Shown here: one piece after another, positions 1 through 64,000 of the stretch
Numbering within the stretch: position 1 is the first letter of the stretch
Layout: each line of letters opens with the position of its first letter
Source: Desulfosporosinus acididurans
GTDB lineage: Bacteria > Bacillota > Desulfitobacteriia > Desulfitobacteriales > Desulfitobacteriaceae
Assembly: GCF_001029285.1 (NCBI RefSeq)
Contig: NZ_LDZY01000010.1
Coordinates: forward strand, 1 to 64,000
Direction: 5' to 3'
DNA: 64,000 nucleotides
Notes under the pieces: model-generated
What the model was told of the DNA's origin: nothing
Seen by the model: only the letters and a program-made list of their open reading frames with translations
Database searches by the model: none
Program-made: the position numbers and the translations under genes

Positions 1-613
1 AATAAGCTTTTGGCAGTAGGATAGTTCATCTTCCAATACATCAGTTGTGTTTTTGGCGGGGAACTTGTCCTTCATTGATTCATCTATTTTGTAAACGGCT
101 TTTCTTAGCTTTTTGGACCGATCCATCAAGATTTCCTTGGGGGTCTTCTGATTATAGCGAGATTTCGTATGAGTGGCATCAACGATAATAGCTTTGCTTT
201 TGATGATTTCCTTTTCGATCGCAATTTTTACGGTTTTATTGATCAACATATCCAAAAGGTTGAGATCTTTCAAACGCAGTTTGCGAAATTTGGTCAATGA
301 ACTCGGCTCAATAACTGCCTCTTCTGGTGCCATATGAAGAAAATACTTAAAAGACATGTCATATTTTGAACGCTCAACTACATCAACATCCGACAAGTCA
401 TAGATAGTCTTCAACAATAAATATTTGAACATCCGAATAGGGTCGATGGCATTTCGACCGTTATCAAGACAATATTTATCCTTTAAGTTCGTCATACAAA
501 AAAGAGAAGTCAACCAGTTCGTTCATTTTTCTCAATAGATTATCCTTTGGTACGACTATATTATATATATCCATAAATGGACTGAGGATCATTGATTGTT
601 GTTTTTGAATCAT
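1..613 (-). pseudogene. IS1182-like transposase, N-terminal part with a frameshift
   Basis: Translating from the ATG at 613 gives about 42 residues (start MIQKQQSMILSPF) before a TAA at 476-478. Shifting by one base at about 481 opens a frame that stays open to the window edge and continues the same protein (KYCLDNGRNAIDPIRMFKYL, then IIVDATHTKSRYNQ, a likely first catalytic Asp region of a DDE transposase). The two pieces join naturally around CTT-AAA-G, so one extra base breaks the gene. A programmed frameshift is possible but not typical for this family. The C-terminal half is outside the window. The transposase probably cannot be made in full as written. Confidence 0.75.
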
Positions 614-653
614 AGAACTCACCTACATGAAATTGATACTATAATTATAAAAC

Positions 654-699
654 AAAAAAGGTATAACTTCCTCTATATTATGAGGTGTTATACCTTTTT
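654..699. terminator. bidirectional hairpin at the IS end
   Basis: The sequence GGTATAAC..CCTC, a short A/T loop, then GAGG..GTTATACC forms a long near-perfect stem flanked by A-runs on one side and T-runs on the other. It can therefore end transcription in both directions. Terminators at IS ends commonly shield the transposase from outside transcription. Confidence 0.75.
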
Positions 700-744
700 A
701 CTATAAGGACTTTTTCAGTGGCCTCGTAATTTCTGCGCTGTTTT

Positions 745-1329
745 TTATCTGGGAAGAACTTTTTCAATACAAAGAAGTTCGGGAGGATCATTAACCTGAT
801 TGGTCAAGCGTATATGAGCAACATTAAAGGTTTTTTGATTTAATGTTGCGGCAAAAGCTGCGAGAGCTTCTTTCTCCTCTTTTCCCCGTTCATGTCCCGG
901 GTAGATAACTAATAAAATAAGGCCATCAGGCTCCAGAAGATCTAAACATTTCTGAACAGCTTGAAGTGTAGTGTCCTTTTTGGTTGTTATTTCATGATCT
1001 CCTTTAGGAAGATAGCCAAGATTAAACATAAATAAGCGAATTGGCTCCTTGATGTAAGAATCAATGGTCTCATGCCCATCACGAATTAAGACAGCTCTGT
1101 CCTGAAGCTTTAATTGCCCCAGCTTCTCTCTGGTATTTATAATTGCCTCTTCTTGAATATCGAAAGCATAAACCTTTCCTTCTTCTCCAACTAAGCCGCA
1201 TAAGAAAGCAGTATCATTGCCGTTACCCATTGTGCAATCAGCCGCTTTGTCTCCCTGCCTTAATTTTAACTGACAAATTTGCTTTGCTAATTCAACAACG
1301 TTTTTAAACATGTTCCTTCTGTCATTCAA
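745..1329 (-). CDS. mnmM: class I SAM-dependent methyltransferase, YtqB/MnmM family
   Basis: This 194-residue protein matches the YtqB-type 'putative rRNA methylase' family. The SAM-binding motif I is DCTMGNGNDT near residue 33, followed by an acidic motif (AFDIQEEA) and a NLGYLP motif that replaces the NPPY-like catalytic loop. Characterised YtqB proteins (MnmM) methylate the 5-aminomethyl group of 2-thiouridine at the tRNA wobble position. The first codon as given is a TTG; an ATG six codons later has an AGAAGGA sequence very close to it, so the exact start is uncertain. It sits between an IS end and a DUF2225 gene, about 100 bp away. Family call is firm; the precise substrate is inferred. 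Confidence 0.8.
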   Translation of the reverse strand: MNDRRNMFKNVVELAKQICQLKLRQGDKAADCTMGNGNDTAFLCGLVGEEGKVYAFDIQEEAIINTREKLGQLKLQDRAVLIRDGHETIDSYIKEPIRLFMFNLGYLPKGDHEITTKKDTTLQAVQKCLDLLEPDGLILLVIYPGHERGKEEKEALAAFAATLNQKTFNVAHIRLTNQVNDPPELLCIEKVLPR

Positions 1330-1436
1330 GAATAATCACTTCTTCATTAAAAATTCACACTACTGAAGTGAACCTATTATGTATAATTATACTCGAGGAA
1401 ACTATGATAACAAGTTTCCAGCTCAATCCCCAAATG

Positions 1437-2120
1437 CTATTTAGACTCTCGATTTTCCTCGGCAGCAATCTGCCATTGAGCGCGAGCCATATTCAAGATC
1501 TTTGCTTCTTCATTACGCTTTGGATGTTCAATAATTTTGGAAAAGTAGGAAACGGCTTTAGTATATTGGCCAAGTCGGCGACTCAGCTCCCCGATCATAA
1601 ATAAGATTCTCAGTTCAGACATTGAACTCCCGTTAAAATCGGAATAAAGATAAGATTCTTCATATTCCTGAAGGGCTAACTGCAAAAATCGCTGTTCATC
1701 GTTTTGCTTATTTTCTGTTCTGTATATCCAAGCCAACCGCAAACACAAACCAGCTAATACGGAATGTTTTTCTTTCTTCAGGGTAGCAGAATATATTGCC
1801 AATTTCAAGGTTTCAATACCTTTAGCTGTATCCCTGAGCTGTCCAAGATCGTGCTTTCTCCATTCATAGGATATTTTGGCTTTAATGATTTCTTTGGTTC
1901 CTGTAGGAAAGTTCTTGGAGAAATCATCCGAAAAGGCAAACCCACATTCCGGACAAACCCTAACATAGTAAAGATGCGGATTAGGTGTACCCTCTTTGTA
2001 ATGGGGACAAAAGTCACTATCAATTTTATAAGGAACAGCAGACCTGGAACGTACTTTTAAAGTACTAAAACTATGTCCGCAGCAAAGACAGTTTACTTCT
2101 TTTTCATAAAAATCTTCCAA
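1437..2120 (-). CDS. DUF2225 family protein with Cys-rich N-terminus and TPR-like helices
   Basis: The 227-residue product begins with cysteine pairs (C11, C13, C14 in CLCCGHSF; C38; C56 and C59 in CPECGFAF) that probably bind zinc. From about residue 95 it is all helical, with TPR-like repeats (for example LAGLCLRLAWIYR and LRILFMIGELSRRLGQYTKA). This arrangement is the DUF2225 family, common in Clostridia and Bacilli and of unknown function. The start is TTG with AAGGAG nine bases upstream. The gene diverges from the PBP gene at 2430. The TPR part suggests a protein-interaction role, which is inference only. Confidence 0.8.
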   Translation of the reverse strand: MEDFYEKEVNCLCCGHSFSTLKVRSRSAVPYKIDSDFCPHYKEGTPNPHLYYVRVCPECGFAFSDDFSKNFPTGTKEIIKAKISYEWRKHDLGQLRDTAKGIETLKLAIYSATLKKEKHSVLAGLCLRLAWIYRTENKQNDEQRFLQLALQEYEESYLYSDFNGSSMSELRILFMIGELSRRLGQYTKAVSYFSKIIEHPKRNEEAKILNMARAQWQIAAEENRESK

Positions 2121-2287
2121 TTACTTGCACTCCTTTTTTGAGGGACTCAGAAAACACTTTATAAATATATATCTAATTTCGACTCCATTAGCTCTAATTC
2201 CTGCATATTTTACAAATCCAATCGCTCTATACCAATAAATGGGTTAATTTCATACTAATGGTTTAACATTTTTTTAATACAAACTAT

Positions 2288-2316
2288 ATGGCTGGTGAGC
2301 AAATCTAAGCTATAAT
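2288..2316 (+). promoter_or_regulatory. candidate sigma-A promoter for the PBP leader
   Basis: A perfect TATAAT lies at 2311-2316. The hexamer 17 bp upstream (ATGGCT) is a poor -35 match, so the promoter may be weak or need an activator. A start near 2323 would give a short leader that meets the hairpin at 2343-2370 before the PBP gene. Confidence 0.45.
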
Positions 2317-2342
2317 AGTGTATGAACGTTCTTCGATTTTCC

Positions 2343-2370
2343 AAAGCCCCTCTCAACGAGGGGACTTTTT
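2343..2370 (+). terminator. intrinsic terminator-like hairpin upstream of the PBP gene
   Basis: CCCCTC (2347-2352), loop TCAAC, GAGGGG (2358-2363) form a stem that AAAG/CTTT extends, followed by TTTTT. It points in the plus direction but no plus-strand gene precedes it. It therefore sits between the candidate promoter at 2311 and the PBP start at 2430, and may attenuate that gene or end a roughly 50-nt RNA. Confidence 0.6.
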
Positions 2371-2429
2371 ATAAATAAGAAACGATATTGTTCAACGGTT
2401 GACTAAAGAAGGGCAGGTAGAAGGCAGCT

Positions 2430-4454
2430 TTGAAAATAGAAAAAAAACGTGTAACCTATTTTTCACGTAGCCGTTGGGTTCCATTATTTTTGGGAATTTT
2501 AATGCTTTTAGTCTTGGGCAGACTTATAGACCTGCAAATAGTTCAGGCTTCCGATCTCAAACAAAAAGGCATCGAGCGACGAACAAACGATGAAAAAGTC
2601 CAACCCCAAAGAGGTGCTATTTTTGATGCTCAAGGAAACGTTTTAGCTCAAAGTATTCCCGTCAAAGAAGTTTATGCAGATCCCAAAACGTTGAATGACT
2701 TAATTTCCAAGAAGCAATTTAAAAGCACTAAAGAAGACGTTGCTAAAAAACTCGGAAGTCTCTTAGGAATCGAGCCCCAGGACATATTATCCGACCTTAA
2801 TAAAACTAAACTTTCTTGGATTAGTCTGGCACATCACGTTGATGTTAAAATTGCAGATCAGATTATGGCCTTAAAAATTCCTGGAGTCGGCCTGACTGAT
2901 GAAGAGAAACGCGTAAATCCTATGGGTAGTTTTGCAGCCTCAGCACTGGGCATAGTAACTCAAGATGGCCATGGTGTGGAAGGGATAGAAAGCTATTACG
3001 ACAAAGAGTTGTATGGTAAGCCGGGATTTATCTCCCAAGAAGAAGATACCCGAGCGCGTTCCATTTTAGGTGCTCCTTCTCAAGGAGAAGCTCCAATTCC
3101 CGGCGATAACCTTACTTTAACCCTTGATTCAACCATCCAATATTTAATTGAACAGCAGCTTGACAATTTGGAGCAAACAACTAAAGCTAAGAGTGTTACA
3201 ATTTTAGCGATGGATCCGAAGACAGGGCGCATTTTGGGGATGGGATCTCGCCCGACCTTTGATCCCTCCAACTATCAAAAAGTAACCCCTGATGTCCGCC
3301 GTAACCTTGCCATAAGCATGACCTACGAACCAGGATCAACGTTTAAGACAGTTACAGGCTCAGCCGCTTTGGAAGAAGGAGTAATAACCCCGAATTCAGT
3401 ATTCTATGACCCGGGATATCTTCAAGTTGGACCTAAAGTAATCACGAACTGGGATTCTAATATAGCGTCCCGAGGAAACACCACCTTTACTCAGGGGATG
3501 CAATCCTCCTCCAACGTTGTTCTTGCACAAGTCGGCTTGAAACTGGGGATGGGCACCTTCTATACTTATCTCAGAGCCTTTGGATTTGGCGCTAAAACCG
3601 GCATTGATATTTCAGGTGAAGAAAGCGGCATTCTTGTTCCTCAGAACAAAGCCCGAGAGCTTGACCTGGCAACCATGTCCTTCGGCCAAGCAAATTCAGT
3701 AACACCTATTCAATTATTAACAGCAATTTCGGCTATTGCTAATGGAGGAACTCTTTACAAGCCCTATATTGTTGACAAAATAACAACACCCGATGGGCAG
3801 TTAGTCAAACAGCAAAAACCAACACCGGTTCGACAGGTTATTTCTAAAGAAACTGCGACTCAAATGACACAAGTCTTAGAGCAGGTTGTTAACGACGGAA
3901 CCGGGTATCTGGCCAAAATCCCGGGAATTAATGTAGCCGGTAAAACAGGAACTGCCCAAAAGATTGATCCGGCCACAGGAGATTATTCAAGCACAGATTA
4001 TATCGCTTCATTTGCATCTTATGCCCCAGCCGAAAATCCTAAAATTGCCTTGCTAGTTATAGTAGATACCCCCAAAATGGCAGATGGAGAACATGACGGT
4101 GGTCCAATCTGCGCCCTTCCTGCCAAAGCCATCCTCGAGGGAACTCTGCAATACTACGGTATTCCAGTAGCCAGCAATACCCAAAGCGATGTTTCAATTT
4201 CTCCCACTGAAGCCTCTGTTCGTCCCTCTCCAAAACCTGTAACACCTGAACGTACACCAAGTGCCGAGGAAACCGTTGTCCCTGATTTAACCGGACTAAC
4301 CATGCGTCAAGCCGGAAGTGTCCTGAAAAAATCAGAACTTCACTTTAATTTTTCCGGAAGCGGTCTGGCAAATCAGCAATCACCTGCTCCGGGAAAAGTA
4401 GTCACTAAAGGAACAATGGTTAATATCACCTTTTCACCTTTATCGTCTCCATAA
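2430..4454 (+). CDS. class B penicillin-binding protein (SpoVD/PBP2-like) with one PASTA domain
   Basis: The 674-residue protein is a peptidoglycan D,D-transpeptidase. A single membrane anchor spans about residues 17-33, followed by a PBP dimerisation domain and the transpeptidase domain. Its motifs are STFK (catalytic Ser303), SSN (360-362) and KTGT (K505). A Ser/Pro-rich linker leads to one PASTA domain (about 612-672). The start is TTG with AGAAGG five bases upstream. The window holds a second protein of the same architecture at 55809-57863 in the dcw cluster, so this copy is a stand-alone paralogue. It is one of only two clear plus-strand genes. Whether it acts in vegetative septation, sporulation or beta-lactam response cannot be told from sequence. 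Confidence 0.9.
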   Translation: MKIEKKRVTYFSRSRWVPLFLGILMLLVLGRLIDLQIVQASDLKQKGIERRTNDEKVQPQRGAIFDAQGNVLAQSIPVKEVYADPKTLNDLISKKQFKSTKEDVAKKLGSLLGIEPQDILSDLNKTKLSWISLAHHVDVKIADQIMALKIPGVGLTDEEKRVNPMGSFAASALGIVTQDGHGVEGIESYYDKELYGKPGFISQEEDTRARSILGAPSQGEAPIPGDNLTLTLDSTIQYLIEQQLDNLEQTTKAKSVTILAMDPKTGRILGMGSRPTFDPSNYQKVTPDVRRNLAISMTYEPGSTFKTVTGSAALEEGVITPNSVFYDPGYLQVGPKVITNWDSNIASRGNTTFTQGMQSSSNVVLAQVGLKLGMGTFYTYLRAFGFGAKTGIDISGEESGILVPQNKARELDLATMSFGQANSVTPIQLLTAISAIANGGTLYKPYIVDKITTPDGQLVKQQKPTPVRQVISKETATQMTQVLEQVVNDGTGYLAKIPGINVAGKTGTAQKIDPATGDYSSTDYIASFASYAPAENPKIALLVIVDTPKMADGEHDGGPICALPAKAILEGTLQYYGIPVASNTQSDVSISPTEASVRPSPKPVTPERTPSAEETVVPDLTGLTMRQAGSVLKKSELHFNFSGSGLANQQSPAPGKVVTKGTMVNITFSPLSSP

Positions 4455-4467
4455 CGGTCGCTGGAAT

Positions 4468-4510
4468 AAAAAGCCGTATCTTTCAGTAATGAATTTTACG
4501 GCTTTTTTGT
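4468..4510 (+). terminator. terminator after the PBP gene
   Basis: AAAAAGCCGTA pairs with TACGGCTTTTTT across an 18-nt loop. It begins 14 bp after the PBP stop codon and has a strong T-run in the plus direction. Confidence 0.85.
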
Positions 4511-4582
4511 TTTGCAGCTGAATAATGAATTATGATTGATGTCACTGCTGTTATTCGAGTGAGAGGAAATAGTTCCCAAAGG

Positions 4583-4628
4583 CATGAGAACCGCTCCCAC
4601 TTGAAGTGGGAGTCACACGATTGGATAA
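4583..4628 (-). repeat. short copy of the dispersed hairpin repeat (type A)
   Basis: Read on the minus strand it starts TTATCCAATC, then CTCCCACTT/AAGTGGGAG hairpin, then GCGGTTCTCAT. The first part matches the left end and the last part the right end of the longer copy at 19421-19560, so this looks like an internally deleted version. Confidence 0.6.
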
Positions 4629-4656
4629 AAAAGTACCGATTGCCCAAATCGGTACT
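4626..4656 (-). terminator. terminator after the phosphodiesterase-family gene
   Basis: On the minus strand AAGTACCGATT and AATCGGTACTT pair over a short GGGC loop and are followed by TTTTTTAT. It lies 40 bp beyond the stop of the gene at 4696. Confidence 0.85.
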
Positions 4657-4695
4657 TACTTCTTAACTATGTAAACTTTCGGACAATATTTTTAA

Positions 4696-6177
4696 CTATT
4701 TTTCAATTCCGAAATACCTTAATATCAAAGGAAAAAGATCTACAATCCGGGGATGTTTTAAATCAAATGGCATTCCTGTCACAATCATAGGTACTGTCGA
4801 ATCCTCTTTTTCCAACGAGCCATGGCTGCCTCCTCCAGGATGAGTTGGTGCCCCTTCTGCATAATACTCAAACCCCGAGAGGGCAGAAACAACCACGCGA
4901 TCACCCTGACGTGCTTCCAAAGCAGAGATAAGCCTCGAAAAAGCATCGGGATATTTACCAAACTCAATCATTTTCCTGTCGGTCACTTTGGCATCTACCA
5001 CGGATAAATCTCCATCATAAGACCAACTTTGCCCGTAAACATCCAGAATAGGCCCCCCGCGGGAAAAGGAAAGCTGACTCTTAGTACCGCCCTGTAGAAC
5101 AGTGTATTTATTTTCAGCGATTTTCCAGGAAATTTGGGCATTCCTCACATCTCTCGACAAGATATCGACAACTTGAGGTAAAATTACCTCTCGTCGTTGT
5201 AAGACATAAATGAAAGTCATTCGCTCATTGGGACAGATAACAATTTCGTGATGTTCTTCAGCCTCTTCCATTGGCCGTAATCGTCTAAAGGTCTTTAAAG
5301 CCTGATCTAAATTGATCAGGTATTCTGAGCCTAGCCCTACCGTAGACTGCGCATGATCTCCTGTAACAATAATGGCTGTTTTCTCAAGAGCCATTTCCCA
5401 GGAACCGAACTCATTGAGAATGGAAGCAATCTGCTGATCTGCCAATTCTAAAGAGGGAGCTGTTCGCAAAGGGCCGTAATGGTGAGAATTCTTATCATTA
5501 TCTGGAAAGTAAACAACTGTAAAATCCGGCAGTACCCCCTCCTGAACAAGCTGACGGGCTATTGCACCGGAAAAAACATCATTAAAACCAAAACGATGAA
5601 AAGGCCCCCTCGGATAAGCAGATAACCGCTCGGAAAAAGGCAAATGGACAAGCTGACCTAACGTTAGATGAGAAGGTCCAAAAACCTCTGGCTCTCGAAG
5701 TTGAAATCCCGTTGCCAAAGCAATTGAAAAGGGAAGTTTTGCCTTAAATGGCTGAGATGCACGGTGCATAAAAAGATTGATATTCCCCGAACTAACCCCG
5801 AAAGCTTCTAATACTTCGTAAAGTGTCGGCGTTTCCACAGCAAGATGCTCATTATTTAGCTTTAATAACAAATTACGAATAACCTTTTCTGTGCCGATCT
5901 TTAAAACATTTTGCCAGGTTGCACCATAATCGACTATTTTTCGTATCGTTTCATTATACCAAATAAACCCGGGAACGCCATGTCGATCAGGTCCTGCTCC
6001 AGTAATCATAGAACTCGTGGCCACAGGTGTCATAGTTGGGAACGTCGAAACTACCTCTTCTATATAAGTCCCATGTTCCGCTAAAAATGCCAGCGCCGGA
6101 GCATTTCCTTCTGCCAGAATTCTTCCTAAGACGGTCGGATGCAAAGAGTCTATCACAAATAAGATGGCCTTTTTCAT
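4696..6177 (-). CDS. alkaline phosphatase superfamily hydrolase (type I phosphodiesterase/nucleotide pyrophosphatase)
   Basis: The 493-residue protein has the metal-binding layout of the phosphodiesterase/nucleotide pyrophosphatase branch. The first Asp is in FVIDSL near residue 9. The presumed Thr nucleophile lies in TFPTMTPVATSS near residue 47. Further ligands are in FPDNDKNSHHYG, VTGDHAQS and GGGSHGS. No signal peptide is evident, so it is probably cytoplasmic or membrane-associated. An AAAGGGGG site precedes the ATG. It has its own terminator, and a palindromic site lies 78 bp upstream (6255-6288). The substrate is unknown: nucleotide, phospholipid or phosphonate esters are all seen in this superfamily. 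Confidence 0.8.
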   Translation of the reverse strand: MKKAILFVIDSLHPTVLGRILAEGNAPALAFLAEHGTYIEEVVSTFPTMTPVATSSMITGAGPDRHGVPGFIWYNETIRKIVDYGATWQNVLKIGTEKVIRNLLLKLNNEHLAVETPTLYEVLEAFGVSSGNINLFMHRASQPFKAKLPFSIALATGFQLREPEVFGPSHLTLGQLVHLPFSERLSAYPRGPFHRFGFNDVFSGAIARQLVQEGVLPDFTVVYFPDNDKNSHHYGPLRTAPSLELADQQIASILNEFGSWEMALEKTAIIVTGDHAQSTVGLGSEYLINLDQALKTFRRLRPMEEAEEHHEIVICPNERMTFIYVLQRREVILPQVVDILSRDVRNAQISWKIAENKYTVLQGGTKSQLSFSRGGPILDVYGQSWSYDGDLSVVDAKVTDRKMIEFGKYPDAFSRLISALEARQGDRVVVSALSGFEYYAEGAPTHPGGGSHGSLEKEDSTVPMIVTGMPFDLKHPRIVDLFPLILRYFGIEK

Positions 6178-6254
6178 GATCGACCCCCTTTAAAATGTCC
6201 TGTAGAATTCATTATAGCAAAGTTTTCTCCCACTTGTCACGGAACACTCATTAT

Positions 6255-6288
6255 AACAACAGATATAACAACCGTTATAACTGTTGTT
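6255..6288. promoter_or_regulatory. 34-bp inverted repeat, candidate operator
   Basis: AACAACAGATATAAC, spacer AACC, GTTATAACTGTTGTT: the two 15-bp arms match at 14 positions. It lies in the divergent region between the hydrolase gene (start 6177, minus) and the small membrane peptide (start 6363, plus), so one regulator could control both. No T-run follows, which argues against a terminator. Confidence 0.55.
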
Positions 6289-6362
6289 TAAGAATTTCTT
6301 AAGTTGTTTTTAAGAATGAAATGATAGTGTAATTACAATAAGACTAGTGAGGAGAGTTGGAC

Positions 6363-6482
6363 ATGAGCATCATTTCAAACCAGGGCACAAGCGCAGCCTT
6401 CTTTACCATGGTACTATTCGTCACGGCCTGGTATCATGTTAAAAAAACAAAACAACAACTCCAGCGACAGAAAAATAATTAA
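6363..6482 (+). CDS. 39-residue single-span membrane peptide
   Basis: An ATG at 6363 preceded by GAGGAGAG at good spacing opens a 39-codon frame ending TAA at 6480-6482. The product has a hydrophobic stretch from about residue 11 to 24 (SAAFFTMVLFVTAW) followed by a basic, Gln/Lys-rich tail. This is the look of small bacterial membrane peptides. Its stop overlaps the stop of the convergent YihY gene by four bases. I recognise no family. The well-placed ribosome site is the main support, so confidence is moderate. Confidence 0.5.
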   Translation: MSIISNQGTSAAFFTMVLFVTAWYHVKKTKQQLQRQKNN

Positions 6483-7333
6483 CCTCGAGCAAAGGTTTTA
6501 GATAACTTGTTCAAAGTGACCGCCACTTCAGCTCCAAACAGCACAATAATGCAGGAAATATAGACCCAGAACGTAAACAGCATAATGAAAGTCAAACTCC
6601 CATAGATCATCTCATAGCGTCCTAAATGCTCAGTGTACCAAACAAAAGCCACTCGTGAAAGATATATTCCTATGGTTGAAATCAAAGCACCTGCCAAAAG
6701 GTAAGGGCTGCGAATAGTTTGGGACGGTAAAAATCTGTAACAAAAAAGACATGTCAAATACAACAGCAAAGGAAAGGCTAAATGAGATATCCCATGGAAA
6801 AGAGCCAACCATAAAGGGATACTCTGATTGGGAGTAAGGAAACTTTTTACGAGAGCCAGAGATACAATCGTTGCCAAGGAGGAAATAATCGTTAGGCTGA
6901 CGAGAATCATCAGCATGCCAAAGCCAACGAGATACTGTCTAATAAAAGATCGTCTCTTGCGCACTTCCCAGATTGTATCTAAAATCCGCTGAAAGGATAC
7001 AAAACCGCCCACAGTAGTCCATAGCAGCCCAATAATTCCAATAACCCCCACTTTGTTCGAACCCAATAAAACCAATCTGGACACGTTTTGCGAGAAATAA
7101 AGTTTAGCATCCGGCAAAGCTGGAACATATGACTGATAAACGGCCGATATGAAGTTCTGTACAGTCTCCTGAGGAATAAAAATTGAAGCACCGTAGATCA
7201 AAAGAAGCAGCAGCGGAATCATGGATGAAAAGCCAAAAAAAGCTATAACTGCTGCCAGAGAAGCAATATTATGTTCCATAATTGACGTCATTAAAGTTCG
7301 GACAAAAGTTATGACCTTTTGGACCATAATCAT
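6479..7333 (-). CDS. YihY/BrkB family inner membrane protein
   Basis: The 284-residue protein has about six membrane spans and the family's conserved features: an N-terminal amphipathic stretch, LLWTTVGGFVSFQRILDTIWEV near residue 104-125, and a final span with FTFWVYISCIIVLFGAEVA. The family was once called 'ribonuclease BN' in error. Its role is unknown and a transport function has been suggested. No strong ribosome site is seen before the ATG at 7333. It lies just downstream of pyrE but is separated by about 90 bp. Confidence 0.85.
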   Translation of the reverse strand: MIMVQKVITFVRTLMTSIMEHNIASLAAVIAFFGFSSMIPLLLLLIYGASIFIPQETVQNFISAVYQSYVPALPDAKLYFSQNVSRLVLLGSNKVGVIGIIGLLWTTVGGFVSFQRILDTIWEVRKRRSFIRQYLVGFGMLMILVSLTIISSLATIVSLALVKSFLTPNQSIPLWLALFHGISHLAFPLLLYLTCLFCYRFLPSQTIRSPYLLAGALISTIGIYLSRVAFVWYTEHLGRYEMIYGSLTFIMLFTFWVYISCIIVLFGAEVAVTLNKLSKTFARG

Positions 7334-7424
7334 CTGTTAATCTCACCAGCCTCTTGGAACAACTCTGATCTAGCATTCCCAAGAAACTGTTCCTTAAGCC
7401 AAATGCTTCCTAGAAAAGTTTACC

Positions 7425-8033
7425 TTAGAGTTTTCGACTTCCCGGTTTTATGGCAGGGATTCCCTGAGCACAAAGGGGACACTCCTCAGCAGCATAAGAC
7501 TCAATTTTGAGCTGAAGCATAGAACTCTGGGGCACGCCAAAATCCACTGTCCCACCGCTGCGATCAACCAAAACCCCAACTCCCACGGGAACAGCTCCCA
7601 TCTCTTGAACCACCGCAATGACTTCACGTACAGATCCGCCTGTTGTGACAACATCTTCCACTACCAGAACCCGTTCCCCAGGTGAAAGCATAAACCCTCT
7701 GCGCAGCCGCATGATCCCATTTTCCCGTTCCGTGAACAAGGCACGTACTCCGAGAGCCTTGGCAACTTCATGAGCTACTAGGATCCCCCCCATAGCAGGT
7801 CCTATTACAGTTTGAATTTTGAAGTCCCGAAAGAAATCGGCTAAGCCTTCTGCTAAAACTGCCGCCCGGTCGGGATACTGCAAAACTTGCGCGCATTGCA
7901 TATACTGCCTGCTGTGTTTTCCGGACGTTAGGAGGAAATGCCCCTCTAACAAGGCATTGCTTTTTCTGAATAAGTCAAGATATTCTTCAGTTTTAAGTGT
8001 CTTACTTTCCTTCTTCATCTGATTTTCCGTCAT
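7425..8033 (-). CDS. pyrE: orotate phosphoribosyltransferase
   Basis: This cytoplasmic enzyme converts orotate and PRPP to orotidine monophosphate, the fifth step of UMP synthesis. The 202-residue protein carries the PRPP-binding motif VLVVEDVVTTGGS and the flexible-loop region FTERENG. An AAGGAG site precedes the ATG. The C-terminus has an extra CPLC motif in a tail of about 20 residues, typical of PyrE in some Clostridia. It is the last gene of the pyr operon, 60 bp after pyrF. Confidence 0.95.
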   Translation of the reverse strand: MTENQMKKESKTLKTEEYLDLFRKSNALLEGHFLLTSGKHSRQYMQCAQVLQYPDRAAVLAEGLADFFRDFKIQTVIGPAMGGILVAHEVAKALGVRALFTERENGIMRLRRGFMLSPGERVLVVEDVVTTGGSVREVIAVVQEMGAVPVGVGVLVDRSGGTVDFGVPQSSMLQLKIESYAAEECPLCAQGIPAIKPGSRKL

Positions 8034-8092
8034 TGCTTTTGCTCCTTTTTTTCTTTTCTTTGCTTTTCTCTATGTCTTATCTTAACAGGGTT

Positions 8093-8803
8093 TTATCTTA
8101 ACCATAATCTCTCTAAAGCTTGTCTGGGATCCTGGGCACGAGTAATCGGCCTGCCAACCACAAGATAAGAGCTGCCCGCAGCTAAGGCTTCGTGTGGAGT
8201 TAAAACGCGCATTTGATCATTCGCTTCACTCCAAGCCGGTCGAATTCCCGGTGTCACAATCAAAAATTCCGGCGCAGTATTCCTGCGAATCTCCTTGGCT
8301 TCCTGAGCAGAGGCGACAACACCATCCAGGCCCGCCTTTTCGGCAAGTCTGGCCAACATACCAACATGATCTTCCAGTTTACGCTCTACTCCTAACTCTT
8401 CACGAAATTGGTGTTCCGACATACTGGTTAGAACTGTCACTCCTATAACTTTGGGCACAACTTCCAACGTATCTCCTTCGTCATGAACCGCAGCAGCAGC
8501 TCGGGCCATCATCTCATAGCCTCCGCTGCAATGGACATTGATCATATCTACTCCTGCTTGCACAAATCCTCGTATAGCCCGTTCAACAGTCGTTGGAATA
8601 TCATGCAATTTTAGATCCAAAAAAATTGGGAATCCCAGTGCCCTTAATTCGCGAATCATTGCCGGGCCGGTATAAGCATAAAGTTCCATGCCGACTTTCA
8701 GCCAACAGCCGCTGCCTTGGAGAGCATTTGCTAAGACAAGAGCTTCTTCCCGCCCTTTGACATCCAAGGCGACCATAATTCTCTTATTTAAGTTTCTATC
8801 CAC
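8093..8803 (-). CDS. pyrF: orotidine 5'-phosphate decarboxylase
   Basis: The enzyme decarboxylates OMP to UMP, the last step of the pathway. The 236-residue TIM barrel has the catalytic signature DLKLHDIP near residue 60 and the phosphate-binding region GIRP/VVGRPIT near the C-terminus. The start is GTG at 8803 with AAGGAGGG upstream; an in-frame ATG is absent there. It is cotranscribed with pyrD (54 bp upstream) and pyrE. Confidence 0.95.
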   Translation of the reverse strand: MDRNLNKRIMVALDVKGREEALVLANALQGSGCWLKVGMELYAYTGPAMIRELRALGFPIFLDLKLHDIPTTVERAIRGFVQAGVDMINVHCSGGYEMMARAAAAVHDEGDTLEVVPKVIGVTVLTSMSEHQFREELGVERKLEDHVGMLARLAEKAGLDGVVASAQEAKEIRRNTAPEFLIVTPGIRPAWSEANDQMRVLTPHEALAAGSSYLVVGRPITRAQDPRQALERLWLR

Positions 8804-8856
8804 TCATAGCCCTCCTTTTTTCTATCGCTGATGTTCTATTAGGATTCTTGAAAAAT

Positions 8857-9777
8857 CTAACCTCGATGGGCTAAACCTACTAATTCCTGTACCGAAGAAT
8901 ACCCTCTTTGTTCACAGTAATTGCGGATTCCTTCAACCACGTCCAAAGGAGCCTGGGGGTTATAGAAATTCCCTGTACCGATGCTGACAGCCGTTGCACC
9001 GGCTAAGAGAAATTCCACCGCATCCTGCCAGGAAGTAATCCCTCCCATCCCGATGATGGGTAAATCTACTGCCTCAGCCACTTGCCAAACCATCCGCACA
9101 GCCACAGGCCGAATCGCCGGCCCGGAAAGCCCTCCAAAGGTATTCGCCAAAACTGGACGCTGAGAATTGAGGTCAATACTCATGCCTAAGAGTGTATTAA
9201 TCAGAGAAAGCACATCGGCTCCCCCTCGCTGGACTGCTCGCGCCATCTCCACAATATCCGTTACATTAGGAGAAAGCTTGGCAATAATGGGCAAATCCGT
9301 TTCAGCCTTAACGGCAGCCATGACTTCCTGTGCACTCTTGGGATCTGTCCCAAAATGCATCCCGCCATGTTTCACATTGGGACAAGATATATTAACTTCC
9401 AGAGCCGTTATGCCCGACCCCTTTTTTAAAGCCCGAGCCATACAGGCATAATCATCCAGAGAAAACCCCGATATATTAGCGATTACCGCCGTAGGAATCT
9501 TGCTTAGTTTGGGCAGATAAGATTTCAGGAATTCCTCCAGTCCCGGATTTTCCAGTCCAACAGCATTTAAAAGACCCGCCGGAGTTTCTGCGAGACGCGG
9601 AACAGGATTGCCCAAGCGAGGAAGCGGCGTGATCCCCTTTAAGGTTATCCCTCCCAACGCTTCAAGAGGACAGTAAGCCAGATACTCCTCACCAAATCCA
9701 TAGGTTCCCGAAGACGTGATTATAGGATTTCGGAGGGTAATTCCGCCAAGCTGAGTTGTCAGATCAACAGGTTTCAT
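8857..9777 (-). CDS. pyrD: dihydroorotate dehydrogenase B, catalytic subunit
   Basis: This FMN enzyme oxidises dihydroorotate to orotate. The class 1B form works with the PyrK iron-sulfur flavoprotein, encoded directly upstream. The sequence shows NISCPNVKHGG, with the family's active-site Cys region, and IGMGGITSWQDAVEF for FMN phosphate binding. I place the start at ATG 9777, nine bases after AGGAGG, instead of the TTG three codons earlier. It overlaps the end of pyrK by 14 bp, which suggests translational coupling. Confidence 0.95.
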   Translation of the reverse strand: MKPVDLTTQLGGITLRNPIITSSGTYGFGEEYLAYCPLEALGGITLKGITPLPRLGNPVPRLAETPAGLLNAVGLENPGLEEFLKSYLPKLSKIPTAVIANISGFSLDDYACMARALKKGSGITALEVNISCPNVKHGGMHFGTDPKSAQEVMAAVKAETDLPIIAKLSPNVTDIVEMARAVQRGGADVLSLINTLLGMSIDLNSQRPVLANTFGGLSGPAIRPVAVRMVWQVAEAVDLPIIGMGGITSWQDAVEFLLAGATAVSIGTGNFYNPQAPLDVVEGIRNYCEQRGYSSVQELVGLAHRG

Positions 9778-10612
9778 TCCAGACAACCTCCTCGCCCCTA
9801 AAGATCGGCCCGTCTAAACAAACTTTTTTATGAATTAAGCGGCCGGCCTTATCTTTTAAAGTACATACACATCCCAGACATGCTCCCACAGCACAGCCCA
9901 TTCGTTCTTCCAAGGAAACTTCTATGGGAACATCAAACCTTTGGCAGAGTTCAGTAACGCTTTGCATCATTCCTTTGGGACCGCAAGCAGCCACACTTAC
10001 TCTGACTTCATTGGCTTCGGGTTTTGAGTCTGCCGGTTTAATTTGAGTTAACGCGCTATGAAGAGGTTCCGTTACTAAGCCCTTTTCGCCAAGGCTCCCG
10101 TCCAAGGTGCTGAGGCTTGTTTTTATTTCCAATTCCTTCCACGATGCCAATCCGGCACTTTCCATAAAGGACTTGCACTCTCCTCCCCAAAATAGCCGCA
10201 CTTTCAAACCTTGACTAAGAGCACGCTGAGCTAAAGCAAACAATGGAAAAATGCCAATCCCTCCGGCAACCAACCAAAGTTCTCCCTCTTCAGGCAGTGA
10301 AAAACCATTTCCTAAAGGGCCCATGATACTAAGACTATCTCCGCAGCGAGCCTGAGCTAAAATTTCCGTTCCCCTGCCTTTAATTCTGTAAAGGAGCGTG
10401 ATCTCATCACGCTCCGGAGAAATTTCGGCAATACTAATGGGGCGCCGCAATAAGGGATCAAAGGAAGCCCGCGCGGAATCCTGAACCTGAACCGTTACGA
10501 ATTGTCCCGCCTGGGCAGTTTGAGCAGCAGGTCCTTGAAGAACCAGCCGTCTAAGCTTTTGATCAGTGTTGCCCAATTGTTCATGACTAACGACCAATCC
10601 CTGAGAAAGCAT
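9764..10612 (-). CDS. pyrK: dihydroorotate dehydrogenase B, electron transfer subunit
   Basis: PyrK carries FAD and a 2Fe-2S cluster and passes electrons from PyrD to NAD. The 282-residue protein has the FAD-binding RRPIS motif, an NAD-binding VAGGIGIFPL motif and a C-terminal cysteine cluster (CAVGACLGCVC and a later KVC) for the iron-sulfur centre. A stretch near residues 190-205 (KPADSKPEANEV) is a local insertion. AAAGGAG lies upstream of the ATG. A repeat-rich gap of 188 bp separates it from carB. Confidence 0.95.
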   Translation of the reverse strand: MLSQGLVVSHEQLGNTDQKLRRLVLQGPAAQTAQAGQFVTVQVQDSARASFDPLLRRPISIAEISPERDEITLLYRIKGRGTEILAQARCGDSLSIMGPLGNGFSLPEEGELWLVAGGIGIFPLFALAQRALSQGLKVRLFWGGECKSFMESAGLASWKELEIKTSLSTLDGSLGEKGLVTEPLHSALTQIKPADSKPEANEVRVSVAACGPKGMMQSVTELCQRFDVPIEVSLEERMGCAVGACLGCVCTLKDKAGRLIHKKVCLDGPIFRGEEVVWNETC

Positions 10613-10629
10613 AGCATTCTCTCCTTTCT

Positions 10630-10735
10630 AAGGATACATTAAACTGTTCAGCTAAAGCTGAAGATCGGTGCTTCGGTGACGAAAGGGCCACCGAAGCAAG
10701 GTACGCAAACCACTCACACTTCGAAGTGGTAATCT
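10630..10735 (-). repeat. hairpin repeat between carB and pyrK (type A right part)
   Basis: TGCTTCGGTG and CACCGAAGCA form a perfect 10-bp stem; CACTTCGAAGTG is a second palindrome. On the minus strand the stem is followed by CCGATCTTCAGCTTTAGC, nearly the same tail as the repeat at 28366-28548 (CCGATGTTCAGCTTTAGC), although the stem sequence differs. It lies inside the pyr operon and has no T-run, so it is not an obvious terminator. Confidence 0.55.
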
Positions 10736-10800
10736 TGATTGATAATAAGGTTCGCAAAATTGCGTGTCTGAGAATGATTATTTGTTTTCCACATCGTTAC

Positions 10801-13800
10801 TTAGAGCGGCAGGAGACTGGGAGAAATGCTTTCCAAGACATGAAGCAGGGCCGCCGCCGTATCCAAACTCGTAAAACAAGGAATCCCATACTCTACTGCC
10901 GCTCTCCGGATGGCAAAGCCATCGCTTTCCTGAACCCGGCCATGAGTCGTCGAATTTACGACATATTGAATTTTTTGTTTCCGGATCCCCTCAATAATTT
11001 CATCGGAACCGTCATGAATCTTGGCAATCGGATCAACTCTTATTCCCTTATTCTTTAAATAGCGAGCCGTTCCTTCTGTAGCTAAGATACGAAAGCCAAG
11101 TTCCACAAAACGGCGGACGAGATCGACCCCTTCAGCTTTATCTCTATCCGCCAGGGTGACAAGTACCGTCCCGTAAGGGGTAAAGGAAAGCCCCGCACTT
11201 AAGAGCGCTTTATACAGTGCCTTTTCATAAGTCCTGTCCATCCCCATCACTTCTCCGGTGGATTTCATTTCCGGTCCTAAAGAAGGTTCAACCTTTTGCA
11301 GCTTGGAAAAGGAAAATACCGGCGCCTTGACTGCAACTCGATTCTCCAGCGGCCAAAGACCATGGGGTATTCCAATGTCCTCCCAACCCCTGCCTAAGAT
11401 CACTTGGGTTCCCCAATCCACGATGGGTACGCCTGTAACTTTGCTCAAAAAGGGCACCGTTCTGCTGGACCTCGGGTTAACTTCCAGAACAAAGAGTTCC
11501 TTCTGATAAATAACATATTGAATATTTAAAAGGCCCTTAATGTTTAACGAACGTGCTAAGGACTCTGTCAGAGTAATAATTTTATGGCGCATAGCCTCTT
11601 CTAAGGATTGGGGAGGATAGACAGCAATCGAATCTCCCGAATGGACTCCTGCCCGTTCTAAATGCTCCATAATACCGGGAATAAAGACGTTCTCACCATC
11701 GGAAACTGCGTCAACCTCCACTTCCTTGCCGAGGAGATATTGATCCATCCAGATTTCTTGATCGGAAGAAGCACTGAAAGCACGCTTGACAACAAACTCT
11801 AACTCTTTCTCTTCATAGACGATTTCCATGGCCCGTCCGCCAAGAACGTATGAGGGACGAACAACTAAGGGGAAGCCTATCCGTTCTGCCACTTGACGAA
11901 CCTCTTCCATAGTTGTTGCTCCTCCGCCTCGCGGCCGCTTAGCCCCTAATTCCTGTAAAACGCGATCAAAGGTTCCTCTCTCTTCTGCCCGGTCAATGTT
12001 TTCTACACTGGTGCCTAAAATACGATAGCCCCGTCTCTCTAAGCTGCCGGCTAAACTAATGGCCGTCTGCCCGCCAAACTGAACGATAACACCCTCAGGT
12101 CGTTCTTTATCGAGAATCGCCGAAACATCCTCCAGCGTCAAAGGTTCAAAATAGAGTCGGTCAGCAGTATCAAAGTCTGTAGAAACAGTTTCGGGATTAT
12201 TATTGATAATAATACTCTCATACCCTCTCCGCCTCAAGGCCAAGACGGCATGCACGGAACAGTAATCGAACTCGATCCCTTGGCCAATCCGAATCGGGCC
12301 CGACCCTAGGACGACCACCTTAGGCTTCCTATGGACTTCTCCTTCATCTTCAACATCATAGCTGGAGTAAAAATAAGGAGTCGTCGCTTCAAACTCTCCG
12401 GCACAAGTGTCAACCATTTTAAATACGGGTAAAATTCCGTTCTTACGTCTAAAATAATAGATTTCATCTTCTGTGCAATGCCAGAACTCTGCAAGTTCAG
12501 AATCAGAAAAGCCCAATCGTTTACCTTTTCTTAATTTCTCTGTATCCCAAGGGAACCTTTTTAAAACTTCGGCAAAGTCTGTCAAACGTTTAATGATCAT
12601 GAGAAAGTAGGTGTTCCAGCCTGTAAGATTGGTAAGTTCCTCGAGGGGCCATCCTCGTCTTATTCCTTCGGCCAGAACAAACAATTGGCGATCATCCGGG
12701 TGCTGACAGGCAGTTTTAAGCTCCTCATTCCTTAAATTCTCCAGTTCTTGCCAAAGAACACCGGATACTTTAATATCCAGCGAGCGAATAGCCTTCAGCA
12801 AGGCCGTTTCTAAATTCCTGCCAATGCCCATAACTTCTCCGGTAGCTTTCATCTGCGTGCCTAATTTGCGGTCCGCATCTGTAAATTTATCAAAAGGCCA
12901 ACGCGGAATTTTAACAACAACATAATCTAAGGCCGGTTCAAAACAGGCAGAAGTTTTACCCGTTACGGCATTTCTTAGTTCCGTCAAAGCGTACCCCAGA
13001 GCGATTTTCGCTGCAACCTTAGCGATAGGGTAGCCTGTCGCTTTGGATGCAAGAGCACTGGAACGGCTGAGTCGAGGATTAACCTCAATAACTACATATT
13101 CCATCGTCGACGGATGAAGAGCAAACTGAACATTGCAGCCTCCCTCAATTCCCAAACCATTGACAATCCTGCGGGAAGCACTGCGCAGCATCTGAACTTC
13201 GCGATCGGTTAATGTTTGACAGGGCGCAACAACGATGCTGTCTCCCGTATGTATCCCCACAGGATCCATATTCTCCATATGGCAGATAGTAATACAGTTG
13301 CCAATACCGTCCCGCAAAACCTCAAACTCGATTTCCTTCCAACCGGCGACACTGCGTTCGACGAGTATCTGACTAATCAGACTTGCTTGCAGACCACTTC
13401 GGGCAATCTGTTCCAGTTCCTCATCACTTTCAACGATTCCGCCTCCCGTCCCCCCCAGAGTGAAAGCAGGACGCACAATCAAGGGATAACCCGTTTCCCC
13501 GGCAAACTTCAGAGCGTCCTCGATATTATCTACGATTTTGCTCTCAGGGATAGGTTCGCCTAAGCGCTGCATTAACTCCCGAAAACTTTCACGGTCTTCG
13601 GCTTGGTCAATGCTCTGCAAGGAAGTCCCCATCAGCGTGACACCACAACGTTCCAACACTCCGCGTTTTGCCAGTTGATAAGCTAAGTTAAGACCCGTCT
13701 GTCCGCCCATGGTCGGGATTAAACCGTCAGGTCTCTCTCGTTCGATAATCCGCTCTACGGATTCTACAGTCAAAGGTTCAATGTAAATCCGATCTGCCGT

Positions 13801-13974
13801 CTCGCGATCTGTCATAATGGTCGCCGGATTAGAATTGACCAGAATAACTTCAATTCCCTCTTCGCGTATTGCCCGACATGCCTGAGTTCCGGCGTAATCA
13901 AACTCAGCCGCCTGCCCAATTACAATGGGACCTGAACCAATAACCAAAACTTTTCTCCACTCTTGCTTGGGCAT
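10801..13974 (-). CDS. carB: carbamoyl phosphate synthase, large subunit
   Basis: The 1057-residue synthetase makes carbamoyl phosphate from bicarbonate, two ATP and ammonia channelled from CarA. It shows the expected duplication. Each half begins with an N-terminal motif (VLVIGSGPIVIGQAAEFDY and VVVLGSGPIRIGQGIEFDY) and has an ATP-grasp domain, at about 128-320 and 670-860. An MGS-like allosteric domain occupies about the last 130 residues. Full length and no missing motifs. Its ATG shares a base with the carA stop (TAATG). Confidence 0.97.
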   Translation of the reverse strand: MPKQEWRKVLVIGSGPIVIGQAAEFDYAGTQACRAIREEGIEVILVNSNPATIMTDRETADRIYIEPLTVESVERIIERERPDGLIPTMGGQTGLNLAYQLAKRGVLERCGVTLMGTSLQSIDQAEDRESFRELMQRLGEPIPESKIVDNIEDALKFAGETGYPLIVRPAFTLGGTGGGIVESDEELEQIARSGLQASLISQILVERSVAGWKEIEFEVLRDGIGNCITICHMENMDPVGIHTGDSIVVAPCQTLTDREVQMLRSASRRIVNGLGIEGGCNVQFALHPSTMEYVVIEVNPRLSRSSALASKATGYPIAKVAAKIALGYALTELRNAVTGKTSACFEPALDYVVVKIPRWPFDKFTDADRKLGTQMKATGEVMGIGRNLETALLKAIRSLDIKVSGVLWQELENLRNEELKTACQHPDDRQLFVLAEGIRRGWPLEELTNLTGWNTYFLMIIKRLTDFAEVLKRFPWDTEKLRKGKRLGFSDSELAEFWHCTEDEIYYFRRKNGILPVFKMVDTCAGEFEATTPYFYSSYDVEDEGEVHRKPKVVVLGSGPIRIGQGIEFDYCSVHAVLALRRRGYESIIINNNPETVSTDFDTADRLYFEPLTLEDVSAILDKERPEGVIVQFGGQTAISLAGSLERRGYRILGTSVENIDRAEERGTFDRVLQELGAKRPRGGGATTMEEVRQVAERIGFPLVVRPSYVLGGRAMEIVYEEKELEFVVKRAFSASSDQEIWMDQYLLGKEVEVDAVSDGENVFIPGIMEHLERAGVHSGDSIAVYPPQSLEEAMRHKIITLTESLARSLNIKGLLNIQYVIYQKELFVLEVNPRSSRTVPFLSKVTGVPIVDWGTQVILGRGWEDIGIPHGLWPLENRVAVKAPVFSFSKLQKVEPSLGPEMKSTGEVMGMDRTYEKALYKALLSAGLSFTPYGTVLVTLADRDKAEGVDLVRRFVELGFRILATEGTARYLKNKGIRVDPIAKIHDGSDEIIEGIRKQKIQYVVNSTTHGRVQESDGFAIRRAAVEYGIPCFTSLDTAAALLHVLESISPSLLPL

Positions 13975-15071
13975 TACCTTCTCCCCTTCCTCAGGCTATT
14001 TTCGTCCACCATTTTCGTAAAATGATTAAAAATCTCACTATTTTCCTCAGGGCCGGGAGCCCCTTCCGGATGAAACTGGACGGATATTACCGGATATGTT
14101 GTATGCTCCATTCCTTCTACCGTTCCATCATTAAGATTACGCATGGCCACTTCAAAACCGGATCCTTTTAAAGAATCTTCCCTCACTGCATAACCATGAT
14201 TTTGTGAAGTCATCGTTGCTTTACCTGTTCGCAGATCAAGGACCGGATGATTCCCTCCACGATGTCCATAAGGCAGTTTATAGGTCTCCCCGCCGGCCGC
14301 CAGAGCGAGAAGCTGATGCCCTAAACAGATACCTAAAACAGGCAGCTTATCATACAATTGACGGACCACATCAACGACTTCAGGCAGCTCGCTGGGATCT
14401 CCGGGGCCATTGCTTAAGACCAACCCCCTTGGGCGCTGCCTTAAGACTTCCTCAGCTGTTGATCCTGCCGGGAATACCATGATTCGATAGCCTCTCTGCT
14501 GCAGAGAGCGAAGAATATTTCGTTTGGCTCCAAAGTCAAGCAGGGCTATTAAAGGACCTGACCCCGGGATTTCATAAACTTCCTTAACTGTTGAACGATA
14601 TACCCAATGTTCATTCGAACTGTCTTTCTGCTTCTGCCAAAAATCAAGCCCTTCTTCTCTTGTCTCAGTTAAAACTCCCGGCAAGGTGCCAAATTCCCTT
14701 AGATAGCGCGTCAGTGCTCTCGTATCAACACCTTTTAGTCCTCGAACATCATGCTGCTGACAATAGTCTTCCAAAGACCCCTCAGCATGCAGACTTCCCT
14801 CACCTTGAGAAAGCTCACGCACGATAAGCCCTTGCAGACGAGTTTTGTCAGCTTCATTTTCTTCATGATGCCAGCCATAATTTCCGATTTGTGGCTGAGT
14901 GAGTACCAGAATCTGCCCGGCATAGGATAAATCCGTAATCATCTCCTGATATCCACTCATGGACGTATTAAAGACTACTTCCCTTGCTGCCAATGAGGAA
15001 GAACATTTCTCCCACGCTCCAAACGTTTCCCCCTCAAAGGTTGTCCCATCCATAAAAACGAGATAAGCCAC
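13974..15071 (-). CDS. carA: carbamoyl phosphate synthase, small (glutamine amidotransferase) subunit
   Basis: CarA hydrolyses glutamine and feeds ammonia to CarB. The class I amidotransferase nucleophile is in LGICLGHQLLALAAGG and the His/Glu pair is in VQFHPEGAPGPEE. The N-terminal half is the CPSase small-chain domain (FNTSMSGYQEMITDLSYAGQ). I choose the GTG at 15071, which has GGGAG seven bases upstream, over the TTG six codons earlier. Stop and carB start overlap. Confidence 0.95.
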   Translation of the reverse strand: MAYLVFMDGTTFEGETFGAWEKCSSSLAAREVVFNTSMSGYQEMITDLSYAGQILVLTQPQIGNYGWHHEENEADKTRLQGLIVRELSQGEGSLHAEGSLEDYCQQHDVRGLKGVDTRALTRYLREFGTLPGVLTETREEGLDFWQKQKDSSNEHWVYRSTVKEVYEIPGSGPLIALLDFGAKRNILRSLQQRGYRIMVFPAGSTAEEVLRQRPRGLVLSNGPGDPSELPEVVDVVRQLYDKLPVLGICLGHQLLALAAGGETYKLPYGHRGGNHPVLDLRTGKATMTSQNHGYAVREDSLKGSGFEVAMRNLNDGTVEGMEHTTYPVISVQFHPEGAPGPEENSEIFNHFTKMVDENSLRKGRR

Positions 15072-15146
15072 CTCGACACTCCCTCTCAACTCTCATAACA
15101 TTTTAGGCCTTAAATTAAATAATACTAAGCAATGTTTCTCCATTAA

Positions 15147-16457
15147 TTACAGAAGCATACGGTTTCTTTGGACTAACCGGCCCTCCACCCAGACCATCAC
15201 TGGAAAACCTTGCAGGGTTTTTCCCAAAAATGGTGTATTTCTGGCTTTGGATACTAAATTGCTCGGCTCGATAACTTCCTTATAGCCCGGATCAAAAAGG
15301 ACCATATCCGCAGGAGTTCCCGGCTTAAGCGTTCCTCCCTTTAACCCGAAGCGCTCAGCCGGAGAATAACTCCAGGCCTCAATTACCCGCTCCCAGGAAA
15401 GTTTTCCAGTGAGCACCAGATACTGATAGACAGCACTCAGAGCCGTTTCCAAGCTGGCAATACCAAAGGGAGCTTCGGCAAAAGGACGCGCTTTTTCTGC
15501 CTGGGTATGCGGGGCATGGTCTGTCGCAATCATATCGATAGTTCCATCCTGAAGCCCTTCAATAAGTGCTGCCCGGTCTTCTTGGGAAGCCAGCGGCGGA
15601 TTTACCTTAAGGGCAGTATCTGTAAGATGAATATCTTCGTCACAGAATATAAGATGGTGAGGATTAACTTCCGCAGTGACATTCACGCCCCTTGCTTTCG
15701 CCCTTCGAATCAACTCCACGCTTTCCGCTGTAGAAATATGCGCTAAATGGAGTTTTCCGCCTGTTTCTTCTGTTAAAATCAAGTCTCGGGCAACAATGAC
15801 ACTTTCAGCGCTGGCCGGGATTCCTTTGAGTCCCATGCGCCCCGAGGCTCTTCCTCTGCGCATAAGTCCGTCTCCGGCTAAATAGTTGTCTTCACAATGG
15901 CTGATGATCGGCAGTCCTGTTAATTTAACATATTCTAAGGCCAGTCTCATAACTTCCGCATTCTGAATATTTTTTCCGTCATCCGAAAAGGCGACAACTC
16001 CGCCTTCTTTCATATCCGCCATCTCAACAAGTTCTTCGCCTTGCATCCCTTTAGTTACAGTTCCAATGGGCAGAACATGAGCATATCCGGCTCGTTCACC
16101 TTGAAGACGTACAAACTCCGCCAGGGCCCGCTTGTCAATAACCGGTTGTGTGTTAGCCATAGCTAAAATCGTCGTGAACCCTCCACGCACGGCAGCGCGA
16201 GAACCGCTTAAGATATCCTCTTTATCTTCCTGCCCCGGTTCACGCAAATGAGTATGAACATCGATTAAGCCTGGGAAAAGGAGCTTGCCCTGCCCGTCAA
16301 TTGTCTCTATAGCTTCGCCCTGTACTTTAAATTGAACCTCTTCATCAGTCAGGGACGAGGAAATTGCCAGGATTTTTCCTTCTTTAACAAGAACACTCTG
16401 CGCACTCGCTAGTTTTTGACTAGGATCAACAACCCATACATCTTTAAGCCACAACAT
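15147..16457 (-). CDS. pyrC: dihydroorotase
   Basis: The zinc amidohydrolase cyclises carbamoyl-aspartate to dihydroorotate. The 436-residue protein is a class I dihydroorotase with the HTHLREPGQE metal motif, HCEDN, AHIST and the catalytic ATDHAPH. I place the start at ATG 16457, eight bases after GGAGGG, instead of the TTG five codons upstream. It overlaps the end of pyrB by 14 bp. Confidence 0.95.
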   Translation of the reverse strand: MLWLKDVWVVDPSQKLASAQSVLVKEGKILAISSSLTDEEVQFKVQGEAIETIDGQGKLLFPGLIDVHTHLREPGQEDKEDILSGSRAAVRGGFTTILAMANTQPVIDKRALAEFVRLQGERAGYAHVLPIGTVTKGMQGEELVEMADMKEGGVVAFSDDGKNIQNAEVMRLALEYVKLTGLPIISHCEDNYLAGDGLMRRGRASGRMGLKGIPASAESVIVARDLILTEETGGKLHLAHISTAESVELIRRAKARGVNVTAEVNPHHLIFCDEDIHLTDTALKVNPPLASQEDRAALIEGLQDGTIDMIATDHAPHTQAEKARPFAEAPFGIASLETALSAVYQYLVLTGKLSWERVIEAWSYSPAERFGLKGGTLKPGTPADMVLFDPGYKEVIEPSNLVSKARNTPFLGKTLQGFPVMVWVEGRLVQRNRMLL

Positions 16458-17379
16458 TAGCGGACCCTCCAATCAAGAGATAGATTAAGGCCATACGAAT
16501 TGCCACACCGTTTGTCACCTGACGCTCAATTAAGGCTTGAGCACTGTCTGCCACCTCATCGGAAATTTCCACACCGCGGTTCATCGGACCGGGATGCATA
16601 ACCACGCTTTGTTTACCGGTCTTCTTTAAGCGTTCACTCGTTAAACCATAAAGATGGCTGTATTCCCGCAGGCTGGGAAACAGTCCGCTTTTTTGCCGTT
16701 CCAATTGTAAACGCAGAGCCATCACCACATCGGCGCCCGGCAAAACGCTGTCCAAATCATGAGTCAGTTTAACCCCCAAGCCCCCCATCTCCGCCGGTGC
16801 CAAAGTCGGAGGACCCACCAAGGTAACATTGACTCCAAGTTTTCTCAGGCCCCAGACATTGCTCCGGGCCACACGAGAATGTAAAACGTCCCCAACAATA
16901 ACCACATTTTTCCCTTCCAGGTCTCCCAGCTTTTCCTCCATCGTAAAAATATCCAGTAAAGCTTGGGTCGGATGTTCATGTTGACCATCTCCCGCGTTAA
17001 TAACCCCTGCATCAAGAATATCCGCCAAAAAGCTTGCCGACCCCGAACTTGAATGTCTAAGAATGACTAAATCAGCGCGCATGGCCTGAATAGTTTTGGC
17101 AGTATCGTACAAGCTTTCTCCTTTGCTCACACTGCTTTGAGCTACAGCAATGCTTGTTGTATCCGCGCCTAAGACTTTAGCCGCCATTTCGAAGGACGTT
17201 CTTGTCCTTGTACTAGCTTCATAAAAAAGATTGACAACGGATTTTCCCTTAAGTGTCGGCAGTTTTTTAATGGGCCGCATCAAAATCCCCTTCATCACTT
17301 TTGCTGTCTGCAAAATCTGGCGAATTTCTTCCACATCCATCTCTTCTAACCCAAGAACGTCTTTACGCTGCAATTTCAT
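16444..17379 (-). CDS. pyrB: aspartate carbamoyltransferase, catalytic chain
   Basis: The enzyme joins carbamoyl phosphate and aspartate. The 311-residue protein has the carbamoyl-phosphate loop STRTRTS near residue 56 and HPTQALLDIFT near residue 139. No regulatory pyrI follows, as is usual in Firmicutes. It is the first gene after the second PyrR-type attenuator, so its expression should fall when uridine nucleotides are high. Confidence 0.96.
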   Translation of the reverse strand: MKLQRKDVLGLEEMDVEEIRQILQTAKVMKGILMRPIKKLPTLKGKSVVNLFYEASTRTRTSFEMAAKVLGADTTSIAVAQSSVSKGESLYDTAKTIQAMRADLVILRHSSSGSASFLADILDAGVINAGDGQHEHPTQALLDIFTMEEKLGDLEGKNVVIVGDVLHSRVARSNVWGLRKLGVNVTLVGPPTLAPAEMGGLGVKLTHDLDSVLPGADVVMALRLQLERQKSGLFPSLREYSHLYGLTSERLKKTGKQSVVMHPGPMNRGVEISDEVADSAQALIERQVTNGVAIRMALIYLLIGGSANVVA

Positions 17380-17456
17380 CGTAACCCTCCTAATAATGCT
17401 GTCACTTTTTGGTATCCCCTTCGCTGCAACTTTTATCCAAAAACCAGATTGAGACT

Positions 17457-17560
17457 GAAAAAATCAAAAGTCCTCTCCCAAGAAGGGAGAGGACTAAAAC
17501 AGGCATAGCCAAAAATCCTACTCGCCCCTTGCCCATCTCTCTGGATGGTATTTAAAGGGT
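17457..17560 (-). promoter_or_regulatory. PyrR-type attenuator between pyrR and pyrB
   Basis: On the minus strand a PyrR-binding loop, ATCCAGAGAGATGGGCAAGG (about 17530-17550), precedes a strong terminator: AGTCCTCTCCC, loop TTCTT, GGGAGAGGACT, then TTTTGATTTTTT (17457-17495). The conserved TCCAGAGAG core matches the established PyrR anti-antiterminator. With UMP bound, PyrR would stabilise the loop and let the terminator form. Confidence 0.85.
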
Positions 17561-17599
17561 TAGGTCATATTTTATTGGTATTCACTTGTTAACTTGCAA

Positions 17600-18175
<576 letters not shown>

Positions 18176-18193
18176 TTAGAACACAGATCAGAG

Positions 18194-18275
18194 TGACAAA
18201 ACAAATAGAACTGTCTCCCAAGCAGACAGTCCTTAACTTACTTCCGTCTGCCTTCCCAAGCCTCACAGGACTTCA
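18194..18275 (-). promoter_or_regulatory. PyrR-type attenuator in the pyrR leader
   Basis: On the minus strand GTCCTGTGAGGCTTGGGAAGG (18248-18268) resembles the PyrR-binding loop variant with TGTGAGGCT. About 15 nt later a terminator stem, ACTGTCT/AGACAGT, is followed by a U-rich tail (TCTATTTGTTTTG). The layout matches the attenuator between pyrR and pyrB. Confidence 0.75.
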
Positions 18276-18308
18276 TTTAAAGGCCATTCAACTGTCATTA
18301 AGTTTACT

Positions 18309-19349
18309 TTAGGTTGGCAGAAATGTCAATCCTTCCTGCAAACACTTAAGAAGATTAGAGAACACTTCAGGCACCGGAACGTCAAACCTCATCCATTCCC
18401 CGCTCCGGGGATGTTTAAAGCCTAAATGGGCCGCGTGGAGAAGCTGTCCCTTTAGCCCGAACCTGTTTTTCGCAGGTCCGTAAACAGGATCCCCTAAAAC
18501 GGGATGCTTCAGATAATTCATATGTACACGGATCTGATGCGTCCTGCCGGTTTCCAGATGTACTTCTATGTAGGTCGTATCCGGATAACGTTCCAGAACT
18601 TTGTAATGAGTGACAGCAGTTTTAGAATGATTCATAACAACAGCCATGCGCTTGCGATCCGACGGATCACGTCCGATAGGCGCATCAACAGTACCTGAAG
18701 GTTCATGGATCACGCCATGCACCAAGGCTAAATAGATTCGTTCCATACTGTGCACTTTAAGTTGACCAGCTAAGTTTTGGTGAGCATCATCATTTTTAGC
18801 CACTACTAAAATCCCTGAAGTATCCTTATCAATTCGGTGTACAATCCCAGGCCTTAAAACTCCGTTAATTCCCGAGAGATTACGACAGTGGAATAATAAA
18901 GCGTTAACAAGAGTGCCTGTCCAAGCACCGGGCGCCGGATGAACTACCATACCCTGCGGCTTGTTGACGACTAAGACATCCTGGTCCTCATAAAGGATAT
19001 CTAAAGGAATATCCTCTGGCTCTGCCGTGGCCGGACGAGGCTTTGGCATTGACACTTGAACTCTGTCACCCTTGCGGACTTTATAATTTCCCTTTTTAAT
19101 CTGCCCATTAACTTTAACGTATTCCTTGGCAATCAGATCTTGGACAAAGGACCTGCTCTTTCCTAAGACATGAGTCACCCCAACATCAAGTCGAATTCCT
19201 TCCGAAACTTCAAATTCTAAGCTTTCAATTTCCGTAGAACTATCTTCCAGTCCCAACTCAATCTCGTTAATTTCTTCGTTAAAGTCTTCATCAAGCTGTT
19301 CTGAGCCAACTACTTTTTTTGTTTCCACACCTAATTCTAACCATCCCAT
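18309..19349 (-). CDS. rluD: RluD-family 23S rRNA pseudouridine synthase with acidic N-terminal extension
   Basis: The protein isomerises uridine in large-subunit rRNA (YlyB/RluD family). An S4 RNA-binding domain covers about residues 52-115, followed by the catalytic domain with HRIDKDTSGILV, containing the catalytic Asp. The N-terminal ~48 residues are rich in Glu/Asp and unlike the family core. No good ribosome site precedes the ATG at 19349; a GTG seven codons in is another possible start. The lspA-rluD-pyrR order is a known Firmicute arrangement. Confidence 0.9.
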   Translation of the reverse strand: MGWLELGVETKKVVGSEQLDEDFNEEINEIELGLEDSSTEIESLEFEVSEGIRLDVGVTHVLGKSRSFVQDLIAKEYVKVNGQIKKGNYKVRKGDRVQVSMPKPRPATAEPEDIPLDILYEDQDVLVVNKPQGMVVHPAPGAWTGTLVNALLFHCRNLSGINGVLRPGIVHRIDKDTSGILVVAKNDDAHQNLAGQLKVHSMERIYLALVHGVIHEPSGTVDAPIGRDPSDRKRMAVVMNHSKTAVTHYKVLERYPDTTYIEVHLETGRTHQIRVHMNYLKHPVLGDPVYGPAKNRFGLKGQLLHAAHLGFKHPRSGEWMRFDVPVPEVFSNLLKCLQEGLTFLPT

Positions 19350-19420
19350 ATTAAAATTCTATCATCTGCGTTCATTCTTGAATATTCGCTTTTAATGACT
19401 ATATTTACCTATATTCTTTA

Positions 19421-19560
19421 TTCGGTTTTTAAGACTCCCACTTTTATGAGTAGAGATGGGTCCTTCGTTAACTTCAGGTGGGGTAGAGTCCTCCTTCGCC
19501 GCTAAGTATTCCTATTGGGAAAGGCGGCCCCAACTTCTGCAAGCAGGAGCGGTTCTCATA
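19421..19560. repeat. dispersed hairpin repeat, type A copy
   Basis: About 100 bp matches the copy at 28366-28548 closely. Shared pieces include TCCTTCGTTAACTTCAGGTG and GGGTAGAGTCCTCCTTCGCC. A stem GCCGCT..GGCGGC encloses TATTCC/GGGAA. The left edge is (T)CGGTTTTTAAGACTCCCACTT and the right edge GGAGCGGTTCTCAT. It fills the gap between rluD and lspA. Confidence 0.75.
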
Positions 19561-19566
19561 GTAAAA

Positions 19567-20052
19567 TTATTCCTGAGTATTGCTGGGCTTGAGATCCTGA
19601 TCAGGAGTTTTGGGAACTTTCTCGTCCAGATATAACTTAAGCATCAGGAGTCCAACGCCAACAACGATCATACTATCAGCAAAATTGAAAACATAGGGCC
19701 AAACTTGCACGTCGATATAATCGACAACGCGGCCAATCACAAGGCGGTCATATAAGTTACCAAGAGCCCCTCCGCCAATCAAGCCAATAGCCAACCGCAG
19801 AAGCACTTCTTTTTGGGGAATTCGAAATTGACCATAAATTACCCCGCCCACAACCACAAGAGCTGTCACAACAAAAATCCAGGTACGTCCAGCCATCAAG
19901 CCGAAGGCGGCCCCTGGATTAAGGACATAGGTAATATGAAATACCTTGGGAATGACTATCAGTGATTCGCCCGGCACAAAATTCTTCTGAATCAACACTT
20001 TTAAGAGACGATCAACGATCCATACGCCAATCATTGCAAACCAGACCAACAA
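19567..20052 (-). CDS. lspA: lipoprotein signal peptidase (signal peptidase II)
   Basis: This membrane aspartyl protease removes the signal peptide of diacylglyceryl-modified prolipoproteins. The 161-residue protein has four membrane spans and both catalytic motifs: GNLYDRLVIGRVVDYID and FNFADSMIVVG. The start is a TTG at 20052 after a G-rich stretch and AAAGGA; an ATG six codons in is an alternative. Confidence 0.95.
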   Translation of the reverse strand: MLVWFAMIGVWIVDRLLKVLIQKNFVPGESLIVIPKVFHITYVLNPGAAFGLMAGRTWIFVVTALVVVGGVIYGQFRIPQKEVLLRLAIGLIGGGALGNLYDRLVIGRVVDYIDVQVWPYVFNFADSMIVVGVGLLMLKLYLDEKVPKTPDQDLKPSNTQE

Positions 20053-20132
20053 TCCTTTAACCCCCCCTGTTCTTTCTCATCTTAACACAGGGGTTTAAGG
20101 AGAGCAAATTTTCCTTTTCGCAGGCAATTCAT

Positions 20133-20807
20133 CTAAGTGCGCCCGTGTTTCTCACTATAATGGATTGTATTGCCTCGCCCTTCCGGTTCTCGGCCGGTCT
20201 CGATGGTTTCTATAAACTCGCTGGCTCCAATGACCTCATCAGAATCCTCATACAAATCATTGGGATCTGATATATCTCTATTCGTCCCTAAATCCTGAAG
20301 TGAATCAGACGTTCCATAACGGGCTACTGCCTGCCAAGCATCTTCACCATCAAATTCGACTCGATCCGTCCCGTCATTAAACGTTCGGGAAAAGGGACGA
20401 TTGAGAATTTCATCTTCGACAGGTTCACGATGCAATGAATGCTGCTCCTCTTTTTCTTCCTCACGACTGCATTGAGTACATACCGTCGCATAGGGCACAA
20501 GTTCAAGCCGTTCATAGGGAATCTCTTGACCGCAGCGTTCACAGACTCCATAGGTGCCTTTCTCAAAACGCTCTAAAGCTGCATCAATAGCTTCAATCCT
20601 ATGTACAGAACGATCATGATAGGCAACATCCTGGGAACGCTGATATACCTCAGTCGCCACATCGGCCGGATGGTTGTCCGCAACCGACAGTTCACCAAGA
20701 GACTCCCTCATATCTCCATTAATAAGTTCTGCTGCCATCTCCGTTAAGCTTTCCTTTTCCGCGCGCAGCGTATCGATTAGTTTTAGATAACGAGACCCAT
20801 TATTCAT
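20133..20807 (-). CDS. DksA/TraR C4 zinc-finger protein, YteA-like
   Basis: The 224-residue protein has an N-terminal coiled-coil region and the C4 zinc finger CERCGQ..CTQC near residues 110-130, as in the DksA/TraR family. The long acidic tail matches the YteA branch of spore formers. The function is not established; relatives act on RNA polymerase in ppGpp response or during sporulation. I place the start at ATG 20807 (AAAGGGG seven bases upstream). The TTG ten codons earlier is less likely. Confidence 0.85.
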   Translation of the reverse strand: MNNGSRYLKLIDTLRAEKESLTEMAAELINGDMRESLGELSVADNHPADVATEVYQRSQDVAYHDRSVHRIEAIDAALERFEKGTYGVCERCGQEIPYERLELVPYATVCTQCSREEEKEEQHSLHREPVEDEILNRPFSRTFNDGTDRVEFDGEDAWQAVARYGTSDSLQDLGTNRDISDPNDLYEDSDEVIGASEFIETIETGREPEGRGNTIHYSEKHGRT

Positions 20808-20914
20808 CTCACTGCCCCTTTCCAATGCTCCAAGCAAGCTCCGTAAATTTTTAATCTCGTTTCAATAATCCTAGTGTTCCCACGCGCTGACTATTTACCC
20901 AAAAAACTTTAACA

Positions 20915-20953
20915 GAAAAAAACTCCGCATCACATAATTGTGACGCGAAGTTC
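20915..20953 (-). terminator. terminator after pduL
   Basis: On the minus strand AACTTCGCGTCAC pairs with GTGATGCGGAGTT and is followed by a T-run. It lies 36 bp past the pduL stop. Confidence 0.85.
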
Positions 20954-20988
20954 GTCATCTATCACAGAAACTTAAGAACCTCAAAAAT

Positions 20989-21567
20989 CTAATCCAAAAG
21001 AACCTCTAATTGCATGCCATTGGCGAGACTGAAAGCATTTCCTTCATCTGTATCAATGTGCATATCCAAGGCATAATTTGGGCTGACACGGATAAGAACT
21101 TGGTCGAAAATTCCGCCTCGTACACCTGGAACCACAACCCGGACATGGTCTCCATCCTTTAAGGAATATTTTTGAGCTTCTTCAGGTGTCATATGAATAT
21201 GGCGAGCTGCAATAATAACCCCTTCATCAAGATGAACTTTTCCCTTAGGGCCTTCAACATCGATTCCTGGCGTCTCTGCAAGCTTTCCAGAGTCCCGGAC
21301 CGGAGGTTTAACTCCTAATTTAAAGGTATCCGTGGCTGCTAATTCCACTTGAGACGCCTTTCTGGCCGGTCCTAAAACACGAATTCCCGGCATGGAACCT
21401 TTAGGACCAATAAGCGTCACCGTTTCTTCACAGGCAAACTGACCCGGCTGACTTAAATCTTTTGTTTTCGTCAACGTATGACCTGCACCAAAGAGTTCTT
21501 CGATATGCGCCTGGGACAAATGAATGTGTTTGTTGGAAATACCTACCGGAACCATAAAACTAGCCAT
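20989..21567 (-). CDS. pduL: phosphate acyltransferase, PduL family
   Basis: PduL interconverts acyl-CoA and acyl phosphate and is unrelated to classical Pta. The 192-residue protein has the duplicated beta-barrel layout with its zinc-binding His motifs: NKHIHLS near residue 16, ARHIHMTPEEA in the middle and MHIDTDEGNA near the end. No shell-targeting N-terminal peptide is seen, so it is probably a free cytoplasmic phosphotransacetylase linking acetyl-CoA to acetyl phosphate and ATP. The start is ATG 21567 after GGAGGG. No acetate kinase gene is visible nearby. Confidence 0.88.
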   Translation of the reverse strand: MASFMVPVGISNKHIHLSQAHIEELFGAGHTLTKTKDLSQPGQFACEETVTLIGPKGSMPGIRVLGPARKASQVELAATDTFKLGVKPPVRDSGKLAETPGIDVEGPKGKVHLDEGVIIAARHIHMTPEEAQKYSLKDGDHVRVVVPGVRGGIFDQVLIRVSPNYALDMHIDTDEGNAFSLANGMQLEVLLD

Positions 21568-21739
21568 TAGATTTATCACCCTCCATAGTTACTGCGAATG
21601 AAATCATAACATCTGCCCGAAAGAAATTTCCGGGTGCGAAATTTCATTAAATAATAGTATACTCCATTTCATCATAAAACGACACAAATCCAAGTATAAA
21701 TATCATAATTAAATTTATGTTAAGCGATCTCATCTGAGC

Positions 21740-22555
21740 CTAGCGTTTCTTATTCCAAGTATCAGAACGATATTTGGAACGTAGTATTTCCTGCATTAAA
21801 TATCGTTCAGTGTCTGTTAATTGACTTTGAATCAAGTCAATCTCCATAACTCTACAAAATCCGCGGCAGATCTCTCGCTCCAATTCCTCTCGCCCAATAG
21901 GCTGAGGCCAGATTTCATCCAAAGCACAAGCTTTTTTTTTAAATCGTTGCAGTAAACGTTCCCTCAGCTCTGCATTGGGAAATTTCAGAAGCCGAAACAG
22001 AAGATCGGCATCAAAATGGAGTAGGATCGATCCATGCTGCAAAAGCATCCCCTCTTTCCGCATCTGAGCGCTCCCCACCAATTTTCGGCCGTTGACAACA
22101 AGTTCATACCATGAAGGAGCATCGAAACAAGCCGCAGTAGTTGTTTCCTTCGCAACTCCGCCAACAGACATCTCTGCCGGAATTCCCAGGGCTTGAAATC
22201 CGGATAATAAGGCTTTGCTGATCTTCAAATAGGATTCCGTTACAGTCCCTGAAACATTCGGGTCCTTTTCCGGGGCAATGACACTATAAGTCAGCTCATA
22301 TTGGTGCAAAACCGCCCGCCCTCCTGTCGGTCTGCGCACAATGTCAATTCCTTCCGCCTGACAGGCCCTTTCATCAACCTCTCGCTCATAGCTTTGAGCA
22401 TAACCAAGGGATAAGGCTGCCGGGTTCCAGCCATAAAAGCGAAGAACGGGCTGAGGATCAGTAGCCTGAACCATCATCAGTAATAACGCCTCATCAATAG
22501 CCATATTTTCAGCTCCCGAGGCTGCAGCATAAGGCAGGTAACGCCACAAATCCAT
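21740..22555 (-). CDS. LipM-like octanoyltransferase / lipoate ligase family protein
   Basis: The 271-residue protein belongs to the biotin/lipoate A/B ligase fold. It has RRPTGGRAVLHQYELTYS and the lysine-containing GRKLVGSAQ (K157). A cysteine at 142 in ACFDAPSWYE sits where LipM octanoyltransferases have their catalytic Cys. It is too short to include the accessory domain of LplA. It probably transfers octanoate or lipoate to GcvH. It follows two radical SAM genes by 4 bp and so belongs to the same transcript. A short ATP-dependent ligase (sLpl type) is the main alternative. Confidence 0.8.
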   Translation of the reverse strand: MDLWRYLPYAAASGAENMAIDEALLLMMVQATDPQPVLRFYGWNPAALSLGYAQSYEREVDERACQAEGIDIVRRPTGGRAVLHQYELTYSVIAPEKDPNVSGTVTESYLKISKALLSGFQALGIPAEMSVGGVAKETTTAACFDAPSWYELVVNGRKLVGSAQMRKEGMLLQHGSILLHFDADLLFRLLKFPNAELRERLLQRFKKKACALDEIWPQPIGREELEREICRGFCRVMEIDLIQSQLTDTERYLMQEILRSKYRSDTWNKKR

Positions 22556-22559
22556 AGGA

Positions 22560-23531
22560 TCACTCGCTTTCCTTTGATTTCTCCAAACCGCTCCGAACTT
22601 GAGCCCAAGCCCTTACCGCTTCATCTTGAGTCAGAGGCCTCGGATAATTATAGAGTTCTTGACCGGGCGTTTCGTTATAATACGGACGATTGCAGCCTGT
22701 ACAACCCGAAGTTTGAAAGGGTATTCCCCCCCTTTTTTCTTTCAGCACATCGATAGAAATGCCATAGCTGATCAACTGTCCCTGTTCAAATATAAAATCG
22801 TCCTTCCGCCCTAAGTGATTTCGGATGAGATCATGAGCAACCTGAATCCGACGATAATGAGACAACTGAGGTTGAGCGACTCCTTCCATTCGCGTCCCCC
22901 GTACAGGGGTAAAAGCAAAGAGCGCTGTGGTAACACCATGATCGCAGAGAGATTGCAGACAATGAATCATTTCCTCGTCATTTTCCCCTAAACCGACAAT
23001 CAAATGAGTTGCTATATGACCAGGAAACATTTGAGCAGACCTGAAAAGCAGATCCCTTCGTTCTTGCCATGAACCATCTTTACTGCGGGCATAAATCTCA
23101 GGAGTTGCAGCATCTAAAGCAATGCTTACATGATCAACACCGAGATTCAAAAGTTCCTCAACCTCCTCGAGGCTTCGGGGACCTGCCGACACGCAGATTG
23201 GCACTCCAGTTTCCGCTTGAACTGCTTTAACCCAATCCTTAGTCTCTTCTAGAGCTGCTTTATCCTGAACCACTTGAAAGCAAATTCGCTGCAGCCCATG
23301 ATTGGCCTGAGAGACCCGTAATCCTTGGAGGAATACCTCATTGGCATAATCCGGCCAGCTAACCCTCGAGAGAAGATCTGCTCGAGCGCCACTCTCGCGG
23401 GCTTGTGCACAGAAAGCACAATTAAAGCGGCAGTGTTCTCCGACCATCAGGTAGGCAGTTGTAGGTAAAACATCAACCCTAACCTTTTTTAAACCCAAGA
23501 CTTTAGCCGTACCCAGAGAACATCGTATCAT
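22560..23531 (-). CDS. radical SAM protein, candidate LipS-type lipoyl synthase subunit (biotin synthase-like)
   Basis: The 323-residue protein has a CX3CX2C iron-sulfur motif at C34, C38 and C41 (GEHCRFNCAFCAQ), close to biotin synthase. A second Cys pair (C277, C280 in GCTGCNRPYYNE) near the C-terminus could hold an auxiliary cluster that donates sulfur. The start at ATG 23531 overlaps the upstream stop as ATGA. Operon position before a LipM-like protein and near gcvH suggests it is half of the two-protein lipoyl synthase (LipS1/LipS2) described in some archaea and bacteria. That function is inferred; which of the two it is, I cannot say. Confidence 0.7.
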   Translation of the reverse strand: MIRCSLGTAKVLGLKKVRVDVLPTTAYLMVGEHCRFNCAFCAQARESGARADLLSRVSWPDYANEVFLQGLRVSQANHGLQRICFQVVQDKAALEETKDWVKAVQAETGVPICVSAGPRSLEEVEELLNLGVDHVSIALDAATPEIYARSKDGSWQERRDLLFRSAQMFPGHIATHLIVGLGENDEEMIHCLQSLCDHGVTTALFAFTPVRGTRMEGVAQPQLSHYRRIQVAHDLIRNHLGRKDDFIFEQGQLISYGISIDVLKEKRGGIPFQTSGCTGCNRPYYNETPGQELYNYPRPLTQDEAVRAWAQVRSGLEKSKESE

Positions 23532-24409
23532 AAAGCACAACACTCCTCACCGTGTATAACCTTAAGGCCCAATTCTTCTGCTCTTCGCCGAGCTCCCGGG
23601 GTCGGCATAACTAAACGATTCAAACCCAAATCAACGGCGGCTTCATCCAGAACCTGCCGGTATTTTCCCTTAGGACGCATGCATCCCAAAACTAAAGGTA
23701 TCTTAGAGAAACGGATCCTTGCCCTAGCCAAAAAGTCAATAACCTCCTCCACAGGCAGAGGCCGCCTATCGGCATAGCGTGTTCCCGGTGTCGGAATAAA
23801 CACATTAAAAATCAACCCCCGAATATCTAGTTCGGAAAGCACTTCCAAAGCCGCCTCTTCCCCCTGCCACTCTCCCCCTTTCAGGCCTAATGTTACATGG
23901 GGCATCACCGGCACTACGTCCTGCAAAGCAAGAAAAACCCGGCGGTAATCCTCCGGGCCAAAATCCAAGCCATACACTTCACGTATCGTTTCCCGATCTG
24001 CTACGAAGTCAAAAGAGATGACATCAGCCAAATCTTTAAGCAAAGGAACTTCCTCATCGCTTAATAATCCCACGTGAAAATTCAAACGAACATTTCTTTT
24101 AAGCCTGCGCAGAAATTCCAAATGTTCCGGGAAAGGGACCTTCCCCTCCCGTGTACACCCTCCACTGATAAGTGCACTGCGAAATGGATAACTCTGATTA
24201 AGAGCCCCGCGAATTTGAATCTCTTCGACACTAGACATCCCCGTCAGGTAATGTCCGCCGCAATGAGCGCAATTAAGAGCACAGGAATGACCTGTAAGAG
24301 TGATGCTCTCTGTCTGAGTGGGAAAGTCAAAGAAGATCTCATCGTTAAAATTCGCCCGCCGCACCATCCATGCCCGTTGAATAAGGCTCAAGCCATCTTC
24401 ATGCTCCAT
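23528..24409 (-). CDS. radical SAM protein, candidate partner LipS-type lipoyl synthase subunit
   Basis: The 293-residue protein has a radical SAM CX3CX2C motif at C43, C47 and C50 (GHSCALNCAHCGG). Later cysteines lie in LISGGCTREGK, LGCMRPKGKYR and the C-terminal EECCAL. It is a different subfamily from the next gene, with which it overlaps by 4 bp, so the pair is probably made together. The context (second radical SAM protein, LipM-like protein, gcv genes) supports a role in sulfur insertion into octanoyl-GcvH. GAAGAGAG precedes the ATG. No canonical lipA lies in the window. Confidence 0.68.
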   Translation of the reverse strand: MEHEDGLSLIQRAWMVRRANFNDEIFFDFPTQTESITLTGHSCALNCAHCGGHYLTGMSSVEEIQIRGALNQSYPFRSALISGGCTREGKVPFPEHLEFLRRLKRNVRLNFHVGLLSDEEVPLLKDLADVISFDFVADRETIREVYGLDFGPEDYRRVFLALQDVVPVMPHVTLGLKGGEWQGEEAALEVLSELDIRGLIFNVFIPTPGTRYADRRPLPVEEVIDFLARARIRFSKIPLVLGCMRPKGKYRQVLDEAAVDLGLNRLVMPTPGARRRAEELGLKVIHGEECCAL

Positions 24410-24488
24410 CTCTCTTCATCCTCACTTAAATTAAAACTCATCTCTGATAGTACCGTATTATAACTTGGATATCTACCCCGAAAAGACT

Positions 24489-24745
24489 ACAGACCATAGA
24501 CCTCAAAGCAAGGCACCTTCGCCCCCAAGAGTGAACTCATTGCATGGAGAGGCGGTAAAGCCCACAAAGGCTGCGCGGGGCAGCGGAGCCAGTGGTTCAC
24601 ATCAGGTACTACCCTGTGGTTTGGCACGAAAGTGTCCAGTGGACATTTTCGCTCGAAGCGGCAATCCCCAAAGAGTACTTATCCGCTGAAGATAGCTGAC
24701 CCTAGCGACCTAATTTCATTCTTCCAAAGGCGTCCCATTTAGGCT
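24489..24745. repeat. type B repeat, first tandem copy
   Basis: About 230 bp nearly identical to the copy starting 276 bp further on. It contains GTGAAC..GTTCAC enclosing smaller AGCC/GGCT stems, a stem CGAAAGTGTCC/GGACATTTTCG, and AGCGG/CCGCT around 24660-24690. No convincing reading frame or T-run was found. It occupies most of the gap between gcvPB and the radical SAM genes. Confidence 0.75.
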
Positions 24746-24769
24746 GCATGAGTACCTATCCTGGAAAAA

Positions 24770-25080
24770 CTAGGGACTCTAAAGCAAGGCAGCTTCGCCC
24801 ACAAGAGTGAACTCATTGCATGGAGAGGCGGTAAAGCCCACAAAGGCTGCATGGGGCAGCGGAGCCAGTGGTTCACATCAGGTATTACCCTGTGGTTTGG
24901 CACGAAAGTGTCCAGTGAACATTTTCGCTCGAAGCGGCAATCCCCAAAGATTACTTATCCGCTGAAGATAGCTCCCATGCGGCCGAGTGGGCGAGCCTCG
25001 GAATGCTGAGTGAACGGTGTGGGTGAAGATGCCTGACCCAAACGACCTATTTTCATTCTTCAATGGCTTTACATCCAGAC
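24770..25080. repeat. type B repeat, second tandem copy, longer version
   Basis: It matches the first copy over about 190 bp with only a few base changes. An extra segment of about 60 bp follows at 24970-25030, then CTGACCCAAACGACCTATTT and a TTCATTCTTC tail that realigns with the first copy. The first copy therefore looks like a deletion form of this one. One stem carries a mismatch (GTCCAGTGAAC) relative to copy one. Confidence 0.75.
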
Positions 25081-25088
25081 CGTTAGTG

Positions 25089-25113
25089 GAAAAAAACCGC
25101 CCCAAAGAGCGGC
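25089..25113 (-). terminator. terminator after gcvPB
   Basis: On the minus strand CCGC and GCGG pair over CTCTTTGGG-type sequence and are followed by seven T. It lies 35 bp past the gcvPB stop, so the radical SAM genes may need their own promoter or readthrough. Confidence 0.75.
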
Positions 25114-25147
25114 ATATTAAAATCACCCTAGTTCTCAGACAAATGAA

Positions 25148-26608
25148 TTACTTCTTCCGATACCGCAAATCAGGCTTCCGCACCGCAGCCACCTCATCTA
25201 AACGAGTCACTAAAGTAGTATGCGGAGCATTCTTGACCAAATCCGCATCTTCACGGGCTTCCTCAGCAATCTTAATGAGGACCCGGGCAAATTCATCGAG
25301 AGTTTCGGCGCTTTCCGTTTCGGTAGGCTCAATCATCATTGCCTCTTCAACAATCAATGGAAAATAAATCGTGGGCGGATGATAGCCATAATCCAATAAG
25401 CGTTTGGCAATATCTAAGGTGTGAACTCCTGTCGCTTTCAAGGTCTTCGGCGTAATTACAAATTCATGCTTACAAGTACGATCGAAGGGGAGATAATAAT
25501 GGTCTTTGAGCACTTGCATTAAATAATTGGCATTAAGCACTGCATTTTCAGACGCTGTCTTGAGCCCTTCTCCCCCCAAGGCCCGAATATAAGCGTAAGC
25601 CTTAACGAGCACCGAGAAATTAGCGTAAAATGAACGAACCCGGCCAATTGAAAGCGGCAGATCGTCCTCTAAGCCAAAGGTACCGTCATTCTTTCGAACC
25701 ACAATAGGCTTGGGCAGGAAGGGCAGCAAAAATTCCTTTACTCCGACGGGACCGGCACCAGGTCCTCCGCCCCCGTGAGGCGTCGAAAAGGTCTTATGCA
25801 GATTAAGATGAACAACGTCAAACCCCATATCTCCGGGACGAGCAATACCCATGATGGCATTGGTATTGGCACCGTCATAGTACAATAAGCCGCCGACATC
25901 GTGAACAATCTTGGTGATTTCCAGAATATTTTCGTCAAACAGGCCAACGGTATTGGGGTTTGTCAACATTAGAGCAGCGACTTCATCGCTGGCAACTTTT
26001 CTTAGAGCCTCCAGATCTACGCCGCCACGCTCAGTGGAAGGCACCTGAATGATATCATAGCCGACCATTGCAGCCGTCGCCGGATTGGTTCCATGAGCTG
26101 AATCCGGAACGATGACCTTCGTACGTTTCCGATCCTGCCTATGTTCATGATAGGCTTTAACAATTAACATCCCCGTCATCTCTCCATGAGCGCCGGCTGC
26201 AGGCTGGAGAGTAAATCCATCCATTCCCGCCAGCTCACACAGATCTTCCTGAAGCTCGGCCATAAGCTGCAGAGCCCCTTGAGTTAAGACCTCCGGCTGA
26301 TAAGGATGGAGGGCCGAAAACCCAGAGAGACGAGCCAAAGTTTCATTCACTTTAGGGTTATACTTCATTGTACAAGATCCCAGGGGATAAAATCCAGTAT
26401 CTACTCCATGATTAAAGGTTGAAAGCCGAGTAAAATGCCGTACAACATCAACCTCGGACAATTCAGGAAGCTGAGGTTCCTGACGGGTAAGCATATGCTC
26501 GGGGATCATTGTCTCAACGGGGATTTCCGGAACATCACATTTTGGTAAACTGACTGCATTTCTGCCAGCAGCGCTGAGTTCAAAAATTAGCGGTTCTAAT
26601 GCTTTCAT
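25148..26608 (-). CDS. gcvPB: glycine dehydrogenase (P protein), subunit 2
   Basis: With GcvPA it forms the PLP-dependent P protein that decarboxylates glycine and passes the aminomethyl group to lipoyl-GcvH. The 486-residue subunit carries the PLP lysine in [18 protein letters not shown] and a PLP-phosphate region around SAHGTNPA. Its start overlaps the gcvPA stop by 4 bp, consistent with coupled synthesis of the two subunits. Confidence 0.96.
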
Positions 26609-27945
26609 TGGATTTCCCCCAATCTGGCCACAAGCCGATCAATGTCAGCTTTACATTTAGTCTCGGTCACACAGAAGAGAAGATGATGATCAAGTTCTGG
26701 GTAGAATCGCGCTAAATCCAATCCGCCAATGATTTGATCTTTGAGAAGAGCCTCATTGATTTTCGAGGGTTCCAACGCTGTCTTTACCACAAATTCGTGG
26801 AAGAAAGGCCGTTGAAAGGCTAAACTCATGCCTGGAAGCTTGACGATCTCCTGAGCGGCATAATGGGCATTTTGGAAATTCAAATTGGCCAATTCTGAAA
26901 CTCCTTTTTTCCCCAAAGCGCTCAAATGCATGGTAAAGGCTAAGGCACAAAGGGCTTCATTGGAACAAATATTAGAAGTAGCCTTTTCTCTTCGAATATG
27001 CTGTTCGCGAGCCTGCAAGGTCAGAACATAACCTTTTCGCCCGTTTTTATCTGTCGTTGCTCCTACAATCCTTCCCGGCATTCTCCGCACATACTTGTCT
27101 CGACACGCCAAAAAGCCTAAATAAGGACCGCCAAAATTAAGAGGATTTCCAAAGGCCTGACCTTCTCCGACAACAATATCTGCCCCGCATTCTCCCGGAG
27201 TCTTCAGCAGGCCTAAAGACACGGGATTAACAGCCATCACGGCAAGCGCCCCTTTTCCGTGAGCAGCGACGGTAATTTGTTCTGCCTCTTCTATATTGCC
27301 GAAAAAGTTTGGTGTCTGCACCAGCACGCCTGCTATACCTTCCTGAAGCTTAGCTTCTAAGGCTTCAAAGTCTGTTACTCCATCCTTGGACGGAATTTCG
27401 ATCAATTCAACCCCTCGCGGCGGCAAATATGTTTTAAGAACATCACGATATTCCGGATGGACTGTCTCCATAACTAAAATTTTGTTTCTCTTTGTGGCAT
27501 CACAGGTCATGAGTGCAGCCTCAGCTAAAGCCGAAGCGCCATCATACATGGAGGCATTTGCCACATCCATTCCCGTTAACTCACAGACCAACGTCTGATA
27601 TTCATAGATAGCTTGAAGCGTCCCTTGCGAAATTTCCGGCTGATAGGGCGTATAAGCAGTATAGAATTCAGAACGAAGCAATAACTGATCCACAAAACTC
27701 GGGATATAATGTTCATAAGCACCAGCTCCCAAGTAAGAACTGTACTCTTCAACGTTCTTATTTTTAGCAGCCAATCCTTTGACATGTTTAACTAATTCTT
27801 GTTCCGACATTCCTCCGCGAATATTGAGAGGCCGTTTTAAGCGAACTTCTTTGGGTACATCTGCAAAAAGGTCTTCTACGGACTCAACCCCAATACGGGC
27901 TAAGAGCCGCTCTTTTTGGCTGTCCGTATTTGGCACGAAGTTCAT
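26605..27945 (-). CDS. gcvPA: glycine dehydrogenase (P protein), subunit 1
   Basis: The 446-residue subunit resembles the N-terminal half of the one-piece P protein and lacks the PLP lysine, as expected. Features include [25 protein letters not shown] and [15 protein letters not shown] near residue 320. I place the start at ATG 27945, nine bases after GAGGAGG; an upstream in-frame start would overlap gcvH. It begins one base after the gcvH stop. Confidence 0.95.
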
Positions 27946-27946
27946 A

Positions 27947-28333
27947 CTAGTGTTCCTCCTCAGCCACAAACTCCTCATACTCAGCAGCAGTCATTAAAGT
28001 ATCCAAAGGGGACAAATTCTCTGCCTCAACTTTTATCAGCCAGCCATCTCCATAGGGATCACTATTTAACAATTCCGGTGAGTCGATCACTAAAGTATTT
28101 ACTTCAACAACCTTACCGCTTACAGAAGCCGTGATATCTGAAACTGCCTTAACTGATTCAACAGTTCCATAGGATTCTCCCGCGGTTACCCTATCTCCTA
28201 CTTCAGGCAGTTCAACGAAAACAACATCTCCCAGACTTTCCTGGGCATGATCAGTAATCCCAAACGTTACGATATTCCCTTCTGTCTTCGCATATTCGTG
28301 TTCTTTGTTATACTTTAATTCTACTGGATTCAT
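27947..28333 (-). CDS. gcvH: glycine cleavage system H protein
   Basis: GcvH is the lipoyl carrier that shuttles the aminomethyl group between P, T and L proteins. The 128-residue protein has the lipoylation lysine K62 in [12 protein letters not shown] and the family core [14 protein letters not shown]. It is also the hub for lipoyl assembly in Firmicutes, which fits the lipoyl genes 3.5 kb downstream. A type A repeat separates it from gcvT. Confidence 0.97.
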
Positions 28334-28365
28334 GGTATCATCCTCCTCAATATTTTTGTTATCCG

Positions 28366-28548
28366 GTTTTCAAGACCCCCACTTCTATAAGTGGGGCTGG
28401 TTCCTTCGTAAACTTCAGGTGGGGTAGAGTCCTCCTTCGCCGCTAAGTATTCCTATTGGGAAAAGCGGCTCGGCAATAATGTCCACTGGACATTATTGTA
28501 TCTGAGCCCCGATGTTCAGCTTTAGCGTAAGCAAGTTCACTTTATCCG
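28366..28548. repeat. dispersed hairpin repeat, longest type A copy
   Basis: It begins TATCCGGTTTTCAAGACC with a CCCCCACTT/AAGTGGGG hairpin, then the block shared with 19421-19560. A stem GCCGCT..AGCGGC follows, then a perfect palindrome AATAATGTCCACTGGACATT(ATT), and CCGATGTTCAGCTTTAGC. The palindrome core is shared with the type B stem. It sits between gcvT and gcvH. Confidence 0.75.
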
Positions 28549-29643
28549 CTAGCTCCGTTTATAAAACAAACTGGGAATAATCTTTGCTTGAACAGCCTTT
28601 CCGCGAATCACCACGTCTACCGTTTCACCTAATACCGCTAAATCTGTGCGAATAAGACCTAAAGCAATATTTTTATCAAGAGTCGGGGAGTAGGATCCTG
28701 AAGTAACAAATCCGATCTCTTCCCCATTCTTTTGCAAGGGATAATGAGAACGGGCAATCCCCCGTCCGATCATTTCCAGACCAACAAGCTTTCGCGGCAC
28801 GCCTTGCTCCTTTTGCTTCAGGAGCACATCCCGGCCAATAAAATCCGACTTATCTAATTTGACAAAGATACCCAGTCCAGCTTCTAAAGGAGTAATGTTC
28901 TCCCCTAATTCATTGCCGTATAAGGGTAAGCGGGCTTCAAACCTTAAAGTATCGCGAGCACCTAAGCCAATGGGTTGTATCCCTTTTGCCGAACCGACTT
29001 CCAGAATCCTGCGCCACAATTGTCTGGCAGACTGAGAGGAGGCATATATCTCAAAACCATCTTCTCCCGTATATCCCGTGCGAGAAATCAGGCATCTGAT
29101 ATCGTCGACTTCTCCATAGCAAAAGGTATAATATTTCAAGGCCGACAAATCAACATTTGTCAATCCTTGGAGGATTTTTTCCGCTTGCGGCCCTTGCAAA
29201 GCCAACTGAGCATATTGGTCCGAGATATTCTCCACGGTGACCTGAAAATTGTCGACTTGCTCAAGAATCCAAGAAAAATCTTTTGCTGTATTGGATGCAT
29301 TGACAACAAGCAAAAAATGCTCGGGAGTATGTTGATAGACCAATAAATCATCTACGATTCCGCCATCCGGATAGCACATGGGAGAATAAAGGATTTTTCC
29401 ATCTTCCAGCTTACTGGCATCATTTGTAATTATCCTTTGTACAAAAGACAGCGCATCTTTTCCTTGAACATCGATTTCGCCCATATGGGAAACATCAAAA
29501 AGCCCTGCATTTTTGCGTACTGCCTGATGTTCCTCGATCACTCCGGAATACTGAACCGGCATTTCCCAGCCGCCAAAATCAATAAGTTTTGCTTTGGCCG
29601 CTTTATGTTCTTCGTAAAGTGGAGTTCGCTTCAGTTCTGCCAT
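28549..29643 (-). CDS. gcvT: aminomethyltransferase (glycine cleavage T protein)
   Basis: GcvT moves the methylene group from aminomethyl-GcvH to tetrahydrofolate and releases ammonia. The 364-residue protein has the folate-binding features FDVSHMGEIDVQG, SRTGYTGEDGFEIY and GLGARDTLRFEARLPLYG. A GAGGTG site precedes the ATG. It is the first gene after the glycine riboswitch. Confidence 0.97.
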   Translation of the reverse strand: MAELKRTPLYEEHKAAKAKLIDFGGWEMPVQYSGVIEEHQAVRKNAGLFDVSHMGEIDVQGKDALSFVQRIITNDASKLEDGKILYSPMCYPDGGIVDDLLVYQHTPEHFLLVVNASNTAKDFSWILEQVDNFQVTVENISDQYAQLALQGPQAEKILQGLTNVDLSALKYYTFCYGEVDDIRCLISRTGYTGEDGFEIYASSQSARQLWRRILEVGSAKGIQPIGLGARDTLRFEARLPLYGNELGENITPLEAGLGIFVKLDKSDFIGRDVLLKQKEQGVPRKLVGLEMIGRGIARSHYPLQKNGEEIGFVTSGSYSPTLDKNIALGLIRTDLAVLGETVDVVIRGKAVQAKIIPSLFYKRS

Positions 29644-29742
29644 TTTGGCACCTCCTCAATTCTGTATAGTTTTAACTGAAAACTGAAACTTAACCTCTTC
29701 CATCGTAAAAAATTAACTAGCCGCCGTAGATACAAAAAAGGA

Positions 29743-29768
29743 CAAAAAAAGATGCCTTTCGCATCTTC
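29743..29768 (-). terminator. expression-platform terminator of the glycine riboswitch
   Basis: On the minus strand AAGATGC, loop GAAA, GGCATCTTTTTTTG follows the second aptamer directly. Glycine binding would be expected to prevent this hairpin and allow gcvT transcription. Confidence 0.8.
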
Positions 29769-29952
29769 TCTGTCCTTTAACCTGAGAGATTCGCCGTCTT
29801 CCGGCTTCCCCTTTGGTGTTCCCTGTGAAGAGAAACTCTCCAGAGTACCGTCTACTAGCCGTACCTTTGCCTGAGAGTTTCCCCCCTTGAAAAGCGACTT
29901 CAAGGGATTTTCTCCTTCGGCGTCTGGGACTTCTCCCAAATCTCTCCTGCTA
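29766..29952 (-). ncRNA. tandem glycine riboswitch
   Basis: Both aptamers show the class signature on the minus strand. The first begins GGAGAGA and continues through CGCCGAAGGAG to AAACTCTCAGGCAAAGGTAC. The second has CTGGAGAG, GGGAACACCAAAGGGG and CTCTCAGGTTAAAGGACAGAG. Two aptamers with a short linker bind glycine and usually act as an ON switch for gcv genes. Placement about 120 bp upstream of gcvT and a terminator at the 3' end fit this. Confidence 0.95.
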
Positions 29953-30137
29953 GTATCATTCGGTAGCTGTTATCGTTATACAATATACTATGCTTTTTTT
30001 TTCATTTCGTCTATACCCTTTTTAAAAGTTTGACTGATTTTTTTCAATATTTAATTACTCAATTCGACAATTACCAATATTCGTAAAGATTCCCAAACCT
30101 TCAGACTTCTATAATTCCGGCCCCATAAATAACTAAA

Positions 30138-30164
30138 ATCCCGTCCCTCCATAAAGGGACGAGA
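30138..30164 (-). terminator. terminator after the 158-residue hypothetical gene
   Basis: CTCGTCCCT pairs with AGGGACGGG over TTATGG on the minus strand, followed by ATTTTAGTT. The rest of 29953-30237 is A/T-rich and may contain the promoter for the riboswitch transcript; I see no gene there. Confidence 0.7.
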
Positions 30165-30237
30165 TCAATTACATACCACCCTTGTCACTAACATTTTCAA
30201 TAATAATAATTCTCGTTTACTTAGCCAAAATAATTAG

Positions 30238-30714
30238 TTATGAGTCCTTCAAGATTACTTTACGTATAATCGTCACTAATTTTGCTTGTCCCTCAGAATC
30301 GATAGGATCAACCATCCAAAGACACAAAAAAGAGACTTTACGTTGTTTCCATTCCTGAACCAGCGGTTCCATCGCTTCCTTAGAAAGGTATAAATGAGTG
30401 GAGTCTTGACTGGGAGTCAGACTTACCACAACACAACGCTGCTCAAGATCATCCATAATTTGAAAGGCACGATCAAGCAAATCGTCGCTTCCGGTCATCA
30501 GTACATCCCCAGGACGAAAATGATTACTGGCTTCAGCAATTCCCACACAAAGAATTTTCAAATCTTTGGTTTCTAAATCTAAATTATGGAAGTCAGGTAA
30601 AAGTTGGATCTCTTGGCCTCCTACTTTACCAACAAAAATCTTCCTTTCATCCTCATGCAACCCAAATCCTTGAATGAGAAAGTCAGAAGATATCTCACTA
30701 ATCAATCTATTCAT
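30238..30714 (-). CDS. hypothetical protein, 158 residues
   Basis: I do not recognise a family. The ATG at 30714 has AGAGAAGGA at good spacing; an upstream TTG start is less likely. The protein looks soluble, with alternating strands and helices and no signal peptide (IQLLPDFHNLDLETKDLKI, RPGDVLMTGSDDLLDRAFQI, KVSFLCLWMVDPIDS). The phrase about FRPGDVLMTGSDDL could be a ligand-binding loop but this is a guess. It is the last gene after divIVA and has its own terminator. Confidence 0.65.
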   Translation of the reverse strand: MNRLISEISSDFLIQGFGLHEDERKIFVGKVGGQEIQLLPDFHNLDLETKDLKILCVGIAEASNHFRPGDVLMTGSDDLLDRAFQIMDDLEQRCVVVSLTPSQDSTHLYLSKEAMEPLVQEWKQRKVSFLCLWMVDPIDSEGQAKLVTIIRKVILKDS

Positions 30715-30806
30715 CGGTGACAATCCTTCTCTTTCCAAGTTCTCTTTTAGAACATTTTACCACGAATGCAGACAGCTTAGCAACAACTCCAGCAGCCTTT
30801 AACCCT

Positions 30807-31271
30807 TTAGGCTATACCTTCATTTCGCTCTTGCATCGTTTCTAAATCAAGATGGGAGAGCAAAAAGGACTTGAGTTGACTTCGAATCAAATCGCGTTTC
30901 CTAGATAATTCCTGTATTTCTCCCTGTATTTCTTCCCACTTTTCTTGAGCTTCAGACACTTTGGCTAACTTATTCTGTTCAGCTTCCTTCAGCAAAAGTT
31001 CAGCCTCATGACGTGCAGCTTGTTTTACTTCTTCCGCAGTTTGCTGGGCTAAGACCAGGGTTTGCTGCAATGTATTCTCAATTTGACGGAAATGACTAAT
31101 TTCGGACTCTAAAGCTTTTACTTTTTCGCGTAATTCGAAGTTTTCAGTGTAGGCGGATTCAAATTCCTGACTCACAGTATCCAGGAATTTTTCCACTTCT
31201 CCGCATTGATACCCTCGAATCCCTTTATTGAATTGCTTATTGCGTATATCAAGAGGAGTCATTTGCATCAT
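30807..31271 (-). CDS. divIVA: DivIVA-like cell division/polar protein
   Basis: DivIVA binds curved membrane at poles and septa and places division and sporulation factors. The 154-residue protein has the conserved N-terminal lipid-binding region (MTPLDIRNKQFNKGIRGYQ) and a long coiled coil from about residue 30 to 130, rich in Glu, Gln and Lys. It closes the ylm cluster, 9 bp after ylmH. Confidence 0.92.
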   Translation of the reverse strand: MMQMTPLDIRNKQFNKGIRGYQCGEVEKFLDTVSQEFESAYTENFELREKVKALESEISHFRQIENTLQQTLVLAQQTAEEVKQAARHEAELLLKEAEQNKLAKVSEAQEKWEEIQGEIQELSRKRDLIRSQLKSFLLSHLDLETMQERNEGIA

Positions 31272-31280
31272 TGTTCCCTC

Positions 31281-32078
31281 CTACTGGCGTTGTGACTTAT
31301 AAAGAATAAGCTGCCAAGCCGTACGTTCCTTGCGAGTCTGAGTACACTCCAATAGCTTAATACGTCCGCGTCCCCGGCAAGAAATAGTTTCTCCAGGCTG
31401 CAGTTTAAGTTCCGCTTTGTTAACTACCAGGCCTTCGCACCGTACCTTGCCCTGGTTAATCCATTCCTGTGCTAAAGTTCTTGATACACCAAAGGAATGG
31501 GCAAGAAGAGCATCTAAGCGTGATGAACTTACTGTAATCCGTTTTTCTTCTCCCTTGTCGGACAGAATATTCGGCTTTTGGCTGCATAATGCCGCTTTAA
31601 TTTTTTCCCGTCCGGCTAGTTTCCAATAATCGATGATAAAGGGAGCAATATCGGCCGAAGTCACTAAATAATACGCGCCTTGACCGGCACAGATGTCTCC
31701 TAAAACCTCCCGCTCTATACCCAAACCCAACAGAGATCCGAGAATCTGGCTGTGTTCGAGCCGAGCTTGAGGATTCGCAGGCCAAGCCTCAAGAATTGCC
31801 AGATTGGCATCCTCAGAATCTAACGCCTCTCCCCAGGGGCCAATAACAATACGAACGCGTTCCGCGTCCGGAAACCCGCCTGCCAGTAAATAAGCTAACC
31901 CTTCTTTCCTAAGAATCCCTTCAAACCAATCCCGCAGGGCAAAACTTAAAAAAGGAGTAACTTGTTTAGTGTTATGACGAAGTACTGTATCTAGTTGATC
32001 TAAAAGATGAGCAGCCGTCAAACGTAGGTCCTTTTCGTTCCAAAACCCAAGCACACTGCGATCTATAGAAGGTTTCAT
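31281..32078 (-). CDS. ylmH: YlmH-like S4-domain RNA-binding protein
   Basis: The 265-residue protein has a central ribosome-associated domain (RIVIGPWGEAL region) and a C-terminal S4 domain from about residue 185 (LDALLAHSFGVSRTLAQEWI, then KVRCEGLVVNKAELKLQPGE). YlmH relatives act in rescue of stalled ribosomes and are linked to the division cluster by position. Its start is adjacent to the yggT stop. Confidence 0.9.
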   Translation of the reverse strand: MKPSIDRSVLGFWNEKDLRLTAAHLLDQLDTVLRHNTKQVTPFLSFALRDWFEGILRKEGLAYLLAGGFPDAERVRIVIGPWGEALDSEDANLAILEAWPANPQARLEHSQILGSLLGLGIEREVLGDICAGQGAYYLVTSADIAPFIIDYWKLAGREKIKAALCSQKPNILSDKGEEKRITVSSSRLDALLAHSFGVSRTLAQEWINQGKVRCEGLVVNKAELKLQPGETISCRGRGRIKLLECTQTRKERTAWQLILYKSQRQ

Positions 32079-32342
32079 CTAATAGAAAAGCCTCACAATC
32101 AATGATTGAATCAGATTTAAGACGATAATAGCAATCAAAGGAGAAAAATCCAGTCCCATACCCCCTGAACTAATCTGAAAACGCTGAAACGGTTTCAGTA
32201 AAGGATCGGTCACATCATATATGATTGTGATTAGAGGGTTTGGTTTTAATCTCGGGATATATGAGAGGAACGTTCGAATAATTATGGCAAAAATCAGGAT
32301 TGTAATCACTTTATCGATAATCTGCGCAATTAGAGAAATCAA
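32079..32342 (-). CDS. YggT/YlmG family membrane protein
   Basis: The 87-residue protein has two hydrophobic segments (about 3-20 and 65-84) around the conserved SYIPRLKPNPLITIIYDVTDP and LLKPFQRFQIS. The family is found near sepF in bacteria, and in plastids affects nucleoid or division organisation. Stop and next start are adjacent. Confidence 0.9.
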   Translation of the reverse strand: MISLIAQIIDKVITILIFAIIIRTFLSYIPRLKPNPLITIIYDVTDPLLKPFQRFQISSGGMGLDFSPLIAIIVLNLIQSLIVRLFY

Positions 32343-32355
32343 TTAATAATCCCTC

Positions 32356-32793
32356 CTATTTTGACCAAAACAGACCTTTAACTTTCAGCTCATCTCGCAT
32401 TTCCCCGGAAATATCAACGTTATTGGGAACAAATAGAAAAATCCCGTTGCCAACTTTCTGCATATTGCCGTTTAGGGCATAGGTTGTCCCGCTGATAAAG
32501 TCAACAATCCGTTTTGCTAATACCTTCTCAGCATTCTCCAGATTGACAATAACCGGCCGTCGAGATTTCAGCTGATCAGCGATATTTTGGGCATCTTCAA
32601 AAGTATTCGGCTCTAAAACGACGACTCGCATTTGTTTTTGCGTATGAATACTAACAACGGGAGCATTTTTTCTGCTGGTGCGTATTTCTTCTTGGTCAAT
32701 TTTCTCTTTTTCCTGTTCTTCAAAAGCATCCTCTTCCGGTTCATCATCCGCAAATCCCATAATGCCAATCATCTTATCAATCAATTTTGCCAT
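32356..32793 (-). CDS. sepF: SepF cell division protein
   Basis: SepF polymerises into rings, binds the FtsZ tail and tethers it to the membrane through an N-terminal amphipathic helix. Here residues 1-14 (MAKLIDKMIGIMGF) form that helix, followed by an acidic linker and the SepF domain with MRVVVLEPNTFEDAQNIADQ and GNGIFLFVPNNVDIS. The window has no ftsA, so SepF may be the main FtsZ anchor encoded in this neighbourhood. Confidence 0.95.
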   Translation of the reverse strand: MAKLIDKMIGIMGFADDEPEEDAFEEQEKEKIDQEEIRTSRKNAPVVSIHTQKQMRVVVLEPNTFEDAQNIADQLKSRRPVIVNLENAEKVLAKRIVDFISGTTYALNGNMQKVGNGIFLFVPNNVDISGEMRDELKVKGLFWSK

Positions 32794-32851
32794 AGCTGGC
32801 CCTCCCTTTCATATATCTCTTTACATAGAGCTAATACTTCTTACCTACTGA

Positions 32852-33547
32852 CTAGCCGCGTTCACCGAAAATTTGACGTCCCACTCGAACAAGAGTGGCT
32901 CCTTCCTCAATGGCTAATTCATAGTCTCGGCTCATCCCCATTGAAAGGTCCCGCAAATCAACACCTGGCCAGCTGCGAGATTGCAAAGAATCACGGAGAT
33001 TTCTCAGTTGGCGGAAGAATTCCCGAGTATCTTGCAAGCTGGCCTCCAGAGCTCCAATTGTCATCAAGCCTCGAACGTTAACAAAAGGATACTCCTTAAT
33101 TAAGTTTAAAAAATCCGGAACCTCCTCAGGAGCTAAGCCAGCTTTGGCAGGATCTCGAGCAATATTGACTTGGACCAATGCTGCCCAGATCAAACCTTGT
33201 CGTCTTCCGTGTTCATTTAAGGCTTCTAAAAGTGAAAGGCGATCCAAAGAATGAATAAGAGCAACCTTGTCATTCAAATATTTAACCTTATTAGTCTGCA
33301 GTCTGCCCACAATATGCCATTCACAATCATCCGGCATATGTGAAACCTTCTCCTGCCATTCTTGGATTCGGTTTTCTGCGAAAGCTCGCTGCCCAACCTG
33401 GTAAGCCTCCTGAATTTTTTGAATAGGCTGGGTCTTGGAAACCGTCAACAATTTTACTGCGGCACAATTTCTGTTGCTCCGCTCAATAGCTCGAAGAATT
33501 CGCTGACGAACTTCTATTAAACGTTGTTGAATACCCAAATCTTCCAT
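32852..33547 (-). CDS. YggS/PLPBP family pyridoxal phosphate homeostasis protein
   Basis: This is a PLP-binding TIM barrel with no known catalytic activity that buffers vitamin B6. The 231-residue protein has the PLP lysine in LLTVSKTQPIQ near residue 39, FAENRIQEWQ, and a C-terminal phosphate-binding segment SMGMSRDYELAIEEGATLVR. It is YlmE of the ylm cluster, upstream of sepF. Confidence 0.93.
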   Translation of the reverse strand: MEDLGIQQRLIEVRQRILRAIERSNRNCAAVKLLTVSKTQPIQKIQEAYQVGQRAFAENRIQEWQEKVSHMPDDCEWHIVGRLQTNKVKYLNDKVALIHSLDRLSLLEALNEHGRRQGLIWAALVQVNIARDPAKAGLAPEEVPDFLNLIKEYPFVNVRGLMTIGALEASLQDTREFFRQLRNLRDSLQSRSWPGVDLRDLSMGMSRDYELAIEEGATLVRVGRQIFGERG

Positions 33548-33625
33548 TTCCTGAATATCCCCTTCGCAAAGAATTCTACGCTTTTCCTCCGTTTCCTGCT
33601 ACGAAAGTCTGAAGCTAGATATTTT

Positions 33626-34555
33626 TTACCTTGCAATTAGCCCCTCAAGCCCATTTCGCGGATTCGTTACAACAGGTATCCCCACCGGCAAATTATCTAC
33701 GCAAGCTTGTTGATCATTTTTATCAAGGACTTTAACTTTCTTAAAATGAATTACCCCTTCAGCCGAAATAAAGACACCCTGTTCCTCTCCCTGTGTCCAA
33801 AGAGCGCTTATAGGTACAAGAACGCCACTGGTCTGGGGGGCATAGTTCCAAGTTATCTCTTGATGTCTTTCAGTTGCTGACCCATCCACATAATGAGGAA
33901 ACTGAACGATTATACCCATAGGTTTTTCAGATTTACGCATAATTTGAGCATCCATCGTTTGATTTCCTGCTGTTAAACGAATTGTTTTTCCAACAGTGAG
34001 ATTATCAATACTTGGCAATTGGAGGAAAGCCATGGTCGGCAAAAGATTATTCACGATTTTACCCACAATCTCTCCCGCCTGAACTGTCTGACCAGGGACT
34101 TTAACCTTAGAAGTTTGTGCAGCCAATTTTTCCAAATCCATCGACATTATGTTCTCACTGGTAATGATTGTTTCTAAGCCATCGCTTTGATGAAAGAATA
34201 ACCCACCCATATCCGCAGTTATCACAGTGCTGCCCGGCGAACTCTGATTACTTCCGGAAGAAGCTCCATTTTGCAGTACGGCCGCCAAAGTTTCCCCGCG
34301 CCTAAAGCGCTGACCATCTTTGCCGACAAACTGTATCGTTCCTGAACTGGGAGCTTTGACGGGCAGCTCCTGATTCGCAAAAACAGCAGAAACTTTTCGG
34401 ACATGAGTAATGGTTCCAGACTGAGCTGCACTAAAAGTTATTGTCCCAGCGGAAAAATTCTCTCGATAGTAGCAAAAACCTCCTCCAAACAGGATTAAGA
34501 ATAGAATCACCCAAAGCCCATATGGATTTCTTTTTTTTCTCTTCTTTTTCTCCAT
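33626..34555 (-). CDS. HlyD/membrane fusion-like protein, single-pass
   Basis: The 309-residue protein has a Lys/Arg-rich start, one membrane span (about residues 12-30) and an outside part resembling HlyD-type adaptor domains. A biotinyl-lipoyl-like half appears around LPVKAPSSGTIQFVGKDG, and a second hairpin motif around VKVPGQTVQAGEIVGKI. The start at ATG 34555 follows GGGAGGGG; an upstream start would lack a ribosome site. It is 60 bp after the histidine kinase and probably cotranscribed. No transporter partner lies next to it. Confidence 0.75.
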   Translation of the reverse strand: MEKKKRKKRNPYGLWVILFLILFGGGFCYYRENFSAGTITFSAAQSGTITHVRKVSAVFANQELPVKAPSSGTIQFVGKDGQRFRRGETLAAVLQNGASSGSNQSSPGSTVITADMGGLFFHQSDGLETIITSENIMSMDLEKLAAQTSKVKVPGQTVQAGEIVGKIVNNLLPTMAFLQLPSIDNLTVGKTIRLTAGNQTMDAQIMRKSEKPMGIIVQFPHYVDGSATERHQEITWNYAPQTSGVLVPISALWTQGEEQGVFISAEGVIHFKKVKVLDKNDQQACVDNLPVGIPVVTNPRNGLEGLIAR

Positions 34556-34615
34556 GGACCCCTCCCAGAACCAGTCTCTTTTTTGATGTTCGATACATAA
34601 GATCATCTGGAAACA

Positions 34616-35986
34616 TTACTTGGCTCGAGGTAAATCACAGGTAAAAACAGTCCCGACACCAAGTTGGGAAGTAACATCAATAGTTCCCCCTACTCCTTCG
34701 ACCATATGTTTTACAATACTTAGGCCCAAGCCTGTTCCCCCTTGTTCTCGGGAGCGGGCTTTGTCCACACGATAAAAACGCTCAAAAATCCTGGGCAGCA
34801 TTTCTTCAGGGATACCACAGCCGGTATCGCCAAACTCCAAGCGAAGATACTCCGGAAAAACTTGCGCATTCAGCCATACTCTTCCCTCAGTTGTATATTT
34901 CACAGCATTCTCTAAAAGATTTAAGAGCAGCTGACTTAACAAATCTTCGCCTATAGAAAGAGGCGGCAAATCATCCGGCAGATTAACTTCAACCTCGATA
35001 TTTTTGACTTGAGCAAAACTAAGAATAACCGGCTGAATCTTTTTATAGGCTTGCTGGAGATAACTTATTTTGCCGGGAGCGAGTCCTCCTCGGTTCTCCC
35101 GCCCTTCAAAATGAGCCAGCGTTAAAAGATCTTCAATTAAGCGCTGCAGGCGCAAGGTCTCGGCCTGAATAATCTTTAAGAAACGTTCACGTAATGAAGG
35201 GACATCCGCCGCACCATCCAGGAGTGTTTCTACAAACCCTTTAATGGACGTTAAGGGAGTTCTTAACTCATGAGATACATTAGCAACGAATTCTGTGCGC
35301 ATTTGCTCCAGACGACGAAGTTCAGTAACATCATGCATAACAATCACGGCTCCTCGCGGCTGACCATGTTCATTTAAGATCGGATTAACTTGACTTTGGA
35401 TAGTCTTTTGACCAAAGCGGGTTTCCCTCGTCGCACTCGGTTCGCCAGAAAGGACATTGTGAATTAGATGTTCCAGTTCTGAATCATAGGTCAGCTCCAG
35501 CAAATATTTTAACTTGCGTTCCGTATCCTGACGTTCAAAAATTCTATTCGCTGCTGCGTTAACTAAAACAACCCTGCCTACATGATCAACTGAGACAACT
35601 CCTTCTTGCATTCCTGCTAATATTGCCTCCATCTTGTGAGCTTCTTGAGTTCCGTTTTGGACAATCATCTCAACATGCCTCGAAAGGCTGTTCAGTTCAG
35701 CCGTAAATTCTCCGATTTCATCGGTAGAATCCGCAAAATCAATTCGTTCAAAGTTACCTCTCGCAATGCGTTGAGTGGCTAGATGAAGTTTTTCCAATCG
35801 CTTAGCTAAATAACTGGCATAAACATAAACGGCTCCCGCCGGAAAGCAGATTGCCAGGATTACTACTTCAAAGTCTATCTCCTGTCCGATCATTTTTAAT
35901 TTTACGCTCTCACCAACCCAAAACAAAAGCAAGGACAATCCTGTCATAACAATGTACAGTCCTGTTAAGCGCCATTTTATGCTCAT
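34616..35986 (-). CDS. sensor histidine kinase with HAMP and PAS domains (PhoR/WalK-like)
   Basis: The 456-residue kinase has two close membrane spans (about 8-28 and 42-62) with only about a dozen residues between them, so it lacks a sizeable outside sensor domain. A HAMP domain, a PAS domain (MQEGVVSVDHVGRVVLVNAA), the phosphorylated His in NVSHELRTPLTS and the ATPase boxes NLLENAVKYT, DTGCGIP and GGTGLGLSIVKH follow. It phosphorylates the regulator encoded 4 bp upstream. The signal is probably sensed in the membrane or by the PAS domain. Confidence 0.93.
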   Translation of the reverse strand: MSIKWRLTGLYIVMTGLSLLLFWVGESVKLKMIGQEIDFEVVILAICFPAGAVYVYASYLAKRLEKLHLATQRIARGNFERIDFADSTDEIGEFTAELNSLSRHVEMIVQNGTQEAHKMEAILAGMQEGVVSVDHVGRVVLVNAAANRIFERQDTERKLKYLLELTYDSELEHLIHNVLSGEPSATRETRFGQKTIQSQVNPILNEHGQPRGAVIVMHDVTELRRLEQMRTEFVANVSHELRTPLTSIKGFVETLLDGAADVPSLRERFLKIIQAETLRLQRLIEDLLTLAHFEGRENRGGLAPGKISYLQQAYKKIQPVILSFAQVKNIEVEVNLPDDLPPLSIGEDLLSQLLLNLLENAVKYTTEGRVWLNAQVFPEYLRLEFGDTGCGIPEEMLPRIFERFYRVDKARSREQGGTGLGLSIVKHMVEGVGGTIDVTSQLGVGTVFTCDLPRAK

Positions 35987-35990
35987 ATTA

Positions 35991-36677
35991 TTACCCTTTA
36001 AAACGATAGCCGATTCCGCGCAGAGTTTCTATGTACTCTGGATTCGAGGGATCACGCTCAATTTTTAGCCGCAAATGCCGCACATGGACATCTACAGTAC
36101 GGGTATCCCCATGATACTCATAGCCCCAAATGCGTTCCAAAAGTTCGTCTCTTGAATACACTTTGCCAGGGTGGGCAGCAAAAACGCGTAAAAGCTCAAA
36201 TTCTTTTGGCGTTAGCTCAACTTCTTCACCTCGGATGAGAACACGGAAACCATTAATGTCAATACGCAGCTCTCCTCGTACGATCATAGCTTCCGAATCT
36301 TCCGGGATATTCAAGCGGCGTAAACGAGCTTTAATTCTTGCCAGCAATTCCCGAGGACTAAAAGGCTTTGTCATATAATCATCTGCCCCAAGCTCCAAAC
36401 CCAGAACCTTATCGATCTCTTCACCTTTGGCCGTTAACATAATAATCGGTATCTGCTGAAACTTTGTATTTAAACGAAGTCTGCGGCATACCTCTAAACC
36501 GTCCATTCCCGGAAGCATGACATCAAGAACAAGCAAATCCGGCTGTTCCTTTTCGATAGCTCCTAAGGCCTCCGGACCATCTTTCGCCACCCGAACCTGA
36601 TATCCTTCCTTTTCCAGGTTAAATCTAAGCAGTTCTTGAATGGGTTCCTCATCATCCACAACCAATATTGTTGCCAC
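35991..36677 (-). CDS. OmpR/PhoB-type response regulator
   Basis: The 228-residue regulator has a receiver domain with acidic pocket (VDDEEP), phospho-Asp in LDVMLPGMDG and the KPFSPREL loop. A winged-helix DNA-binding domain ends with YHGDTRTVDVHVRHLRLKIE. It starts directly at the pgeF stop and overlaps no gene. It resembles PhoP/WalR regulators; its targets are unknown. Confidence 0.93.
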   Translation of the reverse strand: MATILVVDDEEPIQELLRFNLEKEGYQVRVAKDGPEALGAIEKEQPDLLVLDVMLPGMDGLEVCRRLRLNTKFQQIPIIMLTAKGEEIDKVLGLELGADDYMTKPFSPRELLARIKARLRRLNIPEDSEAMIVRGELRIDINGFRVLIRGEEVELTPKEFELLRVFAAHPGKVYSRDELLERIWGYEYHGDTRTVDVHVRHLRLKIERDPSNPEYIETLRGIGYRFKG

Positions 36678-37487
36678 CTAAATCCCCCCAATTCTAATCC
36701 AACCTGCCATCCGTCCCGTTCGAGCACCATCACGACGATGAGAAAAAAACCATTCCGGGTTATCTTTTGTGCAAAGGGCCGCCACTGAAATATTATCCCG
36801 ATGAACACCTTTTTCCAACAATGTAGTTATATTCGCTTCCCACAAATCAAGCTGGTACTGTCCTTCTGAGATCGGACGCAGAAAGGGAGTTTCTGCGTAG
36901 TTGGCACGAAATTGACTGGCAACACGTTCATCAACAACGTAGCAGCAGGGACCGATACTGGGTCCGATGGCAGCCCAAGCCTTTTCCGTGCTGCCTCCGG
37001 CTTCTTCAAAACACTCTAATGCTCTACGGCCAATTTTCTGTAAGGTTCCCTTCCAGCCCGCATGAGCGATGCCGACCGCCTTAAGATCAGGATAATAGAA
37101 ATAAAGAGGAACACAATCTGCATAGAATGTCATGAGACCAACGGAACTCTTTGTAATAAGTCCATCGACACCTGGTATAACAGTTTCTTGATCGCGGAGA
37201 CCTCGGCCGCCATCTTTCTCATCAACCCATACAACCTTAGCTCCATGAATTTGCTCTCCCACGACAGCTCCCTGCCAGGAGACATCCCACAGGCCAAGCC
37301 AACGTGAACGATTTTCCAAAACAGCCCCGGCCTCATCACCAACATGGAGTCCCAAATTTAAACTGTCGTAGGGAGAATGGCTGACACCTCCCTTACGTGT
37401 CGAGAAGCCTATATCAATTCCTTCTTCAAGCCACTTTGAAATTGTTAGAACGGTGCTTTCTCCTTTTTTTTGCCAGTTCCAGTTCAT
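36678..37487 (-). CDS. pgeF: peptidoglycan editing factor PgeF / multicopper-oxidase-fold protein
   Basis: The YlmD/YfiH family is now linked to removal of wrongly incorporated residues in peptidoglycan precursors and also to purine nucleoside phosphorolysis. The 269-residue protein has its metal-site residues in TFYADCVPLYFY, GIAHAGWKGTLQ and IGPSIGPCCYVV. It is the first gene of a tight set with the two-component system (zero-base gap). Confidence 0.92.
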   Translation of the reverse strand: MNWNWQKKGESTVLTISKWLEEGIDIGFSTRKGGVSHSPYDSLNLGLHVGDEAGAVLENRSRWLGLWDVSWQGAVVGEQIHGAKVVWVDEKDGGRGLRDQETVIPGVDGLITKSSVGLMTFYADCVPLYFYYPDLKAVGIAHAGWKGTLQKIGRRALECFEEAGGSTEKAWAAIGPSIGPCCYVVDERVASQFRANYAETPFLRPISEGQYQLDLWEANITTLLEKGVHRDNISVAALCTKDNPEWFFSHRRDGARTGRMAGWIRIGGI

Positions 37488-37645
37488 CCTCTGACTCCTT
37501 TAATTTCTTTTTTAATATATCATTTAATAACCATAAGAACAAACCTGCTATTAGTCCTATTTCGACTATTACTAAAAAACATTGGCGAATATCCGGATAA
37601 TATTTCTATAAAACTTGCCCTGTGCTGAACTAATACAAATAAAGA

Positions 37646-37688
37646 CATAAGCACATGTTCTTAGATTTAAGAACCGTGACTTATGCCT
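37646..37688. terminator. imperfect hairpin after ylmC, possible terminator
   Basis: CATAAG..GTTCTTA and TAAGAAC..CTTATG form a long imperfect stem with a GATT-type loop. On the minus strand a weak T-rich tract (TCTTTATTTG) follows. It lies about 20 bp past the ylmC stop. Confidence 0.5.
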
Positions 37689-37709
37689 ATTACCACAGCT
37701 TAAGTACTT

Positions 37710-37988
37710 TTATCGGCGATCATCATTCTCCGGATGGTATTCAGGCAGATCTTGGGCATCAACTAAAATAACATCCACGCCAATTTTCTTAACCCGTTCC
37801 CAAGGAATTATAAAATCCTCAGGTTTTCCGCCGCCAAAAAGCCCCCAACTGCCTCTGGCAGGCCCTGGTACCACCATTCCTTTAACAATACCCTTTTCTA
37901 GATCCAAATCGAGATCCTTAATTGGGCCTAACCTTCGACCATCCTTGATATTGACAATATCCAATAAGCGTAAATCTGAGATTCGCAT
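37710..37988 (-). CDS. YlmC/YmxH family PRC-barrel protein
   Basis: The 92-residue protein is a PRC-barrel of the YlmC/YmxH sporulation family, with MRISDLRLLDIVNIKDGRRLG and IIPWERVKKIGVDVILVD. Its function is unknown; the family is found next to sigG or in the ylm cluster of spore formers, as here. Confidence 0.88.
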   Translation of the reverse strand: MRISDLRLLDIVNIKDGRRLGPIKDLDLDLEKGIVKGMVVPGPARGSWGLFGGGKPEDFIIPWERVKKIGVDVILVDAQDLPEYHPENDDRR

Positions 37989-38074
37989 AGATTAATCCCC
38001 CCTGATCGAGGCTCAACTGTCATATATCATTATATGAAGGATGGTCTTTAAATAGCCTTGACTTTAAATATTTT

Positions 38075-38848
38075 TTATACGTACTTGCGCATATGCTGCA
38101 TAGCCGCCTTTTCTAAGCGGGATACTTGGGCCTGGGATATTCCTATCTCATCAGCTACTTCCATCTGTGTCTTGCCATTAAAAAACCTCAACGATAAAAT
38201 CAGCTTTTCCCGTTCGCTTAAACGCCTAAGGGCCTCGCGGACTGCAAGCCCCTCTACCCATCCATTGTCTGTCTGTTTATCATCACCGATTTGGTCCATA
38301 ACAAAAATAGGATCCCCCCCATCATGATAAATCGGCTCAAACAAAGAGATAGGTTCTTGAATAGCATCTAAAGCAAAAATAACATCTTCACGCGGCAGAG
38401 ACAGCTTACTGGCGATCTCAGCAACCGTTGGTTCACGCGAACACTCACAAACTAATTGATCTCTTACTTGCAAGGCCTTATAAGCAATGTCTCTAAGTGA
38501 TCGGCTTACCCTAATGGGGTTATTGTCCCTTAAGTACCGGCGAATTTCTCCAATGATCATGGGCACAGCGTAAGTTGAAAACTTTACGTTTTGGCTAAGA
38601 TCAAAGTTGTCAATCGCTTTCATCAATCCAATACATCCGACCTGAAATAAATCGTCAACATATTCGCCTCGATTTGTAAATCTTTGAATCACGCTAAGTA
38701 CAAGGCGAAGATTCCCATGAATTAATTTTTCTCGTGCACTGCGATCTCCGGCTTGATAAATCACAAACAGCTCTTTCATTTTCGCACTGGATAGAACAGG
38801 TAATTTCGAGGTGTTCACGCCACAGATTTCAACTTTATTTAATGCCAA
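38075..38848 (-). CDS. sigG: RNA polymerase sigma factor SigG (forespore)
   Basis: Sigma-G drives late forespore transcription. The 257-residue protein has sigma region 2 (DDLFQVGCIGLMKAIDNFDL), region 3 and a region 4 helix-turn-helix (TQMEVADEIGISQAQVSRLE). The N-terminus (MALNKVEICGVNTSKLPVL) is characteristic of SigG. It follows sigE by 57 bp, the standard locus. Confidence 0.95.
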   Translation of the reverse strand: MALNKVEICGVNTSKLPVLSSAKMKELFVIYQAGDRSAREKLIHGNLRLVLSVIQRFTNRGEYVDDLFQVGCIGLMKAIDNFDLSQNVKFSTYAVPMIIGEIRRYLRDNNPIRVSRSLRDIAYKALQVRDQLVCECSREPTVAEIASKLSLPREDVIFALDAIQEPISLFEPIYHDGGDPIFVMDQIGDDKQTDNGWVEGLAVREALRRLSEREKLILSLRFFNGKTQMEVADEIGISQAQVSRLEKAAMQHMRKYV

Positions 38849-38905
38849 CTTAAGAGCACCTCCCCAGACAATTCTGTTGGAAAGTATGCCCGTTGACCGT
38901 TTTAC

Positions 38906-39628
38906 TTATTCTAACCGACAAAATTCTTTTCGTAATCTACGAATTATTCTTTTTTCGAGTCTTGAAATGTAGGACTGTGAAATACCAAGTCGATCCGCCA
39001 CCTCCTTTTGAGTTTTTTCTACCCCATTATCTAAACCAAACCTTAATTCCATAATAATTTTTTCTCGGTTTGTCAGTCTTTCCATAGCTAAATGCAATAA
39101 CTGCCGGTCAACTTGTTCTTCAATAGGTTTAGAGATGACATCATTTTCTGTTCCCAGTACATCAGAAAGCAATAACTCATTCCCATCCCAATCAATGTTT
39201 AAAGGTTCATCAAAAGATACTTCAGAACGAGTCTTGTTATTACGTCTAAGATACATCAAAATCTCATTTTCGATACAACGGGAAGCATAAGTTGCTAATT
39301 TTATCTTCTTTTGAGGATCAAACGTGTTAACCGCTTTGATTAAGCCAATGGTTCCGATAGAAACCAGATCTTCAATGCCTATCCCGGTATTTTCAAACTT
39401 TCTGGCAATGTACACTACGAGCCTAAGGTTGCGTTCAATTAAGATATCTCTGATCGAAGGATCACCCATTTCGAGACGTTCTAAGAGCATTCCTTCTTCG
39501 TCCGAATTTAGAGGAGGGGGCAGGGCTTCACTGCTTCCGACATAATAGATACCTCGTACCGAAAAGAATTTCCGGCGAAACACGACCCAAAAACGGTTAA
39601 TTTTATCGAGAACATTACTCCACCACAT
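38906..39628 (-). CDS. sigE: RNA polymerase sigma factor SigE (mother cell), with pro-sequence
   Basis: Sigma-E is the early mother-cell factor, made as an inactive precursor and cut by SpoIIGA. The 240-residue protein has an N-terminal amphipathic pro-sequence of about 28 residues up to [19 protein letters not shown], then sigma regions 2 ([20 protein letters not shown]) and 4 ([20 protein letters not shown]). The ATG at 39628 lies 3 bp past the spoIIGA stop. Confidence 0.96.
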
Positions 39629-39631
39629 CAA

Positions 39632-40549
39632 TTATTCATCTCCACCTTTCTGCAATAGTTCCGGGTGCAGTAACGCTTGATATTCACCCTCCGAACTTAA
39701 TATTTGTTTAACAAGAGCCACAGTTGCCTGGATTTGGTGAGGTCCATCCTTGTCAAAACAAGTGACCCGAGCAGGCCTGATCCCCAGAAGCCAACTCCGG
39801 CGATCAATGGTTTGAAAGGGAATAAAAACAAGACGCTTCATTAAATTCGGATTTTCTTTCCATAAGAACGGCCATGGATCCTTACTTTCCTCCCAGGGTA
39901 TTTCCAGAAAGGACTGTATTTCATCGGGTATCGAGGCCGCTGCAGCCTCTTCTTGCACGAGTAAGACTGGATTGCCATTCAACGGGTCCTTCAGCTGATT
40001 GCCTGTATCCAACAAGGCTTTAAAATTGATGAGTTTTTGACCATCACCTTCGAAATCAATTTCCAGCTCAAAAAGGTTTTTTTCTAAGCGGCAGCGTCCT
40101 GTCTGCCATCGCTGCCAGCGGTCTTGTAGTATCCACCATAAAAATCCCGACAAGGGCAAAATCCAAAAAGTTCCTTTGACAAGGGTAAGTGTGTTGTGAT
40201 CTAGGCCCTTATCAAACTGTATCCACCCCCATAAAGCATAAACAAACCCCCCGAGTCCGGCGGAAAAAAGCCAAAACCCCAGGAAGACTTTAAGAAAAAC
40301 TTTCAAACTCCGGATAGGATAGGCTGCTAAAACCATGAGAAAAGGGATGAGCCACTTGCTCAGAGTCGTCCAGGGCGGACAGGAATAGCACACTAAAATT
40401 ACCGGAATTTCCCCAAGCAATACCCCAGCCAGTATTCGTTTCGACCGAATTGGCAAATGAATCATTCGGCCCACTAGAACAAGAAGCAGTGCATCTACAC
40501 TTCCATTTATGAGCATATCTAAATCAAGATAAGTCATCGCTCCATTCAT
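39632..40549 (-). CDS. spoIIGA: SpoIIGA sporulation sigma-E processing protease
   Basis: SpoIIGA is a membrane aspartyl protease that activates pro-sigma-E after a forespore signal. The 305-residue protein has five membrane spans in the first ~140 residues and a cytoplasmic protease domain with the catalytic motif LLDTGNQLKDPL. The adjacent sigE gene supports the call. A TATAAT and two TGTCGCT half-sites lie 31-65 bp upstream. Confidence 0.93.
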   Translation of the reverse strand: MNGAMTYLDLDMLINGSVDALLLVLVGRMIHLPIRSKRILAGVLLGEIPVILVCYSCPPWTTLSKWLIPFLMVLAAYPIRSLKVFLKVFLGFWLFSAGLGGFVYALWGWIQFDKGLDHNTLTLVKGTFWILPLSGFLWWILQDRWQRWQTGRCRLEKNLFELEIDFEGDGQKLINFKALLDTGNQLKDPLNGNPVLLVQEEAAAASIPDEIQSFLEIPWEESKDPWPFLWKENPNLMKRLVFIPFQTIDRRSWLLGIRPARVTCFDKDGPHQIQATVALVKQILSSEGEYQALLHPELLQKGGDE

Positions 40550-40889
40550 TGACGCATCCTTTCCAGATCTCTACTAAAAATTATAGCTTAGCGACAGAGG
40601 AAAAAGCTGTCGCTTTCAGTGGTCCTGTTTGGGATTTTTTAGGAGAATGAATACGAGTCGTGTAGTTTTAGATCAAACTTGGCTGTTGCCAAGCCTCCAT
40701 GGATCGACGAGTTAGAAAGGTCGGGTAAGTACAAGCGAAAATATAATATAGCCGGAAGTTACAGTTCCGCCCCAGAAACAGAGTTTTGGTGGTACTATGC
40801 AGCATGGTGATCCGACACACGAAAAAACCTGTCGGGAATGCTTGGTTCATTCCCGACAGGCATAAATGACGATCTTGTAGAGGATTAAG
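40550..40889. other. spoIIGA upstream region, no gene seen
   Basis: This 340-bp gap holds, on the minus strand, a TATAAT (40580-40585) just downstream of a stem AGCGACAG/CTGTCGCT (40590-40614), and the chemoreceptor terminator at 40822-40860. A 60-codon frame at 40668-40850 runs through that terminator and lacks a ribosome site. The TGTCGCT sequences loosely resemble Spo0A boxes (TGTCGAA), which would fit a spoIIG promoter, but the match is 5 of 7. Confidence 0.4.
40822..40860 (-). terminator. terminator after the chemoreceptor gene
   Basis: On the minus strand CCTGTCGGGAATG and CATTCCCGACAGG form a perfect 13-bp stem followed by TTTTTTC, 30 bp past the stop. Confidence 0.92.
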
Positions 40890-42260
40890 TTAACACCCTT
40901 GCTGTAGTTCTTGTAAAACGGCAACCACCTCTTGTGAGGCTTGAGCCATCTCACGAAGCAGTTGTCCCCCTCTCGTTTTGTCGCCTTGTTCTATCGCTGC
41001 GGCCGCTTCACGAGCCAGTTCATGAACTAGTTTATGCGGCGCTTCCAGCTTGGTCAAAACATTGGAGGAACGGAAGTGTAGGGAGTGGCTGCTTTCAACC
41101 CATTGACCTAAACGACAGTCATGATGGTCACCGATTTGTTTGGCAGTCAGATGCTCATACCCCAAAAGTAAGTTGTAAATTCGCCATGTCCATAAGAGAT
41201 GGTCTGTTTTACACAATTCCAAAGCTTGATAATCGGACATATTAGGAACTCTTGTAACTTCTTCTGAACGAATCGTTTCTAGATCCCGACTAAGATCATA
41301 AATTCCTTGACCGGTTACTTCGGCGATGTTTTTAATTTCTTCAGCGGCCAGAGTTAACGTAGAAATGCTTCCGGCCGCTTCTTGAACAGCTGCACTCTGC
41401 TCTTCACTGCTGGCAGCAATGTTTTGGATATCTTCTGTGATAGACGTGAAATTTTCGATGATTCCCTCTAAGGATGATGCTGCTTCCTGCATTATCGTTT
41501 TACCATTGTACATCGTTTGCGACAGTGTCACAATTTTCTGATTTGTTTCGAAAGAACTCTGACTAAGAACAGCAATTTTCTGATGGATATCAGTCACTGA
41601 TGTCGTTGTATGTTCGGCAAGTTTACGCACCTCATCCGCAACCACAGCAAATCCGCGGCCCTGCTCACCGGCACGGGCCGCTTCGATAGCTGCATTTAGA
41701 GCCAATAAATTTGTTTGATCAGCCACACCGGCAATAACCGTCACAATTTTCTCAATGTCCTTCATGGAATTCAATACTTCTTGAACCTGTCGGCTGACTA
41801 TGGAAAATTCATCAAATGAACGTTCAACAAAGAGAATGGCTTCTTGTATTTTTTCACCTCCGGAAACAGCTGCCGTCGTCGCTTGCTCAACAAACCCTGA
41901 GGAATTGGTAGCAGACTGGGCTACCTGATCCGAAGAAGCGCCCAATTCCTCAGACTGGGCAGCAAGGCTTGTTAAATGATCCGCTTGTTCCTCCACCTTA
42001 TGCAGCATTTGACGGATTGAGGTCATACTAATCAGTCGCTTGACAGAGTTATCGATATCCTTCAATGAAGCCGAAGATGCCTCCTGTCTCTCGGCAATGA
42101 CGCGGTTAAGAATTTCCACCACAGGATAAAGGGGACTTGAAGTCTCAATATCGACTTCCAAGGACCTGGTAAAATCGGATTGGCTTAAAGCCTTATACAT
42201 CTTTTCACAATCGGAATTAGGCGTAAGAATTTCGGAACTCTTACCTTTGAATAATCCCAT
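40890..42260 (-). CDS. cytoplasmic methyl-accepting chemotaxis protein with C-terminal CZB domain
   Basis: The 456-residue protein has no membrane span. After a short N-terminal region comes a chemoreceptor signalling domain with the hairpin tip [20 protein letters not shown] and [19 protein letters not shown] zinc-binding CZB domain follows from about residue 350, with [12 protein letters not shown] and conserved His residues. CZB receptors sense zinc or zinc-dependent oxidants such as HOCl. It sits between ftsZ and spoIIGA with its own terminator, an unusual place for a chemotaxis gene. Confidence 0.92.
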
Positions 42261-42460
42261 ACAGACATCATCATCCTTCTAATCTTAAATTCCCTAATTA
42301 TTTTGCAACATTCTACATTATTCTTCGATTTCCTTCATAGAAAACTAAGTTTTTAAAAATAATTACTATCTGAAACTTATAATAGCAATTAATCAGAATA
42401 CTCCCTTCGCAAACGCCTGCTAAATCAATTCGCTAATTGAGGATAAGATTTGTCAAATAT

Positions 42461-42488
42461 TAAAGCACTCCCCAAAGGGAGTGCTTTA
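42461..42488 (-). terminator. terminator after ftsZ
   Basis: AAAGCACTCCC and GGGAGTGCTTT pair over CAAA, 39 bp past the ftsZ stop; the minus-strand tail is TTTAATATTT. This ends the dcw transcript before the chemoreceptor gene. Confidence 0.85.
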
Positions 42489-42526
42489 ATACAGCTAAGA
42501 GCAATAATCATTAAGATGTTTTATAT

Positions 42527-43591
42527 TCACTTACGGCGCCGCAGAAACTCGGGAATATCAATATCTACTTCTTTAGTTACCGGTTTAATGATGGTAGTTT
42601 CCTGAGACTTACTTTGCGCTCCCGAAAGGCCTGCGTATTGCTGATCAAAACCAGTAGCAATAACAGTAACCCTTAATTCCTCTTTAAGATTCTCATCGAT
42701 TACAGCACCAAAGATAATGTTAGCCTCGGGATCTGCCGCTTCAGAAATAATTCCTGCCGCCTCATTGACTTCAAAGAGCGTTAAATTGATTCCACCCGTG
42801 ATGTTTAGCAGCACTCCCTTGGCACCTTCGATTGACGTTTCCAGCAAAGGACTGGAGATAGCTTTCCGGGCAGCATCAACGGCTCGATTCTCGCCTGTGG
42901 CTTGTCCGATTCCCATTAAGGCAGAACCGGTATTAGACATAATAGTCTTCACATCTGCAAAGTCTAAATTGATCAACCCCGGTACTGCTATTAAATCCGA
43001 AATCCCCTGTACCCCTTGGCGCAGAACATCATCGGCAATCCGAAATGCTTCATGGATCGTCGTGTGCTTGTCCACAACCTGAAGCAAACGGTCGTTAGGT
43101 ATTGTAATTAAAGTATCTACTTTACTTTTAAGTTCTGCAATCCCCTTTTCAGCTTGCATAGCCCTTTTACGTCCTTCAAAAGTAAAGGGCCTGGTCACAA
43201 CACCTACTGTGAGGGCTCCCATCTCCTTTGCCACTTCAGCAACAATTGGTGCTCCTCCTGTACCTGTGCCGCCGCCCATACCAGCCGTTACAAAAACCAT
43301 ATCCGCACCCTTAAGAGCCTTAGCCAATTCTTCGCGGCTTTCTTCCGCCGCTTTAGCCCCGATATCAGGGTTTGCGCCTGCTCCAAGGCCTTTAGTTAAC
43401 TTTATCCCAATTTGCACTTTTTGACTCGCATGTGAAAGCTGCAGAGCCTGTGAATCTGTATTAACAGTTATAAAATTTACCCCTTGTAAACCAGCGGTAA
43501 TCATACGATTCACCGCGTTATTTCCTCCGCCACCCACACCAATTACCCTTATTTCGGCTATTTGGTTTAAATCAGTTTCAAATTCTAGCAT
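42527..43591 (-). CDS. ftsZ: cell division GTPase FtsZ
   Basis: FtsZ polymerises at mid-cell to build the division ring. The 354-residue protein has the GTP-binding motifs [13 protein letters not shown] and [13 protein letters not shown], the T7 loop region ([12 protein letters not shown]) and the conserved C-terminal peptide [11 protein letters not shown] that binds SepF/FtsA/ZipA. Full length for the family. It is followed by a terminator. Confidence 0.98.
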
Positions 43592-43838
43592 CTAGGTTTA
43601 ACCCCCTCGCTTATTCTGACCGAACACAAAGAAAAATGAGCCTTGTTATAACAATTCTCTCTAAAAGCACCTTAGGCAATAGATTATAATTTCTAACAAA
43701 CTGCCGGCGCGAAAACTTAAAATCCACTTGCTTAACATTTTAATACATATGACCTTACAAATTCTATATGTACAGGCCTTATCCCTTTTTTTTAAAATAA
43801 AAACTTTCAGCAAAATGCATAGTTTATGCCCTGTATTG

Positions 43839-44168
43839 CTACTTTTTTAACAGGTGGCGCCGAATACTTCCAAGGTTATTGAACAAGCGCACGCCAAAGG
43901 CTACAATTGCCGCTAAATAAAGATCAACTCCAATTCGATCTCCCACATAGGCTAAAGCCGCTGCTAAAAGCATGTTGCTAAAAAAGCCGCTTAGAAATAC
44001 AGTACTGTCGAAATGGTCCTCCTGAGCTGAACGAATACCTCCTAAAACGGAATCCAAAGCAGCTAAAATTCCTACAGAAAAGTATTTGGCGTATTCTATC
44101 GGGACAGAAAAAGGACTGACATACCCAATTGCTAACCCTAGCACTAAGCCTAATAGCGGTAACCACAT
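43839..44168 (-). CDS. sbp: small basic protein family (Sbp/YlxX, DUF1290)
   Basis: The 109-residue protein has about three membrane spans and conserved LVLGLAIGYVSP, KYFSVGILAALDSVLGGIRS and LFNNLGSIRR motifs. The family is found between ftsQ and ftsA/ftsZ in Firmicutes, with unknown function. Here ftsA is absent and a 247-bp gap with no gene, perhaps an ftsZ promoter, follows. Confidence 0.92.
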   Translation of the reverse strand: MWLPLLGLVLGLAIGYVSPFSVPIEYAKYFSVGILAALDSVLGGIRSAQEDHFDSTVFLSGFFSNMLLAAALAYVGDRIGVDLYLAAIVAFGVRLFNNLGSIRRHLLKK

Positions 44169-44188
44169 TTATAAGATCCTCCCCCGAC

Positions 44189-44914
44189 TCAGCGGCCAAT
44201 AACCGGTTTGGCTGCTGTAAAATCAATATAGCGTACCCCTTGCTGGAATGATTTATACTCTTTATCATTAATTAATTGCCAAAGAGCATTTAATTTATCC
44301 TTCCATTCATTTGCTTGTCCAAGCCGAACCTCTACACCGCTTGTTAAGAACAATGTCATTTGCTGGACCGAGTTAACATTAAGTTCTCCTATCTGCCCCA
44401 ATAGTTCCTTAGGAGCTTGTCCTAACAAACTAAGAGCCGCAGTTAGAGAAGGATTGCTTAAATTCTGACCTGGCCCGATTGTGTCCGAGACTTTAACTCC
44501 CGTTATGACCGGATGATCTGTTTTAGGCCAACTCTCTAACCGCCGTAAAAAAGTTCCCTGGGCATCTACCTCCAATACTCCTTTTGGAACAGCGACCAAT
44601 GCTGCAGGCGTCCGTTCAGTAATCTGAATCACTAAAGTGTGGGGCAGCACCCTCTTAAAAGTTACATCTTGGACGAGAGGATGCAGAAAAATCTTATTCT
44701 TGAGATCTTCTTGATCGAAGAGTAACAGATTCTGTCCTTGAACTCCGTTGGCTAATTTTAAAATCTCATTTTCCGGAATAATACTTAGGCCTTGAACCTT
44801 AATAGTTCGTACGACAAACGCACTGGAGCGAAAGAATAAAGCCAAACCCAGTGCGAGTAATATTGTCAATGCCGTCAGATAGAGGAAGGTTGTATTTGTT
44901 TTCTTGGAAGTCAT
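44189..44914 (-). CDS. ftsQ: cell division protein FtsQ/DivIB
   Basis: The 241-residue protein has a short cytoplasmic tail, one membrane span (about residues 9-28), a POTRA domain starting VRTIKVQGLSIIPENEIL and the FtsQ beta domain. It helps recruit FtsL/FtsB and later division proteins. I choose ATG 44914, preceded by AAGGAGG, over a start 12 codons earlier. Confidence 0.92.
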   Translation of the reverse strand: MTSKKTNTTFLYLTALTILLALGLALFFRSSAFVVRTIKVQGLSIIPENEILKLANGVQGQNLLLFDQEDLKNKIFLHPLVQDVTFKRVLPHTLVIQITERTPAALVAVPKGVLEVDAQGTFLRRLESWPKTDHPVITGVKVSDTIGPGQNLSNPSLTAALSLLGQAPKELLGQIGELNVNSVQQMTLFLTSGVEVRLGQANEWKDKLNALWQLINDKEYKSFQQGVRYIDFTAAKPVIGR

Positions 44915-45023
44915 AGCGATTCCTCCTTGTTCCAAGTATAACGAATACAAACCTATTCTGTCATGCCCTTTGAAAAATTTTTTCGAAATAAATTCTTTAC
45001 ATTCTTCAGTATGGAAGAAATCC

Positions 45024-46289
45024 CTAACCTTTAGGTGCGACCCTCAGCATTTTTGCACCTATATGACGGTATTTTTCTTCTAAATTCTCATAACCCCGAT
45101 CGATATAATCGACTCTTTCCAAGACCGTCGCTTCTTCAGCAGCTAAAGCGGCTAAAAAAAGAGCGGCCCCGGCCCTAAGATCTGTGGCCTCTACGAAAGC
45201 TCCTTCTAAATTTTTGACTCCGCGAATAATGACAGTTCTGCCTTCAACCTTAATTTGAGCTCCCATTCGACACAACTCATCCACATGCTGAAAACGGTTT
45301 TCAAAGATCGTTTCAGTGATAACGCTGGTCCCCTCTGCGCAGGCCAGCATAGCCATAAACTGTGGCTGCATATCGGTCGGAAATCCGGGGTAAGGCATTG
45401 TTTTAAGATCTATACTATGAATTTTGCCTTTCCGCTCGACCCTAACTGCATCATCAAGAAGAGTAATCTTGGCCCCTGCCTGACGTAATTTAGCAATAAC
45501 AGGCTCTAGATGTTCCGGGACAACATTCTCAATCGTTAAATCTCCCTCAGTCATAACGGCTGCTATCATATGCGTTCCCGCCTCAATTCGATCCGGGATC
45601 ACTGTATGCTCAGCCGGTCTTAGGATGTCTGCCCCGTCAATTCTCAGGACATCCATTCCCGCCCCACGCACTTTAGCACCCATTTTATTAAGGAAGTTTT
45701 GCAAATCAACTATTTCCGGTTCACGAGCAGCATTACGGATCACCGTAGTTCCCTTGGCTAAAACTGCTGCCATCATGATGTTTTCGGTAGCCCCTACACT
45801 CGGTACATCAAGATAAACTTCTGCCCCCTCTAAGCGATCTGCCCAAGCTTCTATATAGCCATGTCTTTCTTTGATCTTCACTCCAAGCTGCTGCAGACCT
45901 TTAATATGTTGATCCATCGGACGAGATCCTATGGCACACCCGCCGGGCCGTGAAATTTTCACCCGTCCATAGCGTGCCAATAACGGCCCTAATATTAAAT
46001 TAGAGGCACGCATTTTCCGCATCAACTCTTCATCAACATCACAAAATTCCAAGGCTGCAGCATCTATGTTTAACCCTTCATTTTGACGTTGTACTTTGCA
46101 GCCCAAGTGTTCCAGAACCTCAATCATATGTCTGATATCCGCCAAAGCTGGGATTTCTAACAACGTGGAAGTTCCTTCGGCAAGCAGAGTTGCCGCAAGT
46201 AAAGGAAGGGAAGAGTTTTTGGCCCCACTAACACGAATTGTTCCCTCTAACCTTTGTTTTCCCGTAATGACATAGCGATCCATAGCCAT
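45024..46289 (-). CDS. murA: UDP-N-acetylglucosamine 1-carboxyvinyltransferase
   Basis: MurA adds enolpyruvate to UDP-GlcNAc, the first committed peptidoglycan step and the target of fosfomycin. The 421-residue protein has the active-site Cys in [15 protein letters not shown] and the typical [14 protein letters not shown] start. The ATG at 46289 follows AAGGAGGAG; an upstream GTG runs through that site and is unlikely. Confidence 0.97.
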
Positions 46290-46330
46290 AGTTTTTCTCC
46301 TCCTTGGTGTCACTACTTTCCTGGCAAACC

Positions 46331-46353
46331 TTTTATCCAGTTTTTAAGACCCG
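46331..46353. repeat. type A repeat remnant between murA and murB
   Basis: TTTTATCCAGTTTTTAAGAC followed by CC matches the left edge of the type A copies at 28366 and 61756 (minus). The hairpin and the rest are missing, so this is a terminal remnant. Confidence 0.5.
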
Positions 46354-46359
46354 CAATTC

Positions 46360-47238
46360 TCACTTCCCCAAATATTTTATTTCCGTCTGCAAAGCAATCC
46401 CATATTTATGTTGAATATCCTCCTGAATCTCCGCGATCAGAACAAGGACATCGGAGGCTTTAGCTCCACCCGTATTAACAATGAAATTAGCATGTTTCGT
46501 TGAAACCAGAGCACCTCCAACGCTCTTTCCTTTCCAACCGGCAGTTTCAATCAAACGCCCTGCGGAATCGCCGGGTGGATTGCGAAAAATACTCCCGGCA
46601 TTAGGAACTTCAAGGGGCTGATTAATAGCCCTCTGTCTTAAATTTTCCTGCATACTGCGTAAAATTGCCTCCTTGTTTCCCGGCGAAAATTTAAGGGTAG
46701 CTTCCATAATCCAAGCCTCTCCGCTCAAGGAGCAATAACGATAACCAAACTCTATTTCCTCTCTCTTAAGCCTTCGCCAAGATCCCTCTGTTGTGAGAAT
46801 CGATACACTTTCGATTTGAGAAGCAATTTCTCCGCCGTGTGCACCGGCATTCATGATCACTGCCCCCCCAACAGAGCCAGGAATTCCACGTGCAAATTCT
46901 AAGCCGCTCCATCCACGATCTCCGGTTTCCTGAGCTAAACGTGCCAAGGGGTATCCTGCTTGAACTCTAACTGAATAATCATCCCAGTCGATAGACCGCA
47001 GTGACGTGGTTACCAGCGTAATCCCCGGAAGACCTTGATCAGATATTAAAAGATTAGAACCCCGGCCAATCAGCCAAAGGGGAACTTTGGCCGCCATTGC
47101 TCGTTCTATAACCTCTTTAAGATCGTCTGTCGTTTGCGGCCAATAGGCGAACTCAGCAGGTCCGCCGATTTTCCATGTCGTTAACTCCTTCAGTGAGTAA
47201 TTCTTCTCCACACGTCCGGGCATTCCATCCAAAACCAT
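46360..47238 (-). CDS. murB: UDP-N-acetylenolpyruvoylglucosamine reductase
   Basis: This FAD enzyme reduces the MurA product to UDP-MurNAc. The 292-residue protein has LTTWKIGGPAEF, IGRGSNLLISD, GIPGSVGGAVIMNAG and NAGSIFRNPPG with the catalytic Ser-to-Arg region of type II MurB. A GAGGTGG site precedes the ATG. The gene overlaps the upstream frame by 86 bp, an unusually long overlap. Confidence 0.96.
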   Translation of the reverse strand: MVLDGMPGRVEKNYSLKELTTWKIGGPAEFAYWPQTTDDLKEVIERAMAAKVPLWLIGRGSNLLISDQGLPGITLVTTSLRSIDWDDYSVRVQAGYPLARLAQETGDRGWSGLEFARGIPGSVGGAVIMNAGAHGGEIASQIESVSILTTEGSWRRLKREEIEFGYRYCSLSGEAWIMEATLKFSPGNKEAILRSMQENLRQRAINQPLEVPNAGSIFRNPPGDSAGRLIETAGWKGKSVGGALVSTKHANFIVNTGGAKASDVLVLIAEIQEDIQHKYGIALQTEIKYLGK

Positions 47239-48013
47239 TACCGTTCCACCTCAAATTATCCGTCATTATGTTATCTGTCCAAGCGGACTTAAGGGCAAAT
47301 GTTATGTCGAGCCAGGAAACTCCCAGGTTCAGGCACATTGCTATTGACGCCGCTGCGGAGGGTTCCTCCGCAGGATTGGGCCGCCTGGGCAAATGCCCTA
47401 CATAAGTCTCGCCCTCTCCTCTATAAAAGTCAATCCCCATTTCGTTTCGTTTCCATAGGACTTCTGAACTAGAGTTGGCCAAGCATCTTCCCATGGTCTC
47501 TTTTCCTGCCAGCATCGATAACCAGGAATCCGGCAGAACCCAGATAAAGCCGGGCCTTTCCTCACATTTCCATGTTCTATCCTTAGTTTGCCAGAGGATG
47601 GAGGGTTCGAAACCTGCTTCCTTTAAGATATGCCCCGCCAAGGGGTAACCTTCAGTCAAAACTTCCTGCTCAGAAAACGGTATAACAATTTCGTTTTCAA
47701 AAAAATTATGTAAATATACATTAATAGATTGAACCGACAGACTGTACTTCAAAATCTGCTGAGGCCGCCAATCAACGTCGTCAAGACCAGGCCAAACAAC
47801 AACTTCGGTAAAAGGGCCGATTTCATTGGCGCTACAGGCAAATGGTTTTTCCAGCCAATCCTGAGACGAGACAGAGCTAATTTCCGGTCCTGCAGGATCA
47901 AGCTCGACAAAATCGAGATTGAATTCCTTAAAGAGAGCTCGAGCCCCATCAATTCCCGGAGCTCCGGAAGGAGCAACTAAGAGCAATCTTCTTCTCGGCC
48001 ACACACGCCTCAC
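47153..48013 (-). CDS. MurC-position protein, divergent Mur-ligase-like without a visible ATP-binding loop
   Basis: The 286-residue protein lies where murC is expected, between murG and murB, but is far shorter than a Mur ligase (about 450). The N-terminus (RRLLLVAPSGAPGIDGARAL) resembles the Mur nucleotide-binding start. PLAGHILKEAGFEPSILW and PSAAASIAMCLNLGVSWLDI recall segments of the central and C-terminal ligase domains. The GTNGKT-type ATP loop, clear in MurD, MurE and MurF here, is absent. The last ~28 residues overlap murB in another frame. The start is a GTG with GAGGAG nearby. It may be a decayed MurC or a repurposed non-catalytic homologue; similarity is by eye only. Confidence 0.55.
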   Translation of the reverse strand: MRRVWPRRRLLLVAPSGAPGIDGARALFKEFNLDFVELDPAGPEISSVSSQDWLEKPFACSANEIGPFTEVVVWPGLDDVDWRPQQILKYSLSVQSINVYLHNFFENEIVIPFSEQEVLTEGYPLAGHILKEAGFEPSILWQTKDRTWKCEERPGFIWVLPDSWLSMLAGKETMGRCLANSSSEVLWKRNEMGIDFYRGEGETYVGHLPRRPNPAEEPSAAASIAMCLNLGVSWLDITFALKSAWTDNIMTDNLRWNGNGFGWNARTCGEELLTEGVNDMENRRTC

Positions 48014-48103
48014 TCCTCTTCTTTATTACTGCCATATCCTATGCATTGAGGCCAGAAGGTGTGAGCAAAGGAGAAGTTGGTTATTCACGTTCAAGACTTA
48101 AAA

Positions 48104-49213
48104 CTAGTGCCACGCTGTCTCCAAACAAAGATTCACAATTTTATTTAAGGCTTGTGGTTTAGCCATTGCACGGGATGCGATGCCCATTTCTTTCAGCCGA
48201 GCTGGAGAAGAAATTAATTCCTCAACATCCTGCCATAACTTTTCCCCAGTTAATACACGGTCTAAGATCATTCGAGCAGCGCCGGAATCCACCATGGCCT
48301 GGGCATTATATTCCTGGTGATTCTCAGCAGCAAAGGGATAGGGCACCAAAATGCCGGGAACACCGGCAACTTGTATCTCTGCTAAAGATGCAGCTCCGGC
48401 ACGGCCTATAAAGAGATCAGAACAGGCCAAGGCTTCAGGCATATCTTTTAAGTACTCAAGGATACGCCATTGGGGACTTTTCCAGGGAATCCCTTGAGCT
48501 TCCAAACCCTCAATGGTTTCCTGATACGTAACATTCCCGGTAGCCCAAATCACCTGTATCTCCGGACGCTGAAGCAGATGTTCCAGGACCACGGTCATAG
48601 CCTGGTTCAGAGTTCTGGCACCACGGCTTCCGCCTGTAACGAGGACAGTTAACTGATCCGGCTGCAATCCTAAATGCTTAGCACCGATGCTGCGGGTTAC
48701 CCGGCCAATGTCTGGACGCACTGGCAAACCGACTAATTCTAATTTATTTTGGGTTCCAAAACGGGCCATACTTTCGGGAAACGTAACCATCACCCGCTTT
48801 ACAACCTTGGCCAGGAGGCGATTGGTAATACCCGGTAAAGCGTTTTGCTCGTGGAGCATTGTTGGAATATGAAACAGGGCTGCCGTAAGTACAACAGGCC
48901 CGGATACATATCCACCCGTTCCAACGACTAAGTCCGGATGGAATTTACGCAATAAATCCTTGGTCTGCCAGAGAGCTTTTATACTTTCTCCCATAACTTT
49001 GATCGTATCCAAGCTCAGCTTCCGCGGGAGACCTTTACCGGAAATCCCGGCGAACTCTATGCCGGCCTCCGGTACCAAACGAGCTTCCATTCCGTTTCGA
49101 GTTCCCACATAAAGGATCTTAGTTTCGGAATCCCTTGCCAATAATCCCTTAGCAATAGCCAAAGCAGGATAAATATGCCCGCCTGTTCCTCCGCCTGTCA
49201 GCATTACACGCAC
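48104..49213 (-). CDS. murG: UDP-N-acetylglucosamine--N-acetylmuramyl lipid I transferase
   Basis: MurG adds GlcNAc to lipid I, giving lipid II, on the inner face of the membrane. The 369-residue protein has GGGTGGHIYPALAIA, HEQNALPGITNRLL, GGSRGARTLNQ and GRAGAASLAEIQVAGVPGIL. The start is GTG 49213 after GGGG. Its stop is about 90 bp upstream of the MurC-position protein. Confidence 0.97.
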   Translation of the reverse strand: MRVMLTGGGTGGHIYPALAIAKGLLARDSETKILYVGTRNGMEARLVPEAGIEFAGISGKGLPRKLSLDTIKVMGESIKALWQTKDLLRKFHPDLVVGTGGYVSGPVVLTAALFHIPTMLHEQNALPGITNRLLAKVVKRVMVTFPESMARFGTQNKLELVGLPVRPDIGRVTRSIGAKHLGLQPDQLTVLVTGGSRGARTLNQAMTVVLEHLLQRPEIQVIWATGNVTYQETIEGLEAQGIPWKSPQWRILEYLKDMPEALACSDLFIGRAGAASLAEIQVAGVPGILVPYPFAAENHQEYNAQAMVDSGAARMILDRVLTGEKLWQDVEELISSPARLKEMGIASRAMAKPQALNKIVNLCLETAWH

Positions 49214-49230
49214 CGATCTATACCCCTTCC

Positions 49231-50325
49231 TTACCTAATTTCCCGGGAAATTCGAAGCAAGACTCCGACACCCAGCATTGTAAAAACCAAGGAGGTTCCT
49301 CCATAACTGATAAAGGGCAGCGTTATCCCTGTTACAGGCAATACACCGCTTACAACCCCCATATTGATCATAGCTTGAATGGATATCATAGCCGTTAGGC
49401 CAACTGCCAACAGACCGGAAAAAACATCCTCAGATCTCATGGCCACACGAAATCCTCTCCAAGCGAACAGGAAAAACAACATGACAACTAACGTAGCTCC
49501 AACAAAACCAAGTTCTTCTCCAATCATGGCAAAAATAAAATCAGTATGATTCTCAGGCAAATAGAGGAATTTTTGCCGGCTTTGCCCTAATCCCAAACCA
49601 AATAGCCCTCCCGGCCCTAAGGCTAACAGGGCTTGGATCGTTTGATATCCGTTACCGAGAGGATCTGCCCAGGGATCAAGGAAGGCAAAAATCCTCCGCA
49701 TTCTGTAGGGCGCAGCAGCAATTGCCGCTACGACCAAACCTAATCCGCTTCCGCCTAATCCTAAAATATGTGAAGTTTTGGCACCAGCAGCAATCAACAT
49801 AAAAAAGGTTGTCGCTGCAATTACTAAGGTTGTTCCCAGGTCGGGCTGGAGCATAATCAGCCCTGCAATTAACCCCATCAGACCGAGAACGGGCAAAACC
49901 CCTTTGCGAAAGGATTGAATCTTATGAGGGTTTAAGGCCAGAAGATGCGCCATCACTAAAACCATGGAAAGCTTGATTACTTCGGAAGGCTGTATAGATA
50001 AAGGACCAAGGCCGATCCAACGATCGGCACCATTTACTCGCCGACCAAGTCCAGGCACTTTAACCGCCACCAACAGGACAATAGCAATGTAAAGGGCTGG
50101 TTTCGCAAATCGGCGCAGCATTTGTAAATCAACCCTATAACTCACCAACATAGCTAACAATCCCAAGGACACCCAAATCGATTCAGCCTTGAGAAAATGA
50201 TAAGGATCATCGAACTGAATGTATCCTCGCACTGCACTCGAGCTATAGACCATAATAAAGCCTATCCCCAGCAAGGCTAAAATCGCGCCCAACAAAACCA
50301 AATCCGGTCGGTGATACCTTCGCAC
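49231..50325 (-). CDS. ftsW: SEDS peptidoglycan glycosyltransferase FtsW/SpoVE
   Basis: SEDS proteins polymerise lipid II together with a class B PBP. The 364-residue protein has about ten membrane spans, the conserved IQPSEVIKLSM and QPDLGTTLV motifs, and a C-terminal GVVSGVLPVTGITLPFISYG. The start is GTG after GGGGG. Whether it is the vegetative FtsW or the sporulation SpoVE cannot be decided; location in dcw with spoVD-type PBP allows either. Confidence 0.93.
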   Translation of the reverse strand: MRRYHRPDLVLLGAILALLGIGFIMVYSSSAVRGYIQFDDPYHFLKAESIWVSLGLLAMLVSYRVDLQMLRRFAKPALYIAIVLLVAVKVPGLGRRVNGADRWIGLGPLSIQPSEVIKLSMVLVMAHLLALNPHKIQSFRKGVLPVLGLMGLIAGLIMLQPDLGTTLVIAATTFFMLIAAGAKTSHILGLGGSGLGLVVAAIAAAPYRMRRIFAFLDPWADPLGNGYQTIQALLALGPGGLFGLGLGQSRQKFLYLPENHTDFIFAMIGEELGFVGATLVVMLFFLFAWRGFRVAMRSEDVFSGLLAVGLTAMISIQAMINMGVVSGVLPVTGITLPFISYGGTSLVFTMLGVGVLLRISREIR

Positions 50326-50339
50326 ATAGAGTTCCCCCT

Positions 50340-51701
50340 TTATTGTTCAATGGGTTCCCTATAATGCCTACGCACTAACTCCTTAAACAATTCCCCTCTT
50401 TCCTCATAACTTTTAAACATATCCCAACTTGTACAAGCAGGAGACAGGAGAACAACGTCACCAGGTCTTGCCTCGGCAATTGCTTTCTCAACACCGTCAG
50501 CAAAACTCGAAGCCCGAATAATTCTCTCAACGCCTTCATCTCTTGCCGCCTGTTCCATCTCGTCCGCCGCCATTCCCAACAAAACCAGACTCTTAACCCT
50601 TACTTTAACGATTTTCATAAAATCATGAAAGTCGAGCCCTTTATTTTTACCTCCGGCAATTAGGACTAAGGGTTCTTCAAAAGCCAGCAAAGCCTTAGCC
50701 GCCGCATCCGTGTTAGTTCCTTTGGAATCGTTCACGAAAAGAATATCGTCAAAGGTGCCGACAATTTCTTCTCTGTGTTCTACCCCCGGAAATTCTGCAA
50801 GGCCTTCGGCAATCTCGGTCCAAGAAAGCCCCAAGGCCTTAGCTGCTGCTGCGGCAGCCATGACATTTTCCAAATTATGTGCACCGCGCAATTGAAGCTT
50901 CCGGCGTGAAATGATAGGAATGATTCTACCGTTTTGCGCATAAACAATGTTGTCTTGATGTAAGCTGATACCATTTTCCAGAAATGATGTGGGGCTGAAA
51001 TAAAGAACTTGGCCCGTCAATGCAGCTCCTAACTCACGAACATAGGGATCATCCCAATTTAAAATGGCTAAATCAGTTTCCATTTGATTCTCGAAAATTC
51101 GAGCTTTTGCTGCCAAATAGTTTTCTATCGAACCATGTCGATCCAGATGATCAGGAGTAAGGTTTAATAAGGTTGCAATATGAACTCTAAGTTTATGTAT
51201 AAACTCTAATTGAAAACTCGATAACTCTGCAACAACAATCCCTGTCTCATCCATTCCTTCAACTTGTCCACTCAGAGCAACTCCGATATTGCCCGCTACT
51301 ATAGATGGCCTGCCTGTCCGTTTGGCTAATTCTCCAATCAAGGACGTCGTTGTCGTTTTGCCATTAGTTCCTGTAACCCCAACACAAAGAGCAGGACAAT
51401 CAAACATCGCCAGTTCAACCTCGCTCCAAACGTCTGCCTTCTGGCTCAGAGCGTCTTGAACCAAGGAAAGTTTTGGCGATACTCCTGGCGACAATACCAA
51501 AAGATCCGGATTAATATCTCGATACTCCGGTACAAAACCCGTCAACAAATGTTTATCATCAAGATTCAAACGTTCAACACCTTCAAGTTGTTCTAAGGAC
51601 TTGCCATCAGTCAAAAAAACTTCTGCTCCTAATTTCTGGAGCTTACGCACAGCAGCCTGACCGCTAAGGCCTGCCCCGATCACCAAAACACGTTTATTCA
51701 T
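50340..51701 (-). CDS. murD: UDP-N-acetylmuramoylalanine--D-glutamate ligase
   Basis: MurD adds D-Glu to UDP-MurNAc-L-Ala. The 453-residue protein has the ATP loop GVTGTNGKTTT, a family NLTPDHLDRHGS motif, the NDSKGTNTDA motif and AGGKNKGLDF. The start at ATG 51701 follows GGAGGATAACTGG. A long palindrome lies directly upstream. Confidence 0.97.
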   Translation of the reverse strand: MNKRVLVIGAGLSGQAAVRKLQKLGAEVFLTDGKSLEQLEGVERLNLDDKHLLTGFVPEYRDINPDLLVLSPGVSPKLSLVQDALSQKADVWSEVELAMFDCPALCVGVTGTNGKTTTTSLIGELAKRTGRPSIVAGNIGVALSGQVEGMDETGIVVAELSSFQLEFIHKLRVHIATLLNLTPDHLDRHGSIENYLAAKARIFENQMETDLAILNWDDPYVRELGAALTGQVLYFSPTSFLENGISLHQDNIVYAQNGRIIPIISRRKLQLRGAHNLENVMAAAAAAKALGLSWTEIAEGLAEFPGVEHREEIVGTFDDILFVNDSKGTNTDAAAKALLAFEEPLVLIAGGKNKGLDFHDFMKIVKVRVKSLVLLGMAADEMEQAARDEGVERIIRASSFADGVEKAIAEARPGDVVLLSPACTSWDMFKSYEERGELFKELVRRHYREPIEQ

Positions 51702-51724
51702 CCAGTTATCCTCCATCGTGTTAC

Positions 51725-51791
51725 GGGGACGGTCCTTTTAACACATTTTTTGGAACATTTTGGGGTAAAGCGTGTTAAAAGGACCGTCCCC
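51725..51791. repeat. perfect 20-bp inverted repeat between mraY and murD
   Basis: GGGGACGGTCCTTTTAACAC (51725-51744) and its exact reverse complement (51772-51791) enclose a 27-bp A/T-rich loop. The GGGGACGGTCC core recalls dispersed palindromes common in Clostridia. No T-run follows, so it is more like a REP/MITE element than a terminator. Confidence 0.75.
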
Positions 51792-51825
51792 CCAACACGC
51801 TGCGACAAATGTCGCCCTTCAACAT

Positions 51826-52827
51826 TTAGCTTAGGGTTGGCATGTAGGCAACAATTCCCAGAATTGCACATGCTAAAGCCACCGCCCAGAAAACAAGAAC
51901 CACCTTCCACTCGCTCCAGCCTCCAAGTTCAAAGTGATGGTGGAGAGGGCTCATGCGAAAAACCCTTTTTCCAGTAGTCTTAAAGGAAGCAACCTGAATA
52001 ATGACAGAAAGCGCTTCCACGGCATATAACCCCCCAACAATAATAAAAACAAATTCGCTTTTAGTAAGAACCGCCAGGCAGGCTAAAGCCCCGCCCAAAG
52101 CAAGAGATCCTGTATCGCCCATAAACACGCGGGCAGGATGAGCATTAAAGCGCAAAAATCCTAAACATCCGCCGGCTAAAGCAGCGGCGAAAACGGCCAT
52201 ATCCGTCTCATGAGCTAAAACTGCCACTCCCTGAATAGCTGCCATCAGGGCGATAACGATATAGCCCATCCCGGCAATCATTGTACTTCCGGCGGCTAAA
52301 CCGTCCAATCCATCGGTAAGATTTACAGCGTTAGTCATTAGCACAATGACAAGAGAAATTAAAACATAGTAAAACCAACCCAATTCAAGATGCACTGAGG
52401 TAAAAGGAATGGAGACATCAGTCCCTCTGCCTAACCAACGAACTGATATCCACATTAGCACAAAGGCCAAAGCAAACTGGCCAATAAGTTTTTGATAAGC
52501 GCGAAGTCCCAAAGAACGATGCATAACGACCTTTATAAAATCATCAATAAATCCGATGAGTCCAAAACCCAGCGTCGTTCCGACAAGAGTCACCATTTCC
52601 AGGGAGGTAGGTTGTTCTGCACAAAATAACGAACCGGCAATAATCCCGACAAGAAATATTATTCCTCCCATAGTCGGTGTTCCGGTCTTTTGCAAATGTC
52701 GTTTGGGACCATCATCCCGTACCGTTTGACCGAACTTTAGTATCCTTAAAATAGGGATCACAAAAGGACCCAAAACTAATGTGATTATTAGGGCTAACCC
52801 TCCAGCCATGACCAAACGCTCAGACAT
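51826..52827 (-). CDS. mraY: phospho-N-acetylmuramoyl-pentapeptide transferase
   Basis: MraY makes lipid I from UDP-MurNAc-pentapeptide and undecaprenyl phosphate. The 333-residue protein has about ten membrane spans, [10 protein letters not shown] and [15 protein letters not shown] with catalytic Asp residues, and [12 protein letters not shown] and SPLHHHFE near the end. Confidence 0.96.
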
Positions 52828-52830
52828 GCG

Positions 52831-54264
52831 CTATTCCATCCTTTTCTCTGATCTTTCGAGTTGTGCGGTGATCTCTTCCATTCTCATTCCCCGCGAACCC
52901 TTTATAAGCACCCAGGTTCCTGGGCCGCAATCTGTCAGAAGATCGCGGGCTTTTCTTACAGCCTCTTCACGAGTATCGAACATATAAATCTGATTTGCAG
53001 GGTATCCGGCCATTCGCGCTCCATAAGCTATATCCTGAGCCAATTTCCCCACCGTAAGCAAAGCACTGATTCCAAGTTCGGCAACAGTTTGACCAACCTC
53101 ACGGTGCCCCGATACTGCGGAGGAACCCAACTCGTACATTTCCCCCAAAATGGCAATGGTTTTATTTTCCATTGCCCTTTCTCTAAGAATTTTTAAAGAA
53201 GCTTGCATGGAGACAGGATTTGCATTATAGACATCACTAATCAGCGTCGTTTCAGAAATTCCTGGCCGCAGCTCTAAGCGCATTTTGGAAAGTTCCAGTT
53301 CACGCAGACCTTTGCATCCTTCCGCTAAGGAAATATCAAAGGCTGTCCCCACAGCAAGGGCTGCCAAAGCATCTAAAACATTATGCCTGCCCGGCAAGGG
53401 CAGAAATGCTTCTTCTTTCTGCTCGCGGAAATTCACAAGAAATTTCGTCCCCAGAGCTCCCTCAGGACCAAGCTGCGAACCTTGAATATCGGGAGAGATT
53501 AATTCCTCACTAAGGCCATAGAACAATTTCACATGCGAGTCAAAACTTGCCTTACGGACAGATTGTTCATCTTCAGCATTCAAAATGGCAACACCTTCAA
53601 GGGGAAGGGCATCAATAAGTTCCCACTTCGCTTGGGCAATTCGTTCCTGAGTCAAAAGCAATTCCAAGTGAGTTGTGCCGATATTCGTAATCACTCCGAT
53701 GTCAGGCTTCCCAATATCACACAAAGCCTTAATTTCACCCAGTCCCCGCATGCCCATTTCCAAAATTAAGATCTCTGTCTCCGGGGGGGCATTTAGAATC
53801 GTCAAAGGAAGCCCTAACTCATTGTTATGATTCTCCTTACTGCGATAGACTTGAAAACGCTGAGCCAAAACTGCTGCAATCATATCTTTAGTTGTAGTTT
53901 TCCCATTACTCCCCGTGACTGCAACGACCTTTGCTCCAAGTTCGATGCGCCAAAAACGGGCCAGCTCTTGAAGAGCTTCCTGCCCGGAATTAACCAAAAG
54001 GAGCGCTTTCCCCTCAGGGGCCCGTGGGATCTGTCCTCGTTTCTTAAAGTATCCTTCTTCCGCAATAACCAAAGCTGCCCCTTTTTCCCAAGCAGCGTTA
54101 ACATACTCGTGTCCGTCCACTCGTTCGCCGGGAAGGGCAAAGAACATCTCCCCGCCCTGTGCCTGACGACTATCAAGAATACACCCTCTCACTTCAACCT
54201 TTGGGTCTCCGTATAAAGTCCCTTTGGTGATCTGAGCTGTTTTTTCAGCCGTCCATTTAAACAT
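52831..54264 (-). CDS. murF: UDP-MurNAc-tripeptide--D-alanyl-D-alanine ligase
   Basis: MurF adds D-Ala-D-Ala to the UDP-MurNAc-tripeptide. The 477-residue protein has VTGSNGKTTTKDMI, the HNNELGLPLTIL motif, NIGTTHLE and DVYNANPVSMQASL. The start overlaps the murE stop by 8 bp. Confidence 0.97.
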   Translation of the reverse strand: MFKWTAEKTAQITKGTLYGDPKVEVRGCILDSRQAQGGEMFFALPGERVDGHEYVNAAWEKGAALVIAEEGYFKKRGQIPRAPEGKALLLVNSGQEALQELARFWRIELGAKVVAVTGSNGKTTTKDMIAAVLAQRFQVYRSKENHNNELGLPLTILNAPPETEILILEMGMRGLGEIKALCDIGKPDIGVITNIGTTHLELLLTQERIAQAKWELIDALPLEGVAILNAEDEQSVRKASFDSHVKLFYGLSEELISPDIQGSQLGPEGALGTKFLVNFREQKEEAFLPLPGRHNVLDALAALAVGTAFDISLAEGCKGLRELELSKMRLELRPGISETTLISDVYNANPVSMQASLKILRERAMENKTIAILGEMYELGSSAVSGHREVGQTVAELGISALLTVGKLAQDIAYGARMAGYPANQIYMFDTREEAVRKARDLLTDCGPGTWVLIKGSRGMRMEEITAQLERSEKRME

Positions 54265-55726
54265 ATCCCAGCCTCCTTAAGGATTCTCGGGCAACTTCAC
54301 GGTCGTCAAAGGGATGAACCTCTGTTCCAAAAATTTGGTAAGTTTCATGCCCCTTGCCGGCAATTAAAACTGTATCTCCCGGTTTAGCCATGTGGCAAGC
54401 TTTCTCAATGGCTTCTCTGCGATCAGGCAAGGCCAGGTAATCTGTAGTTGAGATACCTTGAAGTATCTCTTGAATAATCAGCTGCGGATCTTCAGTTCGC
54501 GGGTTATCCGACGTCACAATCAGGAAATCACTCTCTTGTGAGGCAACCCTTCCCATTAGAGGCCGTTTTCCCCGGTCTCGGTCTCCCCCACATCCGAAAA
54601 CGGTAATCAGCTTTCCTTGAGTGAAATCTCGTGCTGTACGAACAACATTTTCCAAGCCGTCAGGTGTATGGGCATAATCAACAATGACTTGAAAGGGCTG
54701 CCCACAGCGAACACTCTCAAAGCGCCCCGGAACACCGGGAATTTCGGCCAGAGCCTCAGCCACGTCCTTAGGATCATAGCCTCGCTCCACTCCCCAGACA
54801 AAAGCTGCCAGGGCGTTATAGACACTAAAAAAACCCGGTGTAGCGTAGGTGATATCCTGAATCTTCCCCTCAAAGCGAACCTTAAAAAGCACGCCATCAG
54901 CGGTAACCTGCACATACTCAGCCCGATAATCTGCTTCCTGATTATGGATCCCATAACTCACCACCGGAGCGCTTGATACCTTAACTAATTTCAAAAATGC
55001 CGGATCATCTCCATTAAGAATACTGAATTTCGGTTGTTTTTCGCCCTTCAGATTGGCGAACAATTTAGATTTAGCATTTAGGTATTCTTCCATAGTTTTA
55101 TGATAGTCCAAGTGATCTTGTGTTAGATTAGTAAAAATACCCACATCAAATTCGCAGCCGGCTACCCGTCCTAAATCCAAGGCATGCGAAGAAACTTCCA
55201 TGACGGCCACACTTACCCCTTCAGAGACCATTTCTCCTAAAAGTTTCTGAACCTCGATGGCTTCCGGTGTAGTTCTATCCCCCGGAATTTCCCGCCCATC
55301 AATCCGAGCACCCAAGGTGCCTATAATACCGGCTTTTTGCTTCTGATGTGAGGCGATTTTTTCGATGAGATACGTTATCGTTGTCTTCCCGTTGGTTCCC
55401 GTCACGCCGATCAATTCTAATCGTTCACTTGGAAAGCCATAAATGACAGCTGCAATTGGTCCCATCGCTTGACGAACACTAGCGACTTTTACCTGCGGAA
55501 CTTCAAGAGGCAAAAAGCGTTCAACAAGCAAAGCTGCCGCTCCCGATTTAACAGCAGCTGCCGCAAAATCATGTCCATCCACTTTAAAACCTGGAACACA
55601 AGCATAAAGCTCTCCTTCTTTTACGCGGCGAGAATCCATGGCTATCCCTTTAATTAAAACTTCAGTATCCCCCGATGAATCCTGAACTTTAACGTCATTC
55701 ATTATTTCAGACAGTGATTTTGCCAT
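54257..55726 (-). CDS. murE: UDP-MurNAc-L-alanyl-D-glutamate--diamino acid ligase
   Basis: MurE adds the third residue of the stem peptide. The 489-residue protein has GVTGTNGKTTITYLIEK, NLTQDHLDYHKTM and, near the C-terminus, TSDNPRTEDP, the motif associated with meso-diaminopimelate specificity. The start at ATG 55726 has GAGG ten bases upstream; an ATG three codons earlier is too close to it. Confidence 0.96.
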   Translation of the reverse strand: MAKSLSEIMNDVKVQDSSGDTEVLIKGIAMDSRRVKEGELYACVPGFKVDGHDFAAAAVKSGAAALLVERFLPLEVPQVKVASVRQAMGPIAAVIYGFPSERLELIGVTGTNGKTTITYLIEKIASHQKQKAGIIGTLGARIDGREIPGDRTTPEAIEVQKLLGEMVSEGVSVAVMEVSSHALDLGRVAGCEFDVGIFTNLTQDHLDYHKTMEEYLNAKSKLFANLKGEKQPKFSILNGDDPAFLKLVKVSSAPVVSYGIHNQEADYRAEYVQVTADGVLFKVRFEGKIQDITYATPGFFSVYNALAAFVWGVERGYDPKDVAEALAEIPGVPGRFESVRCGQPFQVIVDYAHTPDGLENVVRTARDFTQGKLITVFGCGGDRDRGKRPLMGRVASQESDFLIVTSDNPRTEDPQLIIQEILQGISTTDYLALPDRREAIEKACHMAKPGDTVLIAGKGHETYQIFGTEVHPFDDREVARESLRRLGYV

Positions 55727-55808
55727 CGCAGGCATACCTCATCATCCCTTCATACGCTTTATTAATTAGTATAGACAATTCATTCCAACAACAGACCTAA
55801 CTTCTTCA

Positions 55809-57863
55809 TTATTGTCCCAAAGGACTCGCCGAAATAGGGACACGCCCTGCCAAACTATTAATCGCTTCAATGTCTTCGTCGTCATCTTCCCACCAATGAG
55901 CAAGTGTCGGCGCAGCTGCATCCTTACCAAGATAGAGAAGTACATTCGATCCTTCCTCGACTTGGGTATCTCCATGAGGAATCTGATCAAGAACCGTCTC
56001 ACCCTGGCCATCTGTTTGAACTTTGAAACCAGCCTCACTTAACGTTTTTTCCGCCTCAGCAACGGGCATTCCCAAGACAGAAGGAACCGTTGCAGCTTTC
56101 TTCAGCGGCGGAAACTCCAAACCGGGCATCGGTTTCCCTGGTACCAAAGGAGCTTGGGGATCCGGCTTCACTCCTAAATATTTCAAAGAATCAAGCATAA
56201 CACTTTGAACGACTGGCGCAGCAACAGCCCCTCCAAAAAAGGGCACTCCGTCAATTACTGCCAGGATAGCCAAGCGTGGCTTATCTGCCGGAGCAAAAGC
56301 CACAAAGGACGCAATGTATTCACCTTGTATATAGGATCCATTGACGACTTTTTGAGCCGTTCCTGTCTTTCCCGCCACTCTGTATCCAGGAAGAAACGAT
56401 CGACGACCCGTCCCATTCGTAACAACAGACTCCAGAATTTCCCGTTCCAATTTAGAGGTATCTTCACTGATAACGCGGCGGACCTCCTCCTTCTCGAAAG
56501 GAGTAACGACTCGTCCACTTGGTCCGACAATCTCTTTCACCAGCTGGGGTTTCAATAGCGTTCCGCCGTTGGCCACAGCAGAAACTCCCGTCAAGAGCTG
56601 AATAGGCGTGACATTGTTCGTCTGCCCGATGGACATAGTTGCCAAATCTAGAGCTGTCGCTTTTTTCTTATTTGCTAAAATGCCCCGAGCCTCTCCGGAC
56701 ATCTCAATTCCTGTCTTTTGTCCAAATCCGAATTCGCGCAAGTATTTATAAAACGTGTCCATGCCCAAACGCTGTCCCATTTCAATGAAACCGGGATTGC
56801 AGGAATTCTCAGCGACCTGCACAAACGTTTGATCCCCATGCCCTCCTGCTTTCCAGCAGCGCACGTTTTTACCCAAAACGGTATAAGCACCCTTGTCAAA
56901 AAAATGTTCCGTTGGTTTAATTTTCTTTTCCTGTAAGGCTGCAGCCAAGGTAATAATCTTAAAGGTTGATCCCGGTTCATAACCATTTTGAACGGCAATA
57001 TTTCTCCTCGCGCTGGGATCGGCATCCTGATAATGATTAGGGTCAAACCCAGGAGTGGAAGCTAAAGCAAGCATTTCTCCGGTATTAGGATCCATGACTA
57101 AAATCGAGGCACTTTTCGGTGATTGTCCGTTCATATTAGTACCTTGCCCAGCCATTAATTTCTTCAGTTCTCGTTCGGCAAAGGCCTGGATGTTTGCATC
57201 AATGGTTAAACGCACTGTATTCCCCTGCTTGGGCGCCAAATACTGATGCTCGGCTTGAGGCAGGGGGATGCCATTGGCTCCGAATTCCTGGAGTATACTC
57301 CCCGGAACTCCTTTCAGCTCCGAATCCCTGGTTAACTCTATTCCTTCAAGCCCCTGATTGTCAATCCCAGCAAATCCGATAATATGACAAGCTAAGGTTC
57401 CTTGGGGATAATACCGTTGACTGTCCTCGGTAGTCCCTATTCCGGGGAGCGCTAGCGCTCTGATTTGAGCCGCAACTTCAGGTTTAACCTGCTTTTGGAT
57501 ATATTCTAAAGCTGAACGTTTAGTTATTCGCGCCTCTATATCTGCCTCAGATTTTCCCAAGAGTTTAGACAAGGTTAGGGCTGTCTCCTTCGCTTTGCCT
57601 GCCTGTCTTACCTCAGCAGGAATTGCATAAACTGTCTCAGTGCTGATGCTCATAGCTAAAACATTTCCATTTCGGTCCTCAATATTTCCTCGTTTAGGAG
57701 CTACCGGAACCCCCCGATAATGTGAATCATCTGCTTTCTTACGCAAATCAGCCCCTTGGCTTAGCTGTACAAAACCCAAACGAATGATTAGGACAACTAA
57801 AAAGGCACAGACACAGAAAAAAAGAAAGGCGATTCGTTTACGCATGACAACTAAAGGACTCAC
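55809..57863 (-). CDS. spoVD: SpoVD-type class B penicillin-binding protein with PASTA domain
   Basis: The 684-residue transpeptidase has an N-terminal anchor (RIAFLFFCVCAFLVVLI), a dimerisation domain, and the motifs EPGSTFK (Ser299) and AGKTGT (K499), with ENSCN-type SxN between. One PASTA domain follows (about 580-645), then an acidic tail. It starts with GTG. In Firmicutes the PBP after ftsL may be FtsI/PBP2b (division) or SpoVD (spore cortex); a single PASTA fits SpoVD, but with the paralogue at 2430 the division of labour is unclear. Confidence 0.88.
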   Translation of the reverse strand: MSPLVVMRKRIAFLFFCVCAFLVVLIIRLGFVQLSQGADLRKKADDSHYRGVPVAPKRGNIEDRNGNVLAMSISTETVYAIPAEVRQAGKAKETALTLSKLLGKSEADIEARITKRSALEYIQKQVKPEVAAQIRALALPGIGTTEDSQRYYPQGTLACHIIGFAGIDNQGLEGIELTRDSELKGVPGSILQEFGANGIPLPQAEHQYLAPKQGNTVRLTIDANIQAFAERELKKLMAGQGTNMNGQSPKSASILVMDPNTGEMLALASTPGFDPNHYQDADPSARRNIAVQNGYEPGSTFKIITLAAALQEKKIKPTEHFFDKGAYTVLGKNVRCWKAGGHGDQTFVQVAENSCNPGFIEMGQRLGMDTFYKYLREFGFGQKTGIEMSGEARGILANKKKATALDLATMSIGQTNNVTPIQLLTGVSAVANGGTLLKPQLVKEIVGPSGRVVTPFEKEEVRRVISEDTSKLEREILESVVTNGTGRRSFLPGYRVAGKTGTAQKVVNGSYIQGEYIASFVAFAPADKPRLAILAVIDGVPFFGGAVAAPVVQSVMLDSLKYLGVKPDPQAPLVPGKPMPGLEFPPLKKAATVPSVLGMPVAEAEKTLSEAGFKVQTDGQGETVLDQIPHGDTQVEEGSNVLLYLGKDAAAPTLAHWWEDDDEDIEAINSLAGRVPISASPLGQ

Positions 57864-57918
57864 GTGTCCTCACCCCTACCTTTCCAGGGATTCCTGCGTA
57901 CCCAAAGCGCCCTTCTTC

Positions 57919-58407
57919 TTAACGTTGTGTAGAAGCAAAGAAACTTGTAAATAGCTTTGAAAATTGATGCAGTGGTGTAGGTTTAGCCTCGGCAGTTTGT
58001 GTGTTGGTAACTTTGGGCGGCGTAGTCCCCGTTTGATTTTTGACCGCAGAAATAGTACCAGCCATATACACTGTTCCCGCTGGCTTTTCCATGCCCATAG
58101 ACAGCGCAACGCTCTCGATCCGACTCACTGACCTCAATTTATCAGCCTCTAACTGGAGAAGATCTTTCTGCTCCTTGAGCGTAGAAATATCCGTTTGTAA
58201 AGCTCTGATTTGTGCGCCTTTAACAACCGTCAGTTGAATCGTTTCCGCTCCGACAGCTCCAGTCAATCCAACTACGAAGGCCAGCATCAAAATACTTCTC
58301 CCATGATGAGACGACCTTTTTCTCTTTTTTATGATTCGTTGGCTTTGTCCGTCAGGTCTTAAGTCTATCGGCTCTTGATACATCATCTTTTCCTGCGCCA
58401 CTACCAA
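57919..58407 (-). CDS. ftsL: cell division protein FtsL
   Basis: The 162-residue protein has a basic cytoplasmic region, one membrane span (about residues 39-57) and an outside coiled coil (QIRALQTDISTLKEQKDLLQ), followed by a Thr/Pro-rich tail. This is the FtsL topology, and the position between rsmH and the PBP gene is standard. The start is TTG or the GTG two codons later, after AAGGAGGAGG. Confidence 0.85.
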   Translation of the reverse strand: MVVAQEKMMYQEPIDLRPDGQSQRIIKKRKRSSHHGRSILMLAFVVGLTGAVGAETIQLTVVKGAQIRALQTDISTLKEQKDLLQLEADKLRSVSRIESVALSMGMEKPAGTVYMAGTISAVKNQTGTTPPKVTNTQTAEAKPTPLHQFSKLFTSFFASTQR

Positions 58408-58437
58408 GGGTATTCCTCCTCCTTTTGCTTTAGACCC

Positions 58438-59370
58438 TTATATTTTTTCAGCAATCCGCAATTTTGCACTTCTGGCCCGCGGATTTGTTTCAATCTCTTC
58501 TTCAGTAGGAAAAATGGGTTTGCGCGTTAATATTCTGGCCACTGCCTTAGCCCCGCACCGGCAAAGCGGTAATTCCGGAGGACATGTGCAGCGCCCCAGC
58601 CAAGATTTCATTCGTTCTTTAACCATTCGGTCCTCAAGGGAGTGAAACGTAATTACGCCCAAGCGGCCTCCTTGGTCCAAGCACCTTAAAGCCTGATCCA
58701 AAACACGATCGAGAACTCCCAGCTCATCATTTACAGTGATGCGAATGGCCTGAAACGTTCGTTTTGCTGGATGGGGACCCTCTCGTCGAGCAGCCGCAGG
58801 AACAGCGGCTTTAATGACGTTTACTAAATCTCCCGTCGTCTCCAGCGGCCTCTCTTGGCGTTTTTGGACAATAAATTGGGCAATTCGCTTAGCCCATTTT
58901 TCCTCACCATAATCCCAGATAATCTTAGCCAAATATTCTTCGCGCCAAGTGTTCACGATCTCTCTCGCTGTGATGGGACTTTCTGAATCCATACGCATAT
59001 CGAGAGGTGCGTCCTGCATATAACTGAACCCTCTCTCAGCTTCATCCAGCTGAGGAGAGGAGACTCCCAGATCAAAAATTATGCCTTTGACAGGTCGGAG
59101 ATCCAATTCCAACAGGGTCTTCTCTAAATTTTCGAAATTCTCTTTCACTAACAAAACGCGTTTATCTCCGCTAAAAAGATTTTGAGCGTGATAAATCGCC
59201 TGCTCATCCTGGTCAAAACAAATTAATTTCCCCTTGGAGTCAAGTTTCTCTAGAACTCTCCGACTATGCCCAGCTCCGCCAAGGGTGCAGTCAACATAAA
59301 TTCCTGAGGGATCAGTAACCACTCTGTCGACGGTCTCTTTCAACAAAACCGTTACATGCTGAAAATCCAA
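58438..59370 (-). CDS. rsmH: 16S rRNA (cytosine-1402-N4) methyltransferase
   Basis: RsmH methylates C1402 in the ribosomal P site. The 310-residue protein has YVDCTLGGAGHSRRVLE for SAM, GIIFDLGVSSPQLDEAERGFS and a C-terminal RILTRKPIFPTEEE. I place the start at TTG 59370 with AAAGGA ten bases upstream; starting at the earlier TTG (59397) would overlap mraZ and add 9 residues. Confidence 0.95.
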   Translation of the reverse strand: MDFQHVTVLLKETVDRVVTDPSGIYVDCTLGGAGHSRRVLEKLDSKGKLICFDQDEQAIYHAQNLFSGDKRVLLVKENFENLEKTLLELDLRPVKGIIFDLGVSSPQLDEAERGFSYMQDAPLDMRMDSESPITAREIVNTWREEYLAKIIWDYGEEKWAKRIAQFIVQKRQERPLETTGDLVNVIKAAVPAAARREGPHPAKRTFQAIRITVNDELGVLDRVLDQALRCLDQGGRLGVITFHSLEDRMVKERMKSWLGRCTCPPELPLCRCGAKAVARILTRKPIFPTEEEIETNPRARSAKLRIAEKI

Positions 59371-59386
59371 ATTAACCCGTTCCTTT

Positions 59387-59818
59387 CTATATACCAAGCT
59401 CTACCAAGGATTCAGCAGCACTAGCGTAATCAGCTTCTGCCTGCCGACTATAGTCTGTCCAGAGTGTCTGGCTCCAAATTTCCACCCTGCTGGACACCCC
59501 GACAAGAATTAAATCCTTTTCCAATTGCGCATATTCGCGTAAATTAGCCGGCAATAGAATTCTGCCCTGCTTGTCCAATTCACATTCCGTTGCTCCCGAA
59601 AAAAAGAAACGAACAAAGGCGCGAACATTAGGTTGAGTAAACGGTAAAGCGCGAAGTTTCTCTTCCAACACATTCCACTCGGCGATGGGATAGACAAACA
59701 AACAATGATCCAAGCCTTTAGTTACAATAAAGCGTTCTCCTAAGGCTTCGCGGAACTTTGCCGGTATAATCAGCCGGCCTTTCCCGTCAATTGTATGAAT
59801 GTACTCCCCCATAAACAT
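59387..59818 (-). CDS. mraZ: MraZ transcriptional regulator of the dcw cluster
   Basis: MraZ is a DNA-binding AbrB-fold protein that controls its own operon. The 143-residue protein has the two half-repeats [21 protein letters not shown] and [20 protein letters not shown], as in the family. Three GTGGG repeats, its known target, lie just upstream of its start. Confidence 0.96.
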
Positions 59819-60130
59819 GTTGTTCGCCCCACTTTACCCCACTTCATCCCACTATTCTCCATTCAACAAGATTTTCCTGCTCTAAAATGAAAGTTTTCCA
59901 AAGAAAATTAAAAAATAGGAATAAAGTCCTTAGCTTCGGGGACACTTGGCCAATCCACACTGCAGGAGTATGCGTAATAAGATGCGGTTGGCGATAAGCT
60001 CGTCCGCTTATCGTCATGACCAGCGGCTTATATCAGGATTACATGGGATTTGGCACGAAAATATATCGCAAAAAAATGGCTGCAGCTAAAATAGCAGCAA
60101 CCATTGTGTTAGTAAATAATTCTTTTGAAT
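59819..60130. other. mraZ upstream region, no gene seen
   Basis: This 312-bp gap holds the MraZ operator at 59827-59854, an A/T-rich stretch that could carry the dcw promoter, and a stem GGCGATAAGC/GCTTATCGTC near 59970-60000. A stretch at about 60030-60065 (ATCAGGATTACATGGGATTT then GGCACGAAA) resembles part of the type B repeats. Confidence 0.5.
59827..59854 (-). promoter_or_regulatory. MraZ operator, three 10-bp repeats
   Basis: On the minus strand AGTGGGATGA, AGTGGGGTAA and AGTGGGGCGA follow one another with exact 10-bp period. GTGGG repeats at this spacing are the established MraZ binding site. They end nine bases before the mraZ ATG, so binding could affect both transcription and the ribosome site. 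Confidence 0.88.
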
Positions 60131-61513
60131 CTAAACCATATGCAATGGTTTTCCCATGATCCCATGAGCAGCCTCCATGATAGTCTCGGGAAGTGTAGGG
60201 TGGGCGTGAATTGTTCGGGCAATGTCTTCGGACTGAAGTCCTTTTTCCACTGCGATCCCTAACTCTGCAATTAAGCTGCTGGCCTGTGGTCCCATAATGC
60301 TTGCTCCTAAAACAATCCCTTTCTCATCCGCTAAAATCTTAACCATCCCAACGCTTTCGCCTAAGGCTAGGGCCTTGCCATTAGCCGAAAAGGGGAATTT
60401 ACTGACCCGATAGTCAATACCGGAAGTCTTAAGCTCCTGTTCAGAGTATCCGACGGAAGCAATTTCCGGATGAGTAAAGATGGCACTGGGGATAGCCTTG
60501 TAACTCATCGAAACGGAACGCCCTGCTATGTGTTCTGCGGCAATAATTCCTTCAGCCGAAGCAACATGGGCTAACATAATTCCCCCGATCGCATCTCCGA
60601 TCGCATAAACATGAGAAAGATTTGTCTGCATTTGCGCATTGACTTTCAAGGCGCCTCTTTCTAATTCCAAACCAAGGTTAGCCGTGTCAATGCCTTGCAA
60701 ATTAGGCTTGCGTCCCGTCGCCAAGAGGACGCGGTCGGCCGGAATCGCCTTAATTCCTTTAGCATCTTCGACCCGCACAATGAGGTTGTCACCCTCTTGA
60801 CAGATCTCTTTGACAGCCGTCTTGGTAAAGATCTCCATTCCGCTGCGTTTAAGCAACGGATTCAAGCGCTTAGGAATTTCCTCATCAATTGTCGGCAAGA
60901 GAGTTGGGAGCATCTCCACAACCGTTACTTTTACACCGAAGGCCTGAAAAACTGAAGCAAATTCTAAACCAATGACTCCCCCGCCTATAACAACCAGACG
61001 CTTCGGCAACTCCGTTTCATTTAAAAGTTCATCACTTGTTCCCACACCGGGAAGAGCTGCACCTGGTATTGGAATACGAACCGGTACTGACCCCGTAGCC
61101 AGTATAATATTGTCTGCATCGATTGTTTCAAAGCCTGCGTCCGTCGTTACTTCGAGCTTTCCCGGTTCTTTAAACTCGCCCCAGCCTTTGATAACCCGAA
61201 CATTGGCCGACTTGAGTAATTTCTCTATCCCTCCGACAAGGGTATTAACCACCTGATCCTTACGAGCCATTACTTTAGCATAATCTACTCCTTTTTCTCC
61301 TATGGACAGCCCAAATTCTTCAGCATGCTGGATTTCACGCCAGAGATCTGCACTTTTAACAAGAGCTTTGGTCGGAATACATCCTTTGTTTAAACAGGTT
61401 CCTCCCAAGCGCTCCCCTTCAATCAGCACAACAGATAAGCCTAGTTGAGCAGCCCTTAAAGCACAGACATATCCACCCGGCCCGCCGCCAAGAATCCCAA
61501 CCTGATAAGACAC
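60131..61513 (-). CDS. lpdA: dihydrolipoyl dehydrogenase
   Basis: The flavoprotein reoxidises dihydrolipoyl groups; it can be the L protein of glycine cleavage or E3 of a keto-acid dehydrogenase. The ~460-residue protein has GGGPGGYVCALRAA for FAD, the redox pair GGTCLNKGCIPTK, VIGGGVIGLEFAS for NAD and HAHPTLPETIMEA with the catalytic His/Glu. I place the start at GTG 61513 (AAGGAG eight bases upstream); the ATG at 61534 lacks a ribosome site. It is alone here, 30 kb from gcv. Confidence 0.93.
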   Translation of the reverse strand: MSYQVGILGGGPGGYVCALRAAQLGLSVVLIEGERLGGTCLNKGCIPTKALVKSADLWREIQHAEEFGLSIGEKGVDYAKVMARKDQVVNTLVGGIEKLLKSANVRVIKGWGEFKEPGKLEVTTDAGFETIDADNIILATGSVPVRIPIPGAALPGVGTSDELLNETELPKRLVVIGGGVIGLEFASVFQAFGVKVTVVEMLPTLLPTIDEEIPKRLNPLLKRSGMEIFTKTAVKEICQEGDNLIVRVEDAKGIKAIPADRVLLATGRKPNLQGIDTANLGLELERGALKVNAQMQTNLSHVYAIGDAIGGIMLAHVASAEGIIAAEHIAGRSVSMSYKAIPSAIFTHPEIASVGYSEQELKTSGIDYRVSKFPFSANGKALALGESVGMVKILADEKGIVLGASIMGPQASSLIAELGIAVEKGLQSEDIARTIHAHPTLPETIMEAAHGIMGKPLHMV

Positions 61514-61690
61514 AGCTTCCACTCCTTCCACCATCTTTCTATAATATTTCGACTTTCTCCAACATTTTCCCTGCTAGCACTTTGGCGGGGAGGATTTTAA
61601 ATTGAAAGCATAAAAACATAACACCTATACTATTCGCTGTATGTATCTTATGTATACGATTAGGACTATTGCAAAAGCCCCTAAAGACGA

Positions 61691-61756
61691 AAGTGAACTG
61701 TTAACGAAGGAGCCACCCCCACTTATAGAAGTGGGGGGCTTAAAAACTGGATAAAA
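61691..61756 (-). repeat. type A repeat, short copy in reverse orientation
   Basis: Read on the minus strand: TTATCCAGTTTTTAAGCC, a CCCCCACTT/AAGTGGGGG hairpin, GGCTCCTTCGTTAACAGTTC. It matches the left ~65 bp of the copies at 19421 and 28366 and then stops. Confidence 0.65.
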
Positions 61757-61810
61757 GTGCTCCTCCCTGTAATTGACAGTTTACTATTTTGGCTGTCACA
61801 CAGGGGGAGC
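61753..61810 (-). terminator. terminator after the LysM gene
   Basis: GCTCCCCCTGTGTGACAG pairs with CTGTCAATTACAGGGAGGAGC with a few bulges, followed on the minus strand by ACTTTTAT. It lies about 120 bp past the LysM stop. The rest of 61535-61928 shows no gene. Confidence 0.6.
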
Positions 61811-61928
61811 ATATAGAAATCAAAACGCACTTTATAGGGCTAATTTACTTGTTTATAGTTTATCGAAAACTATTGCTGCGTCTCTTTGGGATTTATAACG
61901 ATATTTTCTTTCAGGTGTCAAAAGAACT

Positions 61929-62450
61929 CTAGTAAGCAGAAGCTCCAGGGATAAATAAGATTTGACCGGGATAAATCAGGTCTGGGTTACGCAAATCATT
62001 GGCCAGTATAATAGCCTGCATCGTTGTTCCATAACGTTTAGCAATTTTGTATACAGTGTCACCTTTTTTAACGACATAAACTTCATGAGCTGGAGTTGGT
62101 TCCGGCATAGTGCTGTGCACCATTGGTTCCGGAGGACACGGCATCGGGGGGCAAGGCATCGGACAACAAGGATCTGCATACATTCCTTGATGCATTCCCG
62201 CTTCCGGCATCCCCATCATTCCGGGCATAGCTTGAGCACCCATCATTCCAGGCATTGCCTGAGCGCCCATCATTCCAGGCATTGCCTGAGCGCCCATCAT
62301 TCCAGGCATTGCTTGAGCACCCTGCATTCCAGGCATTGCTTGAGCACCCTGCATTCCTGCCATTCCTTGAGCATCCGGAGCCATACCTGACATTCCTGAC
62401 ATTCCACCCATACCAAGTGTAGGATTATAAGCAACGGAACGTAATTCCAT
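61929..62450 (-). CDS. LysM-domain protein with Met/Gly/Gln 9-residue repeats
   Basis: The 173-residue protein has three parts. Residues 1-85 are Met/Gly/Ala/Gln-rich, with MPGM(M/Q)GAQA repeated at least six times. A Cys/Pro-rich linker (DPCCPMPCPPMPCPP) follows, then a LysM domain at about 127-171 (YVVKKGDTVYKIAKRYGTTM, NPDLIYPGQILFIPG). No signal peptide is present. LysM proteins of this type in spore formers, such as SafA-like ones, bind cortex peptidoglycan in the spore coat; that role is inferred. GGAGG precedes the ATG. Confidence 0.85.
   Translation of the reverse strand: MELRSVAYNPTLGMGGMSGMSGMAPDAQGMAGMQGAQAMPGMQGAQAMPGMMGAQAMPGMMGAQAMPGMMGAQAMPGMMGMPEAGMHQGMYADPCCPMPCPPMPCPPEPMVHSTMPEPTPAHEVYVVKKGDTVYKIAKRYGTTMQAIILANDLRNPDLIYPGQILFIPGASAY
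62213..62355 (-). repeat. 27-bp tandem repeats coding for MPGM(M/Q)GAQA
   Basis: About five to six units of 27 bp encode the nine-residue repeat of the LysM protein. Units differ at a few positions (GCCTGAGCG vs GCTTGAGCA), and the central ones are nearly identical. The unit length is a multiple of three, so changes in copy number keep frame. Confidence 0.85.
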
Positions 62451-62800
62451 ATTAATTTCCTCCTTCAGTGTTCAGATCATTTAACATTAAGCGGCTGTTT
62501 TTCCTTTTGGTTAATAACAATATATGGTTTGCCAGTTATATTGTGTATGTACCATGAATTTCTTGCTATTTATTTGCATAACTATTTTCCTCATTGATGA
62601 ATGTCCCATTTTAAGGATTGCATGTACCATTTCCATAACATCTAGCGAGAAAAGCCAACAGTAATTTATAATATTCACCCAGAATTCATCGCTTTCCAAT
62701 TGACGCTTTAAAGTTAGTCCAAGTTTTTAGCTATTTCTTTAAAGAAATCCCGTTTTAGCTAGTCTTAACACAAATGAAGCCAACGACTGCACCCTCTACC

Positions 62801-62860
62801 AGGGGAAAAACTCATTGCTTGGAGAAGCGGTAAAGCCTATAAAATTGCGTGAGGGGAGAT
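62801..62860. repeat. type B repeat fragment
   Basis: AACTCATTGCTTGGAGAAGC then GGTAAAGCC corresponds to the left third of the tandem copies at 24489 and 24770 (AACTCATTGCATGGAGAGGC, GGTAAAGCC). The remainder is not recognisable. Confidence 0.55.
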
Positions 62861-62862
62861 AG

Positions 62863-62889
62863 CAAAAAAGAGCCGACGAAAGTCAGCTC
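62863..62889 (-). terminator. terminator after the DUF1858 gene
   Basis: On the minus strand GAGCTGAC and GTCGGCTC pair over TTTC and are followed by TTTTTTG, 31 bp past the stop. Confidence 0.85.
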
Positions 62890-62919
62890 CCCCATGTCCC
62901 TGTAGCGCTAAAAAGCACT

Positions 62920-63120
62920 TTAACCTTTTCCCGTAATTGCCTCATTAAGCTGGGCAACTAATTTATTAGGATCCCGCCCATGAGTCAAGGCGGCTCCTTC
63001 CAGGCTTTCCGTAGCCGATGAAGGGCAGCCGAGGCAATGCATACCCAACTCTAAAAAAATCTGAACCGTTTGAGGATATAATTTCAATACTTGACCAACT
63101 GTCATCTCTTTTGTCAGCAT
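62920..63120 (-). CDS. DUF1858 redox-disulfide protein
   Basis: The 66-residue protein has the DUF1858 layout: TVGQVLKLYPQTVQIFLELG then a CXXC pair (C29, C32 in MHCLGCPSS). Such proteins often occur next to hybrid-cluster or other redox enzymes. AAGGAGAG precedes the ATG. Function unknown; a small thiol or metal carrier is inferred. Confidence 0.88.
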   Translation of the reverse strand: MLTKEMTVGQVLKLYPQTVQIFLELGMHCLGCPSSATESLEGAALTHGRDPNKLVAQLNEAITGKG

Positions 63121-63143
63121 TTCCTGCTCTCCTTCCTACACTG

Positions 63144-63192
63144 TTTATCCAATTCTAAGACTTCCACTTCCATCATGGGAGTAGTCCCTCTT
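63144..63192. repeat. type A repeat, degenerate copy
   Basis: TTTATCCAATTCTAAGACTT, then CCACTTCCATCATGGGAGT recalls the left end and first hairpin of the type A repeat, with several mismatches. It lies between the DUF1858 gene and the MetE-like gene. Confidence 0.45.
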
Positions 63193-63210
63193 CACTGCTA
63201 TCCTGATCCT

Positions 63211-64000
63211 TTAATAACTTCCGATATCCACTAACAATTTATAAATATGTTCCGCTAACTCTTTACTTAACGTTCCTGTTCCGCAGCTGGGGGTAAGCAT
63301 ACTCTGCTGCCGCAGCAGAGACTCATCCACACCCCGTTTAACAAGTTCCCGAATATTGTCTTCCAGGCGTCTTCTAATAGTGTCACCACTTTCCTCCCAG
63401 GCATTATTATTTGTAGGCACAATCCCCCAGGACAGAATTCCCCCACGCTGCAAAAATTCATTGAGAGGCTCCCCTAAGACCATCATACTAGGCATATAGC
63501 TATAAGCATCAAAATTAAGGACTTTGATTGCGGAGTCAAAAATTAGTGTCCAATCCATTCCCGCACAAACATGAACCCCTGGAATTCCCCGCTGCCTGAC
63601 AATTCCTCCGGCAATGATATTTAACTCCTCAATAAGCTGGGTTCTGTCGAGAGTCACGTGTGTAGAGGCACCAAAAGCATAGAGACCAGGATCATCAATA
63701 GTCATCAGTACCGGTAAGCCAAAGGATTGGAGTCGTTTCGTCTGCCACTCCGCATGCATCGCCAAGTTCTTGACCAGCATATCCCTTAAAGTTTCGTTAT
63801 AATAACTGGCTTTTCTCTGATTATCCGTTATCTGCATTCCCAAAGTCAATGAACCGCTAAGCTGTCCCTTTAAGAGGACCGCATTGCGAGTTCCGTTTAA
63901 TTCCAAGTCGCGGCAGAACAATTCAAAACCTTCCCCGCCTGCGTCACTAAAACCGAATTTTTGCAAAGCCTCTTCATCACCGTCCAAGGCCTTCAAATAT
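63211..64000 (-). CDS. MetE-like (COG0620) protein, 3' part only
   Basis: At least 262 residues are present and the frame is open at the window edge, so the true start lies beyond 64000. The TIM-barrel sequence resembles the C-terminal domain of cobalamin-independent methionine synthase and relatives. Putative metal residues lie in GVHVCAGMDW (His, Cys) and MLTPSCGTGTLS (Cys). Short proteins of this family without the N-terminal half are often linked to methyl transfer from methylcorrinoids. No met gene is visible here. The uroporphyrinogen decarboxylase family shares the fold and is an alternative. Confidence 0.7.
   Translation of the reverse strand, partial: YLKALDGDEEALQKFGFSDAGGEGFELFCRDLELNGTRNAVLLKGQLSGSLTLGMQITDNQRKASYYNETLRDMLVKNLAMHAEWQTKRLQSFGLPVLMTIDDPGLYAFGASTHVTLDRTQLIEELNIIAGGIVRQRGIPGVHVCAGMDWTLIFDSAIKVLNFDAYSYMPSMMVLGEPLNEFLQRGGILSWGIVPTNNNAWEESGDTIRRRLEDNIRELVKRGVDESLLRQQSMLTPSCGTGTLSKELAEHIYKLLVDIGSY

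Follow-up and report, generated by a model that had tools for sequence, protein, structure and literature searches.

A MurC-derived protein without the ATP-binding loop lies between murG and murB in Desulfosporosinus acididurans and its family

Results

The reading frame at the murC position

The DNA analysed here, a stretch of 64,000 nucleotides from Desulfosporosinus acididurans (the window), carries a division and cell wall (dcw) cluster in the order murE, murF, mraY, murD, ftsW, murG, the open reading frame (ORF) under study, murB, murA, an ftsQ-like gene and ftsZ (Table 1). An earlier, sequence-only reading had pointed to this ORF, between murG and murB, as encoding a protein without a P-loop, and both coordinates and pattern scan bear it out: the pattern G..GK[ST] is absent from the ORF and from all 36 aligned relatives. 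The other Mur ligases of the window have, as had also been noted, intact loops: VTGTNGKT in MurD and MurE, VTGSNGKT in MurF. Elsewhere in the cluster no ftsA-like ORF lies between the ftsQ-like gene and ftsZ, the place being taken by an ORF of only 109 residues (window 43839-44950, minus strand), and between ftsZ and the spoIIGA-like genes is encoded a methyl-accepting chemotaxis-like protein (40890-42260, minus strand), whose C-terminal stretch resembles the zinc-binding CZB domain. An Rfam search of positions 38000-60000 gave no match.

Table 1. Positions of the ORF, its parts and its neighbours in the window, and of the relocated MurC.
Feature	Position	Strand	Remarks
murB, downstream neighbour of the ORF	46360..47238	minus	
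ORF of the MurC-derived protein, as listed	47153..48013	minus	286 aa, GTG start, open throughout
Overlap of ORF 3' end with murB 5' end	47153..47238	minus	86 nt
murB ribosome site GAGGTGG	47246..47252	minus	read by the ORF within conserved NLRWN
Folded part of the MurC-derived protein	47276..48004	minus	residues 1-243 from VWP; MurC-like domain 1 and shortened domain 2 (predicted)
Stretch corresponding to the MurC ATP-binding loop (G[AT]HGKT)	47642..47689	minus	IVIPFSEQEVLTEGYP here; no P-loop in 36/36 members
Likely translated ORF	GTG at 48004	minus	283 aa, VWPRRR...; basis: ribosome site spacing and family conservation
Ribosome site GAGGAG for the GTG at 48004	48013..48018	minus	
Promoter-like element CACAC-N15-GCATAggATA, in the murG-ORF gap	48035..48063	minus	conserved
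murG, upstream neighbour of the ORF	48104..49213	minus	
Relocated MurC (L001)	G000 contig C2:319436-320761		

The claim of an intact frame with a ribosome site stands in that the frame is open throughout and GAGGAG is present, but the listed start is probably wrong: with no spacing between GAGGAG and the listed GTG, the GTG at 48004 is the likelier start, and the WP that follows it is invariant across the 36 relatives. At its other end the ORF runs into murB, with an overlap of the same length in most members, even those at about 30% identity. Its TGA stop falls inside the murB codons for GGPAE, and its NLRWN comes from reading the murB ribosome site in another frame; in loci L016 and L034 the ORF ends before murB, and in L046 it ends at the murB start with no overlap. 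Since the C-terminal tail is set by the murB ribosome site and codons, is predicted to be disordered in both of the AlphaFold models described below and ends earlier in some genomes, we regard it as passive. A functional tail carrying NLRWN and EDWWAR was accordingly rejected, as these residues follow from the murB ribosome site and opening codons, and so were the in-frame stops of a few genomes as signs of decay, all of them being confined to the tail. Translational coupling of the ORF to murB is plausible, and the two are probably co-expressed.

The gap between murG and the ORF contains a promoter-like element, CACAC-N15-GCATAggATA, intact or nearly so upstream of the MurC-like gene in 36/36 aligned family loci. 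It is present also upstream of murB in most loci of the sister families, and was not found in the eight loci of the outgroup (L127-L134) or in L107, a family locus without the gene. The element resembles mother-cell sporulation promoters of the sigma-K type; elsewhere in the genome, though, the strict pattern matches only once, and the assignment to this type is tentative. Within the genus the gap ranges in length from about 20 to more than 450 nt, and in L017, L020-L024, L032, L035 and L036 the part upstream of the element contains short, imperfect repeats (for example cgaatatcgaacatcga).

Fold and motifs of the protein

Sequence models fail to recognise the protein. The window protein matched neither TIGR01082 nor the Mur ligase Pfam domains at E <= 10, HMM searches matched 0/36 members to a Mur family, and no sequence model from Pfam, NCBIfam or PDB recognises it; weak matches to SigZ (best E 0.0026) were taken as noise, the predicted fold disagreeing with them. 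Of the checks that had been proposed, the one against Mur family models gave nothing, whereas structure prediction gives a MurC-like fold. The two AlphaFold models, one for the window protein (pLDDT 75, pTM 0.70) and one for a second member 27-29% identical to it (pLDDT 80, pTM 0.75), show the same order of strands and helices, though their input alignments share most rows and the models are thus not fully independent. Foldseek searches of the PDB returned solved MurCs at all of places 1-29 for the window model and 1-27 for the second, with E about 1e-6; MurD comes next, MurD and Mpl both rank behind MurC, and no match fell outside the Mur ligases. Normalised by query length, the TM-scores, which cover two domains, reach a modest 0.40-0.48, and domain arrangement or details may differ. 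The Mur-like ancestry originally proposed from faint sequence segments is in this way narrowed to MurC by the ranking of both models.

Profile comparison with MurC gave a weak match that is in register, and includes LxxAGx(D/E)P(T/S). It beats 100/100 column-shuffled controls, scoring 30.7 against native and 37.0 against relocated MurC with shuffled maxima of 27.3 and 22.2 respectively; in the MurG profile control 52/100 column shuffles reach the score. The family profile gives weak matches in the true MurCs of two genomes of the order. The alignment sets IVIPFSEQEVLTEG over AVAGxHGKTTT, and in members a SEPTVLIEG-like sequence fills the GxHGKT position. Unlike MurC, the protein also lacks EADESD, TNIxxDHxD, GxHN and DDYAHHPTE, these other catalytic motifs being found by pattern scan in 0/36 members. 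Between AGFEPS and the end of domain 2 the protein has about 70 residues fewer than MurC, and domain 3, the C-terminal ligase domain, is wholly missing: the protein stops after domain 2, with pLDDT below 50 from residue 245 in the window model and 244 in the second, the remainder being predicted to be disordered. As modelled, then, the protein retains domains 1 and 2 of MurC, shortened by about 70 residues, and has lost the P-loop, the other catalytic motifs and domain 3. It would share its two-domain core with the Mur ligase superfamily at large (MurD, MurE, MurF, Mpl), whose catalytic members, unlike it, keep the P-loop and the C-terminal domain. Its origin from MurC is well supported.

Distribution and gene order

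A profile of the protein found relatives in 44/46 genomes of the Desulfosporosinus family (f1), and the gene lies between murG and murB in 37/37 mapped family loci, so that the proposed check for conservation at the same spot in related genera was positive. In the other families of the class that were sampled the profile found nothing save two weak matches inside true MurC genes; a query of genome contigs with the single protein returned Desulfosporosinus sp. FKB as the sole close relative.

The two family genomes without the gene differ. In G067 murB is also undetectable, and a gap in the assembly is likely. In G069 (L107) murG is followed directly by murB, and homology with a congener breaks off where murG ends and is picked up again 31 nt ahead of murB, from which we conclude that the gene was deleted. 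The deletion is a clean one, removing both the MurC-like gene and the upstream element, and makes this genome a natural knock-out comparable with G034.

In the sister families f2 and f3, nothing lies between murG and murB where loci hold both adjacent. The class outgroup f4 has the order murG, murC, murB in 8/8 loci and most loci of the phylum have murC after murG, which places the MurC-derived gene in the ancestral murC slot.

Selection and conserved residues

Purifying selection, which the earlier reading had proposed to look for, is supported by a median dN/dS, taken over 135 pairs with the murB overlap removed, of 0.24 (murB 0.12, murG 0.08). Bootstrap upper limits for eight pairs are 0.30-0.78, and third codon positions carry most of the differences in the gene. 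A neutral copy at these distances would be expected to have gained about 7-11 in-frame stops; inside the folded part none was found, and this part is open in every inspected locus, one assembly being interrupted by Ns. As the gene is also conserved with its synteny, the ORF is beyond chance. The protein is constrained, yet its rate of evolution is about 2-3 times that of the neighbours; its retention under selection across the family is well supported. That it was lost in G069 and evolves faster indicates that it is not indispensable.

Conservation in the folded part centres on WP, G17, G20, W71, AGFEPxxLW, W145, W155, W161, DFY, G203 and W231. The domain-1 loop glycines G17 and G20 are nearly invariant, and nine tryptophans of this part, absent from the MurC consensus, are kept in at least 33 of 36 members; the invariant residues that are new comprise WP, W145, W155, W161, Y194 and W231. 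This pattern in the alignment suggests a maintained binding surface or pocket. Want of structural similarity to Mur ligases, a high dN/dS or frequent loss in relatives had been named beforehand as signs against the original proposal; what we found is structural similarity, a low dN/dS and one clear loss among 46 genomes.

MurC is encoded elsewhere

MurC performs the first ligation of the peptidoglycan stem, and its gene is among the most conserved of the dcw cluster. The possibility that murC is found elsewhere in the genome proved right: one full-length MurC, above the curated cut-off of TIGR01082, is encoded on contig C2 (Table 1). A MurC match is present in 60/61 genomes (the window genome and its relatives), including 37/37 of the family (E <= 1e-60). 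Near the relocated murC is a gene for a HAD-type phosphatase, and the neighbourhood recurs between families of the order where inspected.

In a maximum-likelihood tree the relocated MurCs of f1, f2 and f3 form one clade (100/100) on a long branch (0.84), which falls outside the group (100/99) containing the in-place MurCs of the outgroup; their best identity to other MurCs of the phylum sample is 44%. The tree suggests that a divergent and possibly foreign MurC displaced the native one in the order's ancestor; strong acceleration of the order's own MurC in place of displacement is possible. Profile comparison did not separate native from relocated parentage, the match being slightly better to the relocated MurC, and it is on position, not sequence, that we infer descent of the gene from native murC. 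Two strong MurC matches per genome, sometimes adjacent, were seen in G143, G181, G136, G174, G097, G090 and G122 of the phylum, where parallel duplication of MurC is possible.

Discussion

The protein shows two marks of a pseudoenzyme: homology to an enzyme family, seen in the fold search and the shuffle-controlled profile comparison, and conservation under purifying selection (omega 0.24; 44/46 genomes) despite lost catalytic residues. UDP-MurNAc:L-alanine ligase activity is not to be expected of it, given its missing P-loop. Our main reading, to which we give a probability of roughly 0.6, is that it is a MurC-derived, non-catalytic pseudoenzyme kept for binding, as regulator or scaffold, and made together with MurB. 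The ancestral murC would have been a gene of the dcw cluster; in the order's ancestor a divergent MurC encoded elsewhere would have taken over MurC activity, freeing the native gene, which the sister families f2 and f3 would then have lost wholly and f1 have kept as a protein without domain 3, without the ATP-binding loop and with a catalytic domain shorter by about 70 residues. As partners of the two-domain protein, enzymes of the UDP-MurNAc pathway come into question (MurB, MurG or the relocated MurC), as does a UDP-sugar intermediate; binding to either would regulate or scaffold precursor synthesis. Among possible roles this one, in UDP-MurNAc synthesis, appears the most likely, at even odds or somewhat better.

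A larger version, more tentative and in our estimate falling short of even odds, would have a family of Mur-ligase pseudoenzymes, born from MurC displacement, that now regulates UDP-MurNAc flux or scaffolds the Mur enzymes, possibly with sporulation-linked expression through the promoter-like element. Sporulation-specialised dcw genes are known in Firmicutes (PMC10693644), which is relevant if the element is a sporulation promoter.

Among other explanations, a new enzyme that needs no ATP, or a sensor dedicated to UDP-sugars, built on the old substrate-binding domain 1 would fit the near-invariance of G17 and G20 where the ATP loop has gone, and the new invariant residues from WP to W231 could form a new site; no catalytic signature was identified, however, and the fold matches only Mur ligases, so that we consider this unlikely. 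Somewhat less probable still is that the ORF is kept mainly as a cis-acting leader, in which passage of its ribosomes over the murB start and ribosome site governs the translation of murB, the protein being a by-product. The common murB overlap and the reading of the murB ribosome site by the ORF are as such a leader would have them, but selection on amino acids is seen upstream of the overlap (omega about 0.24 without it), fold and tryptophans persist where identity is down to about 29%, three loci (L016, L034, L046) do without the overlap, and in the sister families murB is translated without the ORF.

The sequence-only reading had set a relic against a new role. The evidence is that the protein derives from an enzyme that was displaced, and that its gene is not in simple decay. 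That it is merely a relic awaiting deletion is very improbable: the lost catalytic parts, the slower evolution of the neighbours and the loss in G069 are what decay would bring, but a folded part open in all inspected loci (one interrupted by Ns), a dN/dS far below 1, the missing internal stops and the family-wide age of the gene are not. At least as improbable is the insertion of an unrelated small protein, only Mur-ligase-like, between murG and murB: it would explain the failure of Mur family models from Pfam, NCBIfam and PDB sequences, but not why the Foldseek ranking is specific to MurC with either model, why the collinear profile match outscores every shuffle, or why the gene sits exactly in the murC slot.

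An open-access literature search found no paper on the MurC-derived protein. The nearest comparison is the plant MurE homolog (PAP11), a peripheral part of the plastid RNA polymerase that does not replace moss MurE (PMC12681378). Both are Mur ligase descendants outside peptidoglycan catalysis; the plant protein is kept in another machine, whereas the bacterial one, a two-domain remnant of MurC, is still in the cell-wall gene cluster.

On the reading of the protein as a MurC-derived pseudoenzyme, an essential enzyme has apparently been replaced by a distant version encoded elsewhere, and the vacated gene, stripped of catalysis, kept in one family and deleted in its sisters, would amount to a natural experiment on the birth of a pseudoenzyme. 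It points to an unrecognised protein that may act in the control of cell-wall precursors.
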